From Umboniibacter marinipuniceus (lineage in GTDB: Bacteria; Pseudomonadota; Gammaproteobacteria; Pseudomonadales; DSM-25080), in the NCBI RefSeq assembly GCF_003688415.1, contig NZ_REFJ01000001.1, positions 1-64,000 on the forward strand: a stretch of DNA of 64,000 nucleotides, read 5' to 3'. This document shows, one piece after another, positions 1-64,000 of this stretch; position 1 is the stretch's first letter, and every line of letters starts with the position of its first letter. The notes under the pieces were generated by a model, which saw only the letters and a list, made by a program, of their open reading frames with translations, made no database searches and had not been told where the DNA came from. Position numbers and translations under genes: made by a program.

Positions 1-85
1 CTTTCTTTCGAATTAACGAGTAACTTGTTTCGATAATCTTTGTTGCGACTATCTCTACAAGTACCCACACGTATTGTCTGATTGA

Positions 86-116
86 TTGTTAAAGAACGTT
101 GCTTCTCAGTGGAAGC
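86..116 (-). promoter_or_regulatory. rrn antitermination site: boxB-like hairpin and boxA
   Basis: On the minus strand CGTTCTTTAACAA (86-98) differs from the E. coli rrn boxA (TGCTCTTTAACAA) at only two positions. Immediately upstream lies a 5-bp hairpin with a 6-nt loop (GCTTC/GAAGC, 101-116), in the boxB position. NusB/S10 binding to boxA is established for rrn leaders; its use here is inferred from sequence. Confidence 0.8.
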
Positions 117-124
117 GGATGCGC

Positions 125-152
125 ATTCTACACACATCTCAGCGTTTGTAAA
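125..152 (-). promoter_or_regulatory. rrn promoter P2
   Basis: On the minus strand, TTTACA (147-152), a 16-bp spacer and TAGAAT (125-130) are followed by the GC-rich discriminator GCGCATC. It lies about 113 bp downstream of P1 and has an A/T-rich upstream flank. The near-identical -35, spacer length and discriminator of the two promoters support a tandem rRNA pair. Confidence 0.75.
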
Positions 153-237
153 CCGTTGATTTGAAATGTTTTTTCAAACTTCCAAACCCGCGCATCAAAC
201 CGCCTTGATCACTCGCTGCTGCGTTGTGATGGTGCGC

Positions 238-265
238 ATTATAGGGCGCTCCAACTCAATGTAAA
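238..265 (-). promoter_or_regulatory. rrn promoter P1
   Basis: On the minus strand, TTTACA (260-265) and a perfect TATAAT (238-243) are separated by 16 bp. The -10 is followed by a GC-rich discriminator (GCGCACC), typical of stringently controlled rRNA promoters. An A/T-rich tract with six consecutive A residues lies just upstream of the -35 and resembles an UP element. Confidence 0.8.
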
Positions 266-407
266 GGTGATTTTTTAAGGCGCTTCGCCTAAGTGAAATT
301 ACACGCGATACTGCAGCTCTTAGCCAAGACTTCTGACTAGCGACGGGTCACCCCCGTCAAGCAAGGTGGCGGATAATAGGGAAACAGGCGGTTGCTGTCA
401 ACGCTTT

Positions 408-917
408 TTATAGGGTTTTTACCAACTCCTCGTGCGCGCTTAACGAGATGACCTTCAAGCCGCATTTTTTCAGTGATTCGACCAACAAGAAGCCATCGCT
501 GCGGCTGATGTTTCTCGCGATACTTACGCTTGGGCGACCAGTAATACTGAGCTCGAAACCAAGGCACTCAAAATCCCGTTTCGGGACGCTGACATAAATG
601 CACGTTTGCGCATCCATGGCGGTCGTCAGAATAGTTCGGCACCCCTTCCGATACTCGAGCTGGCGGATATCAACAATGAGGTGCTCTTCCAACCTCTGCA
701 CTTCGGCTACTTGCAATACAATATATAGCAGGGCCAGCGATGATAGCGACAGCATTACAGCTATGGGCCATAACCCCAACATTATAAAGGCTAGCGCAGC
801 TATTAGGGCGGCACCGCTCAGCCACCAGTTGTGTACGCGCAGTAGGCTATCGTCCAGTGACTGATTTGGAGTAATGAGAAGGTGACTGGCGGATTGCCTT
901 AGCAGTAGATTGATCAT
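408..917 (-). CDS. DUF2244 family integral membrane protein
   Basis: A 169-residue protein without known function. The N-terminal segment carries the 'PNQSL' motif seen near the start of DUF2244 proteins. Two hydrophobic stretches follow (about residues 33-50 and 53-70), separated by a short turn, and then a soluble C-terminal half of about 95 residues rich in beta-type sequence. That two-helix hairpin plus cytoplasmic domain is the DUF2244 layout. In other bacteria such genes often sit beside cytochrome oxidase genes; here it stands alone, upstream of an rRNA promoter and divergent from the next gene. GGAAG directly abuts the ATG, so the Shine-Dalgarno spacing is poor and the exact start is uncertain. 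Confidence 0.65.
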   Translation of the reverse strand: MINLLLRQSASHLLITPNQSLDDSLLRVHNWWLSGAALIAALAFIMLGLWPIAVMLSLSSLALLYIVLQVAEVQRLEEHLIVDIRQLEYRKGCRTILTTAMDAQTCIYVSVPKRDFECLGFELSITGRPSVSIARNISRSDGFLLVESLKKCGLKVISLSAHEELVKTL

Positions 918-1044
918 CTTCCAAGCTTAGTCAAGTTTTGAATTTGTTGAATACTATTTTGCGGTAGCTTATTCCCGCGCAATGGCTACCTTTTATGTAT
1001 ACTGTAGCCTGTAAGCTAGACGATCAGATATAAGGTGTAGAGAA

Positions 1045-1524
1045 GTGAGTGAGCCCGCTATAGAAGTTATTGATATTATTGCTGGCTATCAGCCAGACGG
1101 CGAAGCCGTTCTTGAAAAGCTCAGTTGCGTTCGCGTGAAGGACGGTTACGCGCTTGCCGAAGCACCGTTATTTGCCGCTGCCGCTCGGCTTGATGTGATT
1201 CAACTCGTAGACGATCGCGGCGACTACAAGGTGCTTACTCGCAGTGGCAACCTAACCATACGCTTCGTTAGCAAGCACGTCATAGCAAGTGTACTCGATG
1301 AGTACCAAGTTGAGTTTGAAAAGCTCGGCGCTGAGATTAGCAATATCAGTGAGCGCTTCTTCTCCATTACTGCGCACGTTAGCATTGGCTTTAATACTAT
1401 CGAGCGGATTCTTGCGGAAGCATTGAAGTCCTTTCCCGAATCAGCATGGGCTTACACCAATGTGTTTGATAGTGATTCGGGCGAGCCATTGCATTGGTGG
1501 TCTTCGATGCTCAAAGAACAATAA
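1045..1524 (+). CDS. DUF4265-like hypothetical protein
   Basis: A 159-residue soluble protein starting at GTG, with AAGG about 9 nt upstream. I see no signal peptide or membrane segment. A middle stretch (residues about 40-75) resembles the DUF4265 pattern, in which a small beta domain ends in a 'SGxxTIR' motif (here RSGNLTIRFV). A ferredoxin-like alpha/beta half with a long helix (about 84-100) follows. No function is known for this family. It is 17 bp upstream of the barrel gene at 1542 on the same strand, so the two are probably cotranscribed. An alternative is an unrelated lineage-specific protein; the family assignment is moderate at best. Confidence 0.45.
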   Translation: MSEPAIEVIDIIAGYQPDGEAVLEKLSCVRVKDGYALAEAPLFAAAARLDVIQLVDDRGDYKVLTRSGNLTIRFVSKHVIASVLDEYQVEFEKLGAEISNISERFFSITAHVSIGFNTIERILAEALKSFPESAWAYTNVFDSDSGEPLHWWSSMLKEQ

Positions 1525-1541
1525 TCTCGGGAGGCTATTTG

Positions 1542-2360
1542 ATGCTACGAACGTTATTAGGCACCATCGGACTAAGCTTATGCTTACCAGCCCTGGGAAA
1601 TACCTTTATCCACCCAATGATGGAGCGTTCAAATAGCCTATCCTTCGGGGCATTCTATCAGGCTGCGGACGTGGGCATTGAGAGCTCGGCAAGCTTAGGC
1701 CGCTCGGTGGGCCTAAACCTTGAAAAGTTGGGAGTTGATACGAGTGACACCTCAGCAGGTTTCAATTATCGCCGTAGACTTAGCCAGCGCTTTAGCGTTG
1801 ACATCAGCTACAGTGATTATCGTAGCCAAGGCGAGCGCGTTCTGGACGCACAGGTTGACTACGAGGGTACAATCTATGAAGTAGGCGCGCTCCTTCGCAC
1901 CGAATTTAACACCCAAACTATCGCGACTCGGCTAACCTATGATTACTATCAGACCCCAACCACTGCGCTCGGAATTGGCTTTGGTGTCCACGCTATGGAG
2001 CTGCAGGCTACGTTATCGGGTGAAGGTCGTATAGATGGGGACCTTGTTGCAACCCCTCGGGTGGCTTCGGATAAGTTATTTGCACCGCTGCCTAACTTTG
2101 TTTTCACGGCGCGGCATGCTTTTGACGACCGACTACTGTTGAATTTATCGGCGGGCTGGCTGTCATTTAATATTGATGACTACGAAGGTCGTGTTCTTCT
2201 TGTTGAGGCATCTTTAGGTTATCGCTTAACGGAGTCTGCTTCGGTAGCGGTGGCCTATCACCTGAACGATATAGATGTGAGCCACTATGGTGATGCGCTC
2301 GCTTCAAATTACAACATGGTTCAAGGCGGCCCCCTACTCATGATAAAGTGGGCCTTCTAA
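1542..2360 (+). CDS. Predicted outer-membrane beta-barrel protein
   Basis: A 272-residue protein. I chose the ATG at 1542 because GGGAGG lies 7 nt upstream (1529-1534) and because it gives a classic signal peptide (MLRTLLGTIGLSLCLPALG). Starts further upstream in this frame would lie inside the preceding gene. The mature part alternates hydrophobic and polar residues in strands of about 10 residues (for example RRLSQRFSVDISYSDY) and ends in an aromatic residue (WAF), as substrates of the BAM assembly machine do. Residues 40-75, with 'SASLGRSVGLNLEKLGV', may form a plug or first strands. I do not recognise a family or a substrate. Confidence 0.6.
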   Translation: MLRTLLGTIGLSLCLPALGNTFIHPMMERSNSLSFGAFYQAADVGIESSASLGRSVGLNLEKLGVDTSDTSAGFNYRRRLSQRFSVDISYSDYRSQGERVLDAQVDYEGTIYEVGALLRTEFNTQTIATRLTYDYYQTPTTALGIGFGVHAMELQATLSGEGRIDGDLVATPRVASDKLFAPLPNFVFTARHAFDDRLLLNLSAGWLSFNIDDYEGRVLLVEASLGYRLTESASVAVAYHLNDIDVSHYGDALASNYNMVQGGPLLMIKWAF

Positions 2361-2374
2361 ACTAAGGGGCTACC

Positions 2375-3148
2375 ATGCTGATTCTTATTTCTCCTGCCAA
2401 AACACTTGATTTTGAACAGGACACCTCACAGTTCCGCCACTCCAACACGCGTTTTGACACGCGCTCGGAACAACTCATAGAGGGCCTCCGGCTGCTCGAC
2501 GCAGAAAATATTGCCAAGCTCATGTCAGTAAGCGAATCCATCGCCCAGCTCAACTTTCAACGATTTCAAAATTGGCAGCCACCAAAGCTCGATGAATCTA
2601 GCAAGCAGGCAGTGTTCGCATTTCGCGGCGATGTCTATACGGGGTTAGACGCCGACAGCTTCTCAAGCGCAGACTTGGAGGTAGCGCAAAATAAGCTACG
2701 CATTCTCTCTGGACTCTACGGGCTTTTACGACCACTCGACAATATCCTGCCCTATCGCCTAGAAATGGGCACCAAGTTTGCAATGGAAGAACACAAAAAT
2801 CTCTACCAGTTCTGGGGAACCGATATTACCGAACAGCTTAATGCAGACTTAAAAGAATCGAATAACGATGTAGTCATCAATCTAGCTTCTAACGAGTACT
2901 TCAAGTCCGTCAAGACAAAGCTTGTCCACGCGACTATTGTGACGCCTGTATTCAAAGACACCAAGCACGGCAAAGAGAAAGTCATCAGCTTTTACGCCAA
3001 AAAAGCGCGAGGGCGAATGGCGAGGTGGTTGATCGATAATCCTGACTTCACCCTACAAGATTTGCGATCCTATGATTTGGACGGCTATGTATTTAGCCCT
3101 GATCAATCTTCCGCCGAGGCACCAACATTCGTTCGCGCCGAGCTCTGA
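2375..3148 (+). CDS. yaaA: Peroxide stress protein YaaA
   Basis: A 257-residue protein of the YaaA/DUF328 family. Diagnostic stretches are the N-terminal SPAKTLDF, a central LSGLYGLLRPLD, NLASNEYFKSV and the basic C-terminal FYAKKARGRMARW. In E. coli YaaA is induced by OxyR during hydrogen peroxide stress, lowers free intracellular iron and protects DNA; the fold binds DNA through its cationic groove. The ATG follows GGGG at 5 nt. An OxyR gene is present about 9 kb away, but I see no OxyR site that I could defend upstream. The 3' end overlaps the convergent phoR gene by 46 bp. Confidence 0.95.
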   Translation: MLILISPAKTLDFEQDTSQFRHSNTRFDTRSEQLIEGLRLLDAENIAKLMSVSESIAQLNFQRFQNWQPPKLDESSKQAVFAFRGDVYTGLDADSFSSADLEVAQNKLRILSGLYGLLRPLDNILPYRLEMGTKFAMEEHKNLYQFWGTDITEQLNADLKESNNDVVINLASNEYFKSVKTKLVHATIVTPVFKDTKHGKEKVISFYAKKARGRMARWLIDNPDFTLQDLRSYDLDGYVFSPDQSSAEAPTFVRAEL

Positions 3149-4455
3149 TCTACAGTCTCGATGGAGTCCTTGAGACGAGGGAAGATTGCCCTAAATGTGC
3201 TGCCCTTCCCTGGCCAACTTAGGATTTTCATTTCAGCCTGATGCCGAAGTAGAACGTGTTTGGTGATCGCAAGACCTAGACCCGTTCCACCAATTTTGCG
3301 ATTCCTTGAGCTGTCTGCGCGATAGAACCGCTCTGTTAGCCGAGGTATATGCTTTGGCTCAATACCAACACCTTCATCCTTCACGCTAAATGAAAGCTTA
3401 TCGCCCTTGGCGCGAAGCCGAAAGCGAATAGCACCGCCTTCCGGTGAATATTTGACGGCATTGAAGGCAATATTACTCAGCGCTGAATAGAGTTCGGTCT
3501 CAACACCTAATACCCGATGTCCATCCTCAATTTCGTCAAGGAACTCGTGTCGCTCTGCCGATAGCATTTGCGCTGCAGTCATCACCCTGCGAGCCAGAGC
3601 CGACAGGTCAACCAAGGCTGTGGTCTTTAACGTATCCGACTCATCAAGGCGAGATAGTAGCATTAAGTCTTCCACTGTCTCGTTCATTCGCTCAACCTGC
3701 ATGGACATTTGCCCTAAGCCTTTAGCGACGTTTGGCGGAAGCATTTCACTGATACCTTCAAAGGTCTCGAAGTAACCCTTAAGAACGGTAAGAGGCGTGC
3801 GCAGTTCATGCGACACGTTTGCCACAAAATCTTTACGCATCTGTTCAAGCTGGGTGACATGCGTGACATCTCGCAACACAATAAGACGTTCATTTCCACC
3901 GTACTGAGTGACTTGGAGCTGCAGTACTCGAGTACTCTCGGCGGTAAGCTGCAGTTGAAACGGCCGAGAATAGTCTTTGGCATCAAGATAGGCTAGAAAC
4001 GTGGGGTCGCGTACAAAGTTGGTAATTGCCTGGCCCGAATCGGTGCCAGCTTCCAGTTTGAGCATTTCTCCGGCCGCCGCGTTCCACCACTGTAAGCTAT
4101 CACCCTCAGCGATTACCACAACACCATCAGCCAGTGCAGAAGTACTTTTTTCAACTCTACTTAACTGCTGCTGCAGTCTGCGTTTCGTTTTACGGTGTCG
4201 GACTCGGATAAAATGTATTGCTTCAGCAACATCAACGAGAACTTGGTTGGCCTCAGGAAGCGTTGAGCTCTTTCCCTCAAGCCAGCGATAGAATTCCTGT
4301 GCTTCACGGAATAGAAGAAAGAAGTATGCCACGTTGCCAACCACTAACCCCGCTAAGGGTTGGCCGACAATTATGCCGGCCAATAGGCATAGCCCTATAA
4401 TTATTACTGCGCGTCTGAGCTCAGCAATCAATCCTCGGTAGCGTGTGGTTTGCAC
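3103..4455 (-). CDS. phoR: Phosphate regulon sensor histidine kinase PhoR
   Basis: A 450-residue membrane sensor kinase. Two hydrophobic segments near the N-terminus (about residues 15-30 and 33-50) form a membrane hairpin with almost no periplasmic loop, as in PhoR, which reads phosphate through PstSCAB and PhoU rather than directly. A PAS-type domain spans about 100-200. The H-box is VSHELRTPL with the phospho-acceptor His216. The N box is around Asn332, the G1 box DEGVGI at 360-365, and the G2 box GGTGLGLAI at 389-397. The start is GTG, 3 nt after the phoB stop, so translation is probably coupled. The C-terminal tail overlaps yaaA by 46 bp on the other strand. Confidence 0.97.
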   Translation of the reverse strand: MQTTRYRGLIAELRRAVIIIGLCLLAGIIVGQPLAGLVVGNVAYFFLLFREAQEFYRWLEGKSSTLPEANQVLVDVAEAIHFIRVRHRKTKRRLQQQLSRVEKSTSALADGVVVIAEGDSLQWWNAAAGEMLKLEAGTDSGQAITNFVRDPTFLAYLDAKDYSRPFQLQLTAESTRVLQLQVTQYGGNERLIVLRDVTHVTQLEQMRKDFVANVSHELRTPLTVLKGYFETFEGISEMLPPNVAKGLGQMSMQVERMNETVEDLMLLSRLDESDTLKTTALVDLSALARRVMTAAQMLSAERHEFLDEIEDGHRVLGVETELYSALSNIAFNAVKYSPEGGAIRFRLRAKGDKLSFSVKDEGVGIEPKHIPRLTERFYRADSSRNRKIGGTGLGLAITKHVLLRHQAEMKILSWPGKGSTFRAIFPRLKDSIETVDQSSARTNVGASAED

Positions 4456-4458
4456 TCG

Positions 4459-5166
4459 TTACTCCGCTGTTAGCTTTGAATTAAACAGATAGCCGCTGCC
4501 GCGGACGGTTTCAATAAGGTCTTCATGCCCATTTACGCTTAAGGCCTTGCGAAGACGTCTAATATGAACATCTACAGTTCGTTCTTCAACATACACATTC
4601 GCTCCCCAGACTTTATCAAGTAATTGCTCTCGGCTATGTACTCGATCCTGATGAGTCGCAAAATAATACAGCAAGCGATATTCGATTGGGCCCAGCTTGA
4701 GCGTTTGCTCGCCTATTTTAACTCGCTGGCTAGCCGGCTCAATCACTAAATCCGCGACGACAATATTGCGCTCAACATCTAACTTTCCAGCTCGACGAAG
4801 CGTAGATTTAATGCGAGCGATCAGTTCGCGAGGCGAAAATGGCTTAGTAATATAATCATCTGCACCCGATTCGAGGCCGCTAATCTTGTTATCTTCTTCG
4901 GCTTTGGCTGTGAGTAGAATAACAGGCATTTCGCTCAGCGTTCCATCTCGGCGCAGCCGACGTGTTAACTCAATACCGGTCATTTCAGGCATCATCCAGT
5001 CTACTAATGCCAGATCTGGTTTCTCATCTACAATTAAAGCGAGCGCATCGCTACCATTCTCAGCCTGGACACAACCAAATCCGGAAAGCTCAAGCGACAT
5101 GGCAACCATATCGCGAATTGCGGCTTCATCGTCAACTATTAGCACCTTTAGTTTGTTCAAGACCAT
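4459..5166 (-). CDS. phoB: Phosphate regulon response regulator PhoB
   Basis: A 235-residue OmpR/PhoB-type regulator. The receiver domain has the acidic pair Asp12-Asp13, phospho-acceptor Asp56 in VDWMMP, Thr86 and Lys108. The C-terminal half is a winged-helix domain ending in VRGSGYLF. Phosphorylated by PhoR, PhoB activates genes with Pho boxes. The ATG at 5166 is only 1 nt from the AGGAG ribosome site; TTG at codon 3 (5160) would be 7 nt away and is a reasonable alternative start giving MNKLKVLIVDDE. A Pho box lies 48 bp upstream of the ATG, so the gene is likely autoregulated. It shares direction with ubiC-ubiA, as in Pseudomonas. Confidence 0.97.
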   Translation of the reverse strand: MVLNKLKVLIVDDEAAIRDMVAMSLELSGFGCVQAENGSDALALIVDEKPDLALVDWMMPEMTGIELTRRLRRDGTLSEMPVILLTAKAEEDNKISGLESGADDYITKPFSPRELIARIKSTLRRAGKLDVERNIVVADLVIEPASQRVKIGEQTLKLGPIEYRLLYYFATHQDRVHSREQLLDKVWGANVYVEERTVDVHIRRLRKALSVNGHEDLIETVRGSGYLFNSKLTAE

Positions 5167-5213
5167 TCTCCTAGTGTCGTTGTTCAGTCATCCTTGAGGA
5201 CATTGAACAACGC

Positions 5214-5235
5214 TAATGTGACAGTCGTATGACAA
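5214..5235 (-). promoter_or_regulatory. Pho box upstream of phoB
   Basis: On the minus strand TTGTCAT, the 4-nt linker ACGA and CTGTCAC form two 7-nt half-sites with 11-nt periodicity, followed by ATTA. This is very close to the consensus CTGTCAT-(A/T-rich)4-CTGTCAT. It lies between the ubiA stop and phoB and predicts PhoB autoregulation. Ten nt after the second half-site is TTCAAT, a weak -10. Confidence 0.85.
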
Positions 5236-5243
5236 CATTTAAA

Positions 5244-6110
5244 CTATAGCCATTGCGCTAGCGCGATGCCGAGAAAAAGAGCTAGGCCAACCCATTGGTT
5301 ATTCAGAAAGGCGGCAAAGGGCTTAGGATGCTGTTGGCGAATAAGCCACTGTTGATAGATGAAGAGGCCTGCCGTGATGACTACCGCGACGAAGAAAAAG
5401 GCGCCGAGCTCAAAACGCTGCCCAAGTAGTAACAGCATCGCGACCATCACAACTTGCATCATTAAGATAATCCCTGGAGCTAAAGGTCCAAACAGTACAG
5501 CCGTTGATTTCACGCCAATCTTCAGATCATCCTCAAGATCTGCCATGGCATAAAAGGTGTCATAGATAACGGCCCAAAGCACCACAACCGCATAGAGCAA
5601 CCATGCCTCCGAAGGAACCGTGTTCAACTCTGCTGCGAAAGCCATCGGTACCGCCCACGCAAAAGCAGCGCCCAAGACAACTTGCGGGAGGTGAGTGTAG
5701 CGCTTCATAAAAGGGTACACCGAGGCCAATAGTAGCGCGCCAACAGATAACAGCACCGTGAGCTTATTCGTTAATAGCACTACCGCAAAGGCTAGGGCAA
5801 CTAGCATAGCGAACAGTTTTAAGGCCTTCTGCGAAGTAATCGAGCCGCTGGCTAACGGTCGCTGCGCCGTCCTAGTCACATGAGCATCAACGTTTCTATC
5901 TGCATAGTCATTAATAACGCAACCAGCTGAACGCATCAGAAAGACACCTAGCGTGAAGATAACAAGGTTTTGCCAGCTGGGGGCTCCATCGGCGGCAAGA
6001 AACAACGCCATGTAGGTTGGCCATAATAGCAACAAGGTGCCAACGGGGCGATCTACTCGCATTAACTGGTAATAAGGTAAGTAGTTAGCCGGAACAAAGC
6101 GTTTAAGCAT
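5244..6110 (-). CDS. ubiA: 4-hydroxybenzoate octaprenyltransferase UbiA
   Basis: A 288-residue inner-membrane prenyltransferase that attaches the polyprenyl tail to 4-hydroxybenzoate, the second step of ubiquinone synthesis. The first Asp-rich motif is NDYADRNVD (Asn67 to Asp75) and the second is DLEDD in the YAMADLEDDLKIG stretch. Both bind Mg-pyrophosphate. About eight or nine hydrophobic helices are visible and the length fits the family (E. coli 290). It overlaps the end of ubiC by 8 bp, so the two are translationally coupled. The product of UbiC is the substrate of UbiA. Confidence 0.97.
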   Translation of the reverse strand: MLKRFVPANYLPYYQLMRVDRPVGTLLLLWPTYMALFLAADGAPSWQNLVIFTLGVFLMRSAGCVINDYADRNVDAHVTRTAQRPLASGSITSQKALKLFAMLVALAFAVVLLTNKLTVLLSVGALLLASVYPFMKRYTHLPQVVLGAAFAWAVPMAFAAELNTVPSEAWLLYAVVVLWAVIYDTFYAMADLEDDLKIGVKSTAVLFGPLAPGIILMMQVVMVAMLLLLGQRFELGAFFFVAVVITAGLFIYQQWLIRQQHPKPFAAFLNNQWVGLALFLGIALAQWL

Positions 6111-6615
6111 CTAATAACTCCACGAAACTGGGCAAAAAATATTCTGCCACGAGTATCTGTCTATTGGCATAGCTAAATAGCGAGCGACGGCCCCAATGCC
6201 GAGTTTCAAACTGGTGTGCTGCTAACTGCGCCGTTTGAATTTCAATTGCACCGCGCTGTACGTGCGGATTCGCAAATAACCAGTGCCCTAGCGGCTGCTC
6301 GCCTAACTCCGCAATAAACTCGAAACTATCTTTTAGCGCTGAATCTGGAATCACCGTTCGGGCAAATACCAGCGGCGTGGTTGTGCTCGACAAGAGCACT
6401 TCTCGAACCAACGCACCTTGCCCCTTAGGGATTCCCAATAACTCCGCCTCTTCATCCGTTACTTTTATCCAATCTTGGCGCAGTACCGAAACTCGGATGT
6501 CATGCCCGCACCAGTTGGAGAGCTGCTCAGTAAGGGAGCCACGCCCACATAACCACCTACCAATGGATGGCGGTAGTTGTGAGGAAATATTGTCAGCGGG
6601 TTGCCACATGATCAC
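6103..6615 (-). CDS. ubiC: Chorismate--pyruvate lyase UbiC
   Basis: A 170-residue protein that removes pyruvate from chorismate to give 4-hydroxybenzoate, the first committed step of ubiquinone synthesis. Family features are the SLTEQL start region, an Arg in the VREVLL strand, FARTVIP, a central GEQPLGHWLF stretch and a C-terminal LVAEYFLPSF with the product-site Glu. Two starts are possible, GTG at 6615 or ATG at 6609; neither has a strong ribosome site. Gene order ubiC-ubiA-phoB-phoR is that of Pseudomonas. Confidence 0.92.
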   Translation of the reverse strand: MIMWQPADNISSQLPPSIGRWLCGRGSLTEQLSNWCGHDIRVSVLRQDWIKVTDEEAELLGIPKGQGALVREVLLSSTTTPLVFARTVIPDSALKDSFEFIAELGEQPLGHWLFANPHVQRGAIEIQTAQLAAHQFETRHWGRRSLFSYANRQILVAEYFLPSFVELLDA

Positions 6616-6742
6616 GCTAAGCCATGTTATGATTTGCAGCTATTCTAACGTTAAGTACTAGCGCTCAGCCACCAGATTTGTAATCAAGGCTAAATGCTTG
6701 ATGCCACCAAGTTTTTCGTTTTTATCGAGTTAAGGGACAACT

Positions 6743-7894
6743 ATGTCTAGCCACGACGCACCTCTCATCATCATTGGAACTGGCCTCGCCGGCTATAATT
6801 TAGCGCGCGAATGGCGTAAGTACGACCAATCAACACCGCTGTTAATGTTAACGCAGGACAGCGGTAGAAGTTATTCTAAGCCGATGCTTTCCACCGCTTT
6901 CAGCAAGAATAAAACTGCTGAAAGCTTGACCATGGCTGATGCGGGCAAGATGGCCGAACAATTGAAGGCGACAATCCACACTTTTGTTAGTGTCGACGCC
7001 ATTGACACTGAACAGCGAGTTATTCAGTTCGACGGTCAACAGCTGAACTATAGAGACTTAGTGATTGCCGCCGGCTCTGAAACCATCAATTTGCCCATTG
7101 AGAACTCTGCTGCAGAGAAAACTTTCGCCGTGAACGATCTGGAGCAATTTTCGGCCTTTCAGCTGGCTGCTGAATCAGCGCAGCGCATTCTCATCATCGG
7201 CGGCGGACTTATTGGCTGTGAGTACACCAATGACCTACTCTCAACTGGCGCTAAAATTAGTCTTGTTGAACTGCAGCCAACCCTGCTTAGCAACCTTTGC
7301 CATCAGTCAGTTGGCGACGCACTGGTCAGCCGATTCACTGAAGAAGGTGTCGACCTCCACCTTGGCTCTGCGGTCACCGCCATTCGAGCCAACAACAATG
7401 GCGTGATTGCCACCCTCAATGACGGATCCGAATTAACCGCAGACCTTGTTTTGAGCGCCGTCGGTGTCCGTGCGCGAACCGAACTAGCGCGCGGCGCCGG
7501 GCTGAAATGCCAGCGCGGTATCATCGTTGATCGCGAGTTACGCAGCTCCGCCGCCAATATCTATGCGCTGGGTGATTGCGCCGAAGTTGACGGACAGCTG
7601 CTTTATTACGTAATGCCGCTGATGCAGTGTGTCAGAGCGCTCGCCAAAACCCTCTCGGGAACGCCTACCGCGGTAAGCTACCCGGCAATGCCGGTGACCA
7701 TTAAGACCAGCTGCTTCCCCATTGTTAGCAACCCGCCCAGCTCAAGCGCCCACTGGGAAGTTGAGCAAACCGACGGCGGAATTAAGGCCTTGGCCTATGA
7801 CAAGACTAAGTCGCTTGTTGGTTTCAGTCTCGGTGGCAGCGCCATCGCGGATAAGGCTGCGCTGGCGAAGCAATTACCAAAGGTAATGGCTTGA
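6743..7894 (+). CDS. Rubredoxin--NAD(+) reductase (FAD-dependent)
   Basis: A 383-residue flavoprotein of the AlkT/RubB type, which passes electrons from NADH to rubredoxin. The FAD-binding GxGxxG is near the N-terminus (IIGTGLAGYNLA), the NAD-binding Rossmann motif is IIGGGLIGCEY (about 152-162), and the second FAD motif is YALGDCAEV (about 273-281). The C-terminal cap with 'VTIKTSCFP' resembles rubredoxin reductases more than nitrite reductase large subunits. AAGGGA lies 6 nt before the ATG. In Pseudomonas this gene follows two rubredoxin genes near ubiC; no CxxC-type rubredoxin frame exists in the 127 bp between ubiC and this gene. Other NAD(P)H-ferredoxin reductases of the same fold are an alternative. 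Confidence 0.8.
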   Translation: MSSHDAPLIIIGTGLAGYNLAREWRKYDQSTPLLMLTQDSGRSYSKPMLSTAFSKNKTAESLTMADAGKMAEQLKATIHTFVSVDAIDTEQRVIQFDGQQLNYRDLVIAAGSETINLPIENSAAEKTFAVNDLEQFSAFQLAAESAQRILIIGGGLIGCEYTNDLLSTGAKISLVELQPTLLSNLCHQSVGDALVSRFTEEGVDLHLGSAVTAIRANNNGVIATLNDGSELTADLVLSAVGVRARTELARGAGLKCQRGIIVDRELRSSAANIYALGDCAEVDGQLLYYVMPLMQCVRALAKTLSGTPTAVSYPAMPVTIKTSCFPIVSNPPSSSAHWEVEQTDGGIKALAYDKTKSLVGFSLGGSAIADKAALAKQLPKVMA

Positions 7895-7977
7895 TTTGAA
7901 TAGCGCTGCGTAGACAGGTAGCATCAGTTAACTACTAACCACTTTAGAGACAGTGGGCTTCGCCCAACGAGGATATA

Positions 7978-9249
7978 ATGAAATTAAGCCTAACAAGTAA
8001 GATCCTGCTGGCAATGGTTGCGGGTATAGCGCTCGGACTGCTGATGCAGCTACTCGGGAGCTTGTTCCCTGACAACCCAATCAGTACCTTCTACGGAGTG
8101 TGGCTGGCCGAAGGTCTCTTCAACATGGGCGGTCAGATCTTTGTCAACTCGCTCAAGCTGTTAGTGGTGCCTCTGGTTTTCGTTAGCTTGGTGTGTGGCA
8201 CCTCCTCATTGGGCGAAAATTCTCGAATGGGTGCCATTGCGTTCAGGACGGTTGGCCTCTACGTTATGACAACCTGTATTGCCATCACCCTGGCGTTATT
8301 CTTCGCAAACATTGTCAACCCAGGCGACGGCCTGGCACTTGAGCTGCCTGGAGCCGACGCGTTTAGCGCCAAAGAATCACCGCCACTCATCGATGTTGTA
8401 GTCGGCATGTTCCCAAGTAATCCTTTTGCGGCCATGGTTGAAGGTAATATGCTACAGGTTATCGTCTTCGCCATACTATTTGGCGTTGCGGTGTCTCAAG
8501 CGGGAGACTTTGGCAACCGAGTATCCGCCACCTTCAACAACTTCAACGAAGTGATCATGAAGATGGTCAATATCTTGATGAACTTCGCACCTTACGGTGT
8601 TTTCTGCCTGCTAGCTAAATTGTTCTTCACATTGGATGTTGGCGCCCTCGGTTCCTTATTTTGGTACATCGCCACCTTGGTATTCGTCCTACTTTTCCAA
8701 GCAACGTTTGTCTATGGTGGTTTAGTAAAGTTTGTTGCAGGCCTAAGCCCGCTGATGTTTTTCAAGAAGATGCGTCCGGCACTATCAATGGGCTTCTCTA
8801 CCGCAAGTTCAAACGCCACCATGCCAGTCACCATGGAAGTGGCTGAGGAAAAAATCGGCATTCACAACTCGGTGGCATCCTTTACCATTCCGCTTGGTGC
8901 AACCATCAATATGGACGGCACCGCTATTATGCAGGGCGTTGCCACCGTCTTTATTGCCCAAATCTACGGGATTGATATTGGTCTACTTGGCTACCTTACG
9001 GTGATTCTTACTGCCACCTTGGCGTCTATCGGCACCGCCGGAGTTCCGGGCGTAGGTTTAATCACACTATCCATGGTTTTACAGCAGGCCGGACTGCCCG
9101 TTGAAGGGGTCGCAATTATTCTCGGCGTAGACCGCCTATTGGATATGATTCGCACCGCCATTAATGTTTCCGGTGATGCCGCTGTCTCAACGGTGGTAGC
9201 AGTCAAAGAGAATAAGCTTGACCGCGAGCTGTTCAACAGGGCCAGCTAA
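7978..9249 (+). CDS. Dicarboxylate/amino acid:cation symporter (DAACS/SLC1 family)
   Basis: A 423-residue inner-membrane transporter related to GltP, DctA and SstT. Family signatures are visible: FSTASSNATMPVTM in hairpin 1, NMDGTAIMQGVA in helix 7 and GTAGVPGVGL in hairpin 2, followed by the helix-8 stretch containing VDRLLDMIRTAINVSGDA. These form the substrate and Na+/H+ sites. The sequence does not decide between glutamate/aspartate and C4-dicarboxylates. GAGG lies 7 nt before the ATG. Its last 4 bp overlap the convergent recG stop. Confidence 0.92.
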   Translation: MKLSLTSKILLAMVAGIALGLLMQLLGSLFPDNPISTFYGVWLAEGLFNMGGQIFVNSLKLLVVPLVFVSLVCGTSSLGENSRMGAIAFRTVGLYVMTTCIAITLALFFANIVNPGDGLALELPGADAFSAKESPPLIDVVVGMFPSNPFAAMVEGNMLQVIVFAILFGVAVSQAGDFGNRVSATFNNFNEVIMKMVNILMNFAPYGVFCLLAKLFFTLDVGALGSLFWYIATLVFVLLFQATFVYGGLVKFVAGLSPLMFFKKMRPALSMGFSTASSNATMPVTMEVAEEKIGIHNSVASFTIPLGATINMDGTAIMQGVATVFIAQIYGIDIGLLGYLTVILTATLASIGTAGVPGVGLITLSMVLQQAGLPVEGVAIILGVDRLLDMIRTAINVSGDAAVSTVVAVKENKLDRELFNRAS

Positions 9250-11339
9250 GCGTTAGCGAAAACTTCTGCTCCAGCGAGCCAGCGGTCTATTAGCGACTGC
9301 GCTCGCTCGGGGTATTGCTGCAGGAACTGCGCGGTTAATTCAGCCACATCGTCTAAGTGGTAGCTATCGCGCTCTAGATTCGCAATCTTAAAGCTGGCAT
9401 CTCCAGTCTGGCGAGTACCTAACAGCTCACCCGCACCGCGCAACTCAAGGTCTTTTTCCGCAATGACGAAACCATCGGTACTCTCGCGCATCACTCCCAG
9501 ACGCGCTTTACCGTTTTGAGATAGGGGTGTTGAGTACATCAGAATACAGAAACTTTCTCGTGTACCACGCCCCACTCGACCTCGCAGCTGATGAAGCTGA
9601 GACAGCCCTAAGCGCTCAGGGTTCTCAATAATCATAACGGAAGCATTGGGCACATCTACACCCACTTCAATTACTGTGGTAGCAACCAGCAAGTGATGCT
9701 TTTTAGCCTTAAAATCTGCCATTACCTGTGCCTTTTCACTGGCTTTCATTCGCCCATGCACTAACGCAATCGAAAGCGATGGCAGTGCCGCTTGAAGTAG
9801 CTGACAGGTTTCTTCAGCCGCTTCGGCCTCTACCGCTTCAGACTCATCAATTAAGGTGCAAACCCAGTAGGCCTGCTGACCACCAGCGCAGGCGGCATTG
9901 ACACGTTCAACAACCTCTTCGCGACGTTGATTGCTCACCAGTAAGGTTTGAATGGGAGTGCGTCCAGGTGGCAGCTCATCTATAACGGAGCAATCTAGAT
10001 CGGCATAGGCGGTCATGGCCAGCGTACGAGGAATGGGGGTAGCGGTCATGATCAGTTGGTGTGGCGCACAGCCACTTTCAATACCCCTTTGGCGCAACGC
10101 CAACCGCTGATCAACACCGAAGCGGTGCTGTTCGTCAATGACCGCAAGGGCGAGCTGATGATATACCACATCAGGCTGAAAGACCGCGTGAGTACCGACA
10201 ATCAGCTTAGCACTGCCATCGGCAATCTGAACCAGCGTCTCTCTGCGTTGCTTAACGCCAATCTTCCCCGCCAACCAAACAACCTCGACGCCCAAGGGCG
10301 CCAACCATTCCTTAAAGCTCAGGTAGTGCTGTTCGGCCAGAATTTCGGTTGGTGCCATCACTACGGCTTGCGAACCCTTAGCCACGGCATGGAGCGCGCT
10401 AATGACGGCCACAACCGTTTTGCCTGAACCTACATCACCCTGGACAAGCCTAAGCATTGCCTCAGTTCGATTCAGGTCGGCACTAATTTCACCCACTACT
10501 CGGGCCTGCGCATTAGTTAGCTGGAAACTCAACTGACCCAAAAAGCTGGCTTCGAGCTTTTCTGGCCGAGGCAATGCCAGCGCCCCCTCTCGACGGTACT
10601 CTGTACGAAGCTTCAGCATACTCAAGCGATGCGCAATCAATTCTTCGATCACTAGCCGTTGAATTGCTGGATGACTACCTTCGGTAAGATCCTGAGTGGA
10701 AACATCCGGGGTTGGTTTATGAATAAGTTGCAGCGCGGCACTCAGCGATGGCAGTCCTCGAGCGCTGGTCATTGAGACTGGTAAAAGTTGATCAACTTCA
10801 AGTGTTCCAAGGCGCTCAAGCGCTTGGTCGGCGAGACTCCGCATTCGTGCTTGAGGTAATCCGTCAGTGGTGGGATAAATGGCCGTCAGCCGATCCGCTA
10901 GCGGGGGCATCGCGTCACCCTCACTAACAATTTTCATCTCTGGGTGGTACATCTCTAGGCTAGAGGAGCCCCGACGGGCTTCGCCCCAAGCTTGCAAATT
11001 GGTTCCTGGCGTGAGTTGCTGCCTGAGGTTAGCGCCAAAACGAAAGAACCTTAGGGCAATTTGCCCCGAGCCATCTTTGACAACTATCCGCAATGCCCTG
11101 CGACGACCAAACACCACCTCACAGGAAACCACTTCGGCCTGAATGAGCACATGATCGCCAAGACGTATATGGCCAATTGGGCAAACTCGAGTTCGATCTT
11201 CATACCGTGCTGGCAAATGAAATAGTACATCTTGCAGCGAATGGATGTGAATCTTGGCAAGCTTTTCCGTCAGCGCCTTGCCTACTCCTTTCAGCTCGCT
11301 GACGGGGACCTGCGCTATTGAGGTTTGTTCAATGGACAT
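9246..11339 (-). CDS. recG: ATP-dependent DNA helicase RecG
   Basis: A 697-residue superfamily-2 helicase that reverses stalled forks and branch-migrates Holliday junctions. An N-terminal wedge (OB-type) domain covers about residues 10-150. The helicase core has Walker A GDVGSGKT at 301-308, DEQH at 402-405 and the SAT-like TATPIPRTLA. The C-terminal helicase half carries VATTVIEVGVDVPNA and QLRGRVGRG, the last being the TRG/QxxGRxGR region. Length matches E. coli (693). Its start overlaps the end of oxyR by 25 bp, so the two are cotranscribed, as in Pseudomonas where recG follows oxyR. Confidence 0.98.
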   Translation of the reverse strand: MSIEQTSIAQVPVSELKGVGKALTEKLAKIHIHSLQDVLFHLPARYEDRTRVCPIGHIRLGDHVLIQAEVVSCEVVFGRRRALRIVVKDGSGQIALRFFRFGANLRQQLTPGTNLQAWGEARRGSSSLEMYHPEMKIVSEGDAMPPLADRLTAIYPTTDGLPQARMRSLADQALERLGTLEVDQLLPVSMTSARGLPSLSAALQLIHKPTPDVSTQDLTEGSHPAIQRLVIEELIAHRLSMLKLRTEYRREGALALPRPEKLEASFLGQLSFQLTNAQARVVGEISADLNRTEAMLRLVQGDVGSGKTVVAVISALHAVAKGSQAVVMAPTEILAEQHYLSFKEWLAPLGVEVVWLAGKIGVKQRRETLVQIADGSAKLIVGTHAVFQPDVVYHQLALAVIDEQHRFGVDQRLALRQRGIESGCAPHQLIMTATPIPRTLAMTAYADLDCSVIDELPPGRTPIQTLLVSNQRREEVVERVNAACAGGQQAYWVCTLIDESEAVEAEAAEETCQLLQAALPSLSIALVHGRMKASEKAQVMADFKAKKHHLLVATTVIEVGVDVPNASVMIIENPERLGLSQLHQLRGRVGRGTRESFCILMYSTPLSQNGKARLGVMRESTDGFVIAEKDLELRGAGELLGTRQTGDASFKIANLERDSYHLDDVAELTAQFLQQYPERAQSLIDRWLAGAEVFANA

Positions 11340-12232
11340 AACAGCGCCGCTTGTTTTAGGGCCATCACCGCCTCGCGACGAGTGAAGCTTGCGCGATATG
11401 CCAGCGCAATCGTACGACTGGGATCTGGAGCAGTAAACGGCCGCACTTCCAACATTCCAGCTTGATAATTCGACAGATCAGCGGCACTAGCCGGGAGGAT
11501 AGTGATGCCGAGCCCCGACGCGACCATATGACGCAAGGTCTCAATGGAGCTACCCTCGCCACCTAGCATGGCATCTTTACGCCGCTCGAAGGATTGTTGG
11601 ATAACGGGATCAACCGCTAGCACCTGATCACGGAAACAGTGTCCGTCGCCCAAGAAGAGGATATTTTCGTTGGCAAGCTGAGCGGGAGCGATTTCAGCTT
11701 TTTCCGCTAATGGATGACCTGCCGGTAAGAGCACCACAAATCGTTCGTCATATAAAGGTTCTACAATCACATCGGGTTCTGAGAATGGCAGCGCAATGAT
11801 GATCACATCTAACGCGCCTTCTCTGAGTTGCTTACGGAGTACCGCGGTATAGTTTTCTTCAATTACCAGCGGCATCTTCGGTGCGATATCACGAAGCTGC
11901 GGTATACAGAATGGGAAGAGATAGGGCCCAACGGTGAGGATGGCGCCAACCTTAAGCGGTGAGGCTAGCTGATCCTGCCCCTGTTCAGCTAGCTGTTTAA
12001 TCTCTAACGCACCACTGAGTACTTTTCGAGCTTGCTGAGCTACCTGCTCGCCCACGGGCGTTAAGCTTACTTGATTTCGCGTTCGCTCGAATAAGGAGAC
12101 ATCTAACTCCTGCTCCAACTTTTTGATTGCGATACTCAACGTAGGCTGGCTCACAAAACACTTTTCCGCGGCGCGGCCGAAGTGTTGCTCCTCGGCAAGC
12201 GTGACGACATACCGTAATTCGTTTAAAGTCAT
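11315..12232 (-). CDS. oxyR: LysR-type peroxide regulator OxyR, lacking Cys208
   Basis: A 305-residue LysR-type regulator that is clearly OxyR. It has the N-terminal helix-turn-helix (residues 17-40, ending in VSQPTLSIAIKKLE), and the redox loop reads GDGHCFRDQ with Cys199, His198 and Arg201 at the E. coli numbering. In E. coli and Pseudomonas the second redox residue is Cys208; here the following residues are VLAVDPV and position 208 is Asp. The other cysteines are Cys25, Cys109 and Cys299. Disulfide activation through 199-208 is therefore impossible in its usual form. The gene is divergent from the epimerase-like gene (26 bp gap) and overlaps recG. Confidence 0.93.
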   Translation of the reverse strand: MTLNELRYVVTLAEEQHFGRAAEKCFVSQPTLSIAIKKLEQELDVSLFERTRNQVSLTPVGEQVAQQARKVLSGALEIKQLAEQGQDQLASPLKVGAILTVGPYLFPFCIPQLRDIAPKMPLVIEENYTAVLRKQLREGALDVIIIALPFSEPDVIVEPLYDERFVVLLPAGHPLAEKAEIAPAQLANENILFLGDGHCFRDQVLAVDPVIQQSFERRKDAMLGGEGSSIETLRHMVASGLGITILPASAADLSNYQAGMLEVRPFTAPDPSRTIALAYRASFTRREAVMALKQAALLCPLNKPQ

Positions 12233-12258
12233 GGCATCATCCGTATTGGGCTAGCATT

Positions 12259-13056
12259 ATGTTGAGTGGGAAAAACCTGTACCTTTTGGGATATGGTGAC
12301 ATATTACGACGCGTGTATCACCTGCAAAAACCGATAGCTAATCGTATCATTACCTTTAGTCGCAATATTGATCAGCACCCTGAGCCAGAAAACGCCATCG
12401 CTGCCGAGCTAGGCACTGGCCGTGATTGGCAATTGCCTCATCAGGACGAACAGTCAGTTGTCATATATACGCCCACGCCTTCCGAGCGATCCATTGCTGG
12501 CTATCAGCAGGGCTATATTAAAAGTTGTGAAGAGCTACTTGGCCGGCTAAAGCCAACGACGTGGCTAATTTTAGTTTCCAGTACTCGGGTATATCGAGGG
12601 CAGCAACTCAGTATCGTCGACGATACCACCCAACCATTAGCGGCCGATGAATTTGGGCAGGTATTAATTGATATGGAGGCGCTTGTCACCGCCAACCATG
12701 CCAACACGATTATTGTCCGCCCCAGCGGAATTTATGGCCGCTCTACCGCTCGATGGGAGCGCCTCATGGAACACCCTGAGCTCACTGGAAATAGGCTGGG
12801 CAACCGCATTCATGCCGACGACCTAGCGCGGTTCCTTAGCTTTCTTATCGACAAGATTCCAGCGTGCAAGACTAATCAGTTCATTGTGACCGACGGCGAA
12901 CCCGCTAGTGAGTCGCAGGTTGTGGATTATCTCTTAGGCTTAACGAGGGATCTTCCCTCCGAGGGTATCGCGCTACAAGCAACGGCTTTGACGAAGAGTG
13001 GCTTCGAGCTGCATTACCCTAGCTACCGCAAGGGCTTGCTAGCGCTTAAACGCTAG
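12259..13056 (+). CDS. NAD-dependent epimerase/dehydratase-like protein (YeeZ type)
   Basis: A 265-residue extended short-chain dehydrogenase-like protein. The N-terminal motif [12 protein letters not shown] occupies the place of the Rossmann GxGxxG but is only partly conserved, as in YeeZ-type proteins. Later family features are [10 protein letters not shown] (the beta strand and Ser/Thr near the active site), VRPSGIYGR and [10 protein letters not shown]. The catalytic YxxxK is not evident, so an enzymatic role is uncertain. It starts 26 bp from oxyR on the opposite strand with no clear ribosome site, and its last 11 bp overlap the convergent ridA within a perfect palindrome. Confidence 0.65.
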
Positions 13057-13059
13057 CAA
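13036..13059. repeat. Perfect palindrome covering the overlapping ends of two convergent genes
   Basis: TTGCTAGCG (13036-13044) and CGCTAGCAA (13051-13059) form a 9-bp perfect stem with a 6-nt loop. The stop codons of the epimerase-like gene (TAG, 13054-13056) and of ridA (TAA on the minus strand, 13046-13048) both lie inside it. No T-run follows on either strand, so it could be a two-way hairpin that stabilises or ends both mRNAs rather than a standard intrinsic terminator. Confidence 0.55.
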
Positions 13060-13429
13060 CACCATCCGCTTCAATCCTAGCGCCTTTCGGCAATTGCGCA
13101 ACGCCAATCGCAGCGCGAGCTGGATAGGGTTGTTCGAAGTACTGAGCCATAATTTCATTCACCGTAGCGAAGTGTGAAAGGTCAGTTAAAAAGATGTTTA
13201 GCTTAACGATGTGATTGATTGACCCACCAGCCGCTTCCATCACCGCACTCAAGTTTTTGAACACTTGGTGGGTTTCAGCTTCAAAGGAGTCATCCACCAT
13301 CTCCATGGTGGTTGGATTCAGAGGGATCTGCCCGGAAAGGTAAACAGTATTGCCAACTTTCACGGCCTGAGAATAGGTGCCAATAGCAGCTGGTGCGTTT
13401 TCAGTTGAAACGATTGATCGGTTTGACAT
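13046..13429 (-). CDS. ridA: RidA family enamine/imine deaminase
   Basis: A 127-residue protein of the YjgF/YER057c/UK114 family. RidA trimers hydrolyse reactive 2-aminoacrylate and other enamines formed by PLP enzymes. The catalytic Arg105 (in PARAAIGV) and Glu120 (ARIEAD) are present at the E. coli positions, together with the GTYSQAV and LSGQIPLNP segments. It follows spoT by 9 bp in the same direction, as in many gammaproteobacteria, so it is probably the last gene of the gmk-rpoZ-spoT operon. Confidence 0.96.
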
Positions 13430-13438
13430 GGGGTATCC

Positions 13439-15574
13439 TTATTTTTTTCGACCCGACTTCAGTACCCAGGACTTCCGGTGTACTCGGCGAAGTATTGAGG
13501 CCAAGTGTACTCGACTCTTCACACCCACCGTCAAGTTAATAATGGCATAACCCGCATCCTTTTCAGCTATATCAACTCGGTCAATATTGCCGCCCTCTTC
13601 GGCTAACAGTGCTGCTAGGCTAGCAAAGACGCCGCGAATATTTTCGACTTCAACACGAATGTCCGCTAAGTACTCACCAGTGACCTCCCCAGACCAGGCT
13701 ACCGGCGTTAGCTCGCCAGACTTACCACGAACCTCATTGAGGTTATGACAATCATCGCGGTGAACGACCACTCCCTTCCCGGGACTGATGCGCCCGATAA
13801 TTTGATCACCAGGAATGGGTCGGCAGCAACCCGCAAAGCTCATCACCATGCCTTCGCTATCACTCACCAGCAAGGGTACTTCACCTACGTCCTTCAACTC
13901 ACCTTCGGCGCTTGTTGCCATTAACTGCTGAGCCATTACAAAGGGAATATGATTTCCTAGGCCAATCTCCTCGAATAACGCATTAGCATCGGCGAGCTGA
14001 TGTTGTTCAAGTACACGCTGTATCTCCTGCGGATCAATTTCATCAACCGTCTTCTGATAGGCTTGAAGCGTACGATTAAGCATCCGCTTTCCTAACACCA
14101 CGGACTCACTGACACGCTGGGTCTTTAAGAAGTGGCGAATGGCTGAGCGGGCTTTACCGGTGGCCACGAAATCCAGCCAAGCCGGATTGGGCTGTCCACC
14201 AGGGGAGGTAATAATCTGCACGTGCTGACCACTTTCTAGCACCTGCGATAGTGGTGAGAGGCGATTGTTAATGCGAGCGGCAACACAACGGTCACCTACG
14301 CCAGTGTGCACCGCATAGGCAAAGTCCACGGCCGTTGCGCCCTGAGGAAGTTCAATAATTTTACCCTTCGGGGTAAAGACATAGACTTCATCGGGGAACA
14401 AATCAACTTTAACGTGCTCAATAAATTCCAGCGGGTTACCTGCCTGCTGCTGAAGCTGCAGTAGACCTTGCACCCAATCACGAGCGCGAGTGTGCGGGGC
14501 TAAGTCGTCTTCGTCGGAGGTTTTATACAGCGAATGTGAGGCAATACCATGATTCGCCATAGTGTCCATTTCAGCGGTACGGATTTGCACCTCGATAGGT
14601 ACGCCATGCATGCCAATCAGCACCGTGTGAAGTGATTGATAGCCATTGGTCTTGGGGATAGCAATATACTCTTTGAACGCACCCGGAACCGGTTTGTAAA
14701 GGTTATGAATACAGCCTAACACACGATAGCATTGGTCAACGGACTGGGTAACAATACGAAACGCATAAACATCCATGATCTCCGTAAACGACTTATGCTT
14801 TGACTTCATCTTTTGATAAATTGACCAGAGGTGTTTCTCTCGGCCACTCACCATTACCTCGTGTCCCTCGCGCTGTAAACACTGCTGCAACGCGTCCGTA
14901 ATCTTAGAAACAATCTCATTTCTATTACCACGAACTGAGCGGATAGCGGCATCAATACGTGTCGCGCGGACAGGGTGCATGGCATAAAAGCCCCTATCCT
15001 CAAGCTCTAATCGGATATCATTCATTCCCAAACGATGGGCTATGGGGGCATAGATATCCAGCGTCTCGCGCGCGATGCGACGACCTTTCTCGGGCTTTAA
15101 CGCACCCAGCGTTCTCATATTATGGAGTCGATCCGCTAGTTTAACCAGAATAACTCGGATATCTCGGGCCATCGCCATGGCCATCTTTTGAAAGTTCTCA
15201 GCCTGCATTTCCGCGCGGCTGCTGAATTCAATCTGGGTCAGCTTAGATACGCCATCGACAAGATCAGCGACGGCGCCACCGAACTGTTGCGAGAGTGCAT
15301 CCTTGGGAATTCCGGTATCTTCGATGACATCATGCAGCATTGCCGCCATGAGACTCTCAGGATCCATATGCATGTCGGCGAGAATATTCGCGACCGCTAG
15401 GGGGTGTGTGACGTAGGGCTCGCCACTGCGGCGAGTTTGCCCATCATGCGCTTGTTGGGCATAAAAATAAGCCCGCCTTACGCTCTGGACGCGTTCAGCG
15501 GGCAAATAATTTTCTAGCTTATCGGTAAGCTCGTCAATAGTGATTGGCTTGTCACTTACCAGTGTGCTAGACAT
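13439..15574 (-). CDS. spoT: (p)ppGpp hydrolase SpoT with altered synthetase motif
   Basis: A 711-residue RelA/SpoT homologue. The hydrolase HD domain is intact: His57, His81-Asp82, Glu85-Asp86, Asp148 and Asn152. The synthetase domain keeps GREKH (244-248), Asp268 and Glu328. Its RxKD motif, in E. coli SpoT within the segment before DYIAIPK, is Ala299-Phe-Lys-Glu302 here, and the usual AAHW is replaced by ASHS (345-348). A TGS domain (around 405-465) and a C-terminal ACT domain follow. These changes suggest weak or absent (p)ppGpp synthesis with hydrolysis retained. The start codon overlaps the rpoZ stop by one base (TAATG). Context gmk-rpoZ-spoT-ridA is canonical. Confidence 0.97.
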   Translation of the reverse strand: MSSTLVSDKPITIDELTDKLENYLPAERVQSVRRAYFYAQQAHDGQTRRSGEPYVTHPLAVANILADMHMDPESLMAAMLHDVIEDTGIPKDALSQQFGGAVADLVDGVSKLTQIEFSSRAEMQAENFQKMAMAMARDIRVILVKLADRLHNMRTLGALKPEKGRRIARETLDIYAPIAHRLGMNDIRLELEDRGFYAMHPVRATRIDAAIRSVRGNRNEIVSKITDALQQCLQREGHEVMVSGREKHLWSIYQKMKSKHKSFTEIMDVYAFRIVTQSVDQCYRVLGCIHNLYKPVPGAFKEYIAIPKTNGYQSLHTVLIGMHGVPIEVQIRTAEMDTMANHGIASHSLYKTSDEDDLAPHTRARDWVQGLLQLQQQAGNPLEFIEHVKVDLFPDEVYVFTPKGKIIELPQGATAVDFAYAVHTGVGDRCVAARINNRLSPLSQVLESGQHVQIITSPGGQPNPAWLDFVATGKARSAIRHFLKTQRVSESVVLGKRMLNRTLQAYQKTVDEIDPQEIQRVLEQHQLADANALFEEIGLGNHIPFVMAQQLMATSAEGELKDVGEVPLLVSDSEGMVMSFAGCCRPIPGDQIIGRISPGKGVVVHRDDCHNLNEVRGKSGELTPVAWSGEVTGEYLADIRVEVENIRGVFASLAALLAEEGGNIDRVDIAEKDAGYAIINLTVGVKSRVHLASILRRVHRKSWVLKSGRKK

Positions 15575-15798
15575 TAGAACTCGACAGCAGGCTGCTCGTC
15601 GTCGTCTAAAATATCTGCGGTGACGTAACCTTCCGCAATTTCACGCAAGGCGATAACGGTTGGCTTGTCGTTCTCAAATGCCACATAAGGCTCTTGACCT
15701 TCAACGGCAATTTGGCGAGCGCGCTTGCTGCTAACCATAACCAATTCAAAGCGGTTCTTAACGTTATCTAAACAGTCTTCTACGGTGATACGTGCCAT
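15574..15798 (-). CDS. rpoZ: RNA polymerase omega subunit RpoZ
   Basis: A 74-residue omega subunit with the conserved [10 protein letters not shown] start, the [13 protein letters not shown] helix and the ALREIAEG segment that contacts the beta-prime subunit. It helps assemble RNA polymerase and, in E. coli, forms part of ppGpp site 1, which fits its place directly before spoT. The acidic tail (DILDDDEQ) is typical. It lies 74 bp downstream of gmk, with one base shared with spoT. Confidence 0.98.
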
Positions 15799-15872
15799 GG
15801 GAATTTCCTAATAATTCTGCAGAGTTTCTTAAGCAACTCGTCAGTTGCTTACCAATAGTACTTTGTTAGCGG

Positions 15873-16580
<708 letters not shown>

Positions 16581-16618
16581 TCAACGCAGCTACCATCTTG
16601 ACGGCTTATTGTTGAATT

Positions 16619-16646
16619 TTGATAAATCGCAGAGACTCGATACACT
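16619..16646 (+). promoter_or_regulatory. Predicted promoter of the barrel gene at 16675
   Basis: TTGATA (16619-16624), a 16-bp spacer and TACACT (16641-16646) sit about 29 bp before the ATG. This would give a very short leader, with the AGGGA ribosome site at 16664-16668. Confidence 0.45.
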
Positions 16647-16674
16647 CAAATAAAAGGCATGCTAGGGAACGGGA

Positions 16675-17796
16675 ATGAAACTTGCGCTATTTTTGGTTGG
16701 CTCTGCACTACTCAGTTACTCAGCACTCGCACAACCCACCTGTCCCACTGAGGTTGAGCCTGAGGTAACTACCAAGCAACAGGACTTGGCAAGATGCGAA
16801 GGTGAACAGGGGGTAGCCGCGCGCGAGTCCGCAGCAACCAGTGTTAGCTACGAATCCGTAAACCCCAATTCAAATAGCTATCATGAGCCACGATGGAGTG
16901 ATTTTTTACCCATTCTGGGAAAAGAGGCTAGGGAGCGAGGCTATGTTCTACCCCTACCTTTTGGCATTTCGGCGGTAGCATTTACCCAACGCCAGCCTTT
17001 CCTTGTCACCAATATTGGTATTGAATTTGCCGGTTACGAAAGCAATATCGTCAATGGTATTGTTGATCAAGTTCTTACCCCCGAAAACCTGCGAGTTTCA
17101 GATCAAACACTAAATTTTCGCTTTGACACCTGGATTCTGCCATTTTGGAATGTGTATGGCATCCTGGGAAAGACTCAGGGGTCCGCCGAGCTAGACCTCA
17201 GGCTCAGCGCTAATAGTGAACTCAATGTTCCCACGGTACTGCTAGCGACCCAGGAAATAGGTGGCGGCCCATTAGTCTCAGGGCCAAATCGCTGTAGCAA
17301 TCTCAACCTGAATTATAGTGGCAACACTAGCTTCCCCGGGGGGGCTTGTGTCGTCAGCTTGAACGCCAATAAGGTCTACCCTACCCGCCTAGACTTTCAT
17401 GGAAATGTGTACGGCTACGGCACCACTATAGCAGGCGGCTACGGTGACTTCTTTGGCATGTTTGATGTGAACTACACGGAAGCTGATATTAATATCGCCC
17501 GTGAAAGATCAGAGCAAACCGTCTACTCTTCGCGACTTGGCTGGAATGGCACGGTAGGAGCTTGGAGCGGACAAGTGTGGGTAGGGGCAATGAAACAGCG
17601 CATCAAACAGGTATTGATCGTTGATGTTCCAGACACTCCCATTGCAGCAATTATTAGTCAGGAAGTGAGCTCACCCTATAGCTACCTCATTGGCGGCTCT
17701 TGGAACATCACTCCCGAATGGCAAATCATTGCCGAAAGTAGCTTTCTGTTTTCAGATCGGCAGCAGTTTATGATTCAGGGTTCTTATCGGTTCTAA
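16675..17796 (+). CDS. Predicted outer-membrane beta-barrel protein, unknown function
   Basis: A 373-residue secreted protein with a clear signal peptide (MKLALFLVGSALLSYSALAQ, cleavage after ALA). The mature N-terminus has two cysteines (CPT and ARCEG) in a polar linker of about 60 residues. Alternating beta strands follow, and the protein ends in a phenylalanine (QGSYRF), the usual C-terminal signal of outer-membrane barrels. A second cysteine pair (RCSNLN and GACVVS, about residues 211-228) lies in what looks like a surface loop. I do not recognise the family. It is divergent from gmk and convergent with yicC, with its own promoter, and is probably monocistronic. Confidence 0.6.
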   Translation: MKLALFLVGSALLSYSALAQPTCPTEVEPEVTTKQQDLARCEGEQGVAARESAATSVSYESVNPNSNSYHEPRWSDFLPILGKEARERGYVLPLPFGISAVAFTQRQPFLVTNIGIEFAGYESNIVNGIVDQVLTPENLRVSDQTLNFRFDTWILPFWNVYGILGKTQGSAELDLRLSANSELNVPTVLLATQEIGGGPLVSGPNRCSNLNLNYSGNTSFPGGACVVSLNANKVYPTRLDFHGNVYGYGTTIAGGYGDFFGMFDVNYTEADINIARERSEQTVYSSRLGWNGTVGAWSGQVWVGAMKQRIKQVLIVDVPDTPIAAIISQEVSSPYSYLIGGSWNITPEWQIIAESSFLFSDRQQFMIQGSYRF

Positions 17797-17818
17797 CCAA
17801 GTAACCCCTGGCGCGAGC

Positions 17819-18667
17819 TTATTCAATATTTTGGATCTGCTCGCGCATTTGCTCTATGAGTACTTTCATTTCCACCGCACTCTGTGTGGTCTGAGGGCTG
17901 ATGGACTTAGAGCTCAATGTATTCGCCTCTCTGTTCAGCTCCTGCATCAAGAAATCAAGTCTCCGCCCAATGGCGCCCTTCTGCGCACAGACCCTAGCGA
18001 CTTCGTCCAGATGCGCAACTAGCCGATCAATCTCTTCTTCCACATCCGCCTTGTGCGCCATCATGACGAACTCGGCTTCAATTCGCTCTGGGTCCAACGT
18101 ATCTTGTAGCTCCGCCAAACGCTCTGTCAGCCGGTCGCGCTGCTTCTGCAACAGGCCTGGCATCACCGCCGCTACACTCGCCACTTCAGCTCTCATTGCG
18201 TTAATTCGCTCATCAATCATCCCCGCAATGGCTTTGCCCTCACGCTTTCGATTGTCAATGAGCTCCATGATCGCCTGATCTAAACATTGTCTGATGGCCG
18301 CATCAAACTCCTCACTTTCATACTTAGCTTCTACCACCACGCCCGGCCAGCGCAGGACTTCCATGGTGCTAATCGTAGCGGCAGGATCAATTTGTCGGCT
18401 GGCTTCCGTGAGCTTCGCAACCAACTCTGCATCCAAACTCAAACTTTGCGCCGACTCCGCCAGCTGAAGGGTTAAGGTCGCGTCTACCTTGCCACGGGAT
18501 AATTTGCTGCGCAGGCGCTCTCGCACCATCACATCCAGATTACGCGCAGACTCGGGCAGGCGAATATACGGCTCCAAGTAACGATGGTTAACACTTTTTA
18601 ATTCCCAAGTTACAGAGCCCCATTCGGTATTGATATTGGCACGAGCGAAGGCGGTCATTGATAGCAT
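17819..18667 (-). CDS. yicC: YicC family endoribonuclease
   Basis: A 282-residue protein with the family start MLSMTAFARA, the SVNHRYLE motif (ELKSVNHRYLEPYIRLP) and the C-terminal GRRLDFLMQELNREANTLSSK block. YicC-type proteins are stress-linked endoribonucleases; E. coli YicC promotes degradation of the small RNA RyhB. The C-terminal half is largely helical and acidic. It lies next to the divergent rph gene, the same neighbourhood as in Pseudomonas and E. coli. Confidence 0.93.
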   Translation of the reverse strand: MLSMTAFARANINTEWGSVTWELKSVNHRYLEPYIRLPESARNLDVMVRERLRSKLSRGKVDATLTLQLAESAQSLSLDAELVAKLTEASRQIDPAATISTMEVLRWPGVVVEAKYESEEFDAAIRQCLDQAIMELIDNRKREGKAIAGMIDERINAMRAEVASVAAVMPGLLQKQRDRLTERLAELQDTLDPERIEAEFVMMAHKADVEEEIDRLVAHLDEVARVCAQKGAIGRRLDFLMQELNREANTLSSKSISPQTTQSAVEMKVLIEQMREQIQNIE

Positions 18668-18766
18668 GGAATACTCCCACTGGATTAAAAAAATAATGTT
18701 AGCACATGCAGCCTTGCTACTGTGCGGTATACTCTATAGCTAACTTACTCAACGAGAAGCTCTACT

Positions 18767-19477
18767 ATGACTCAAAGACCGAGTGGCCGTCTTCCAGACG
18801 AAATGCGAAACGTCTCGATCGTTAAAGATTTTACCTGTCACGCTGAAGGCTCAGTGCTCATTTCCGTGGGCAACACCAAAGTTATCTGCACGGCATCAAT
18901 TAGTGAAGGTGTTCCGCACTTTTTGCGCGGGCAAGGTCAAGGTTGGATCACCGCCGAGTACGGAATGCTTCCTCGTTCCACTGGCTCACGGATGAATCGC
19001 GAAGCAGCCCGCGGCAAGCAAACAGGTAGGACCGTAGAAATTCAAAGATTGATTGGCCGCAGCCTTCGAGCTGGTGTAGACATGAAAGCACTGGGTGAAA
19101 ACACCATCACCATTGACTGTGATGTCATTCAAGCCGATGGCGGTACACGAACCGCTTCAATCACCGGCGGCTGCGTTGCTCTGAATATTGCGCTAGAAGC
19201 CTGGGTTGCGAAAGGAAAGCTTAAATCGAATCCGTTGGTTCGCTGGATCACGGCAATCTCGGCAGGGGTCTACCAAGGTACACCGGTACTTGATTTAGAC
19301 TATCCCGAAGATTCGGAAGCCGACACCGATATGAACGTCATCATGACCGATGAGGGTGGATTCATCGAGATTCAAGGTACTGCAGAGGGCAAACCTTTCA
19401 CTGGTGAGCACCTTAACTCGCTGCTCGCGTTGGCGCAGAAAGGATGCGAAGAGTTGCTTGCCATCCAGAAGGCGTAA
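18767..19477 (+). CDS. rph: Ribonuclease PH
   Basis: A 236-residue phosphorolytic 3'-5' exoribonuclease that trims tRNA precursors. Conserved blocks are [11 protein letters not shown] at the start, [38 protein letters not shown] (phosphate and RNA binding) and the catalytic [19 protein letters not shown]. Length fits the family (about 238). It is divergent from yicC with a 99-bp gap. TATACT in that gap could be its -10, but no good -35 is visible. Confidence 0.98.
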
Positions 19478-19508
19478 ACGAGCTTTACTAATTCGACTAG
19501 GGTATCGG

Positions 19509-20285
19509 CTAAAATAGCTCGATATCGTAGTCGATGATTACCGGAGCATGCGACCCAAAGCTTTTGGTCTTGTAAACAACGCCATATTCAACGGCGCCAG
19601 ATAAGCTCTCTGAAATGACTTGATAGTCAATTCGCCAGCCATCACCTTCACCTAACTCACCGCTAGGCCACCAGGTAAATTCATCTTTATCCTTGTTGAC
19701 CTTGCGAAACGCATCTACGTAGCCGATATCATTGAATAGCTGCGTCATCCACTTCCGCTCAAACGGGAGTGCTCCAGAGGAGTCAGCATTCGCCTCAAAG
19801 TTCTCAACGTCATAGTCGCGGTGAATTTGGTTCCAATTACCACAAATAATGTATTCACGGCGCTTACGGGTAATCTTTGAAAGGTGCGCCTGTAGGTCAT
19901 CGAAGAACTGTATTTTGTCTTCTAACGATTGAACCTCAGAGGTAGCGCCTGGCGCTAGCAAAGAGCCAATGGAGATGCCCTCAAAATCAGCTTGCACATA
20001 TCGGCCATCCATATCGATACCACTAGCGAAGCCAAAGCCGGTCATAATGGCCTTCGGTGGCTGACGAGTATAAATTCCTACGCCGCAGTAGGTACCATCT
20101 GGCGAATCAAAGAAATAGCCGAAATAGCCTTCAAGTTGATACTCGGGCTCCCAGGCTAAATCAGGTTCGGGCCGGCGCATGTCCTGCAGACAAATGACAT
20201 CAGCATCCTGCGTTCTCAGCCAATCAAACAGGCCATTGCCAATAGCATTATCAATACCATCGACGCAAAGCGTAATAACTCTCAT
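19509..20285 (-). CDS. crc: Crc-type catabolite repression regulator (degenerate exonuclease III fold)
   Basis: A 258-residue protein of the exonuclease III/EEP family. It resembles Pseudomonas Crc along its length (for example KRRREYI, GYVDAFR, WRIDYQVIS) and lies in the Crc position between rph and pyrE. Key nuclease residues are lost. The N-terminal FNxNG motif of ExoIII reads CVDG (residues 7-10), the metal-binding Glu34 region is CLQD with Asp35, GDxN is GNWN (149-152), and the final SDHAP is SHAP. Asp220 and His246 remain. Pseudomonas Crc has no nuclease activity and assists Hfq in blocking translation of catabolic mRNAs; I infer the same here. A good promoter is present at 20310-20338. 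Confidence 0.85.
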   Translation of the reverse strand: MRVITLCVDGIDNAIGNGLFDWLRTQDADVICLQDMRRPEPDLAWEPEYQLEGYFGYFFDSPDGTYCGVGIYTRQPPKAIMTGFGFASGIDMDGRYVQADFEGISIGSLLAPGATSEVQSLEDKIQFFDDLQAHLSKITRKRREYIICGNWNQIHRDYDVENFEANADSSGALPFERKWMTQLFNDIGYVDAFRKVNKDKDEFTWWPSGELGEGDGWRIDYQVISESLSGAVEYGVVYKTKSFGSHAPVIIDYDIELF

Positions 20286-20309
20286 TAAGTATCCCTAAAA
20301 AATGCGCGT

Positions 20310-20338
20310 ATAATAGTTAGATCGCACAGTCGTGTTAA
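20310..20338 (-). promoter_or_regulatory. Predicted crc promoter
   Basis: On the minus strand TTAACA (20333-20338), a 17-bp spacer and TATTAT (20310-20315) lie 25 bp before the crc start. The same bases on the plus strand read TATAAT (20309-20314), which could serve as the -10 of the divergent pyrE, though its -35 is weak. Confidence 0.6.
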
Positions 20339-20387
20339 TCTTATTAATACTTCTTTACCTAACGTTAGCAACTTTTGGGATATTCGC

Positions 20388-21029
20388 ATGGAACTCCACC
20401 AAGAAAATTACTTAAAGCTCGCAATTGAAGCCGAGGCACTCGGATTTGGACAATTCACATTGAAGTCCGGTCGAACTAGCCCCTATTTCTTTAACGCCGG
20501 AAAATTTAAAACCGGTAAGACGCTTGCACTACTGGGCAAAGCTTATGCTAAAGCTATTGTTGACAGCGGCGTAGAATACGATGTTCTATTTGGGCCTGCC
20601 TACAAGGGTATCCCCCTAGCTGCAGCCACGGCTGTTGCACTAGCAACTGATCATGGTATCGATATTCCGTGGACATTCAACCGTAAAGAGGCAAAAGATC
20701 ACGGCGAGGGCGGCAAACTTGTGGGTGCCGACATCGAAAATCAGCGCGTGCTAATTATTGATGACGTCATTACCGCGGGTACCGCGATTAGAGAAGTGAT
20801 TGATATTTTAGCTGCCAACAGTGCGAGTTGTGCAGGCGTTTGTATCGGGCTAGATCGTAAAGAGCGCGGCCAGGGAACGCTGTCAGCAATTCAAGAAGTT
20901 GAGCGCGACTTCAATGTTCCGGTTCTCTCAATCATGACAATTGACCACATTATCGAATGGCTCAACACTCAAAACGAGCAGCAGCTTGTTGAAAAGATGA
21001 CCAGCTACCGTAATGACTACGGCGTTTAA
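20388..21029 (+). CDS. pyrE: Orotate phosphoribosyltransferase PyrE
   Basis: A 213-residue pyrimidine synthesis enzyme joining orotate and PRPP to form OMP. The PRPP-binding loop is [16 protein letters not shown]. The flexible catalytic loop is [11 protein letters not shown], and [10 protein letters not shown] near the N-terminus is the family signature. Length is the same as in E. coli (213). GGGA lies 7 nt before the ATG. It is not in an operon with rph here, so E. coli-style rph-pyrE attenuation does not apply; a DUF4124 gene follows after 12 bp. Confidence 0.98.
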
Positions 21030-21041
21030 ACAGGAGTTTCA

Positions 21042-21620
21042 ATGCGTTTTCCACAGCCGCTTTTAGCCGCACTAATACTATTCTTTTCTAGCACGAGTGC
21101 TATTGCCGATTTCTATCGTTACCACGACGAGCACGGCAAGCTTGTTGTCGCCTATCGCCTCACGCCAGAGGCGATTCAGCAGGGCTACGAGGTGATCAAT
21201 TCTCAGGGGGTTGTCGTCGCGGTCATTGAGCCGGCAAAGACAGAGAGTGACCTCGAGGCCGAGCGATCAGCCGCCGAGCAGCGCGAATATGATTTGCGCC
21301 TACTGATGACCTATGGCAATTCAGATGAGCTAAAGGATGCGATTGAGCGTCGCGAGTCGGCCTTAGCGGACGAAATAAGCCTAATGAAAACTAAGCTCGA
21401 AGATACCCGTGTAAGCCTCCGAGCTACCGAAGATCGAGCCGGCCTTGAAGAGCGCCAAGATGGTGTAGTCAGTGAGGCTACAGCTGGGGCACTAGAACAG
21501 TTTCGCGCGCAAATCGTATCACTGAGTAGTGAAATTGTGACGCTTGAAGGCGCGTATCAGGAAAATCAAAAGGAAAACGAAGTTGAATTAGCGAGACTTA
21601 GAGAGCTACTGGGCGAGTGA
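21042..21620 (+). CDS. DUF4124-domain periplasmic protein with coiled coil
   Basis: A 192-residue exported protein. The signal peptide ends at about residue 22 (SSTSAIA). The DUF4124 module follows at once (FYRYHDEHGKLVV), a small beta domain common in secreted proteobacterial proteins. Residues about 70-190 are charged and heptad-like (long runs of E, K, R, L), predicting a coiled coil. A DUF4124 protein also sits beside crc/pyrE in Pseudomonas, so the linkage is conserved, but its function is not known. An inverted repeat spans its stop codon. Confidence 0.7.
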   Translation: MRFPQPLLAALILFFSSTSAIADFYRYHDEHGKLVVAYRLTPEAIQQGYEVINSQGVVVAVIEPAKTESDLEAERSAAEQREYDLRLLMTYGNSDELKDAIERRESALADEISLMKTKLEDTRVSLRATEDRAGLEERQDGVVSEATAGALEQFRAQIVSLSSEIVTLEGAYQENQKENEVELARLRELLGE

Positions 21621-21633
21621 ATACCCAGTAGCT
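21604..21633. repeat. Inverted repeat at the convergent DUF4124 gene and slmA ends
   Basis: AGCTACTGGG (21604-21613) and CCCAGTAGCT (21624-21633) form a perfect 10-bp stem with a 10-nt loop that contains the TGA stop of the upstream gene. No T-run follows on either side. It lies 8 bp before the convergent slmA stop and may act as a two-way transcript end. Confidence 0.5.
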
Positions 21634-21641
21634 GTTAATGG

Positions 21642-22235
21642 CTATCGAAAGAATCCAGTCATCAGGAACTGGTATTGATCACGCCAACCTTCAGTTGGCG
21701 AGCGGCGATAGCCGGAGCGGACAAACTGCCCCATGCGCCCTTCTACACAACTGATCAGTAGGTTAGCGCCTTCAGTAACCGTTAAGGTTGGGCGCAAACC
21801 TTCCCTTAATTCTGCCTCGCGGAGAATTTGTTTAATCTGCGTTTCGACGCGCTCAAAAAACTTCACGACTCGAGCGTGAAGCTTCGCGTTCTCTCCAGCT
21901 AGCGCGTCGCCCACTAAGATTCGAGCCATGCCAGGGTTGCGCTCACAAAAGCCTAACAGTAAGAACAAAATCGCATCACAACGCTCTAGCGCCGTTGTTT
22001 GATCTTTGATGATTTTCGAAATGCGCTCGAACACAGTGGTTTCGATAAATTCGATCAACGCCTCGAACATCTTAGTTTTGCTCGGGAAGTGTCGATACAA
22101 TGCCGCTTCAGAGACGCCTACTTCTTGAGCAAGCTTGGCGGTTGTAATTCGTCCCTCTAAGTCCTGCTCGAGCATTCCCGCGAGCGCTTGCAAAATATGT
22201 TGCTTGCGCGAAATTTTTTGCTCTGTAACTGTCAT
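21642..22235 (-). CDS. slmA: Nucleoid occlusion factor SlmA (TetR family)
   Basis: A 197-residue TetR-type protein that binds SlmA sites on the chromosome and blocks FtsZ ring assembly over the nucleoid. The start region (ISRKQHILQALAGMLE), the helix-turn-helix at about 31-51 (TTAKLAQEVGVSEAALYRHF) and the C-terminal CVEGRMGQFVRSGYRRSP block are characteristic of SlmA rather than of drug-sensing TetR proteins. Length matches E. coli (198). It lies beside argB and near pyrE, a conserved gammaproteobacterial location. Confidence 0.95.
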   Translation of the reverse strand: MTVTEQKISRKQHILQALAGMLEQDLEGRITTAKLAQEVGVSEAALYRHFPSKTKMFEALIEFIETTVFERISKIIKDQTTALERCDAILFLLLGFCERNPGMARILVGDALAGENAKLHARVVKFFERVETQIKQILREAELREGLRPTLTVTEGANLLISCVEGRMGQFVRSGYRRSPTEGWRDQYQFLMTGFFR

Positions 22236-22275
22236 AAATCCCCACGTAATAAGTCGTTATTCTACAGCTCAACGA

Positions 22276-25405
<3,130 letters not shown>

Positions 25406-25414
25406 TCAAACTCC

Positions 25415-26620
25415 TTACAGGCTAGCAGCTAGTATGGTGACTAACTGAGCGGCAATCTGGTTCTTGGCGGCCAAAGAAATTGACTGCTCGCTGGTCGCAG
25501 AAATCAACGTTACTGCATTATCGTCATGATTAAAGCCGGAGTCCGTGCGCGACACATCATTTGCCACAATCCAATCTAGTTGCTTGCGTGCTAACTTGTC
25601 TTTCGCATAGCGCACAACATCATTTGTTTCCGCCGCAAAGCCAACTACACATTGTGGTCGCTGTGGGTGTTTTGCTACCGAAGCAAGAATATCGGGGTTT
25701 TGCACCAAGACAAGCTGCAAATCGTCTGAGTCAACCTTCTTAAGTTTTTGCGGTGCACGCTGCGCGACGCGATAGTCGGAAACGGCCGCGGCAGCGATAA
25801 ATAGATCCACCCCCAGCGCATGCTCCATAGCCGCCGATAACATCTCCTCTGCCGTTTCAACGGCAATGACTTCCGCCCTATCTACGGGAGAGATATTCAC
25901 CGGCCCACTAATCAGCTTAACCGTTGCGCCCGCTTCAATACACGCTTGCGCCAGTGCGTAGCCCATCTTCCCGGAGCTATGGTTTGACAGGAATCGAACG
26001 GGATCGATGGGTTCTCTGGTTGGCCCCGCGGTGATACACACGGTCTTTCCAACTAAGGAGCCCGTATTGAACTGATCAGCCGTAAGCTTCACCAGATCAT
26101 TCGGATCCAACATTCGCCCCAAGCCAACATCACCACAAGCTTGGCTGCCAGAATCCGGTCCAAACTGTTTAACTGAGCGCGCCGCCAGGAGCTTGAGATT
26201 CTCTTGCGTAGCAGTACTGGCCCACATTTGTTGATTCATGGCCGGCGCGATGGCTATTGGTGCAGAGGTGGCCAAACAAACTGTGGTAAGTAGGTCATTT
26301 CCCATCCCTACTGCGAAGCGAGCGATAAAATCTGCCGAGGCGGGTGCAACAACCACCAAATCGGCCCACTTAGCGAGCTCAATATGACCCATTGCGGCCT
26401 CAGCTTCTGTATTGAGAAGATCAATACCTACCGAATTGCCGGATAGCGCCTGGAGGGTAAGCGGGGTTATAAATTCCTGTGCCGCCGGTGTCATTACAAC
26501 TCGAACGTCGGCGCCCCAGTCTTTGAGGCGTCTAATGAACTCCGCGCTCTTGTAGGCAGCAATGCCGCCTGTTACGCCGAGAAGGATTCGTTTATTCGCA
26601 AGTGCCGCTAGTTGTTCCAT
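25415..26620 (-). CDS. coaBC: Bifunctional phosphopantothenoylcysteine decarboxylase/synthetase CoaBC
   Basis: A 401-residue coenzyme A synthesis enzyme. The N-terminal CoaC flavoprotein half has the VTGGIAAYKS motif, catalytic His79 in MGHIELAKWAD, PAMN (126-129) and catalytic Cys162 in SQACGDVGLGRM. The C-terminal CoaB half starts near residue 190 with ITAGPTREPID and FLSNHSSGKMG, the CTP and phosphopantothenate site. In Pseudomonas a dut gene lies between coaBC and algC; here only 9 bp separate the two, so dut is not in this cluster. It is divergent from radC. Confidence 0.97.
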   Translation of the reverse strand: MEQLAALANKRILLGVTGGIAAYKSAEFIRRLKDWGADVRVVMTPAAQEFITPLTLQALSGNSVGIDLLNTEAEAAMGHIELAKWADLVVVAPASADFIARFAVGMGNDLLTTVCLATSAPIAIAPAMNQQMWASTATQENLKLLAARSVKQFGPDSGSQACGDVGLGRMLDPNDLVKLTADQFNTGSLVGKTVCITAGPTREPIDPVRFLSNHSSGKMGYALAQACIEAGATVKLISGPVNISPVDRAEVIAVETAEEMLSAAMEHALGVDLFIAAAAVSDYRVAQRAPQKLKKVDSDDLQLVLVQNPDILASVAKHPQRPQCVVGFAAETNDVVRYAKDKLARKQLDWIVANDVSRTDSGFNHDDNAVTLISATSEQSISLAAKNQIAAQLVTILAASL

Positions 26621-26684
26621 GGCTTAAACAAGACTCGAAAAGGAAAATAAAAAGATACCACAACCCCAGCGAGGTGTGCAGCTT

Positions 26685-27314
26685 ATGTCGAACGCTTTAC
26701 CGAAAAAAAACGTTGATCACAGTTTCAACCAAATCAGCAACTTTGAACTCTTTCAACAGCTATTCCAAGCGCTTAACGGCCAGGACTTGAACGCGCTATA
26801 CACTATCAAGGAGAACAACTCTCTGCACCAGCTCGTGGGGCTATGCAGGACCGAATCATGTTATCTAGAACTCAACCTGGCACTCCAGCTCGTTCAGGAG
26901 TTTAACCGTCGCTACCTAAGCGAAGGTCTTCAGCGAACCACCTTTTTTAATGACCCTAATGACGTCAAGCGCTTCCTACTCGCCGAGCTTTCTCAGCGGC
27001 GCCGGGAGCGCTTCATCGCGCTATTCCTCGATAATCAGCATCGCCTCATTCAAAGGCGAGTGCTCTTCAAGGGAACCATTAACGCAGCTCAAGTCTACCC
27101 ACGAGAAGTCGTTCGCGCCGCCATCGACCTCAATGCCGCGGCAGTTATCTTTGCCCACAACCACCCTTCAGGCATTGCTGAGCCTAGTGACGCGGACAGA
27201 CGGATTACCGATCGACTTATTAACGCTCTTTCACTCATAGATATACGTGTTCTCGACCATTTTGTTGTTGGCGATAGCGAGGTAATATCCTTTGCAGAAC
27301 GAGGTTGGGTCTAG
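26685..27314 (+). CDS. radC: RadC family (JAB/MPN domain) protein with divergent N-terminus
   Basis: A 209-residue protein. The C-terminal MPN+ domain is complete: HNHPSG with His158 and His160, and Asp171 in EPSDAD, the expected JAMM zinc ligands. The N-terminal region is unusual. The RadC consensus 'LSDAELLAILLRTG' and the helix-hairpin-helix 'GIGxAKA' are not recognisable; residues 48-75 (LHQLVGLCRTESCYLELNLALQL) seem to take their place. GAGGT is 9 nt before ATG 26685, which I prefer over GTG 26676. Its biochemical role is unsettled in all bacteria. Position coaBC-radC-rpmB-rpmG is canonical. Confidence 0.85.
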   Translation: MSNALPKKNVDHSFNQISNFELFQQLFQALNGQDLNALYTIKENNSLHQLVGLCRTESCYLELNLALQLVQEFNRRYLSEGLQRTTFFNDPNDVKRFLLAELSQRRRERFIALFLDNQHRLIQRRVLFKGTINAAQVYPREVVRAAIDLNAAAVIFAHNHPSGIAEPSDADRRITDRLINALSLIDIRVLDHFVVGDSEVISFAERGWV

Positions 27315-27334
27315 CCCATTAAAATGTGTATAAT
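27305..27334 (+). promoter_or_regulatory. Possible distal rpmB promoter
   Basis: TTGGGT (27305-27310), an 18-bp spacer and a perfect TATAAT (27329-27334). The -35 is weak and lies inside the end of radC. Confidence 0.4.
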
Positions 27335-27407
27335 GCTGGCTCGTTTTTTCGACTGGCGCACGAAAGTACCGATCAGCACGAAAATTAGGCAATTTTTGAG
27401 TTTTTTC

Positions 27408-27436
27408 TTGTTAATGCCTTGCTGTTCTGGTATAAA
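27408..27436 (+). promoter_or_regulatory. Predicted main promoter of rpmB-rpmG
   Basis: TTGTTA (27408-27413), a 17-bp spacer and TATAAA (27431-27436), with TG one base before the -10 (extended -10). It leaves a leader of about 100 nt before rpmB. Confidence 0.65.
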
Positions 27437-27450
27437 ACGCGACCTCCAAC

Positions 27451-27506
27451 GGGTTAAAAACCCAAACGAAGACAGAATTCGGATTTCGCCCGACGTTTAA
27501 TCGGGC
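27451..27506 (+). promoter_or_regulatory. Structured rpmB leader with two hairpins
   Basis: GGGTT-AAA-AACCC (27451-27463) and GCCCGA-(7 nt)-TCGGGC (27488-27506) lie in the untranslated leader between the main promoter and rpmB. No T-run follows either, so they are not terminators. Leaders of ribosomal protein operons often carry a binding site for autoregulation; that role is inferred here, not shown. Confidence 0.4.
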
Positions 27507-27543
27507 AACCAAGGCAACCGAGTAGATTTTTTGAGGCGATATC

Positions 27544-27780
27544 ATGTCTAAAGTATGTCAGGTTACAGGCAAGCGCCCAGTAACTGGAAACAATGTTTCA
27601 CACGCGAAAAACCGCACTAAGCGTCGTTTTGAGCCAAATTTGCACCACCACCGTTTTTGGGTTGAGTCTGAAAAGCGTTTCGTACGCCTTCGTCTTACTT
27701 CAAAGGGTATGCGTATCATTGACAAGAAAGGCATCGATGCCGTTCTTGCTGATATCCGCGCTCGTGGCGAATCTGTATAA
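27544..27780 (+). CDS. rpmB: 50S ribosomal protein L28
   Basis: A 78-residue protein with the start [12 protein letters not shown], the [18 protein letters not shown] core and the basic [19 protein letters not shown] segment, as in E. coli L28 (78 residues). GAGGCG lies just upstream. The gene is the first of rpmB-rpmG, with rpmG 28 bp downstream, and the pair ends at a strong intrinsic terminator. Confidence 0.99.
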
Positions 27781-27808
27781 GCTTTAAAAGCATTTAGGAG
27801 TTTTTAAC

Positions 27809-27964
27809 ATGCGTGATAAAATCCGTTTAGTATCAAGCGCTAACACTGGTCACTTCTACACTACTGACAAGAACAAGCGCAACATGCCTGGAAAAATGGA
27901 GATCAAGAAGTACGATCCTGTTGTTCGCAAGCACGTTATGTACAAAGAAGCTAAGATCAAGTAA
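27809..27964 (+). CDS. rpmG: 50S ribosomal protein L33
   Basis: A 51-residue protein starting [19 protein letters not shown] and containing [20 protein letters not shown]. This is the cysteine-free form of L33, without the CxxC zinc ribbon found in some bacteria. AGGAG lies 8 nt before the ATG (27796-27800). It is cotranscribed with rpmB, and the stop is followed by a terminator after about 15 nt. Confidence 0.98.
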
Positions 27965-27979
27965 TTGATCCTCTGCTCC

Positions 27980-28014
27980 AAAAAAAGCCCGGCTAAGTTA
28001 GTCGGGCTTTTTTT
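27980..28014 (+). terminator. Intrinsic terminator of rpmB-rpmG
   Basis: A 9-bp stem (27987-28007, one G-T pair) with a 3-nt loop is flanked by an A-run (27980-27986) and a T-run (28008-28014). This is a textbook factor-independent terminator. Confidence 0.92.
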
Positions 28015-28092
28015 ATGGCGGTTTACCCCAGTTGCCGCGCCCCGAAAAGCATTCTAAAGTAGCCTCTCATTCGTAGACGATAGCTTGCAATC

Positions 28093-28899
28093 ATGCCTGA
28101 ATTGCCCGAAGTAGAAACCACCAAGCGTGGTATTAAGCCGCACATCCAGCAGCAAGTGATTACCGGCATCCTTGTACGTCAAGCGCAGTTGCGCTGGCCG
28201 GTTTCACCTGAACTACAAAACCTCGTAGGCGAAACCATCGTAGGGGTACGGCGTAGAGCCAAATATCTGCTGATAGATACCGCCAAAGGCGCAATCATGA
28301 TTCACTTAGGTATGTCGGGTAGTCTGCGAATTATTGACCAGAGCGAGCCCCCCGGCTTTCACGACCATGTAGACTTGGAGCTTGGCTCGGTATCGCTTCG
28401 CTATACGGACCCTCGCCGCTTCGGTTGCTGGCTATTTGTGGCGCCGAACGCAAACCACGAACTACTTGCTAAGCTCGGCCCAGAGCCGCTGGAAGCTGAC
28501 TTTAAATACGATCAGTTTGCAGCCCAACTGCGCGCCACCAAGCGCCCCATAAAGCAGGCGATCATGGACAATAAAATTGTTGTCGGCGTAGGTAATATTT
28601 ATGCCAATGAAGCACTTTTTATGGCCAAGATCAGCCCCATAAGAGCGGCAAATAGAATTTCCGCCAAGCGCCTCCAAGCGCTCCATGAAGCCATTCGCAT
28701 TGTGCTCACGGAAGCCATAGAGCAAGGAGGCACCACGCTCAAAGACTTCGTCAGTGCCGATGGCCAACCCGGTTATTTTAAACAGTCGTTACACGTCTAT
28801 GGGCGAGGCGGTCTAGACTGTAGTGAGTGCAAACAAATACTAAAGGAAATACGCCTTGGTGGTCGCAGCACTGTCTACTGCCCAAACTGCCAACGATAG
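28093..28899 (+). CDS. mutM: Formamidopyrimidine-DNA glycosylase MutM (Fpg)
   Basis: A 268-residue DNA repair enzyme that removes 8-oxoguanine and nicks the abasic site. The N-terminal catalytic PELPEVET has Pro2 and Glu3. Lys57 in RRAKYLL contacts the DNA, and the helix-two-turn-helix is VGVGNIYANE. The C-terminal zinc finger has Cys243, Cys246, Cys263 and Cys266. All key residues are present and the length matches E. coli (269). It follows rpmG as in E. coli but has the terminator in between. Confidence 0.98.
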   Translation: MPELPEVETTKRGIKPHIQQQVITGILVRQAQLRWPVSPELQNLVGETIVGVRRRAKYLLIDTAKGAIMIHLGMSGSLRIIDQSEPPGFHDHVDLELGSVSLRYTDPRRFGCWLFVAPNANHELLAKLGPEPLEADFKYDQFAAQLRATKRPIKQAIMDNKIVVGVGNIYANEALFMAKISPIRAANRISAKRLQALHEAIRIVLTEAIEQGGTTLKDFVSADGQPGYFKQSLHVYGRGGLDCSECKQILKEIRLGGRSTVYCPNCQR

Positions 28900-28911
28900 A
28901 GGAATAACAAC

Positions 28912-30111
28912 ATGCTCGGACGCTTTGATGAAGAGAAACTCGCTGCGATGGTTAAGCAGCTTGAGTACAAATATTTGGCCGCTAACAAACTTCCTAATCT
29001 GCAAATCGCGATTACCACTCCACAGGAGACGATTTATTCGCACGTATCAGGCTTTGCAGACATCGCAACCAAAACACCTATTACTACCGACCACAGCTAC
29101 CGCATCTACTCAATGACCAAACCTATCACCTGCATGGCGTTGATGATGTTAGTTGAGCGCGGCTTAATTCAGTTATCGGACCCCGTTGCGGATTACCTGC
29201 CAGAGCTCGCATCTCTTAAAGTATACGAGGGCGGAACATTAGGGGACTTCAGTACACGCCCCATTAAGGCCCCCCTCACTATTCATCAGCTACTCACTCA
29301 TACCAGCGGGCTCACCTACGGTTTCAACCAAGGAAATCCAATTGAGCAATTTTACGTGCAAAACGAGCTCGATCACGTCTGGCGCAACCCCAAGGAGCAG
29401 TGGTTAGCAAGCCTCGCTGAAGCGCCACTCTTATTCGAGCCGGGAAGCGCATGGAACTACGGACTTTCAACTGATGTGATCGGCTTCGTTGTAGAGGCGG
29501 TCAGCGGCGAGACACTGGGCGAGTTTATGCAACGAGAGATATTCCAACCGCTCGGCATGTCGCACACGGGGTTTCAGTACACCGGTCCCACGGGCCGCAT
29601 GACTAGCTGTTATCAATATACCGATGAAGACCCGCTTAAACTGTTTGATCATTACGATAATTCGCTATTCAGTCAGACTCCTCGCGCTCATTCAGGAGGC
29701 GGCGGGCTTGTCTCAACCAGCGCCGACTATCTAAAATTCATGCGTATGTTGCTCAATAACGGGCGCCATGAAAGCTTTCAGATTATTGCGCCGAAGACGC
29801 TGGAGTATATGCGCTTAAATCATCTACCGAATGGCGCTAGTATTGCCGATATGAGTATTGGTTCATTTAGTGAGGTTCGCTATCAGGGAACTGGATACGG
29901 GCTTGGCTTCTCCAGCTTGTTTGACGTGACCGCATCGGGAGTTGTAGGTTCTGAAGGTGAATACGGTTGGGGTGGTATGGCCAGCACTAATTTCTGGATT
30001 GACCCGGAAGAACAGTTTGGCGTACTACTGCTAACTCAGCTCATCCCCTCATCAACTTACAATATTCGCTCAGACTTAAGATCAATGATATACGGCTGCT
30101 ATCGCTACTAG
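28912..30111 (+). CDS. Serine hydrolase of the beta-lactamase/esterase (class C-like) family
   Basis: A 399-residue protein with the SxxK motif SMTK (Ser67, Lys70), a tyrosine motif in WNYGLS (Tyr183) and HSGGGG (260-265) in the place of the KTG element. This set is typical of EstB-like esterases and other beta-lactamase-fold hydrolases, not of a resistance enzyme. No signal peptide is visible, so it is probably cytoplasmic. The gene starts 12 bp after mutM, so they may be cotranscribed. The substrate cannot be told from sequence. Confidence 0.82.
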   Translation: MLGRFDEEKLAAMVKQLEYKYLAANKLPNLQIAITTPQETIYSHVSGFADIATKTPITTDHSYRIYSMTKPITCMALMMLVERGLIQLSDPVADYLPELASLKVYEGGTLGDFSTRPIKAPLTIHQLLTHTSGLTYGFNQGNPIEQFYVQNELDHVWRNPKEQWLASLAEAPLLFEPGSAWNYGLSTDVIGFVVEAVSGETLGEFMQREIFQPLGMSHTGFQYTGPTGRMTSCYQYTDEDPLKLFDHYDNSLFSQTPRAHSGGGGLVSTSADYLKFMRMLLNNGRHESFQIIAPKTLEYMRLNHLPNGASIADMSIGSFSEVRYQGTGYGLGFSSLFDVTASGVVGSEGEYGWGGMASTNFWIDPEEQFGVLLLTQLIPSSTYNIRSDLRSMIYGCYRY

Positions 30112-30125
30112 TCCCTAATGGATTC

Positions 30126-30157
30126 GTTGCCCTGTGAATCTATGATCACTGGGCAAC
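30126..30157. repeat. Imperfect inverted repeat between the convergent hydrolase and ggt genes
   Basis: GTTGCCC (30126-30132) pairs with GGGCAAC (30151-30157). After one T-T mismatch, GTGA pairs with TCAC, leaving an 8-nt loop. It lies between the two stop codons and lacks a T-run on either strand. A two-way transcript-end hairpin is likely. Confidence 0.5.
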
Positions 30158-30161
30158 ATCC

Positions 30162-32365
<2,204 letters not shown>

Positions 32366-32375
32366 CTATTCCTTG

Positions 32376-33011
32376 TTACTCATTGTCGTTGTCGTTGTTA
32401 GAAATCGCCTCCACTGGCGACGAATACTGCAACTGCCAGAGGGAGAAGCTAATCTGCCCCGCTGATTTTGATTTCAATTGCCGCCAATTTTCTGGCCACT
32501 CCACCACCTCTGTCTTAGGGTGTTCTATGTATACTAACCCACCCTGCTTCATTGTGGGAATTAACTCTTGCAGCAATACTTGCCAAAGTTGATGATCGAA
32601 GGGTGGGTCGAGAAACGCGATATCGAAATGCTTACGTGGCTGCTCAGCTAATACTCGCCGAGCATCACCTGAAATCACCTCCGCATTGAGCTCCAAGGTA
32701 CTGCAATTCTGCCGAAGCTGTTTCGCTACCCGCGTATTGAATTCAATAAACGTTGATTTGTTGGCGCCGCGCGACAGCGCTTCGATACCTAACGCGCCCG
32801 ATCCAGCGCAAACATCCACACACTGAGCGCCTGTAACATACGGCTGAAGCCAATTAAACACTGTCTCTCTAACGCGATCACCGGTTGGCCGCAATCCATC
32901 TGCTAGAATAACAGGTAGCTTACGCCCGCGATGAACTCCCCCGATGACTCGGATGGTTGACGGTTGAGCGCTATGTTGACGTGCTTTTGAGGCCATTTTT
33001 TGAGCATTCAT
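32376..33011 (-). CDS. rsmD: 16S rRNA (guanine966-N2)-methyltransferase RsmD
   Basis: A 211-residue SAM-dependent methyltransferase. RVIGGVHRGRKL and GLRPTGDRVRETVFNWL are the N-terminal RNA-binding features. DVCAGSGALGIEALSRG is the SAM-binding loop, and FLDPPF is the catalytic DPPF motif of N2-guanine methylases. A basic N-terminal leader of about 20 residues and a short acidic tail frame the domain. It is divergent from ftsY, the arrangement in E. coli. Confidence 0.96.
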   Translation of the reverse strand: MNAQKMASKARQHSAQPSTIRVIGGVHRGRKLPVILADGLRPTGDRVRETVFNWLQPYVTGAQCVDVCAGSGALGIEALSRGANKSTFIEFNTRVAKQLRQNCSTLELNAEVISGDARRVLAEQPRKHFDIAFLDPPFDHQLWQVLLQELIPTMKQGGLVYIEHPKTEVVEWPENWRQLKSKSAGQISFSLWQLQYSSPVEAISNNDNDNE

Positions 33012-33104
33012 TAGTTAGTTCTAGCGGTTGGTGGTAACATTAGTCCACCTGACGTCGGTCTGCCGACATCCTAACAAATTATGTAAAGCGGTTGCCTTAA
33101 CAAA

Positions 33105-34259
33105 ATGCTTTTTTTTAAAAAGAAACGGAAGCAAAACGATGCCGATCCGAAACAGAACACTGAACAGACCTCGCAAGCAGACGCACCGTCGCAAAGTGAG
33201 GAAGTTAACCCAGCGCCGAATTCGTCAACGCCTGACAAGCTCGAAAGCGCTGTCGCGGATGTCTCAGATCAAACGTCGATTGCGTCACTTGATGAAAAAG
33301 ATGAGAGCTCGGCCGGCGAATCGCCTAAAACCAGCTGGCTCCAACGAGTCAAGCAAGGACTAAGCCGAACAAGCTCACAGTTCAGTGATGGCCTTGCTAA
33401 CGTTTTTCTCGGCAAGAAAGAGATTGACGATGACCTTCTAGAAGAACTCGAAACACAGTTATTGCTTGCCGACGTTGGTATGAAAGCCACCCTGAGAATT
33501 ATCGATGCGCTAACCGATCGCGTCGCCCGAAAGGAGCTAAAAGATGCTGCGGCACTGCAGCAAGCTCTGCTCGATCTCCTTGAGGAGCAATTACAATCAG
33601 TCGATAGTTCCTTTGATTATGGTAAACAGGGGAACAAGCCGTGCGTCATTCTCGTTGTTGGGGTCAATGGCGTGGGAAAGACCACAACTATTGGTAAACT
33701 CGCCAAGCAACTTCAAGGTGAAGGCAAGCGCGTCATGTTAGCCGCGGGCGATACCTTTCGAGCTGCGGCGGTTGAGCAACTCCAGGTTTGGGGAGAGCGC
33801 AATGATGTGCCGGTGATCGCACAACATACTGGTGCCGACAGCGCGTCGGTGATCTTTGACGCAGTCCAAGCCGCAGAAGCTCGTAACGTTGATGTGCTCA
33901 TAGCTGATACCGCTGGCCGCTTGCAAAACAAAGCCAATTTAATGGAAGAGCTAGAAAAAGTTGTTCGGGTGATGAAAAAACTCGACCCAAACGCTCCCCA
34001 CGAAGTGCTGTTAGTACTAGACGCTGGCACCGGCCAAAACGCAATTTCGCAAACGAAATTGTTTACCGAGGCGGTCAATGTGACGGGATTGGCGCTGACA
34101 AAGCTCGACGGCACCGCAAAAGGCGGTATTATATTCGCACTTGCTAGCGAATTTAGTGTGCCGGTGCGTTTTATTGGTGTGGGCGAAGGCATTGACGACC
34201 TACAACCATTCAAGGCACGCGAGTTCAGCGAGGCATTATTCCAAACAACTAGGTCATAG
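33105..34259 (+). CDS. ftsY: Signal recognition particle receptor FtsY
   Basis: A 384-residue GTPase that receives the SRP-ribosome complex at the inner membrane. It opens with a basic tip (MLFFKKKRK), then an acidic, low-complexity A domain to about residue 75. The NG domain follows: four-helix N domain about 80-170, G1 motif GVNGVGKT at 186-193, the DTAGR motif and TKLDGTAKGG. The ribosome site before the ATG is weak. ftsY-ftsE-ftsX-rpoH order is conserved with E. coli. Confidence 0.97.
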   Translation: MLFFKKKRKQNDADPKQNTEQTSQADAPSQSEEVNPAPNSSTPDKLESAVADVSDQTSIASLDEKDESSAGESPKTSWLQRVKQGLSRTSSQFSDGLANVFLGKKEIDDDLLEELETQLLLADVGMKATLRIIDALTDRVARKELKDAAALQQALLDLLEEQLQSVDSSFDYGKQGNKPCVILVVGVNGVGKTTTIGKLAKQLQGEGKRVMLAAGDTFRAAAVEQLQVWGERNDVPVIAQHTGADSASVIFDAVQAAEARNVDVLIADTAGRLQNKANLMEELEKVVRVMKKLDPNAPHEVLLVLDAGTGQNAISQTKLFTEAVNVTGLALTKLDGTAKGGIIFALASEFSVPVRFIGVGEGIDDLQPFKAREFSEALFQTTRS

Positions 34260-34275
34260 CCAATGGAGGGTGAAC

Positions 34276-34926
34276 GTGATCGAGCTACGACACGTCCACA
34301 AGCGGTATAGTCAGCAAAAGGACGTCCTAAAGAATGTTAGCTTTTCATTAGAGAAAGGCAGCATGACCTTTTTGACAGGCCAGTCCGGCGCAGGTAAGAG
34401 CACCTTGCTCAAACTCATCGCGGGTTTGGAACGACCTAATAAAGGCGATGTGGTGGTTGGCGGCGAACCCGTCAGCAGCTTGAAAAATTGGGAGTTACCC
34501 TACTACCGCCGTCAGATAGGCGTGGTCTTCCAAGACCACCAACTCATTGAAGAGCTCTCTATCTTCGACAACGTGGCACTTCCTTTGCGAGTATCTGGCT
34601 ATAGCGATTTAGATATTCAACGCCGAGTTATTTCAGCTCTGGCCAGCGTCGGATTAGCCGATTCAGCGGTCAACTTTCCATCGCAATTATCGGGCGGAGA
34701 GCAGCAACGCGTTGGGATTGCTCGCGCCGTGGTGGCGAAACCTAGTGTACTAATTGCCGACGAGCCAACAGGAAACCTCGACCCAGAACTCTCTACCGAC
34801 ATTATGGGACTGCTTCATCGTTTTAGCCAAGTTGGCGTGACCGTACTTATTGCCTCCCACGATATCGCCCTGATTGAACAACTTGGCCACCCCATTCTGC
34901 ACCTTCAAGGGGGCAATATTCGATGA
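34276..34926 (+). CDS. ftsE: Cell division ATP-binding protein FtsE
   Basis: A 216-residue ABC ATPase. I chose GTG 34276 because GGAGGG lies 5 nt upstream and the protein then begins MIELRHVHKRY, as in the family; upstream codons of the frame lie inside ftsY. Walker A is GQSGAGKS (35-42), the signature LSGGEQQR (138-145), and Walker B VLIADEP (158-164). With FtsX it controls cell-wall hydrolases at the division site through EnvC. It overlaps ftsX by 4 bp (ATGA). Confidence 0.97.
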   Translation: MIELRHVHKRYSQQKDVLKNVSFSLEKGSMTFLTGQSGAGKSTLLKLIAGLERPNKGDVVVGGEPVSSLKNWELPYYRRQIGVVFQDHQLIEELSIFDNVALPLRVSGYSDLDIQRRVISALASVGLADSAVNFPSQLSGGEQQRVGIARAVVAKPSVLIADEPTGNLDPELSTDIMGLLHRFSQVGVTVLIASHDIALIEQLGHPILHLQGGNIR

Positions 34927-35825
34927 AGTCGTCGGCTAGTCAATCTGGGCAGAAACCAACTCAGGCTTGGGTGCAACACCATCGCTTTTGCTTTTCCGAC
35001 GCGCTTCGTCGCCAGCGAAAGGATTTAGGCCGAAGCTTTCTCACTTGGCTGGTCATCGCGTTTTCACTGGTTTTACCGGCCCTCCTCTACGCCGTATTAA
35101 TTCAAATTGAACCACTGCTAGAGCAGCGTCCCGAGCCCCAGTTGAATGCCTATCTAAGTAGTAGCTTGAGTGAGGATGAGTTGTCCTCGTTTAGCTCTGC
35201 GTTGGCCGATGCTGATGGTCTAAGCATTGAATATATATCGCCGGAAGATGCGCTTGCGGCCCTTCAAAGCGACATTGACACGTCCTCGAGTAGCCAATTT
35301 AATCCACTACCACATACCTTCGTGATTACCGCTTCCAGCGCTCAACTCGATGAGTTAGCGGTCGCCCTGCGCAATGATGATAGGGTTGATGAGATACAAT
35401 TAGATCGAGAGTGGATTCAGCGCTGGCAGTGGCTAGCAGCCATTGGTGAGCGTTCGCTACTCCTAATTAGTTTGATCTTACTTCTTGGCGCCGTTGCGAC
35501 GGTAGGCAACACGGTTGGCCTGACCATTGTAATGCGTCAGCATGAAATTGAAGTCATGACGCTAGTTGGTGCAACCTCCACATTCATTCGTCGACCGTTC
35601 ATTTATCACGGGGTGATCTCGGGGATCATCGGCGGGTTGCTTAGCAGCGTGCTCCTCATCGCTATTGTGATATCGCTCTATACTCCTTGGCAGCAGTTTA
35701 TCCACAGCTATGACATTAGCGCCATTGCCATTCCTATGTGGGTATGGCTGTTCCCGATAGTTTCCGGCCTGTTAGTTGGTGCGGGCGGGGCTGCAATCGC
35801 CTGCTCTCGCTTTGTGCGTTACTAG
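34923..35825 (+). CDS. ftsX: Cell division protein FtsX
   Basis: A 300-residue membrane protein of the FtsX/MacB permease class. One membrane helix lies at about 38-60, then a periplasmic domain of about 110 residues that would bind EnvC. Three helices follow in the C-terminal third (about 177-200, 222-250 and 270-295). The N-terminal cytoplasmic tail is Gln/Ser-rich. Translation is coupled to ftsE by a 4-bp overlap. Confidence 0.95.
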   Translation: MKSSASQSGQKPTQAWVQHHRFCFSDALRRQRKDLGRSFLTWLVIAFSLVLPALLYAVLIQIEPLLEQRPEPQLNAYLSSSLSEDELSSFSSALADADGLSIEYISPEDALAALQSDIDTSSSSQFNPLPHTFVITASSAQLDELAVALRNDDRVDEIQLDREWIQRWQWLAAIGERSLLLISLILLLGAVATVGNTVGLTIVMRQHEIEVMTLVGATSTFIRRPFIYHGVISGIIGGLLSSVLLIAIVISLYTPWQQFIHSYDISAIAIPMWVWLFPIVSGLLVGAGGAAIACSRFVRY

Positions 35826-35923
35826 TTTTGTTTCGGTAAGTCGCTACGCTCGCAGACCGCTACGGTGTTAGCAAACGTACCCTGCGCGTGCTATTATTTG
35901 CGACCGATTTAGCAGGATTCCCC

Positions 35924-36790
35924 ATGAGTAAAGAACTGCAAGCTTTTGTTCAAATGTCACCCGGTGCAAACCTGGGCGCATACGTGCAAGCAGCAAATAG
36001 CATTGCAGTCCTGAGCGCCGAGGAAGAGAAAGACCTTGCTGAGGCCCTCTACTATGACAACGACTTAGACGCCGCGCGTAAATTGGTGATGGCGCACCTG
36101 CGTTTCGTGGTACATATAGCGCGCAGCTACAACGGTTACGGATTGGCTCAAGGCGACCTCATTCAAGAGGGTAATATTGGCCTAATGAAAGCGGTAAAGC
36201 GCTTTAACCCCGAAAAAGGCGTTCGGCTCGTCTCCTTTGCTGTGCACTGGGTTAAGGCTGAGATGCACGAGTTTATCCTTCGTAACTGGCGAATTGTCAA
36301 AGTCGCAACAACTAAAGCTCAGCGAAAATTATTCTTTAATCTACGCTCAGCGAAAAAGAAACTGGCGTGGCTCACTCACGATGAAGCAACCGCTGTTGCC
36401 GCGGACTTAGGCGTTGAAGTCGCCCATGTTCGTGAGATGGAGAAGCGCTTAGCTGCCGTCGATGCGTCCTTCGATCCAACCTTTGATGATGACGATGACG
36501 CACCCGCTAGCGCCCCAGCGCTCTACCTAGAAGACCAGAGCGCTGACCCAGCTCTTCAGGTGATTGAGGCGGACTCAAGCGCCACCAGTTTAGGCCACCT
36601 TAGTCAGGCGCTCGCCGCGCTCGATGAGCGCAGTAGAGACATTCTCGAAAGTCGCTGGCTTGGCGACAACAAAGCCACCCTTCATGAATTGGCGGATCGC
36701 TATGAGGTGTCTGCTGAGCGTATTCGCCAACTTGAAAAAAATGCTATGAAGAAGGTCAAAGCAGCCATTGATGCCGCGGGCGAAGAATGA
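35924..36790 (+). CDS. rpoH: RNA polymerase heat-shock sigma factor RpoH (sigma-32)
   Basis: A 288-residue sigma-70 family factor. The ATG at 35924 has AGGA 7 nt upstream and fits the family start. Region 2 is visible at [34 protein letters not shown] and [16 protein letters not shown]. The RpoH box is QRKLFFNLR (133-141), the segment tied to chaperone and FtsH control. Region 4 is at the C-terminus with [19 protein letters not shown]. Upstream, TTAGCA-18 bp-TATTAT is a possible promoter; no dedicated leader structure is evident. The downstream gene overlaps its stop by 4 bp. Confidence 0.97.
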
Positions 36791-37164
36791 CCACCAAACT
36801 ATTACTGATTCTGATTGCGCTTTCTGGCGCCCTCTGCGTTGCGCTAGGTGCTTTTGGCGCGCATGCTTTGGCTGACAGCTTATCTTCCAGCCAACTCGCC
36901 ACATGGCGAACCGCAACGTTGTATCAAATGTTTCATACCCTTGCCGCACTGTTTTGCCTAGGGTTAACACATCACATAAAGCAGCGCGCTGCGTTAAAGA
37001 TTTCCGCCGGTTTCCTACTTGGAATCCTGTTATTTTGTGGCAGCCTCTATTTTCTCGCCTTGGGAGCCCCGCGCTGGGTTGGCTTGATTACTCCCATCGG
37101 CGGTCTATGCTGGCTAATCAGCTGGCTATTTTTAGCTTATTCAACATTCAAATATCAACGCTAG
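36787..37164 (+). CDS. DUF423 membrane protein (YgdD type)
   Basis: A 125-residue protein with four hydrophobic helices and the family motifs [29 protein letters not shown] and [10 protein letters not shown]. Members are small inner-membrane proteins of unknown function. Its ATG overlaps the rpoH stop (ATGA), so it is translated from the rpoH message; trmB follows after 9 bp. Confidence 0.9.
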
Positions 37165-37173
37165 TAGTGAGTT

Positions 37174-37896
37174 ATGACAGATTCAACGCCTGAAGAAACG
37201 CCATTTGAAATTCGTCCGCAGTACAAAAAAAAATCGATTCGCAGTTTTGTTATTCGCGCTGGCCGAATCACTGATGGACAACGTCAAGCCATGGAGCAAC
37301 AGTGGCCTCATTATGGCCTGAGCCTATATGACGGTCTCTTGGACCTGGCTGAGGTATTTGGCAATGATAACCCGGTGGTGGTTGAGGTAGGGTTCGGCAT
37401 GGGCGACTCACTACTCGAAATGGCTGAGAAGGACCCGAGCACCAACTTCATTGGTATCGAAGTTCACCCACCAGGCGTGGGCCGACTGATCAACGAAGCG
37501 ACGCTGCGCGAACTAAGCAATATTCGAGTGTTCTGCGCCGATGCAAACGATGTCCTCGAGGATTGTTTCGCTGACGAGAGTATTAAGCGCCTACAACTCT
37601 ATTTCCCGGATCCTTGGCACAAGAAGAAGCATAACAAGCGGCGAATTGTCCAAGCCGAGTTTGTTGAGAAGATACGCCAAAAACTGATCCCTGCTGGTCA
37701 TTTTCATATGGCCACTGACTGGGAGCCGTATGCTGAGCACATGATGGAAACCATGAATGAAGAAAACGGCTTCCAAAACAGCATGCCGGGCAGTGATTTC
37801 GCCCCGCGACCAGACTATCGCCCCATTACCAAGTTTGAAAAACGCGGTGAGCGGCTGGGGCACGGGGTCTGGGACCTGATATTCGTAAAGAGCTAG
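37174..37896 (+). CDS. trmB: tRNA (guanine46-N7)-methyltransferase TrmB
   Basis: A 240-residue SAM-dependent methylase modifying G46 in the variable loop of tRNAs. The features are [27 protein letters not shown] (SAM loop), [12 protein letters not shown] and the catalytic [19 protein letters not shown], followed by [17 protein letters not shown] at the end. The length agrees with E. coli (239). It is convergent with yheS. Confidence 0.97.
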
Positions 37897-37926
37897 ACCG
37901 AAGTTAATGAACAGCGGAGGGTGGCG

Positions 37927-39807
37927 CTATTCAGCCGCCTCAAGCTGCTCAAGAACCTCCAGCCAGCTCGCTTCAACTTCCTCCAACTGAACTCGAAGCT
38001 TGCCGCTCTCAGCCGACAATTCCTGGGCTCGCGCCGGTTCTTCAGTGTAAATACTCGGTTCGCCAAGTTGGCCCTCTATTAATGCCAACCGCTGCTCCAG
38101 CTGCTCGATTTCCTTTTCTAGCTGTTGCTGTTTCTTTCTTAGTGGCGCCAGCAAGGCCCGCCTATTCGCCGCCTCCTGACGCGCTTGTTTTTTGTCCACC
38201 GCGGGGGTGGTGGTTTTGCTGGTTGGCGTAGCATCGAGGTCACGCTGCTTTAACCACCGCGAGTAGTCATTCAGGTCACCATCAAAGGCCGCTACGGCTC
38301 CATCGGCAACTAGCCAGTATTCATCCACCGTATTCGCTAACAGGTGGCGATCGTGAGACACCAGTAATACCGCTCCCTCAAAGGTCTGTAACGCCACTGT
38401 AAGGGCATGGCGAACCTCGAGATCAAGGTGGTTGGTAGGCTCATCCAGAATCAGCAGGTTGGGTTGTTGCCAAACCACAAGAGCCAGTGCTAATCGTGTT
38501 TTCTCGCCGCCTGAAAATGGCTCAATAGCCTCAAAGACTCGGTCTCCCTGAAAATTAAAGCCACCCAAGAACTTACGCACCTCGGCCTCAGGGGCATTCG
38601 GGCTCAACATTCTAATATGGTCGAAACAACTTTGTTCCAACTCCAGGGCATCAAGCTGCTGCTGCGCGAAATAACCGACGCGCGTGTGCTCACCGGAAAT
38701 GATTTCACCGCCCAACTTAGGGAGTTCACCAACCAATGTTTTGATCAGGGTGGACTTACCAGCGCCGTTGACGCCCAACAGACCAATTCGCTGACCAGGT
38801 TGGATGGCGAAGCTGAGCTTATTAAACACTGTCGCCGACGGATAGCCTACCGCCACCTCATCTAAGTTCATGAGTGGCGAGGAAATCTTATCGTAACAGG
38901 GAATACGGAAATGAAATGGGCTGTCAGCGTGCGCTGGAGCAATATCTTCCATCCGCTGAAGCTCTTTGAGTCGAGACTGTGCCTGGCGAGCTTTGGTGGC
39001 CTTGTAACGAAAGCGCGCAACAAAGGATTCAATTTCCTTTTTACGTCGTTGCTGCTTCTCAAAGATCGCCTGCTGCTGAGCCATGCGCTCAGCCTTTTGG
39101 CATTCATAGGCGGAATAGTTACCTCGATACGAGGTCAACTGTCGTTGCTCAAGCGCAACAATGTGATTCGCCACAGCGTCAATAAAATCCCTATCGTGAG
39201 AGATAAGGATTAAAGTACCCTCATAGGCCTTCAGCCAATCCTGGAGCCAAATAATTGTATCCAAGTCAAGGTGGTTGGTGGGTTCATCTAACAACAATAG
39301 GTCGGAGCGACACATCAGCGCTCTGGCAAGATTGAGGCGCATTCGCCAACCGCCAGAATATGAGGTCACGGTTCTCTCACCCACATCATTGGCAAAGCCG
39401 AGACCGTGAAGGAGCTTCTCAGCTCTATTTTTAGCGCCATAGCCGTCTATGCGCTCAAGTTCAGCGTGTGCGGTAGCCATTTTTGGGCCATCATCAAGCG
39501 CTTCCGCTTGTTGGAGCTGCCCTTCAATGCTCCGCAGTTCAGCGTCACCATCAACCACATAGTCCACGGCAATCGCATCGGTCTCAGGGTGCTCCTGTGC
39601 CATATGCGCGATAGTCCAAGCTTTGGGGACGTGGCAGTCACCCTGATCCACCGTTAACTCACCCATCAGCAGTTTAAATAGCGTGGTCTTACCAGCGCCG
39701 TTGGCGCCAATCAGTGCTATTTTATGCCCAGTATTTATTCGCAGTGAGGCGTTCTCTAGCAGGCTTTTCTCGCCTCGTTGGAGATTCGCGGCTGTTATTT
39801 GTATCAT
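37927..39807 (-). CDS. yheS: ABC-F family ATPase YheS
   Basis: A 626-residue soluble protein with two ABC domains and no membrane part. Walker A motifs are GANGAGKTT (around residue 35) and GVNGAGKST (second half), with signatures SGGWRMRL and SGGEKTRL. The linker contains KATKARQAQSRLKELQRME. A coiled-coil C-terminal tail (about 535-626) is typical. The DGDAELRSIE stretch and overall alignment place it with YheS rather than Uup or EttA. ABC-F proteins act on the ribosome E site; YheS has been linked to relief of stalled translation. Confidence 0.92.
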   Translation of the reverse strand: MIQITAANLQRGEKSLLENASLRINTGHKIALIGANGAGKTTLFKLLMGELTVDQGDCHVPKAWTIAHMAQEHPETDAIAVDYVVDGDAELRSIEGQLQQAEALDDGPKMATAHAELERIDGYGAKNRAEKLLHGLGFANDVGERTVTSYSGGWRMRLNLARALMCRSDLLLLDEPTNHLDLDTIIWLQDWLKAYEGTLILISHDRDFIDAVANHIVALEQRQLTSYRGNYSAYECQKAERMAQQQAIFEKQQRRKKEIESFVARFRYKATKARQAQSRLKELQRMEDIAPAHADSPFHFRIPCYDKISSPLMNLDEVAVGYPSATVFNKLSFAIQPGQRIGLLGVNGAGKSTLIKTLVGELPKLGGEIISGEHTRVGYFAQQQLDALELEQSCFDHIRMLSPNAPEAEVRKFLGGFNFQGDRVFEAIEPFSGGEKTRLALALVVWQQPNLLILDEPTNHLDLEVRHALTVALQTFEGAVLLVSHDRHLLANTVDEYWLVADGAVAAFDGDLNDYSRWLKQRDLDATPTSKTTTPAVDKKQARQEAANRRALLAPLRKKQQQLEKEIEQLEQRLALIEGQLGEPSIYTEEPARAQELSAESGKLRVQLEEVEASWLEVLEQLEAAE

Positions 39808-39862
39808 CGGTGCTTACTCGCCCATTTTTAATGTCCGCAGTTTAGCAAATATGAGGTTCGAT

Positions 39863-40312
39863 ATGTCGGCTTTAAGCGAAAGTTTCTGGAACTTCTGCCT
39901 ACGAACTTGGTCAGATAAAGCGTTGTCTGAGCGTTTAATCAATGCGTCGATAACGGAACATGCCGATGTGGTCTTGCTCCTATTTTCAGTCTGGAGCAAG
40001 CAGCAGCATCACAGCTTTAACTTAGAAGGCATTCAGCGTATTGAGGAACTAACAGCAACCTACCGACCACTAGTGGAAGCCTATCGCTCACTTCGTCGAC
40101 AGTCCAAGTCTGTTGTAGTGGATCCACTGTATCAGGCTCAAAAGCACTTAGAGCTTAAAGCCGAACAGTGCTATGCCAATGAACTCTGTGGCTGTATTTC
40201 CGCTGATCGCTCTAGCGCACTCAACTTTGAAGCCATCGTACTCACCACACAGGAGCTGGCGCTGGCTAGGCATTTGACGCAAGTCATAGACTCAGAGCGC
40301 TTGAAGCCATAG
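39863..40312 (+). CDS. TIGR02444 / DUF2390 family protein
   Basis: A 149-residue helical protein of unknown function. The start FWNFCLRTWSD resembles the family's 'LWxFAxxLY' and ADVVLLLFSVWSKQQH its 'VNLLLFCLWL' block. I place the start at ATG 39863, with GAGGT 5 nt upstream; the frame extends further up only by running antisense to yheS. Cysteines at the C-terminal side (QCYANELCGC) are noteworthy. It sits divergent to yheS, a neighbourhood seen for this family in Pseudomonas-like genomes. Confidence 0.7.
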   Translation: MSALSESFWNFCLRTWSDKALSERLINASITEHADVVLLLFSVWSKQQHHSFNLEGIQRIEELTATYRPLVEAYRSLRRQSKSVVVDPLYQAQKHLELKAEQCYANELCGCISADRSSALNFEAIVLTTQELALARHLTQVIDSERLKP

Positions 40313-40358
40313 ACTCTAGCAATAACCAAAAAATGACCATTCATAAACAGGATTAAAC

Positions 40359-41102
40359 ATGAAATTAAAAACACTCGCCGCTGCGGTGGCCATATCTGTA
40401 ACACTAGTAGGTTGCGGAGAAGAAGAGACTACAACAACTGATGTTGCAATGCAGAGCTCAGCACCGGTGGAAACGCTAGAGCAGCGAGTTTCTTACCTAA
40501 TGGGCCTTCAGTTCGGTCAGCAGCTATCTGGCGGTGAATTTGAAATTAGCCAAAACGCTCTTGAAGCGGGAATTAACGACGGTCTAAATGGCTTTGAGCA
40601 GCGTCTGAGCGAAGAACAAATTACCGCTACGCTTGCCGAGTTCCAAACTATGATGGAAGCTCAGCAGATCGCGGCTCAACAGGAAGCGGAAGCAACCTTA
40701 GCTTCACAGTCGGCTGAAAACGAAGCTGCTGGCTTGGCGTTCCTCGAAGAGAACGGCGCCCGCCCAGAAGTCATCACTACTGAAAGTGGTCTTCAGTATG
40801 AAGTGCTCGTAGAAGGGACTGGCGCCCAGCCTTCAGCTGACGACACGGTAACCGTTAACTACAAAGGTACTTTCCTTGACGGTAGCGTCTTTGACGATTC
40901 TTCACTACACGGTGGCCCGGCTACCTTCGGTCTTGATCAGGTCATTAGTGGCTGGACTGAAGGCGTAGCGCTTATGAAAGTTGGTGCCAAGCACAAGCTA
41001 TACATTCCTTATAACTTGGCTTACGGTGAGAATGGTTCAATGTCTATCCCACCTAAGTCAACGCTAATCTTTGAAGTTGAATTACTTGAAATTGCTGAGT
41101 AA
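40359..41102 (+). CDS. FKBP-type peptidyl-prolyl isomerase lipoprotein (FkpA/Mip-like)
   Basis: A 247-residue periplasmic folding helper. The signal peptide ends in the lipobox LVGC with lipid-bearing Cys19, and no Asp follows at +2, so outer-membrane sorting is expected. Residues about 40-115 form the helical dimerisation arm (RVSYLMGLQFGQQL). The FKBP domain (about 135-247) has VTVNYKGTFLDGSVFDDS, VISGWTEGVALM and YIPYNLAYGENG. The acidic EEETTTTD stretch after the Cys is a linker. It ends at a strong two-way terminator. Confidence 0.93.
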   Translation: MKLKTLAAAVAISVTLVGCGEEETTTTDVAMQSSAPVETLEQRVSYLMGLQFGQQLSGGEFEISQNALEAGINDGLNGFEQRLSEEQITATLAEFQTMMEAQQIAAQQEAEATLASQSAENEAAGLAFLEENGARPEVITTESGLQYEVLVEGTGAQPSADDTVTVNYKGTFLDGSVFDDSSLHGGPATFGLDQVISGWTEGVALMKVGAKHKLYIPYNLAYGENGSMSIPPKSTLIFEVELLEIAE

Positions 41103-41122
41103 TTAAGCTTTTTTGATCATTA

Positions 41123-41159
41123 AAAAGGCGCCATGGATTACCATTGGCGCCTTTTTTTG
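41123..41159. terminator. Bidirectional intrinsic terminator between the FKBP gene and rsd
   Basis: GGCGCC with an ATGG/CCAT extension (one bulged base) forms a stem at 41128-41152. A T-run follows on the plus strand (41153-41159), and an A-run precedes it (41123-41127), which gives T residues on the minus strand. It serves the FKBP gene and probably also rsd. Confidence 0.85.
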
Positions 41160-41199
41160 CTGCAAATGCAGTTAGCTGTCTAAGGTCTTAGCGGCTAGC

Positions 41200-41661
41200 T
41201 CAGCCTTCAACCATATCGCGATGTGCATTGTGAAGAATCTCAATCATTTGATCTTCCATTTCAAAGCGAGCTTCCAAATGCTCTCCTAAACCAACAACCT
41301 TATTTGCTAGCTCATGGAGATTACACTTTTCATTCACAAAGTCATGGAAATCCATGAGATGCTGAGTATTCTGCTCTAACTTGGGAATCAAGACACCGGC
41401 AATCTCATCGCTACCATCCTTAAAGTCCTGACCTTCAAGCATTAATTGTTCGTAAACCTCAAAGTGCCCTTTCGATGCATAGTCCACCAAGAGCTGACAA
41501 AAGCGCTGGATACTATCCCAAACGGGACGCGGCTGCGCTGGGTGTAGACCCGTTAACTGACAGTATATTTTCACCAACTGCTGTCGCTCTTGGAGCCAAC
41601 TATCAATGATGGTGCTCACACCACCAAAACGTTCCGCAGCAGTCTGACTTTTAATTAACAT
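41200..41661 (-). CDS. rsd: Regulator of sigma D / AlgQ (Rsd family)
   Basis: A 153-residue helical protein of the Rsd/AlgQ family that binds sigma-70 region 4 and frees core polymerase for alternative sigma factors. Signature stretches are SQTAAERFGGVSTIIDSWL, LVDYASKGHFEVYEQL and LGEHLEARFEMEDQMI. In Pseudomonas the homologue is AlgQ (AlgR2), which affects alginate production. It lies next to dsbB, the arrangement found in Pseudomonas. Confidence 0.93.
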   Translation of the reverse strand: MLIKSQTAAERFGGVSTIIDSWLQERQQLVKIYCQLTGLHPAQPRPVWDSIQRFCQLLVDYASKGHFEVYEQLMLEGQDFKDGSDEIAGVLIPKLEQNTQHLMDFHDFVNEKCNLHELANKVVGLGEHLEARFEMEDQMIEILHNAHRDMVEG

Positions 41662-41723
41662 ATGGTCTTTCCCCTCGTTAAATCCCTTAATTTGAGTTTA
41701 GACGAATACACCGGCTATACCAC

Positions 41724-42209
41724 TTATTTCGAGCGACGAATAAGCTGAAAAATAGCGAGTCCCAACAAGCCTAAGAACGCGATCAATGTCCAGGCTGGGA
41801 TAGATAAGCCAAGCAGACTCCAATGTACGTCGGCACAGCTGCCATCCCCCAATAAAATCATCTCCAAGGCATCGCGCAGCGGAAAAGCATCCACTATGTA
41901 ATCGAAACTTGGACCGCACAACGGTACTTCATCTTCGGGAAGGCTCTGAATCCAAACATGGCGACCCGCTATGGCAGCGCCGGCACCCGAGGCTAACACG
42001 AGCAAGCCTGCATAGACCTTTGTGGCGCCACCATGAACGAAAGCGATCAGCGCAATGACACCAATGCTGATTGTAGCGATACGTTGAGCAACACAAAGCA
42101 CACAGGGTTCATAGCCAAGGTGATTTTGGAAGTACAGCAGTGCTGTGGCCATCATTGTGATGGTGTATAGCGCCATAAGGAGAAATGTTTTACGGGTACT
42201 TAGTATCAT
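41724..42209 (-). CDS. dsbB: Disulfide bond formation protein DsbB
   Basis: A 161-residue inner-membrane protein that reoxidises DsbA and passes electrons to quinones. Four helices are visible. The first redox pair is Cys36/Cys39 in EPCVLCVAQR, next to the quinone-binding Arg. The second pair is Cys98 (VPLCGPS) and Cys125 (GSCADVHW) in the second periplasmic loop. All four catalytic cysteines are present. It is codirectional with rsd, 62 bp upstream of it. Confidence 0.96.
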   Translation of the reverse strand: MILSTRKTFLLMALYTITMMATALLYFQNHLGYEPCVLCVAQRIATISIGVIALIAFVHGGATKVYAGLLVLASGAGAAIAGRHVWIQSLPEDEVPLCGPSFDYIVDAFPLRDALEMILLGDGSCADVHWSLLGLSIPAWTLIAFLGLLGLAIFQLIRRSK

Positions 42210-42315
42210 AATAAAGACTACGAATGGTTAATTTAGCCTTACATTAAATCCTGAGCTGGCAGAGTACAACCCGTTATTTACCAAGGTGGCGAGATAGAGG
42301 GAAATTACTATTATC

Positions 42316-42335
42316 GGGTGGCCATAGGGCCACCC
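42316..42335 (-). terminator. Possible terminator hairpin of the pst-phoU operon
   Basis: GGGTGGCC and GGCCACCC form an 8-bp perfect stem with a 4-nt loop, 11 bp after the phoU stop on the minus strand. The T-run is missing (GATAATAGT follows), so termination may be partial or need a factor. Confidence 0.5.
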
Positions 42336-42346
42336 TTTGAGTTGGA

Positions 42347-43027
42347 TTACTTGAAGCTATGGCGCATATCTTCGCCTTCAACTAAGTAAATTATTTGCTC
42401 ACAAACGTTGGTGGCGTGATCGCCGATACGCTCAAGACTGCGCAGTGTCCACATAACATTCATTACCCGCTTAATAGAACGCGGATCTTCCATCATGTAG
42501 GTCACTAGACTACGTAAAGCGCTGGCGTACTCGTCATCCACTTTTTCGTCCACACGCATCGTCTCACGGGCCTTTTCCGCATCGTAGCGAGCAAAGGCAT
42601 CAAGCGAGGCATTAATCATCTCACGCACCCGTGTGGCAATGTTTCGACATTCAACATAGCCAATTGGAGAGCTCCCCTCTTCGGCAAGACGAACACCCAG
42701 GTCAGCGATCTTTGCCGCCTCGTCTCCCATCCTTTCCAGGTCACGTACAATCCTCGACACCGCTAGTACCATTCGTAGGTCGCTGGCTGCGGGCTGACGT
42801 TTCACCAAAATTTTGGTGCAAAGATCTTCCGTTTCTACCTCAAGACGGTTCACTTCAACATCATCTTTAGAAACGGCTAAGCCTAACTCACTATCACCGC
42901 TTTCAAAGGCTGCCATCGCTTTGACAAGCTGTTGCTCAACTAAACCACCCATCTCGAGCAGACGGCTACGAATATCTTCCAAATCCTGATTAAAGCGTTG
43001 TGAAATATGCCCATCAAGCTTCATCAT
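42347..43027 (-). CDS. phoU: Phosphate-specific transport regulator PhoU
   Basis: A 226-residue all-helical protein with two PhoU repeats (about 10-110 and 115-215). The metal-binding-type motifs EDLCTKILVKRQPAASDLR and ERIGDHATNVCE are characteristic. PhoU links the Pst transporter to PhoR and turns the regulon off when phosphate is plentiful. AGGAGAAGG precedes two adjacent ATGs. It is the last gene of pstSCAB-phoU, 11 bp after pstB. Confidence 0.97.
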   Translation of the reverse strand: MMKLDGHISQRFNQDLEDIRSRLLEMGGLVEQQLVKAMAAFESGDSELGLAVSKDDVEVNRLEVETEDLCTKILVKRQPAASDLRMVLAVSRIVRDLERMGDEAAKIADLGVRLAEEGSSPIGYVECRNIATRVREMINASLDAFARYDAEKARETMRVDEKVDDEYASALRSLVTYMMEDPRSIKRVMNVMWTLRSLERIGDHATNVCEQIIYLVEGEDMRHSFK

Positions 43028-43038
43028 TTGCCTTCTCC

Positions 43039-43836
43039 TTAACCGAAACGTCCAGTAATGTAATCTTCTGTTAACTTATGACCGGGCGAAGTAAATACCG
43101 TGTTGGTATCATCAACCTCAATCAACTTGCCCAAATGGAAATAGGCGGTGCGATTAGAAATTCTCGCCGCTTGCTGCATGGAATGCGTCACCACTACGAT
43201 GGTGTAGTTGCTCGACAACTCTGCAATGAGCTCTTCGATACGCGCCGTTGCAATAGGGTCCAATGCCGAGCACGGCTCATCCATGAGGATAACCTCTGGA
43301 TTCACCGCAATGGTTCGAGCAATACATAAACGCTGCTGCTGACCGCCCGAGAGCCCTATTCCGGGCGTATGCAACCGGTCCTTCACTTCGTTCCAAAGTC
43401 CCGCTTTCTGGAGGCTGCTTTCAACCATTTCATCAAGCTCAATACGATTGCGCGCAAGACCATGAATCTTTGGGCCATAGGCCACATTCTCATAAATAGA
43501 CTTAGGAAACGGGTTTGGCTTTTGGAATACCATGCCAACTCGAGCTCTAAGCTCCACTGGGTCTACTTTGGCGCCATAGATATCTTGCCCTTCCAAGAGC
43601 ATTTTCCCTGAAACACGACAGGTATCGATGGTGTCGTTCATCCGGTTGATGGTGCGCAAGAACGTTGACTTACCGCAACCTGAGGGGCCAATAAAGGCAA
43701 TTACTTCATTCTTACCTATGTCTAAGCTCACATCGAAAATGGCTTGCTTGTCGCCATAGAATACGCTCACACCGTCGGCGGTAATTTTAGGGTCTGCACT
43801 ATTTGGTGACCCAACTGTTACATACTTATCTGACAT
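43039..43836 (-). CDS. pstB: Phosphate ABC transporter ATPase PstB
   Basis: A 265-residue ATPase. Walker A is GPSGCGKS (50-57), the signature LSGGQQQR (162-169) and Walker B EVILMDEP, with [14 protein letters not shown] as the switch His region. [16 protein letters not shown] is typical of PstB. I chose ATG 43836; the preceding TTG gives only one extra residue. It powers phosphate uptake with PstA and PstC and also signals to PhoU/PhoR. Confidence 0.97.
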
Positions 43837-43868
43837 CAAAATATTTCCAATCTATTAATCTAAAACTT

Positions 43869-45137
43869 TTACCAGCGCTTTTCGAGGCGCTTACGCAGCC
43901 ATACCGCAAAGGCGTTCATGACCATCAAGAACATCAGTAGGACAAGAATTGCCCCTGAGGTCTTTTCCATATACCCGCGCTCTGGTGCATCAGACCAAAG
44001 GAAAATCTGTACCGGCAGTACCGCAGACGGATCAGTGATTGTTGAAGGCACGTCAACAATAAAGGCAACCATACCAATCATCATTAGCGGTGCTGTTTCA
44101 CCGAGCGCTTGCGCTAAACCAATGATGGTTCCGGTCAAGATACCAGGCATCGCCAATGGCACCACGTGATGGAAGACCACCTGTGTCTTGGAGGCGCCCA
44201 AGCCCAGAGCCGCATCGCGAATAGAGGGCGGTACCGACTTAATCGCTGCACGTGCCGCGATAATAATTGTTGGCAATGTCATTAAACTTAATACTAGACC
44301 ACCCACAAGCGGTGCCGAGCGCGGCATGCCGAACCATTGAAGAAAAACCGCTAAGCCAAGCAGGCCGAAGGTGATTGATGGCACAGCAGCCAAATTGTTG
44401 ATGTTCACCTCAACGAATTGAGTGAAGCGGTTCTTTGGCGCAAACTCCTCAAGGTATACCGCGGTCGCAACCGCAATGGGAAAGGATACGCAGAAGGTTA
44501 CTAACAGTGTTAGCAAGGACCCTATCAGCGCCCCTCTAATGCCCGCTTCCTCAGGGTTTCTCGAGGCGCCATTCTGGAAGAAGATGCGGTTAAACACGGA
44601 GCGCATGCTGTCTTGCTCAATGAGCGCTTCGGTCCAAGCTATCTGCTTTTCGTTGAGTCGTGTGCCCACCGATTCCTCGCGGAAGTACTTGTACCACATA
44701 TCCACATCAGAACTGGCGCGAAGCCATACTGAATGGGTGCCATTCAACCACTCTGGGTTAGCTTCAAGCTGCTCGGCCAACTGCCACTGAGAACTTTCCG
44801 ACACCAGCGCATAGAGCGCGCGCTTATCTGCTCGGCGCGTTACGTCAGGATACATATCCCGCAAGCTTGATTTGATCACCCCATTCCAATTAGCGCCACG
44901 AAGCGCTTCAGTGGTGAGCTCATCAACACCTAGTAGTTGCTGATCGAAGCTTACTTCAATGCGAACCTCGGTTTGAATGAAGGCCTTGTAACCCTTCAAA
45001 AATACGTCACTCAGTAGGATCACCAGCGCGCTGACAGCGAAGAGAATCGCCAGCATTCCAAGGCGCTTAAAACGACGCTCGCGGCGATGGCGCTTTTTCA
45101 GTGACTGCCTTACCCGATCTAAATTTGAATTAGTCAT
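43869..45137 (-). CDS. pstA: Phosphate ABC transporter permease PstA (long form)
   Basis: A 422-residue permease, much longer than E. coli PstA (296). A basic cytoplasmic tail and one helix (about 28-48) lead into an extra periplasmic segment of about 145 residues, matching the DUF3333 domain found in long PstA proteins. Five more helices form the permease core, with the EAA loop AALGLGASKTQVVFHHV that docks on PstB. It overlaps pstC by 8 bp. Confidence 0.95.
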   Translation of the reverse strand: MTNSNLDRVRQSLKKRHRRERRFKRLGMLAILFAVSALVILLSDVFLKGYKAFIQTEVRIEVSFDQQLLGVDELTTEALRGANWNGVIKSSLRDMYPDVTRRADKRALYALVSESSQWQLAEQLEANPEWLNGTHSVWLRASSDVDMWYKYFREESVGTRLNEKQIAWTEALIEQDSMRSVFNRIFFQNGASRNPEEAGIRGALIGSLLTLLVTFCVSFPIAVATAVYLEEFAPKNRFTQFVEVNINNLAAVPSITFGLLGLAVFLQWFGMPRSAPLVGGLVLSLMTLPTIIIAARAAIKSVPPSIRDAALGLGASKTQVVFHHVVPLAMPGILTGTIIGLAQALGETAPLMMIGMVAFIVDVPSTITDPSAVLPVQIFLWSDAPERGYMEKTSGAILVLLMFLMVMNAFAVWLRKRLEKRW

Positions 45138-46545
45138 ATTGCTCTCGATATTTATTTACTACGTGCAGCGCAATCATATTAAGGATTAAGGTCACCACGA
45201 ACAGCACCAAGCCAAGTGCGAAGGCTGCGAGTGTCTTCGGACTATCAAATTCCTGATCTCCCACCAACAGGGTGGCGATTTGTACCGTAACGGTGGTCAC
45301 CGACTCAAACGGGTTGGCGGTCATCTTTGCTGACAGGCCAGCTGCCATCACCACAATCATGGTTTCACCAATCGCTCGTGATATTGCCAACATGATGCCA
45401 CCAACAACGCCTGGCAGCGCGGCTGGGAGTGTGACTTTAGTAATTGTCTCACTTCGGGTAGCTCCGAGCCCTAGCGACCCATCGCGAAGCGACGTCGGCA
45501 CCGCTCGAATCACGTCATCGGCCATTGAGGAGATAAACGGAATCAACATGATCCCCATAACCGCGCCGGCTGCCAATGCACTTTCTGAACTAATCTCGAA
45601 CGGCGTATCCATCAAACCCATTGAAATCAACTTTTCGGAAAGCCATTCCACAAAGTTTCGTACATTTGGCGCAACCGTCAGCGCTGCAAAAAAGCCGTAG
45701 ACTACCGTTGGAATACCGGCTAACACTTCGAGTACCGGCTTGAGAATGTTGCGCACGCGTGTCGTCGCATATTCCGACAAAAAGATGGCTGAGTAGAGAC
45801 CCACTGGAAGGGCTACGGTCATCGCGATCGCCGCAATTAATAGCGTTCCGGCAAACAATGGAACAGCACCAAAACTACCCGATGAGGCGGTCTGATCGGC
45901 TCGTAGCGCTACCTGAGGGCTCCAATGCGTTCCGAAGAGGAATTCCATTGGCGATACCATCTGGAAGAAGCGCATCGATTCAAAGATTACCGACAGCAAA
46001 ATTCCCAAAGTGGTTAGGATAGCAATTAGGCTACTTAGAAATAGAAAGCCGCGAATCCACTTTTCAACCGAGACCCGAGCATGAAGCTTACTTGAGAACT
46101 TCACCACTGAGAATAACAGGCCCGCCACGCCAATCAGCGCAACCGCTCCAAACAGCGCGCTATTAGCCGCTCCAGCTAGATAGACATAAGTCTCCGCAGC
46201 GGGAACTAATTCAACTGCTAGGGATTCCGAGATAACCCCTTCTTGAACGTGATTTTTGATCATTGAAAAGATCAGTGACGGATCAGAATTAACACCTGTT
46301 AGGTACGATGTCGGAATATCTGCTACCACAATGGAGCGAATAACACTCTGCTCTAGCAGCACCCAAATCAGCACCAAGAATAGCGCAGGAACAACCGTCC
46401 ATAACACCGCCCAAAGGCCGTAGTAATGCGGTAGGGCAGGAAGTCGGCTGGATCCTACCGACTTCTTCTTGGCTCGTCCTGTGGCGGTAAACCACGAGAA
46501 TAAGCCAAGCCCGACAATTAAAAATAAAATCACACTTGGAGACAT
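45130..46545 (-). CDS. pstC: Phosphate ABC transporter permease PstC (long form)
   Basis: A 471-residue permease, longer than E. coli PstC (319). I chose ATG 46545 over the upstream TTG, which would add IELT-type residues without a ribosome site. Three extra N-terminal hydrophobic segments and a periplasmic stretch (about 70-130) precede the conserved core. The EAA loop is GSLGLGATRSETITKVTLP, followed by AISRAIGETM. Long PstC forms paired with DUF3333-type PstA occur in Pseudomonas and Vibrio. Confidence 0.95.
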   Translation of the reverse strand: MSPSVILFLIVGLGLFSWFTATGRAKKKSVGSSRLPALPHYYGLWAVLWTVVPALFLVLIWVLLEQSVIRSIVVADIPTSYLTGVNSDPSLIFSMIKNHVQEGVISESLAVELVPAAETYVYLAGAANSALFGAVALIGVAGLLFSVVKFSSKLHARVSVEKWIRGFLFLSSLIAILTTLGILLSVIFESMRFFQMVSPMEFLFGTHWSPQVALRADQTASSGSFGAVPLFAGTLLIAAIAMTVALPVGLYSAIFLSEYATTRVRNILKPVLEVLAGIPTVVYGFFAALTVAPNVRNFVEWLSEKLISMGLMDTPFEISSESALAAGAVMGIMLIPFISSMADDVIRAVPTSLRDGSLGLGATRSETITKVTLPAALPGVVGGIMLAISRAIGETMIVVMAAGLSAKMTANPFESVTTVTVQIATLLVGDQEFDSPKTLAAFALGLVLFVVTLILNMIALHVVNKYREQYD

Positions 46546-46590
46546 AGTTAACTCAATCAACCGATATATTTACGGGTCAGTCTATAACAA

Positions 46591-46627
46591 GCACAACCCA
46601 CCTGCGCTGAGCGCAGGTGGGTTGTGC
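46591..46627 (-). terminator. 17-bp perfect hairpin between pstS and pstC
   Basis: GCACAACCCACCTGCGC (46591-46607) pairs perfectly with 46611-46627 across a 3-nt loop. It lies in the 105-bp gap after pstS. Only TTGTTAT follows on the minus strand, so full termination is doubtful. Such hairpins protect the upstream message from 3' exonucleases or attenuate readthrough, giving more binding protein than transporter. Confidence 0.8.
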
Positions 46628-46650
46628 CAACTTCATTATAAAAGCGAGTA

Positions 46651-47676
46651 TTAGATCGCTTCCAGATTACGAACCGCGGTGCCAACTTGAGCACGCTCTT
46701 CTTCTGGCATTGGGATTAAACCGCGATCAGTTAGGTAACCATCGTCACCCCAAGCCGCTTCGCTGGTGAATTCAGAGAGGAACTCTTCAATCCCAGGAAC
46801 AACATTGACATGAGCAGCCTTCACATAAAAGAACAACGCGCGAGAGATTGGGTAGCTACCATCTGAAATCGCCTCGAATTCAGGTGCGATACCATCGATC
46901 ATTGCACCGTGAACCACATCAGCATTTGACTCAAGGAAGCTGTAGCCAAACACGCCCAAACTATTCGGGTTAGCCGCTAATTTCTGTACGATTAGGTTAT
47001 CGTTTTCGCCTGCTTCAACATAGGCTCCGTCTTCACGAATACCATGACAAACAGCCTTAAAGCGGTTTTTATCTTCAGACTTGATCGCTGCAATCCAATC
47101 AAAAGACTTACAGCCTGACTCCATAGCTAACTCAGCGAAAGCATCACGCGTACCCGATGATGGCGGAGGGCCTAACACTTCAATACGAACCGCTGGCAGT
47201 GAACTATTTACCTGGTCCCAAGTACGGTATGGGTTTTCTACCAGAGTCTCACTACCATCAGGGTTTGGTACCAACTTTCCTAGCGCCAAGAAAATTTCAC
47301 GTGGCGTTAGGTCGAATTGCTGAGCGGCTACTGAGTTAGCCATGACAATGCCATCGTAGCCAACTTTAACTTCAACGATTTCGTTAACGCCGTTGCTAGC
47401 ACACAACTCAATTTCTGATGACTTGATACGACGAGATGCGTTGGTCATATCCGGTGTACCTACGCCTACGCCACCACAGAATAACTGCATTCCGCCACCG
47501 GTACCCGTAGACTCAACAGTGGGTGTGCGAAATTGCGTTGCCTTACCGAAGCGCTCCGCTACGACGGTAGTAAACGGATAAACAGTCGATGAGCCAACAA
47601 TTTCGATATGCTCACGCGCCGACACTTGTGCTGCGCTAGCAATAAGACCGATGGCCAATAGTGCTTTAAGTTTCAT
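46651..47676 (-). CDS. pstS: Phosphate-binding periplasmic protein PstS
   Basis: A 341-residue secreted protein. The start at ATG 47676 has TAGGAG upstream and yields the signal peptide MKLKALLAIGLIASAAQVSA, with cleavage after VSA. Phosphate-binding stretches include EIVGSSTVYPFTT, STGTGGGMQLFC and GPPPSSGTRDAF. Two cysteine-containing segments suggest disulfides (FCGGVG with ELCAS; GCKSF with AVCHG). It is the first gene of pstSCAB-phoU and is preceded by a Pho box. Confidence 0.97.
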   Translation of the reverse strand: MKLKALLAIGLIASAAQVSAREHIEIVGSSTVYPFTTVVAERFGKATQFRTPTVESTGTGGGMQLFCGGVGVGTPDMTNASRRIKSSEIELCASNGVNEIVEVKVGYDGIVMANSVAAQQFDLTPREIFLALGKLVPNPDGSETLVENPYRTWDQVNSSLPAVRIEVLGPPPSSGTRDAFAELAMESGCKSFDWIAAIKSEDKNRFKAVCHGIREDGAYVEAGENDNLIVQKLAANPNSLGVFGYSFLESNADVVHGAMIDGIAPEFEAISDGSYPISRALFFYVKAAHVNVVPGIEEFLSEFTSEAAWGDDGYLTDRGLIPMPEEERAQVGTAVRNLEAI

Positions 47677-47710
47677 AATTTTGCTCCTAGGCAATTTTTC
47701 AACTGTGGCC

Positions 47711-47744
47711 AGTCTACGAAGTCTTTATGACAACTGTGTTACAA
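47711..47744 (-). promoter_or_regulatory. Pho box and promoter of pstS
   Basis: On the minus strand TTGTAAC (47738-47744), ACAG and TTGTCAT (47727-47733) form a Pho box with 11-nt periodicity. Ten nt downstream is TAGACT (47711-47716), the expected -10 placing of a PhoB-dependent promoter in which the Pho box replaces the -35. Confidence 0.8.
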
Positions 47745-47799
47745 AACAGATTATTTGTAATATTCGAGTAAAAATACCCTTTCAAGCTACTCAGAGCGC

Positions 47800-47827
47800 T
47801 TAACACGAGTGCTGCATCAGGTATAAT
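47800..47827 (+). promoter_or_regulatory. Predicted promoter of the TRAP dctQM genes
   Basis: TTAACA (47800-47805), a 16-bp spacer and a perfect TATAAT (47822-47827) lie 25 bp before the GTG start of the small TRAP subunit. Confidence 0.65.
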
Positions 47828-47852
47828 CGAAGAAAACAATAAGAGACACACC

Positions 47853-48359
47853 GTGCATACCTCTCGGATTAATCATCTCATCGCAAAGATTGGCCAATGG
47901 GCGAGCCTGCTTATTTTAGCAATGGCGCTCATCACTACTCTCATTGTGCTGCTTAGGTTCGGCTTTGACTGGAGTGCCATCGCCGTTCAGGAATCAGTTA
48001 TGTATTTGCATGCGTTTGCGCTGATGCTTGTTATTCCTTGGGCGCTGCAAACCGAAGACCACGTCAGAGTGGACATTTTCTACCGTCGAATGCGCCCCCA
48101 ATCGCAACGCTGGGTCAATATCGTTGGCGCCATAGTCTGCCTGTTGCCATTTTGCGTTTATAGCACCGTCTCATCACTGCCGTTTGTTATGGACTCCTGG
48201 TTAATACTTGAAGATTCTCCTCAAGCAAATGGCATACCCGCTCTATTTATTTTAAAAAGTATTATTCCGGTGAGCTTCGCACTCCTTGCAGTTCAAGGTT
48301 TGGCACTACTAGTTACCAATATTAAAGCGCTGCTAGCGGCAGTCGAGGAGCTCAACTAA
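47853..48359 (+). CDS. TRAP transporter small membrane subunit (DctQ family)
   Basis: A 168-residue protein with four membrane helices (about 15-38, 48-66, 85-108 and 128-155), the DctQ layout. The stretch RVDIFYRRM after helix 2 matches the family's 'HVRVDxFYxRL' motif. It starts with GTG, and its stop overlaps the dctM start (TAATG). It forms the transporter's membrane part with DctM. The upstream divergent gene is pstS. Confidence 0.9.
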   Translation: MHTSRINHLIAKIGQWASLLILAMALITTLIVLLRFGFDWSAIAVQESVMYLHAFALMLVIPWALQTEDHVRVDIFYRRMRPQSQRWVNIVGAIVCLLPFCVYSTVSSLPFVMDSWLILEDSPQANGIPALFILKSIIPVSFALLAVQGLALLVTNIKALLAAVEELN

Positions 48360-49729
48360 TGGAGTGGATTGCCGTACTTATGTTTGTAGTGCTTTGTTTT
48401 GCACTCATTTCAGGTTATCCCGTGGCATTGACTCTGGCGGGTGTATCCCTTGCGTTTGCCGCCGGCGGTATCCTCGGCGGAGTTTTCGACCAACAGCTGT
48501 TAGGTGCCTATGTAAACCGGGTATTCGGCACCATTACCAATAGCACACTGATGGCAGTGCCCCTTTTTGTTCTAATGGGCGTGTTACTCGAGCGCTCAAA
48601 GATTGCAGAGAAACTGCTGGAGACGCTAGGCAATATGTGGGGGCATGTTCCAGGAGGGCTAGCGTTGGCGGTGATAGCCGTGGGCGCGCTGATGGCTGCT
48701 AGTACTGGTATTGTGGGTGCAACGGTGGTGACAATGGGGCTGATCTCCCTACCAACCATGTTAAAGATGGGCTACAAGCCATCGTTAGCTACCGGAGTGA
48801 TCGCCTCTACCGGTACCCTTGGACAGATTATCCCTCCCTCCATTGCCCTTGTCTTACTGGGAGATGTCCTCTCTAACGCCTATCAACAGGCTCAGCTTCG
48901 CCAAGGCATTTACAACCCAGAGACACTATCGGTTGGCGATCTATTCATTGGCGCCATTATTCCAGGCCTATTACTTGTTGCTATTTACATGTTGTACGTT
49001 GGGTTTTATGCACTCATTAAGCCGCAGCACACACCACGTTTAACGGTCAAACAAAAAACATCTAAGGCGGCACTCTTCAAGCACCTCCTGCCACCCATTT
49101 TGCTTATCGTCCTAGTACTTGGGTCTATTTTAAGTGGCGCAGCCACGCCTACTGAGGCGGCGGGTGTTGGTGCAGTCGGCGCTATTTTTCTCGCCTACTT
49201 GAACGGCGTGCTCAGCATTGAGCTACTCAAGGACGCATCGCAACAGGCGGCAAAGATTACCGCTATGGTCTTTTTGATCTTATTGGGTGCTTCGATGTTC
49301 TCTTTAGTATTCAGGGGCTTTGGCGGCGAGGAGCTCATTGCAGACTTTCTTCATAGCCTCCCGGGCGGGGTAATGGGCGCTACATTAATGGTCATGTTGG
49401 TCGTCTTTCTAATGGGCTTTGTACTCGATTTTATCGAGATCTGTTTTGTCGTCATCCCGCTCGTTGGTCCGGTTTTACTTGGCATGGGTGTGGATCCGCT
49501 GTGGCTAGGGATTGCCTTAGCAATCAACCTACAGACCAGCTTTTTAACACCACCTTTTGGTTTTGCCCTATTCTATTTAAGAGGGGTAACGCCCGAGAAT
49601 ATCCCAACAAAAGAAATCTATCGCGGCGTAATGCCCTTTATTGCACTCCAACTTTTGGTCTTATGCCTCCTGGCACTGATCCCTGAAATTGCTACTTTTT
49701 TACCTAATTACTTAAAAGGTGAGGCCTGA
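48359..49729 (+). CDS. TRAP transporter large membrane subunit (DctM family)
   Basis: A 456-residue permease with about 12 hydrophobic segments. Family blocks include VPLFVLMGVLLERS, ASTGIVGATVVTMGLISLP, TGVIASTGTLGQIIPPSI, TPTEAAGVGAVGA and the C-terminal FLTPPFGFALFYLRGV. The last two are typical of DctM proteins in the 2-oxo-acid / mannitol-type subgroup. It moves substrate using a Na+ gradient. The stop overlaps the thioesterase start (TGATG). Confidence 0.95.
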   Translation: MEWIAVLMFVVLCFALISGYPVALTLAGVSLAFAAGGILGGVFDQQLLGAYVNRVFGTITNSTLMAVPLFVLMGVLLERSKIAEKLLETLGNMWGHVPGGLALAVIAVGALMAASTGIVGATVVTMGLISLPTMLKMGYKPSLATGVIASTGTLGQIIPPSIALVLLGDVLSNAYQQAQLRQGIYNPETLSVGDLFIGAIIPGLLLVAIYMLYVGFYALIKPQHTPRLTVKQKTSKAALFKHLLPPILLIVLVLGSILSGAATPTEAAGVGAVGAIFLAYLNGVLSIELLKDASQQAAKITAMVFLILLGASMFSLVFRGFGGEELIADFLHSLPGGVMGATLMVMLVVFLMGFVLDFIEICFVVIPLVGPVLLGMGVDPLWLGIALAINLQTSFLTPPFGFALFYLRGVTPENIPTKEIYRGVMPFIALQLLVLCLLALIPEIATFLPNYLKGEA

Positions 49730-50133
49730 TGAACCAAGAAAGCAACTTAGACGATGAGCTAAAGCCCACGGGTGAACTCTGTCTGCGTTTAACGGCGTTG
49801 AGTAAAGATACCAACGGATATGGTGATATTTATGGTGGCTGGCTAATGCAACAAATGGACTTAGCTGGCAGCGTTTTGGCCGAGGAAACCGCAGAAGGGC
49901 GAGTGGTGACGGCAGCCGTTCAAGCTATCAACTTCCTTCGTCCCGTGCCGCTTGGATCAAACGTTTCGTGCTACTGCGATATTGTCGCTATCGGCCATGC
50001 ATCGGTGGAAATTAACGTGGAAGCATGGGTAACGTCAAAGGGAAAGAGCCCATTCCAGCAAAAGGTTGCCGACGGTCGATTCTATTTTGTTGCCGTTAAT
50101 GATCAGGGGAGAACCCGTAGAATCCCCCGCTAA
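49729..50133 (+). CDS. Acyl-CoA thioesterase (hotdog fold, YciA-like)
   Basis: A 134-residue single-hotdog protein. The central helix is DIYGGWLMQQMDLAG with the catalytic-type Asp44, and VVTAAVQAINFLRPVPLG is the following strand pair, as in YciA and BFIT-type thioesterases that release CoA from acyl-CoAs. Its start codon overlaps the dctM stop by one base, so the gene is translated with a TRAP permease. That suggests, but does not prove, a link to a carboxylate substrate. Confidence 0.85.
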   Translation: MNQESNLDDELKPTGELCLRLTALSKDTNGYGDIYGGWLMQQMDLAGSVLAEETAEGRVVTAAVQAINFLRPVPLGSNVSCYCDIVAIGHASVEINVEAWVTSKGKSPFQQKVADGRFYFVAVNDQGRTRRIPR

Positions 50134-50167
50134 TCATTGCAACCCTCTGACCTACGCCGCGCAGCGT

Positions 50168-51307
50168 TTATTGCGACTCTGCTTCACGTCGTTGTTGGTA
50201 ATAAGCCTCTTCTGAGATCGCATGGTAGCGCTGCACACTCTGCTGAAAGTTCCGATAACTCTCCCAGACTCGGGCAAACTCGGCATCGGTTGCCGCGGTT
50301 TCTTCGTAGAGTGTTTGGGCAATCTGATAGAGATGGTTGAACACTGGGGTAGGCATGCGACGTAACTTCACACCATGGACCTCAACCAACTCTTTCAAGG
50401 CGGCGTTGTTACTGGCGGTATATTCATCAAGCATGTCTTGATTGATAGCTCGTGCTGCCCCTTCAACAATATGACGAAGATCGGACGGAAGCGTTGCCAA
50501 CGCATCCGCATTAACAATAAACTCAAGTGAGGCCCCAGGCTCATGGAAGCCTGGATAGTAGTAATACTCAGCCACTTCATGAAAACCAAAAGCTAAATCA
50601 TTGTATGGGCCAACCCATTCAGTGGCATCAATCACCCCAGTCTTAAGCGCCGTATAAAGCTCTCCACCTGGAATATTTACGGTGGTACCGCCAGCGCGAT
50701 TAAGTACTTCGCCACCCAGACCAGGAATACGCATTTTCAAACCACTCAAGTCTGCGACGCTGTTTATTTCCCGATTATACCAACCGCCCATCTGAACACC
50801 GGTATTACCACCCGCAAAGGGAACAAGGTTGAAGGGCTCATAGAGGTCGCGCCACATTGCTAAGCCGCCGCCATGATGCAGCCAACCATTATACTCCTGA
50901 GCATTCATTCCAAACGGGATAGAGGTAAAAAACTGCGCCGCTGGCACCTTACCCTTCCAGTAGTAGGCCGCTCCATGTCCCATCTCGGCGGAACCTGCAG
51001 ATACCGCGTCAAAGACTTCAAGCGCCCCTACGATTTCACCGGCGCCGTAGACAGTGATGTTCATTCGCCCACCAGACATCTCTCGTACTAACTCAGCAAA
51101 GTTTTCTGGGGCGGTACCTAGACCGGGAAATCCCTTTGGCCAGGTCGTTACCAAGCGCCAATTAAAAGTCTGCTCTCGATCGGCAGCGATATCTTGTGAG
51201 CTAGTCCGATTAACCTGATTGAAGGCCGCAAGATAGAACACTAAAACAAGTAATCCAAGAAGAACAACGATAACTAAGGATTGAATTGAAGCTCTTTTAT
51301 CAGTCAT
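50168..51307 (-). CDS. TRAP transporter substrate-binding protein (DctP family, TakP-like)
   Basis: A 379-residue binding protein. The mature part opens with NWRLVTTWPKGFPGLGTAPENFA and contains GAAYYWKGKVPAAQFFTSIPFG, both very close in style to TakP-type proteins that bind 2-oxo acids. LKMRIPGLGGEV carries the conserved carboxylate-binding Arg. The N-terminus is a hydrophobic helix (about 9-28) without a clear cleavage motif, so it may stay anchored. It faces dctQ-dctM-thioesterase from the other strand and lies 8 bp after uvrD in the same direction. Confidence 0.88.
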   Translation of the reverse strand: MTDKRASIQSLVIVVLLGLLVLVFYLAAFNQVNRTSSQDIAADREQTFNWRLVTTWPKGFPGLGTAPENFAELVREMSGGRMNITVYGAGEIVGALEVFDAVSAGSAEMGHGAAYYWKGKVPAAQFFTSIPFGMNAQEYNGWLHHGGGLAMWRDLYEPFNLVPFAGGNTGVQMGGWYNREINSVADLSGLKMRIPGLGGEVLNRAGGTTVNIPGGELYTALKTGVIDATEWVGPYNDLAFGFHEVAEYYYYPGFHEPGASLEFIVNADALATLPSDLRHIVEGAARAINQDMLDEYTASNNAALKELVEVHGVKLRRMPTPVFNHLYQIAQTLYEETAATDAEFARVWESYRNFQQSVQRYHAISEEAYYQQRREAESQ

Positions 51308-51315
51308 TTTTTTGC

Positions 51316-53484
51316 CTATAACACCTGTAAATTAGCGTGTGCAAGCATCAGCCATTTCGCACCCACTTGATCAAAATTAACCTGCACTCGGGCGCGCGCG
51401 CCAGCGCCTTCTACAGCAAGGACAACACCGTCACCAAAGGTGGGGTGAACCACAAATTGCCCAAGTGTTATGCCGCTCTGGGGCTCCACATCTTGTCGTA
51501 AGCGCGGTGGCGTAGCCGGTTTCTGGAATAGAGGAGTAGAAACTGTCGCCTTCAGGCGAACGTGGTGAAGCAGCTCATCAGGCACTTCGCGAATAAAGCG
51601 ACTCATCACGGTGTAGTTCTCGTTACCATAGAGGCGGCGCATTTCAGCCCAACACAGCACCAATCGCTCCATTGCTCGGGTCATCCCCACATAGGCTAAG
51701 CGACGCTCCTCTTCAATTCCTCGACCTTCATCGAGCGACATTTTATGGGGAAATAATCCCTCCTCCATCCCCGCGATAAATACCAAGGGGAACTCTAAGC
51801 CTTTGGCGGAGTGCAGCGTCATTAGCTGCACTGCATCTTCGTCTTCACTGGCCTGACGGTCGCCAGCGTCCAATGATGCCGAGGCTAGGAACTGACTTAA
51901 TGCCGGGCTTTCGTCTTCGTCCTCTGGAGTAAAGTTCTTAGTTGCAGTAATAAGTTCCTTCAGGTTTTCTACGCGCGCTTGCCCCTTTTCGCCGCGCTCC
52001 TTTTGATGAAACTCAATCAGCCCAGCCTGATGCAAAACCTGTTCACAAAGCTCAAATAGCGGCAGCTCCGCATCACCAACCGACGCTTCGTCAACTAAAT
52101 CTAAGAACGACTGTACTAGATTACTGGCTCGCGTTGGCAGTAACTTGCGCTCAACCATCAAACCTGCGGCCTCCCAGAAGCTGCAACCTTCTTCTCTGGC
52201 GGTCAAACGTATCTTCTCGATGGTCTTCTCGCCGATTCCTCGGGTTGGGATATTGATCACTCGCTCGAACGCCTGATCGTCATCACGGCTCTGAATGAGT
52301 CGAAGGTAGGCAAGCGCGTTTTTAATCTCAAGTCGCTCGTAAAAGCGCTGCCCACCATAAATACGGTAGGGTGTGCCGGAGCGTAAGAGCGCCTCTTCTA
52401 GTGTTCTTGATTGGGCATTGGATCGGTAGAGTATCGCCGCTTCGGCAAGTTTTCTGCCCGAGTTACGCCAATCTCGAAGTTGGTCGCTGATGTAGCTAGC
52501 CTCATCCTGCTCGTTGTAAGCGGCAAACACCGTGATATCGTCGCCGGCATCGCCATCCGTCCAAAGTGATTTCCCTAACCGATCGCCGTTGTTCTCAATA
52601 ACAGCGTTCGCTCCCTTCAAAATAGTGCTCGTAGAACGGTAATTTTGTTCCAACCGTATGGTTTCTACCGGAGCAAAATCTCGGTCGAATTGTCGAATAT
52701 TTTCAATTTTCGCCCCGCGCCAACCATAGATGGATTGGTCATCATCGCCCACGGCGACAATAGGCGTTGTATTTCCTGCTAGGACTCGAAGCCATGCGTA
52801 CTGAATGGTATTCGTATCTTGAAACTCATCCACCAATATTGTTTGGAAACGCTGTTGATAATGACTGAGTAGTTCGGGCTTATTCAGCCACAGTTCGTGC
52901 GCACGCAATAATAACTCACCAAAATCTACCAACGAGCTCCGCTGACAAACATCCTCATAAGCCAGATAAATCTTTTGCTGAGTACGAGAGATAGGGTCAC
53001 GGGCGTCTAGGTGAGCGGCGCGACGCCCTTCGTCTTTTTGGCCGTTAATGAACCATGCCATCTGTTTGGGTGGGAATTGTGCTTCATCTATCCCCTGCTC
53101 TTTCAAAATCCGTTTAAGTAAACGCACTTGATCATCACTATCAATCACCTGAAAGTTCTGTTTTAGACCAGCCTCAAGCCAGTGATGTTTAAGCAAGCGA
53201 TGAGCAATCCCATGAAAGGTACCAATCCACATACCCCGCTCTGACGGCCCTACCAGTTCTTCAACGCGGCCGCGCATTTCTTTAGCAGCCTTATTGGTGA
53301 AGGTAACCGCAAGAATGCCATAGGGGGAGACGCCTTCAACCTGAAGTAACCACGCAATTCGATGGACCAACACCCGCGTTTTGCCGGAGCCAGCACCCGC
53401 CAATACCAACATATTATGCATCGAGGCGGAAACCGCCTGGCGTTGCGCGTCATTTAGTTTGTCGAGTAGTTGTGAAACGTCCAT
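51316..53484 (-). CDS. uvrD: DNA helicase II UvrD
   Basis: A 722-residue superfamily-1 helicase in nucleotide-excision and mismatch repair. Motif I is AGAGSGKT (29-36), motif II VDEFQDTN, motif III AVGDDDQSIYGWRGA, motif IV EQNYRS, motif V LMTLHSAKGLEF and motif VI EERRLAYVGMTRA. The C-terminal tail (about 690-722) is the Tudor-like RNA-polymerase-binding end (FGDGVVLAVEGAGARARVQV). Length agrees with E. coli (720). No LexA box is evident in the 100-bp gap to hexR. Confidence 0.98.
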   Translation of the reverse strand: MDVSQLLDKLNDAQRQAVSASMHNMLVLAGAGSGKTRVLVHRIAWLLQVEGVSPYGILAVTFTNKAAKEMRGRVEELVGPSERGMWIGTFHGIAHRLLKHHWLEAGLKQNFQVIDSDDQVRLLKRILKEQGIDEAQFPPKQMAWFINGQKDEGRRAAHLDARDPISRTQQKIYLAYEDVCQRSSLVDFGELLLRAHELWLNKPELLSHYQQRFQTILVDEFQDTNTIQYAWLRVLAGNTTPIVAVGDDDQSIYGWRGAKIENIRQFDRDFAPVETIRLEQNYRSTSTILKGANAVIENNGDRLGKSLWTDGDAGDDITVFAAYNEQDEASYISDQLRDWRNSGRKLAEAAILYRSNAQSRTLEEALLRSGTPYRIYGGQRFYERLEIKNALAYLRLIQSRDDDQAFERVINIPTRGIGEKTIEKIRLTAREEGCSFWEAAGLMVERKLLPTRASNLVQSFLDLVDEASVGDAELPLFELCEQVLHQAGLIEFHQKERGEKGQARVENLKELITATKNFTPEDEDESPALSQFLASASLDAGDRQASEDEDAVQLMTLHSAKGLEFPLVFIAGMEEGLFPHKMSLDEGRGIEEERRLAYVGMTRAMERLVLCWAEMRRLYGNENYTVMSRFIREVPDELLHHVRLKATVSTPLFQKPATPPRLRQDVEPQSGITLGQFVVHPTFGDGVVLAVEGAGARARVQVNFDQVGAKWLMLAHANLQVL

Positions 53485-53584
53485 ACTGTATCCAAAGCGG
53501 GCTTACTTTTATTATTGGGTTATTCAGTTTACCATCACCTACAGTAGAACGAGACCTCTCTTATTGGTTTTTTTAAGGATATTA

Positions 53585-54457
53585 ATGGCTACCAGCTTTA
53601 CGCAACACATTTCTGACAATCTAGACAACCTTCGTCGCTCGGAGCGCAAGGTTGCTGACTATGTTTTGGCGAATGCAACATCAGTTATTCAGATGCGCAT
53701 TGTAGACTTATCCACTGAGGCTGAAGTTTCCGAACCCACGGTTGTCAGATTCTGTCGAGCCATAGGCTGCGACGGCTTTCAAGACTTCAAGCTGAAGTTA
53801 GCTCAGCAGCTCGCCTCTAGCCCAACCATCGGCCAAATTGCCGTAACCGATAGTGACTCATCGTCGGCATATACCACCAAGGTGTTTGACACATCTATCG
53901 ATGTACTCATTAAGGTTCGAGACCAGGTTAATGCGTCAGTCATTGACGAAGCAGTGAAACTAATCTTCAATGCGAGGCGGGTTGATTTCTTCGGTTTTGG
54001 CGGCTCTGCGCCGGTTGCTGCCGATGCTCAGCACCGCCTGTTACGTCTTGGTCTCGCCACGCACACCTACAGCGATCCACATATCCAAACCATGGCGGCA
54101 ATGAGCCTTCGCAGTAATGACGTAGTCATTGCAATATCACAAAGTGGACGTACCAAAGCGTTATTGGACAGCCTGCGCGAAGTTAAACGTCGTGGTGCAA
54201 AAATTATCTCATTATCACCCAGCGACACACCGGTACTAAGCCAAGGTGATGTGCAAATCAAGATTGATGTTAACGATCACTTCGATGTGTACTCGCCATT
54301 GTCGTCGCGAATTGCTCACCTGGTAATTATTGATGCCATTGCGGCTGGGGTTGCTCAGCATATGGGTGACAACGGCAAGACGCATATTGCTAAGCTCAAG
54401 CAAAGTTTACGTGGCCATCGTATCAACTACCATGAGCCCACTATTCCTAGTAATTAA
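53585..54457 (+). CDS. hexR: RpiR/HexR family transcriptional regulator
   Basis: A 290-residue regulator. The start at ATG 53585 has AAGGAT 4 nt upstream and the protein then begins with the RpiR helix-turn-helix (residues 1-77, with LRRSERKVADYVL and VSEPTVVRFCRAIGCDGFQDFK). A SIS sugar-phosphate domain follows (about 125-265; VDFFGFGGSAPVAADAQHR and VVIAISQSGRTK). The alignment style fits HexR, which responds to KDPG and controls glucose-catabolism genes. Neighbouring zwf or edd genes are absent here. Confidence 0.85.
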   Translation: MATSFTQHISDNLDNLRRSERKVADYVLANATSVIQMRIVDLSTEAEVSEPTVVRFCRAIGCDGFQDFKLKLAQQLASSPTIGQIAVTDSDSSSAYTTKVFDTSIDVLIKVRDQVNASVIDEAVKLIFNARRVDFFGFGGSAPVAADAQHRLLRLGLATHTYSDPHIQTMAAMSLRSNDVVIAISQSGRTKALLDSLREVKRRGAKIISLSPSDTPVLSQGDVQIKIDVNDHFDVYSPLSSRIAHLVIIDAIAAGVAQHMGDNGKTHIAKLKQSLRGHRINYHEPTIPSN

Positions 54458-54486
54458 CAACTTTGAGCAGCCTATTCGTAGCGAAT

Positions 54487-54515
54487 AAAAAAGCGTCCAA
54501 TGGACGCTTTTTTTT
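54487..54515. terminator. Bidirectional terminator between hexR and the lipoprotein gene
   Basis: GCGTCC-AAT-GGACGC (54493-54507), preceded by six A (54487-54492) and followed by eight T (54508-54515). The hairpin is symmetrical and would stop both convergent genes. Confidence 0.92.
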
Positions 54516-54540
54516 GTGAGCATACTTCCAAAAGGAAAGA

Positions 54541-55014
54541 CTATTCAGCTTCTGATTCAGGCTCTTGCCAGTCGCGAATGTAATCACGAGCCGCGTTCGC
54601 TGCTTCTCGATCTTCTAACGCAAACATAGCTTGGATCTGATAAGGCGCCGCTAGCGTGTCACCAACAACATTTACCCGATCAAAACCAGGTCGAATAATG
54701 CTACTCGTGTTATCAATGGTGATAGCTTGAGCAAAACGGAGTTCGGATGACTGCCTCTGTAAGACCACTAGGTATCGCGTTGAGGGGCCCATGGTAAGAA
54801 TAAATGAACGTCTGTCTATGGCTGCCCAGCCACTGATATTCATTGCGTTGACCCGCTCCAAAGGTTCCAGTCCTGGGACTTTATATCGATCAGGTAGCGA
54901 TTGGTACATGCTTTCGACACGCCCCACATCGTCCTCGGCGGCGCCAACCTGATTAGTGCTACTGCACGCTGTTATCATCATCATCGATATGAGTACAAGG
55001 AAGTACTTCTTCAT
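54541..55014 (-). CDS. Outer-membrane lipoprotein, DUF6491-like
   Basis: A 157-residue lipoprotein: signal peptide MKKYFLVLISMMMITAC with the lipid Cys at 17 and Ser at +2, predicting outer-membrane sorting. The mature part has a 'MNISGWAAIDRRSFIL' block and a 'YLVVLQRQ' strand, then FDRV, similar in style to DUF6491 proteins. No enzymatic motif is visible and the function is unknown. It lies 18 bp downstream of glmU in the same direction and ends at the shared terminator with hexR. Confidence 0.6.
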   Translation of the reverse strand: MKKYFLVLISMMMITACSSTNQVGAAEDDVGRVESMYQSLPDRYKVPGLEPLERVNAMNISGWAAIDRRSFILTMGPSTRYLVVLQRQSSELRFAQAITIDNTSSIIRPGFDRVNVVGDTLAAPYQIQAMFALEDREAANAARDYIRDWQEPESEAE

Positions 55015-55032
55015 GGCTTCAACTCCTAGACT

Positions 55033-56397
55033 TTAATTCCGCTTTTTGGGGGGAACCCATCCAGCAACGTTCTTCTGCTTTGACCTTGAAATGGCCAAAG
55101 AGTTCTCGTCTACAGTTTTAGTAATAACCGAGGCTGCACCAACAAAGCTTCCTTTGCCCACAGTAATTGGGGCAACAAGCGTGCTATTTGAGCCGATGAA
55201 AACATCGTCAGCCAAAACGGTTTGATGCTTGTTAATGCCGTCGTAATTACAGGTAATGGTGCCAGCGCCAACATTTACACCGCTGCCGAGCACCGCATCT
55301 CCTATGTAGGATAGATGATTCACTTTGCTTCCGTTACCTATTTCAGCTTTCTTAGTTTCCACAAAGTTACCAATCTTGGCGCCATGTCCAAGCTGTGTGC
55401 CTGGGCGAAGGCGAGCATAAGGACCCACATCATTCGTTCCTGCTAGCGAGCTATCTTCAATACTGGTGAAGGCTTTAATCATCGCCCCATCCCCGATGGT
55501 GACGTTCTTCAAATGGCAGTTCGGTCCGATAACAACACCGTTACCAATGGTGACTTCGCCTTCAATCACGCAGTTCACGTCAATAAAGCAATCTTTACCA
55601 TGACGAAGAGTGCCGCGAACATCAATGCGCTCCGGATCCGCGAGCGAAAGCCCTGCTGCGAGTAACGTTGAGGCATAGCCACGCTGATAGGCGCGTTCAA
55701 GCTCTGCCTGTTGGATACGGTTATTTACCCCCATCACTTCGTGTAGCGACTGGGCGGCTTGGGTAGCAATCTCCACACCTTCATTGACCGCCGTGGCGAC
55801 AACATCGGTAAGATAGTACTCACCTTGAGCATTATTATTTGATAGTGACGACAACCAGCGTTTGAGCTTACCGCCATTAATTGCCATCACGCCGGTGTTG
55901 ACTTCACCAATCAGTAACTGCTCTGGTGTACTATCCTTTTGTTCTATAATCCCTTCAACTTTACCACTCACATTTCGTACAATACGCCCGTAACCGGTAG
56001 GGTCATCTAACTTCAGGGTTAACAAACCGAATCCGGTTGATTCAGCGCGCTTGACCAAATCAATTAAGGTTTGAGTTTTAATCAGCGGCACATCACCCAT
56101 CAAGATCAAGGTGGTGGCATCATCGCGTAAGAACGGTGCCGCTTGCATCACAGCATGCCCGGTTCCCAGCTGCGCGGTCTGCTCCGCCCAGTTGACCTTT
56201 CGATCACCGAAGGCTGCCCGCACGGTTTCAGCACCATGGCCAATCACCACTGTGGTAGAAGCGTCAGCCATATCAACTACCGCATCCAGCACATGTGCAA
56301 GCATGGGTTTGCCGGCAATGGGGTGGAGAACTTTAGGAAGGTCAGAGTACATTCTTGTTCCCTTCCCAGCGGCGAGTACAACGATATCGAGAGGCAT
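55033..56397 (-). CDS. glmU: Bifunctional GlcNAc-1-P uridyltransferase / GlcN-1-P acetyltransferase GlmU
   Basis: A 454-residue enzyme making UDP-GlcNAc for peptidoglycan and LPS. The N-terminal pyrophosphorylase domain begins VVLAAGKGTRM with Lys22 in PKVLHP. The C-terminal left-handed beta-helix (about 250-440) shows hexapeptide repeats (for example IGNGVVIGPNC) and the acetyltransferase segment VETKKAEIGNGSKVNHLSY. It follows the atp operon, as in many proteobacteria, but a terminator separates them. Confidence 0.98.
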   Translation of the reverse strand: MPLDIVVLAAGKGTRMYSDLPKVLHPIAGKPMLAHVLDAVVDMADASTTVVIGHGAETVRAAFGDRKVNWAEQTAQLGTGHAVMQAAPFLRDDATTLILMGDVPLIKTQTLIDLVKRAESTGFGLLTLKLDDPTGYGRIVRNVSGKVEGIIEQKDSTPEQLLIGEVNTGVMAINGGKLKRWLSSLSNNNAQGEYYLTDVVATAVNEGVEIATQAAQSLHEVMGVNNRIQQAELERAYQRGYASTLLAAGLSLADPERIDVRGTLRHGKDCFIDVNCVIEGEVTIGNGVVIGPNCHLKNVTIGDGAMIKAFTSIEDSSLAGTNDVGPYARLRPGTQLGHGAKIGNFVETKKAEIGNGSKVNHLSYIGDAVLGSGVNVGAGTITCNYDGINKHQTVLADDVFIGSNSTLVAPITVGKGSFVGAASVITKTVDENSLAISRSKQKNVAGWVPPKKRN

Positions 56398-56475
56398 AGC
56401 GATAAATCCTTTATTCGTAATTTCAAACAGAGTTGTGACTAGGATATTATAGTTTTTAGTTTATTGCACTAATAC

Positions 56476-56501
56476 AAAAAAAGGGCAGCTAAGCTACCCT
56501 T
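56476..56501 (-). terminator. Intrinsic terminator of the atp operon
   Basis: On the minus strand AAGGGTAGC-TTA-GCTGCCCTT (56481-56501, one G-T pair) is followed by a run of seven T residues (56476-56482). It lies 28 bp after the atpC stop. Confidence 0.85.
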
Positions 56502-56528
56502 CTTTATAGAGATCTTGAAGATCAGTGT

Positions 56529-56951
56529 TTAGCGTTTCATGCGTCGAATTTGTTCGATTGTGCGCAATTGCGCCGCTGCATTCGCTAAGCGGCTAGCCGC
56601 TAAATGATAATCAACACCAGATGCTGTTCCGGACATCTCTTCACGAGCCAGATCACGGGCTTTTTCCGCTTCTGATTCGTCAAGATCTGCTGCACGAGTC
56701 GCTACGTCAGCGAGGACGGTTACGGTATTAGGCTGAACTTCTAGGAAGCCACCTGTCAGGAAGAAAACTTCCTCCTCACCGCCCTGCTTAACAACACGAA
56801 CCGGACCGGGTTTCAGGCTGGTAAGTAATGGAGCGTGACCATAAGTCACCCCCAAATCACCAACTTCACCCGTAGCAACTAGCAATTCCACCAGTCCAGA
56901 GAAGATTCCTTCACCCGAGCTGACGATGTCGAGGTGGATTGTCATTGCCAT
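56529..56951 (-). CDS. atpC: ATP synthase epsilon subunit
   Basis: A 140-residue subunit of the F1 central stalk. The N-terminal beta domain has the [14 protein letters not shown] and [11 protein letters not shown] segments and [20 protein letters not shown]. Two C-terminal helices (about 90-138) can inhibit ATP hydrolysis. It is the last gene of the operon, 20 bp after atpD. Confidence 0.97.
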
Positions 56952-56971
56952 GTTCCAGCCCTCCGATCGGC

Positions 56972-59256
<2,285 letters not shown>

Positions 59257-59306
59257 GTCGTTACCTTGCTCCTTAATCAGGGATAGAGGCTTACGCCCCT
59301 ATCACA

Positions 59307-60851
59307 TTACCAGGTTTGGGTAGCCTTAAACTTCTCGATCGCCGCGTTAAACTGCGCTTCGATCTCGCCGTTGTAATCACCCTTCTGGTTGATCTGAGCC
59401 ATTAGCTCGCCATGCTCAGTACCCATGTACGATAGAAGTGCTGCTTCGAAAGCCAATACCTTGTTTACAGGTACGTCTTTCAAGTAGCCTTTATCGGCCG
59501 CAAATAGCGATACAGCCATATCTGCAATTGACATTGGAGAGTACTGGTTTTGCTTCATTAGCTCAGTAACTCGCTCACCGTGCTCAAGCTGCGCGCGTGT
59601 CGCCTCATCGAGGTCAGACGCGAACTGAGAGAACGCTGCAAGTTCGTTGTACTGTGCTAGAGCGGTACGGATACCACCAGACAGCTTCTTAACAATCTTG
59701 GTCTGTGCTGCACCACCCACTCGAGATACCGAGATACCTGGGTTAATTGCAGGACGAATACCTGAGTTAAACAAGCTTGTCTCAAGGAAGATCTGACCAT
59801 CGGTAATCGAAATCACGTTGGTTGGTACGAACGCCGAAACGTCACCACCCTGTGTTTCAATAATCGGTAGTGCTGTCAGTGATCCCGTTTGACCCTTAAC
59901 TTCACCATTGGTGAGCTGCTCTACGTAGTCAGCGTTTACACGAGCTGCACGCTCAAGTAGACGTGAGTGAAGGTAGAATACGTCACCAGGGTAGGCTTCA
60001 CGACCAGGTGGGCGCTTCAATAGCAATGAAATCTGACGGTAGGCCCAAGCCTGCTTAGTCAAATCATCATATACAATCAGAGCATCTTCACCGCGATCAC
60101 GGAAGTACTCACCCATCGCACAACCAGCGTATGGCGCAAGATACTGCATTGCTGCAGGATCCGCAGCACCCGCTGCTACGATGATAGTGTGGTCCATAGC
60201 GCCGTGCTCTTCTAGCTTACGAACTACCGCAGCAATCGAAGACTGCTTCTGGCCAATCGCAACGTAGATACACTTAACGCCGGTTCCTTTTTGGTTAATG
60301 ATCGCATCGATAGCTACCGCTGATTTACCAATCTGACGGTCACCAATGATAAGCTCACGCTGACCACGACCAATTGGAACCATGGCATCAACAGCTTTCA
60401 AACCTGTCTGTAGAGGTTGATCTACTGGCTCTCGTGCAATAACGCCCGGAGCAACTTTTTCAACAGGTGATGTCTGTTTAGCATCGATTGGACCTTTGCC
60501 GTCGATAGCATTACCTAGCGTGTCAACAACACGACCAAGCAACTCGGTACCAACAGGCACTTCTAAAATACGGCGAGTACAAAGAGCTCGCTGGCCTTCG
60601 GCCAAGCTCATTGCACTACCTAGGATTACTGCACCAACGGAGTCACGCTCCAAGTTAAGTGCCATACCGTAGATACCGCCTTCAAATTCAATCATCTCAC
60701 CGTACATCACGTCCTGTAGACCGTGAATACGTACGATACCGTCAGATACCGAGACAATTGTGCCCTCGTTTTGGGCTTCTGTTGCAACATCAAGACTATC
60801 GATGCGCTTCTTAATAATTTCGCTGATCTCAGATGGATTCAGTTGCTGCAT
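59307..60851 (-). CDS. atpA: ATP synthase alpha subunit
   Basis: A 514-residue non-catalytic nucleotide-binding subunit. The P-loop GDRQIGKSA is near residue 170, and [34 protein letters not shown] (the arginine-finger loop) and [11 protein letters not shown] near the C-terminus are all conserved. GAGGGA lies 7 nt upstream of the ATG. Length is one residue from E. coli (513). Confidence 0.99.
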
Positions 60852-60876
60852 GCTCTTTCCCTCAGTCCTAAACGCT

Positions 60877-61413
60877 TCAGGAGTTCATCGCTTCGGCGAG
60901 CTTAGCTAAACGCCCACGCACGGAACCGTCAATAATGGTATCGCCAGCTCTAATAACAACACCGCCGATCAAAGATTGATCAACTTCAGATGTTACTCGA
61001 ACCTGGCGGTCTAAATTCGTTGCCAACGCACTTTCAAGCTTAGCGGTGATGTCATCAGTTAACTCAAAAGCTGACTTAACATTAACATCTACTGCACGCT
61101 CGATATTCGCCTTCATCACTGCAAATAGCGCAGCAATTTCAGGTAGCAAACCAAGACGCTTATTGGCGGCAAGTGTCGAAACGAAATTCTGACCTTTGTC
61201 GCTGAGCTCACTATCTAATAGCTCGATAAACTGCTTGGCAATTTGATCACTCGGAAGTGATGGCGAGCTGAAGAGCTTCACCACCACATCTTCTTGAGCA
61301 ACCGCGGCCGCTTGGTTAAGCATGGCTTCCCAACCAGCCAAATCACCCTGTTCCTGCGCAAACTCGAAAGCGGCGCGGGCGTATGGGCGTGCTAGGGTAC
61401 TTAGTTCTGCCAT
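60877..61413 (-). CDS. atpH: ATP synthase delta subunit
   Basis: A 178-residue subunit that joins the peripheral stalk to the top of F1. [16 protein letters not shown] is the N-terminal signature and [23 protein letters not shown] the C-terminal one. The N-terminal two-thirds are helical. It is 12 bp after atpF. Confidence 0.98.
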
Positions 61414-61425
61414 GTTGTCCCTCGC

Positions 61426-61896
61426 TTACAGCTCACCAGCCAATTTGTTGACAAGCTCGTTATGAGCCTTGGCGTCAATTGAAGACCCAAGAACTGCTTC
61501 GGCACCTTGCATGACTAGAGTAGCCACTTGAGCGCGTAGCTCTTCACGTGCACGATTCACTTCCTGCTCTACTTCTGCTGCCGCTGCTGCCTTAAGGCGA
61601 GCACCTTCAGCTAGTGCGTTTTCCTTCGCCTCATCGAGGATCTGGTTAGCGCGCTTGTTCGCAGAGTCGATAATTGTTTGCGCTTCCTGCTTAGCAGCAC
61701 GCAACTTCTTACCAGCTTCTTCTTTTGCCAACTCCAAATCACGCTCGGCGCGATCTGCAGCTTCAAGGCCATTGGCAATTTTTTCAGAACGCTCTTTCAT
61801 CGCCTGCATAATCGGCGGCCATACGTATTTAAATACGAACGCCACAAAGATGAAGAAAGTAATCGTCTGACCGATAATTGTATAATTGATATTCAC
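61426..61896 (-). CDS. atpF: ATP synthase b subunit
   Basis: A 156-residue peripheral stalk subunit. One N-terminal membrane helix (about 5-27, FFIFVAFVFKYVWPPI) is followed by a long charged coiled coil rich in Ala, Glu and Lys. The start is GTG with GGGGTGG just upstream. Length equals E. coli (156). Confidence 0.98.
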   Translation of the reverse strand: MNINYTIIGQTITFFIFVAFVFKYVWPPIMQAMKERSEKIANGLEAADRAERDLELAKEEAGKKLRAAKQEAQTIIDSANKRANQILDEAKENALAEGARLKAAAAAEVEQEVNRAREELRAQVATLVMQGAEAVLGSSIDAKAHNELVNKLAGEL

Positions 61897-61952
61897 AGGG
61901 CCACCCCATTTCTCATTAAATTGGTGACAGATTTACTCATTGCTAACAAAGA

Positions 61953-62210
<258 letters not shown>

Positions 62211-62238
62211 TTATTACGCTAGGTTGTCGTTAAAAAAA

Positions 62239-63201
<963 letters not shown>

Positions 63202-63214
63202 CTATTCAGCTGGG

Positions 63215-63595
63215 TTACAGCCGAATAGAACCAACCCATCCCACTACAACGCCGATTATAAAACCAACGATGATGTGTACCGCATACATGCCGTCTACCG
63301 CCATGAATGCCACCGCAAAAAGTAACGCGGTTAAGATGAACTTTATGCTTTCACCCTTGTAGAACGAACCAACAATCTGCTGGGCGTTCTTCGCTCCCTG
63401 AAATCGGTAACCAAACCAGATAAAAATAGCATTGGGAACCAACGCAATTAAAAGTCCTGATAAGACGGCCAACATGTGACCAACCGAAAAGAGTGCGATA
63501 CTCACAGTAGCTACAAGTGTGATTATTACAAATTGCATTACGAGCCATTGTCGCCAAGGGAACTCGCGGATTTTCTTGCCGTTTGTAAATGCCAC
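63215..63595 (-). CDS. atpI: ATP synthase protein I
   Basis: A 126-residue membrane protein with four hydrophobic helices (about 17-37, 42-60, 82-98 and 103-121) and the FWYR-type segment FIWFGYRFQGAKNAQQIVGSFYKGE. AtpI helps assemble the c ring but is not part of the finished enzyme. It starts with GTG and is the first gene of atpIBEFHAGDC. Confidence 0.92.
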   Translation of the reverse strand: MAFTNGKKIREFPWRQWLVMQFVIITLVATVSIALFSVGHMLAVLSGLLIALVPNAIFIWFGYRFQGAKNAQQIVGSFYKGESIKFILTALLFAVAFMAVDGMYAVHIIVGFIIGVVVGWVGSIRL

Positions 63596-63642
63596 GTAAA
63601 TCGAGCCTAGTCTGTGTGGGTAATTGCGCTCAAAGCGCGCAA

Positions 63643-63671
63643 ATTATAGGTGAGTAGCTAATGCTATTCAA
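63643..63671 (-). promoter_or_regulatory. Predicted promoter of the atp operon
   Basis: On the minus strand TTGAAT (63666-63671), a 17-bp spacer and a perfect TATAAT (63643-63648) lie 48 bp before atpI. A GC-rich hairpin (TTGCGC/GCGCAA, 63624-63642) covers the expected start of the transcript. Confidence 0.75.
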
Positions 63672-63721
63672 CCGTAATGCGACCCTTGGCTACTGTTTTC
63701 GTCTGCTTTTCGACCAACGGA

Positions 63722-64000
63722 CTATTTTATGCGAGCGAGAATACCATCGAGCTCGTCTAAACTAGCGTAACTCAGCTCGAGCTTGCCCTTGCCGCCCTTG
63801 CGTTGAGTAATCTTCACTGGAACGCCAATTCGCTCGGATAATGACTCCATTAAACGCTCAACATCCGGGTCTTGCTTTGCAGTAGCCGACTTCAAAGACT
63901 TGCCTGCGAGCAGCCCGCGTACGTGATCTTCTGTCTGGCGAACCGATAACCGCTTAGCAATTACCCATTCCGCCGCAGCGCGCTGCTTGTCGACATCAAG
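63722..64000 (-). CDS. parB: Chromosome partitioning protein ParB, C-terminal part (cut by window edge)
   Basis: The last 92 codons and stop of a ParB. The segment contains AAAEWVIAKRLSVRQTEDHVRGLL (end of the DNA-binding domain) and a polar linker. The dimerisation tail with RIGVPVKITQRKGGKGKLELSY ends in LDELDGILARIK. The 5' part and presumably parA lie to the right. ParB binds parS sites near the origin and helps segregate the chromosome. parAB followed by atpI is the common gammaproteobacterial order. Confidence 0.95.
   Translation of the reverse strand, partial: LDVDKQRAAAEWVIAKRLSVRQTEDHVRGLLAGKSLKSATAKQDPDVERLMESLSERIGVPVKITQRKGGKGKLELSYASLDELDGILARIK

Follow-up and report, generated by a model that had tools for sequence, protein, structure and literature searches.

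A probable working OxyR without Cys208 in Umboniibacter marinipuniceus, and the recurrence of Cys199-only OxyRs

Results

The OxyR of Umboniibacter marinipuniceus retains the peroxidatic Cys199 and carries an aspartate at the place of the resolving Cys208, and judged from its sequence the classical Cys199-Cys208 disulfide is excluded. It is probably a working OxyR that makes no use of this bond, given the purifying selection on the gene, the pocket residues that it has kept, its pairing with recG, and the candidate boxes at katG and ahpC. We lean slightly towards reading it as an orthologous OxyR that would still control katG and ahpC, has lost the resolving cysteine, and would switch independently of a disulfide through an adduct on Cys199. 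The wider claim, that a natural and recurrent class of Cys199-only OxyRs senses peroxide without any resolving cysteine and signals through such an adduct, is put forward more tentatively.

The gene and its locus

The window, by which we mean the whole 64-kb stretch analysed, comes from U. marinipuniceus, whose genome (labelled G000) spans 2.69 Mb in 16 contigs and is 99.4% complete. The features of the window are listed here, with row counts that refer to the 147-row alignment described below.

11315..12232, minus strand: oxyR, 305 aa, the sole close OxyR found in the G000 genome
9246..11339, minus strand: recG, with a 25 bp overlap with the end of oxyR
11636..11638, minus strand: Cys199 codon (TGT), the peroxidatic cysteine in GHC-FRDQ, by translation and alignment
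11609..11611, minus strand: Asp208 codon (GAT), where a 2-Cys OxyR has the resolving Cys208, by translation and alignments
11906..11908, minus strand: Cys109 codon; Cys in 3/3 genus members and in a single further row of the 147, L012
12158..12160, minus strand: Cys25 codon, in the DNA-binding domain; Cys in 145/147 rows
11336..11338, minus strand: Cys299 codon, near the C terminus; Cys in 107/147 rows and in 7/17 Cys199-only proteins

The product, whose N-terminus reads MTLNELRYVVTLAEEQHFGRAAEKCFVSQPTLS, had full-length P. aeruginosa OxyR 4x6g as its best phmmer match (residues 1-305, E 1.9e-110), and OxyR chains made up the first 11 of the best 18 rows. The NCBIfam OxyR equivalog NF008361 was the best family, yet its 232.8 bits fell below the cut-off of 329. 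At E 1e-15, the G000 genome held, besides oxyR, two LysR proteins only, which are 28% and 25% identical, and a back-up 2-Cys OxyR elsewhere in the genome was rejected on these grounds. The oxyR-recG pair is present in the window, and oxyR is presumably linked to recG in P. aeruginosa as well. Across the loci compared, whose flanks are unequal in length, recG adjoins oxyR in 17/17 Cys199-only loci vs 108/128 Cys208 loci. On the other side of oxyR, a gap of just 26 bp (12233-12258) separates it from a divergent plus-strand ORF (12259-13056), a putative NAD-dependent epimerase-like gene by its look. No OxyR-type box with one mismatch or fewer was found in 10901-12700, which leaves oxyR autoregulation unsupported.

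The redox loop reads GHCFRDQVLAVDPVIQQSF, with the peroxidatic cysteine in GHC199FRDQ and the substituted position in VLAVD208PVIQQSF. In the alignment to P. aeruginosa OxyR 4y0m, the aspartate falls exactly on Cys208 (GHCFRDQVLEACP), and position 208 falls likewise on C208 of E. coli OxyR. Translation and these alignments bear out a preliminary description of the window, which had reported Cys199, Asp at 208 (GAT on the minus strand), cysteines at 25, 109, 199, and 299, and the impossibility of the Cys199-Cys208 disulfide. With Asp208, the protein falls outside the 2-Cys OxyRs as defined by a resolving Cys208. The Cys199 pocket, taking its residues as described in PMC8787470 and PMC2881104, is present with His198, Thr100, Thr129, and Arg273, the last aligning with Arg266 of E. 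coli OxyR. The same description had offered pairing of Cys199 with Cys25, Cys109, or Cys299; the first and last are less likely partners because both are mostly found in ordinary 2-Cys OxyRs too, while Cys109 stays a candidate. In N. meningitidis OxyR, the C-terminal Cys is described as lying on the face opposite C199/C208 (PMC2881104), and Cys299, being a cysteine in only seven of the 17 Cys199-only proteins, cannot be a general replacement.

An AlphaFold2 model of the window OxyR, built from 23 sequences, reached a pLDDT of 88.1 and a pTM of 0.71. OxyR structures occupied 17 of the best 18 rows among its structural neighbours (row 16 was BenM), so the protein has a LysR-type fold with OxyR as its nearest solved relatives. 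The nearest was P. aeruginosa 4x6g (Z 29.5), followed by the reduced P. aeruginosa domain 4y0m (Z 28.8, 1.5 A), reduced N. meningitidis OxyR 3jv9 (Z 27.4), and E. coli OxyR in the reduced 1i69 (Z 24.8, 2.2 A) and oxidised 1i6a (Z 22.6, 2.5 A) forms. The modelled regulatory domain is nearer to reduced 4y0m than to oxidised 1i6a, a comparison in which the species differ too and AlphaFold may mirror learned structures. Modelling of both the oxidised and reduced folds had been suggested earlier; this single model is reduced-like and silent on the oxidised state. Its helices span 102-116, which holds Cys109, 199-205, and 209-221, and the latter two resemble helices C199-S207 and A212-Q218 described for reduced N. 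meningitidis OxyR (PMC2881104).

Conservation and selection in the genus

A search of 56 genomes, G000 included, found two further members of the genus, G002 and G001. The G002 OxyR is 93% identical to the window OxyR and has Asp208 with the same GAT codon, while that of G001 is 69% identical and has His208. The G001 protein is identical to the OxyR of the metagenome-assembled genome (MAG) HF-Din29 (L033), and the two are therefore probably one genome. All three genus members keep Cys199 and lack Cys208 (D, D, H), so the alignment of related OxyRs, proposed in the preliminary description as a check, makes the absence of Cys208 a trait of the genus, with Asp in two species and His in the third.

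Between G000 and G002, oxyR has a pS of 0.746, which is saturated, and a pN of 0.042; the oxyR of this genus is under strong purifying selection. Since Asp208 was retained while silent sites became saturated, it has outlasted that saturation. A sequencing error at codon 208 was rejected as very unlikely, with the identical GAT in a separate species and His in G001, and a pseudogene or decaying gene was rejected on the intact frame and the pS and pN values. With these observations against it, an artefact or decaying gene is the most improbable of the explanations considered and can practically be dismissed.

Recurrence across OxyRs

An order-wide search of 390 genomes gave 262 with a match at E 1e-75. 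Proteins were taken from 122 of these 262, along with two weaker ones from the 56-genome search and those from 23 of 69 named contigs (tblastn, 1e-40). The resulting set comprises 147 proteins, one pair being identical; the alignment, which also includes E. coli OxyR, has 147 rows. The proteins were picked for genus breadth and best score, so percentages in this set are not natural frequencies.

Cys208 was missing in 17 of the 146 rows that bear Cys199, with the residues D (2), H (1), S (2), T (1), N (1), L (8), and M (2) at position 208. What had been described as the oddity of one protein is instead a recurrent state. The Cys199-only proteins come from the window genus (3), family f42 (9/9 read), family f25 (1/2 g25 species read), f14 (1/2 read), f10 (1/1 read), and two Burkholderiaceae, one uncultured and the other Formosimonas limnophila; both g72 species read in f25 have Cys208. 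The sole row without Cys199 is L053 3001-3801, from a Hyphomicrobiaceae MAG, an OxyR-like protein (37% identical) with Gln at the place of Cys199 and Cys at 208, the arrangement described for Deinococcus.

Trees were built with the redox loop omitted, a quick one of 146 rows and a careful one of 65 rows, and parsimony required at least six changes at position 208 on either. The count itself is silent on loss versus gain, and the direction seems to be loss because this position is Cys in E. coli OxyR and in the large majority of rows. The careful tree supports four origins well. L176 groups with the Cys208 row L008 (100/96), and L198 with L189, which likewise has Cys208 (100/99); the two Burkholderiaceae (100/100) have three Cys208 rows as neighbours (100/97), and the f42 clade (100/97) adjoins f25 (98/91), most of which has Cys208. 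Judging from these placements, Cys208 seems to have been lost several times in OxyR evolution. The window genus forms a clade at 100/100, and both it and L026 sit on a poorly resolved backbone. Neither L026 (p 0.411) nor f42 (p 0.172) was rejected by AU tests as a partner of the genus, so the independence of its own loss is not proven.

The 17 Cys199-only proteins all have His198, Thr129, Gln203, Ser229, and Arg273. Thr100 is found in 15 of them (Ser in 2) and Arg201 in 12 (Gly in 4, Lys in 1), while Pro209 is present in 17/17 vs 120/129 Cys208 rows. The 147-row alignment revealed no extra cysteine common to the 17. It had been pointed out in the preliminary description that a compensating cysteine in the same loop of relatives would overturn its reading; 3/3 genus members have none, and among the 17 only L181 has another loop Cys, at 213, so a compensating loop cysteine common to relatives was rejected. 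Loop length did not mark the loss, with 26-30 residues (median 29) in Cys199-only proteins vs 22-34 (median 28) in Cys208 proteins. Among columns 60-299 that are at least 80% conserved in Cys208 rows, only 193 and 289 deviated along with Cys208 in at least three lineages, both mildly. In f42 and f14, the residue at 208 is hydrophobic; in the window genus (Asp, with His in G001) and in f25, f10, and the Burkholderiaceae, it is of the helix-cap type and precedes Pro. In the model, residue 208 would cap or pack helix 209-221.

Candidate boxes at katG and ahpC

Scans used ATAGNTNNNANCTAT, which we take to be the consensus of OxyR-type boxes. G000 encodes a single KatG, a 740-codon frame with two PF00141 domains, and one PF10417 peroxiredoxin, here called ahpC. 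No PF00199 catalase match was found in G000 or G001, and no PF00141 match in G001, which is 87% complete. A perfect candidate box (L219 2822-2836) ends 98 bp before the start of G000 katG and is one of three perfect sites in the 2.69 Mb; in G002, a one-mismatch candidate lies 97 bp before katG. Before ahpC, candidate boxes with 1, 1, and 2 mismatches lie at 113, 114, and 116 bp in G000, G002, and G001, respectively. The other two perfect sites in G000 lie between divergent ORFs (L225 3178-3192; G000:C4:255677-255691) and at the junction of two minus-strand ORFs (L224 3313-3327; G000:C4:64312-64326).

As a control, 491 overlapping 260-bp stretches of the 64-kb window contained no perfect site, and two of them, sharing one site, had a one-mismatch match. 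Across the G000 genome, the scan at up to one mismatch found 75 places, exactly as many as the reversed-motif control, and in 11 other genomes there were 20 perfect boxes vs 36 for that control. Because the counts are no higher than in the control, only the position before katG and ahpC carries weight. Random 260-bp stretches of katG and ahpC loci, true sites included, had a perfect match in 0.7%, one mismatch in 1.2%, two in 9.8%, and three in 43%; given the last two rates, two- and three-mismatch sites mean little.

Beyond the genus, the Cys199-only genome G121 (Ser208) has its sole perfect box in 2.0 Mb 112 bp before katG. The Cys199-only G011 (Ser208) has ATAG-N6-CTAT-N7-ATAG-N7-CTAA about 100 bp before katG, with the spacing judged by eye; measured against the fixed 15-mer, it has three mismatches. 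In the Cys199-only genomes of f42 and f14, the best sites had 2-4 mismatches before katG and 2-3 before ahpC, and two Cys208 genomes, G026 and G056, likewise lacked a good box, with 2-4 mismatches at the genes found. On these motif matches, the link to the regulon would appear good in the window genus and fair in f25; it is suggestive for f10 and unsupported for both f42 and f14. The weak or absent boxes in the latter two families and the control-level genome counts weigh against the reading that we favour. The earlier suggestion to look for OxyR sites at catalase and ahpC genes was thus rewarded with candidate boxes at katG and ahpC in the genus, and not with any genome-wide excess.

Two other observations were made at these loci. 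In both G000 (L221 2895-3212) and G002 (L222 2126-2443), a putative glutaredoxin-like ORF, monothiol by its look, lies a short way upstream of ahpC and is oriented like it; this ORF is a candidate reductant for an OxyR mixed disulfide. G002 also encodes a PF00199 catalase-domain protein (L226, G002:C6:15500-20500, 1931-2896), whose ORF start is signal-peptide-like and whose matched frame has one TAA that may be its own stop.

Discussion

Mechanism and alternatives

The most likely signal in the window protein would be Cys199 itself. H2O2 or reactive sulfur or thiol species would modify Cys199 in its conserved pocket, the reaction with H2O2 being likely in view of the kept pocket residues. Cys199 would first become a sulfenic acid, which would probably go on to form a mixed disulfide with glutathione or another small thiol, or else a persulfide. 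This adduct, in place of the Cys199-Cys208 bond, would drive Cys199 out of the pocket and alter the dimer, while position 208, followed by Pro209, would only cap or pack the start of the next helix. A precedent is P. aeruginosa OxyR, whose persulfidated Cys199 (Cys199-SSH) has been termed a "single-Cys activated state" (PMC13295329). Published mutants count against such a disulfide-independent switch, since in the papers cited here engineered loss of Cys208 cripples 2-Cys OxyRs: E. coli C208S is reported to lose polysulfide induction (PMC6831875), P. aeruginosa C208A to hold wild-type basal katA/ahpC with no H2O2 response (PMC13295329), and N. meningitidis C208A to repress but not activate (PMC2881104). 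As the literature points both ways, two alternatives, a redox-blind regulator and a disulfide through Cys109, are given substantial weight.

The C208A phenotypes of P. aeruginosa and N. meningitidis are what would be expected if the window protein were redox-blind, staying reduced-like and either constantly repressing katG and ahpC or activating them at a basal level, and the reduced fold could gain stability from helix-capping residues at 208. We consider this unlikely, yet the strongest of the alternatives. Cys199 and His198 are kept in 17/17 Cys199-only proteins and would be needless as a sensor in a redox-blind protein; this argument is a weak one, because Cys199 mutants of P. aeruginosa and N. 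meningitidis are reported also to lose DNA binding or repression (PMC13295329, PMC2881104). A locked protein, an option raised in the preliminary description, has some probability, but the strong purifying selection and the candidate OxyR-type boxes at katG and ahpC favour a regulator in use. Somewhat less probable still is an alternative disulfide that replaces Cys208, either Cys199-Cys109 in the same or the neighbouring subunit, or Cys109 bridging two subunits. Its near restriction to the genus and its place in a predicted helix next to 110, described as a hydrophobic-core position of OxyR (PMC2225504), speak for Cys109, but the other 14 Cys199-only proteins lack it and have no extra cysteine in common, and L012 carries it along with Cys208.

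Cys199 persulfidation is reported to activate or tune OxyR in E. coli (PMC6831875) and P. aeruginosa (PMC13295329), and the window protein could by extension be a specialised sulfane-sulfur sensor, with Cys199-SSH as the main signal and H2O2 secondary. We hold this to be quite improbable, as the E. coli C208S mutant lost the polysulfide response as well and the candidate targets here are peroxide scavengers. The reading that we favour by a little is thus the disulfide-independent switch through a Cys199 adduct.

Comparison with known systems

Whether OxyR is switched by the disulfide or by modified Cys199 alone (SOH, S-NO, S-SG, or S-SH) has been disputed since the early 2000s, with Kim et al. 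on one side and Lee et al. on the other (PMC2881104), and the tests described in the cited papers relied on point mutants of 2-Cys OxyRs, which are impaired (PMC2881104, PMC6831875, PMC13295329). Among the papers listed by searches of an open-access library, which leaves out most subscription papers, none described a natural Cys199-only OxyR, so one may exist in print. The natural losses of Cys208 alone, with a good katG box in two lineages and a variant in a third, offer a direct test of the need for the disulfide. If our reading is true, the OxyR disulfide, held to be the heart of the switch, is dispensable and has been given up several times, and Cys199-only OxyRs could provide a peroxide sensor that is reset by a different cellular reductant.

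The 2-Cys OxyR of P. aeruginosa (4x6g, 4y0m) has the same fold as the window protein, 59% identity in the structural alignment, the same Cys199 pocket residues, and a matching C-terminal Cys; the window protein differs from it in having no Cys208 and three more residues between Cys199 and the SSLET motif. D. radiodurans DrOxyR, the "1-Cys OxyR" (PMC2225504), also has a single redox-loop Cys and hence no Cys199-Cys208 bond. It is reported to be 31% identical to E. coli OxyR, with sulfenic acid shown on its lone cysteine (PMC2225504), which is C210, the counterpart of Cys208 (PMC2881104). The T201C mutation is described as having "put the missing cysteine back" (PMC2225504), which places Thr201 at the position of Cys199. 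The Deinococcus arrangement, a lone Cys at the place of 208 and none at 199, is not that of the window protein, which is its mirror image as far as published descriptions place DrOxyR: it keeps Cys199 and lacks Cys208. The engineered C208S and C208A mutants of E. coli, N. meningitidis, and P. aeruginosa have the same redox-loop cysteine content as the window protein; they are impaired versions of proteins selected for disulfide use, whereas the window protein and its relatives occur naturally and have been maintained.
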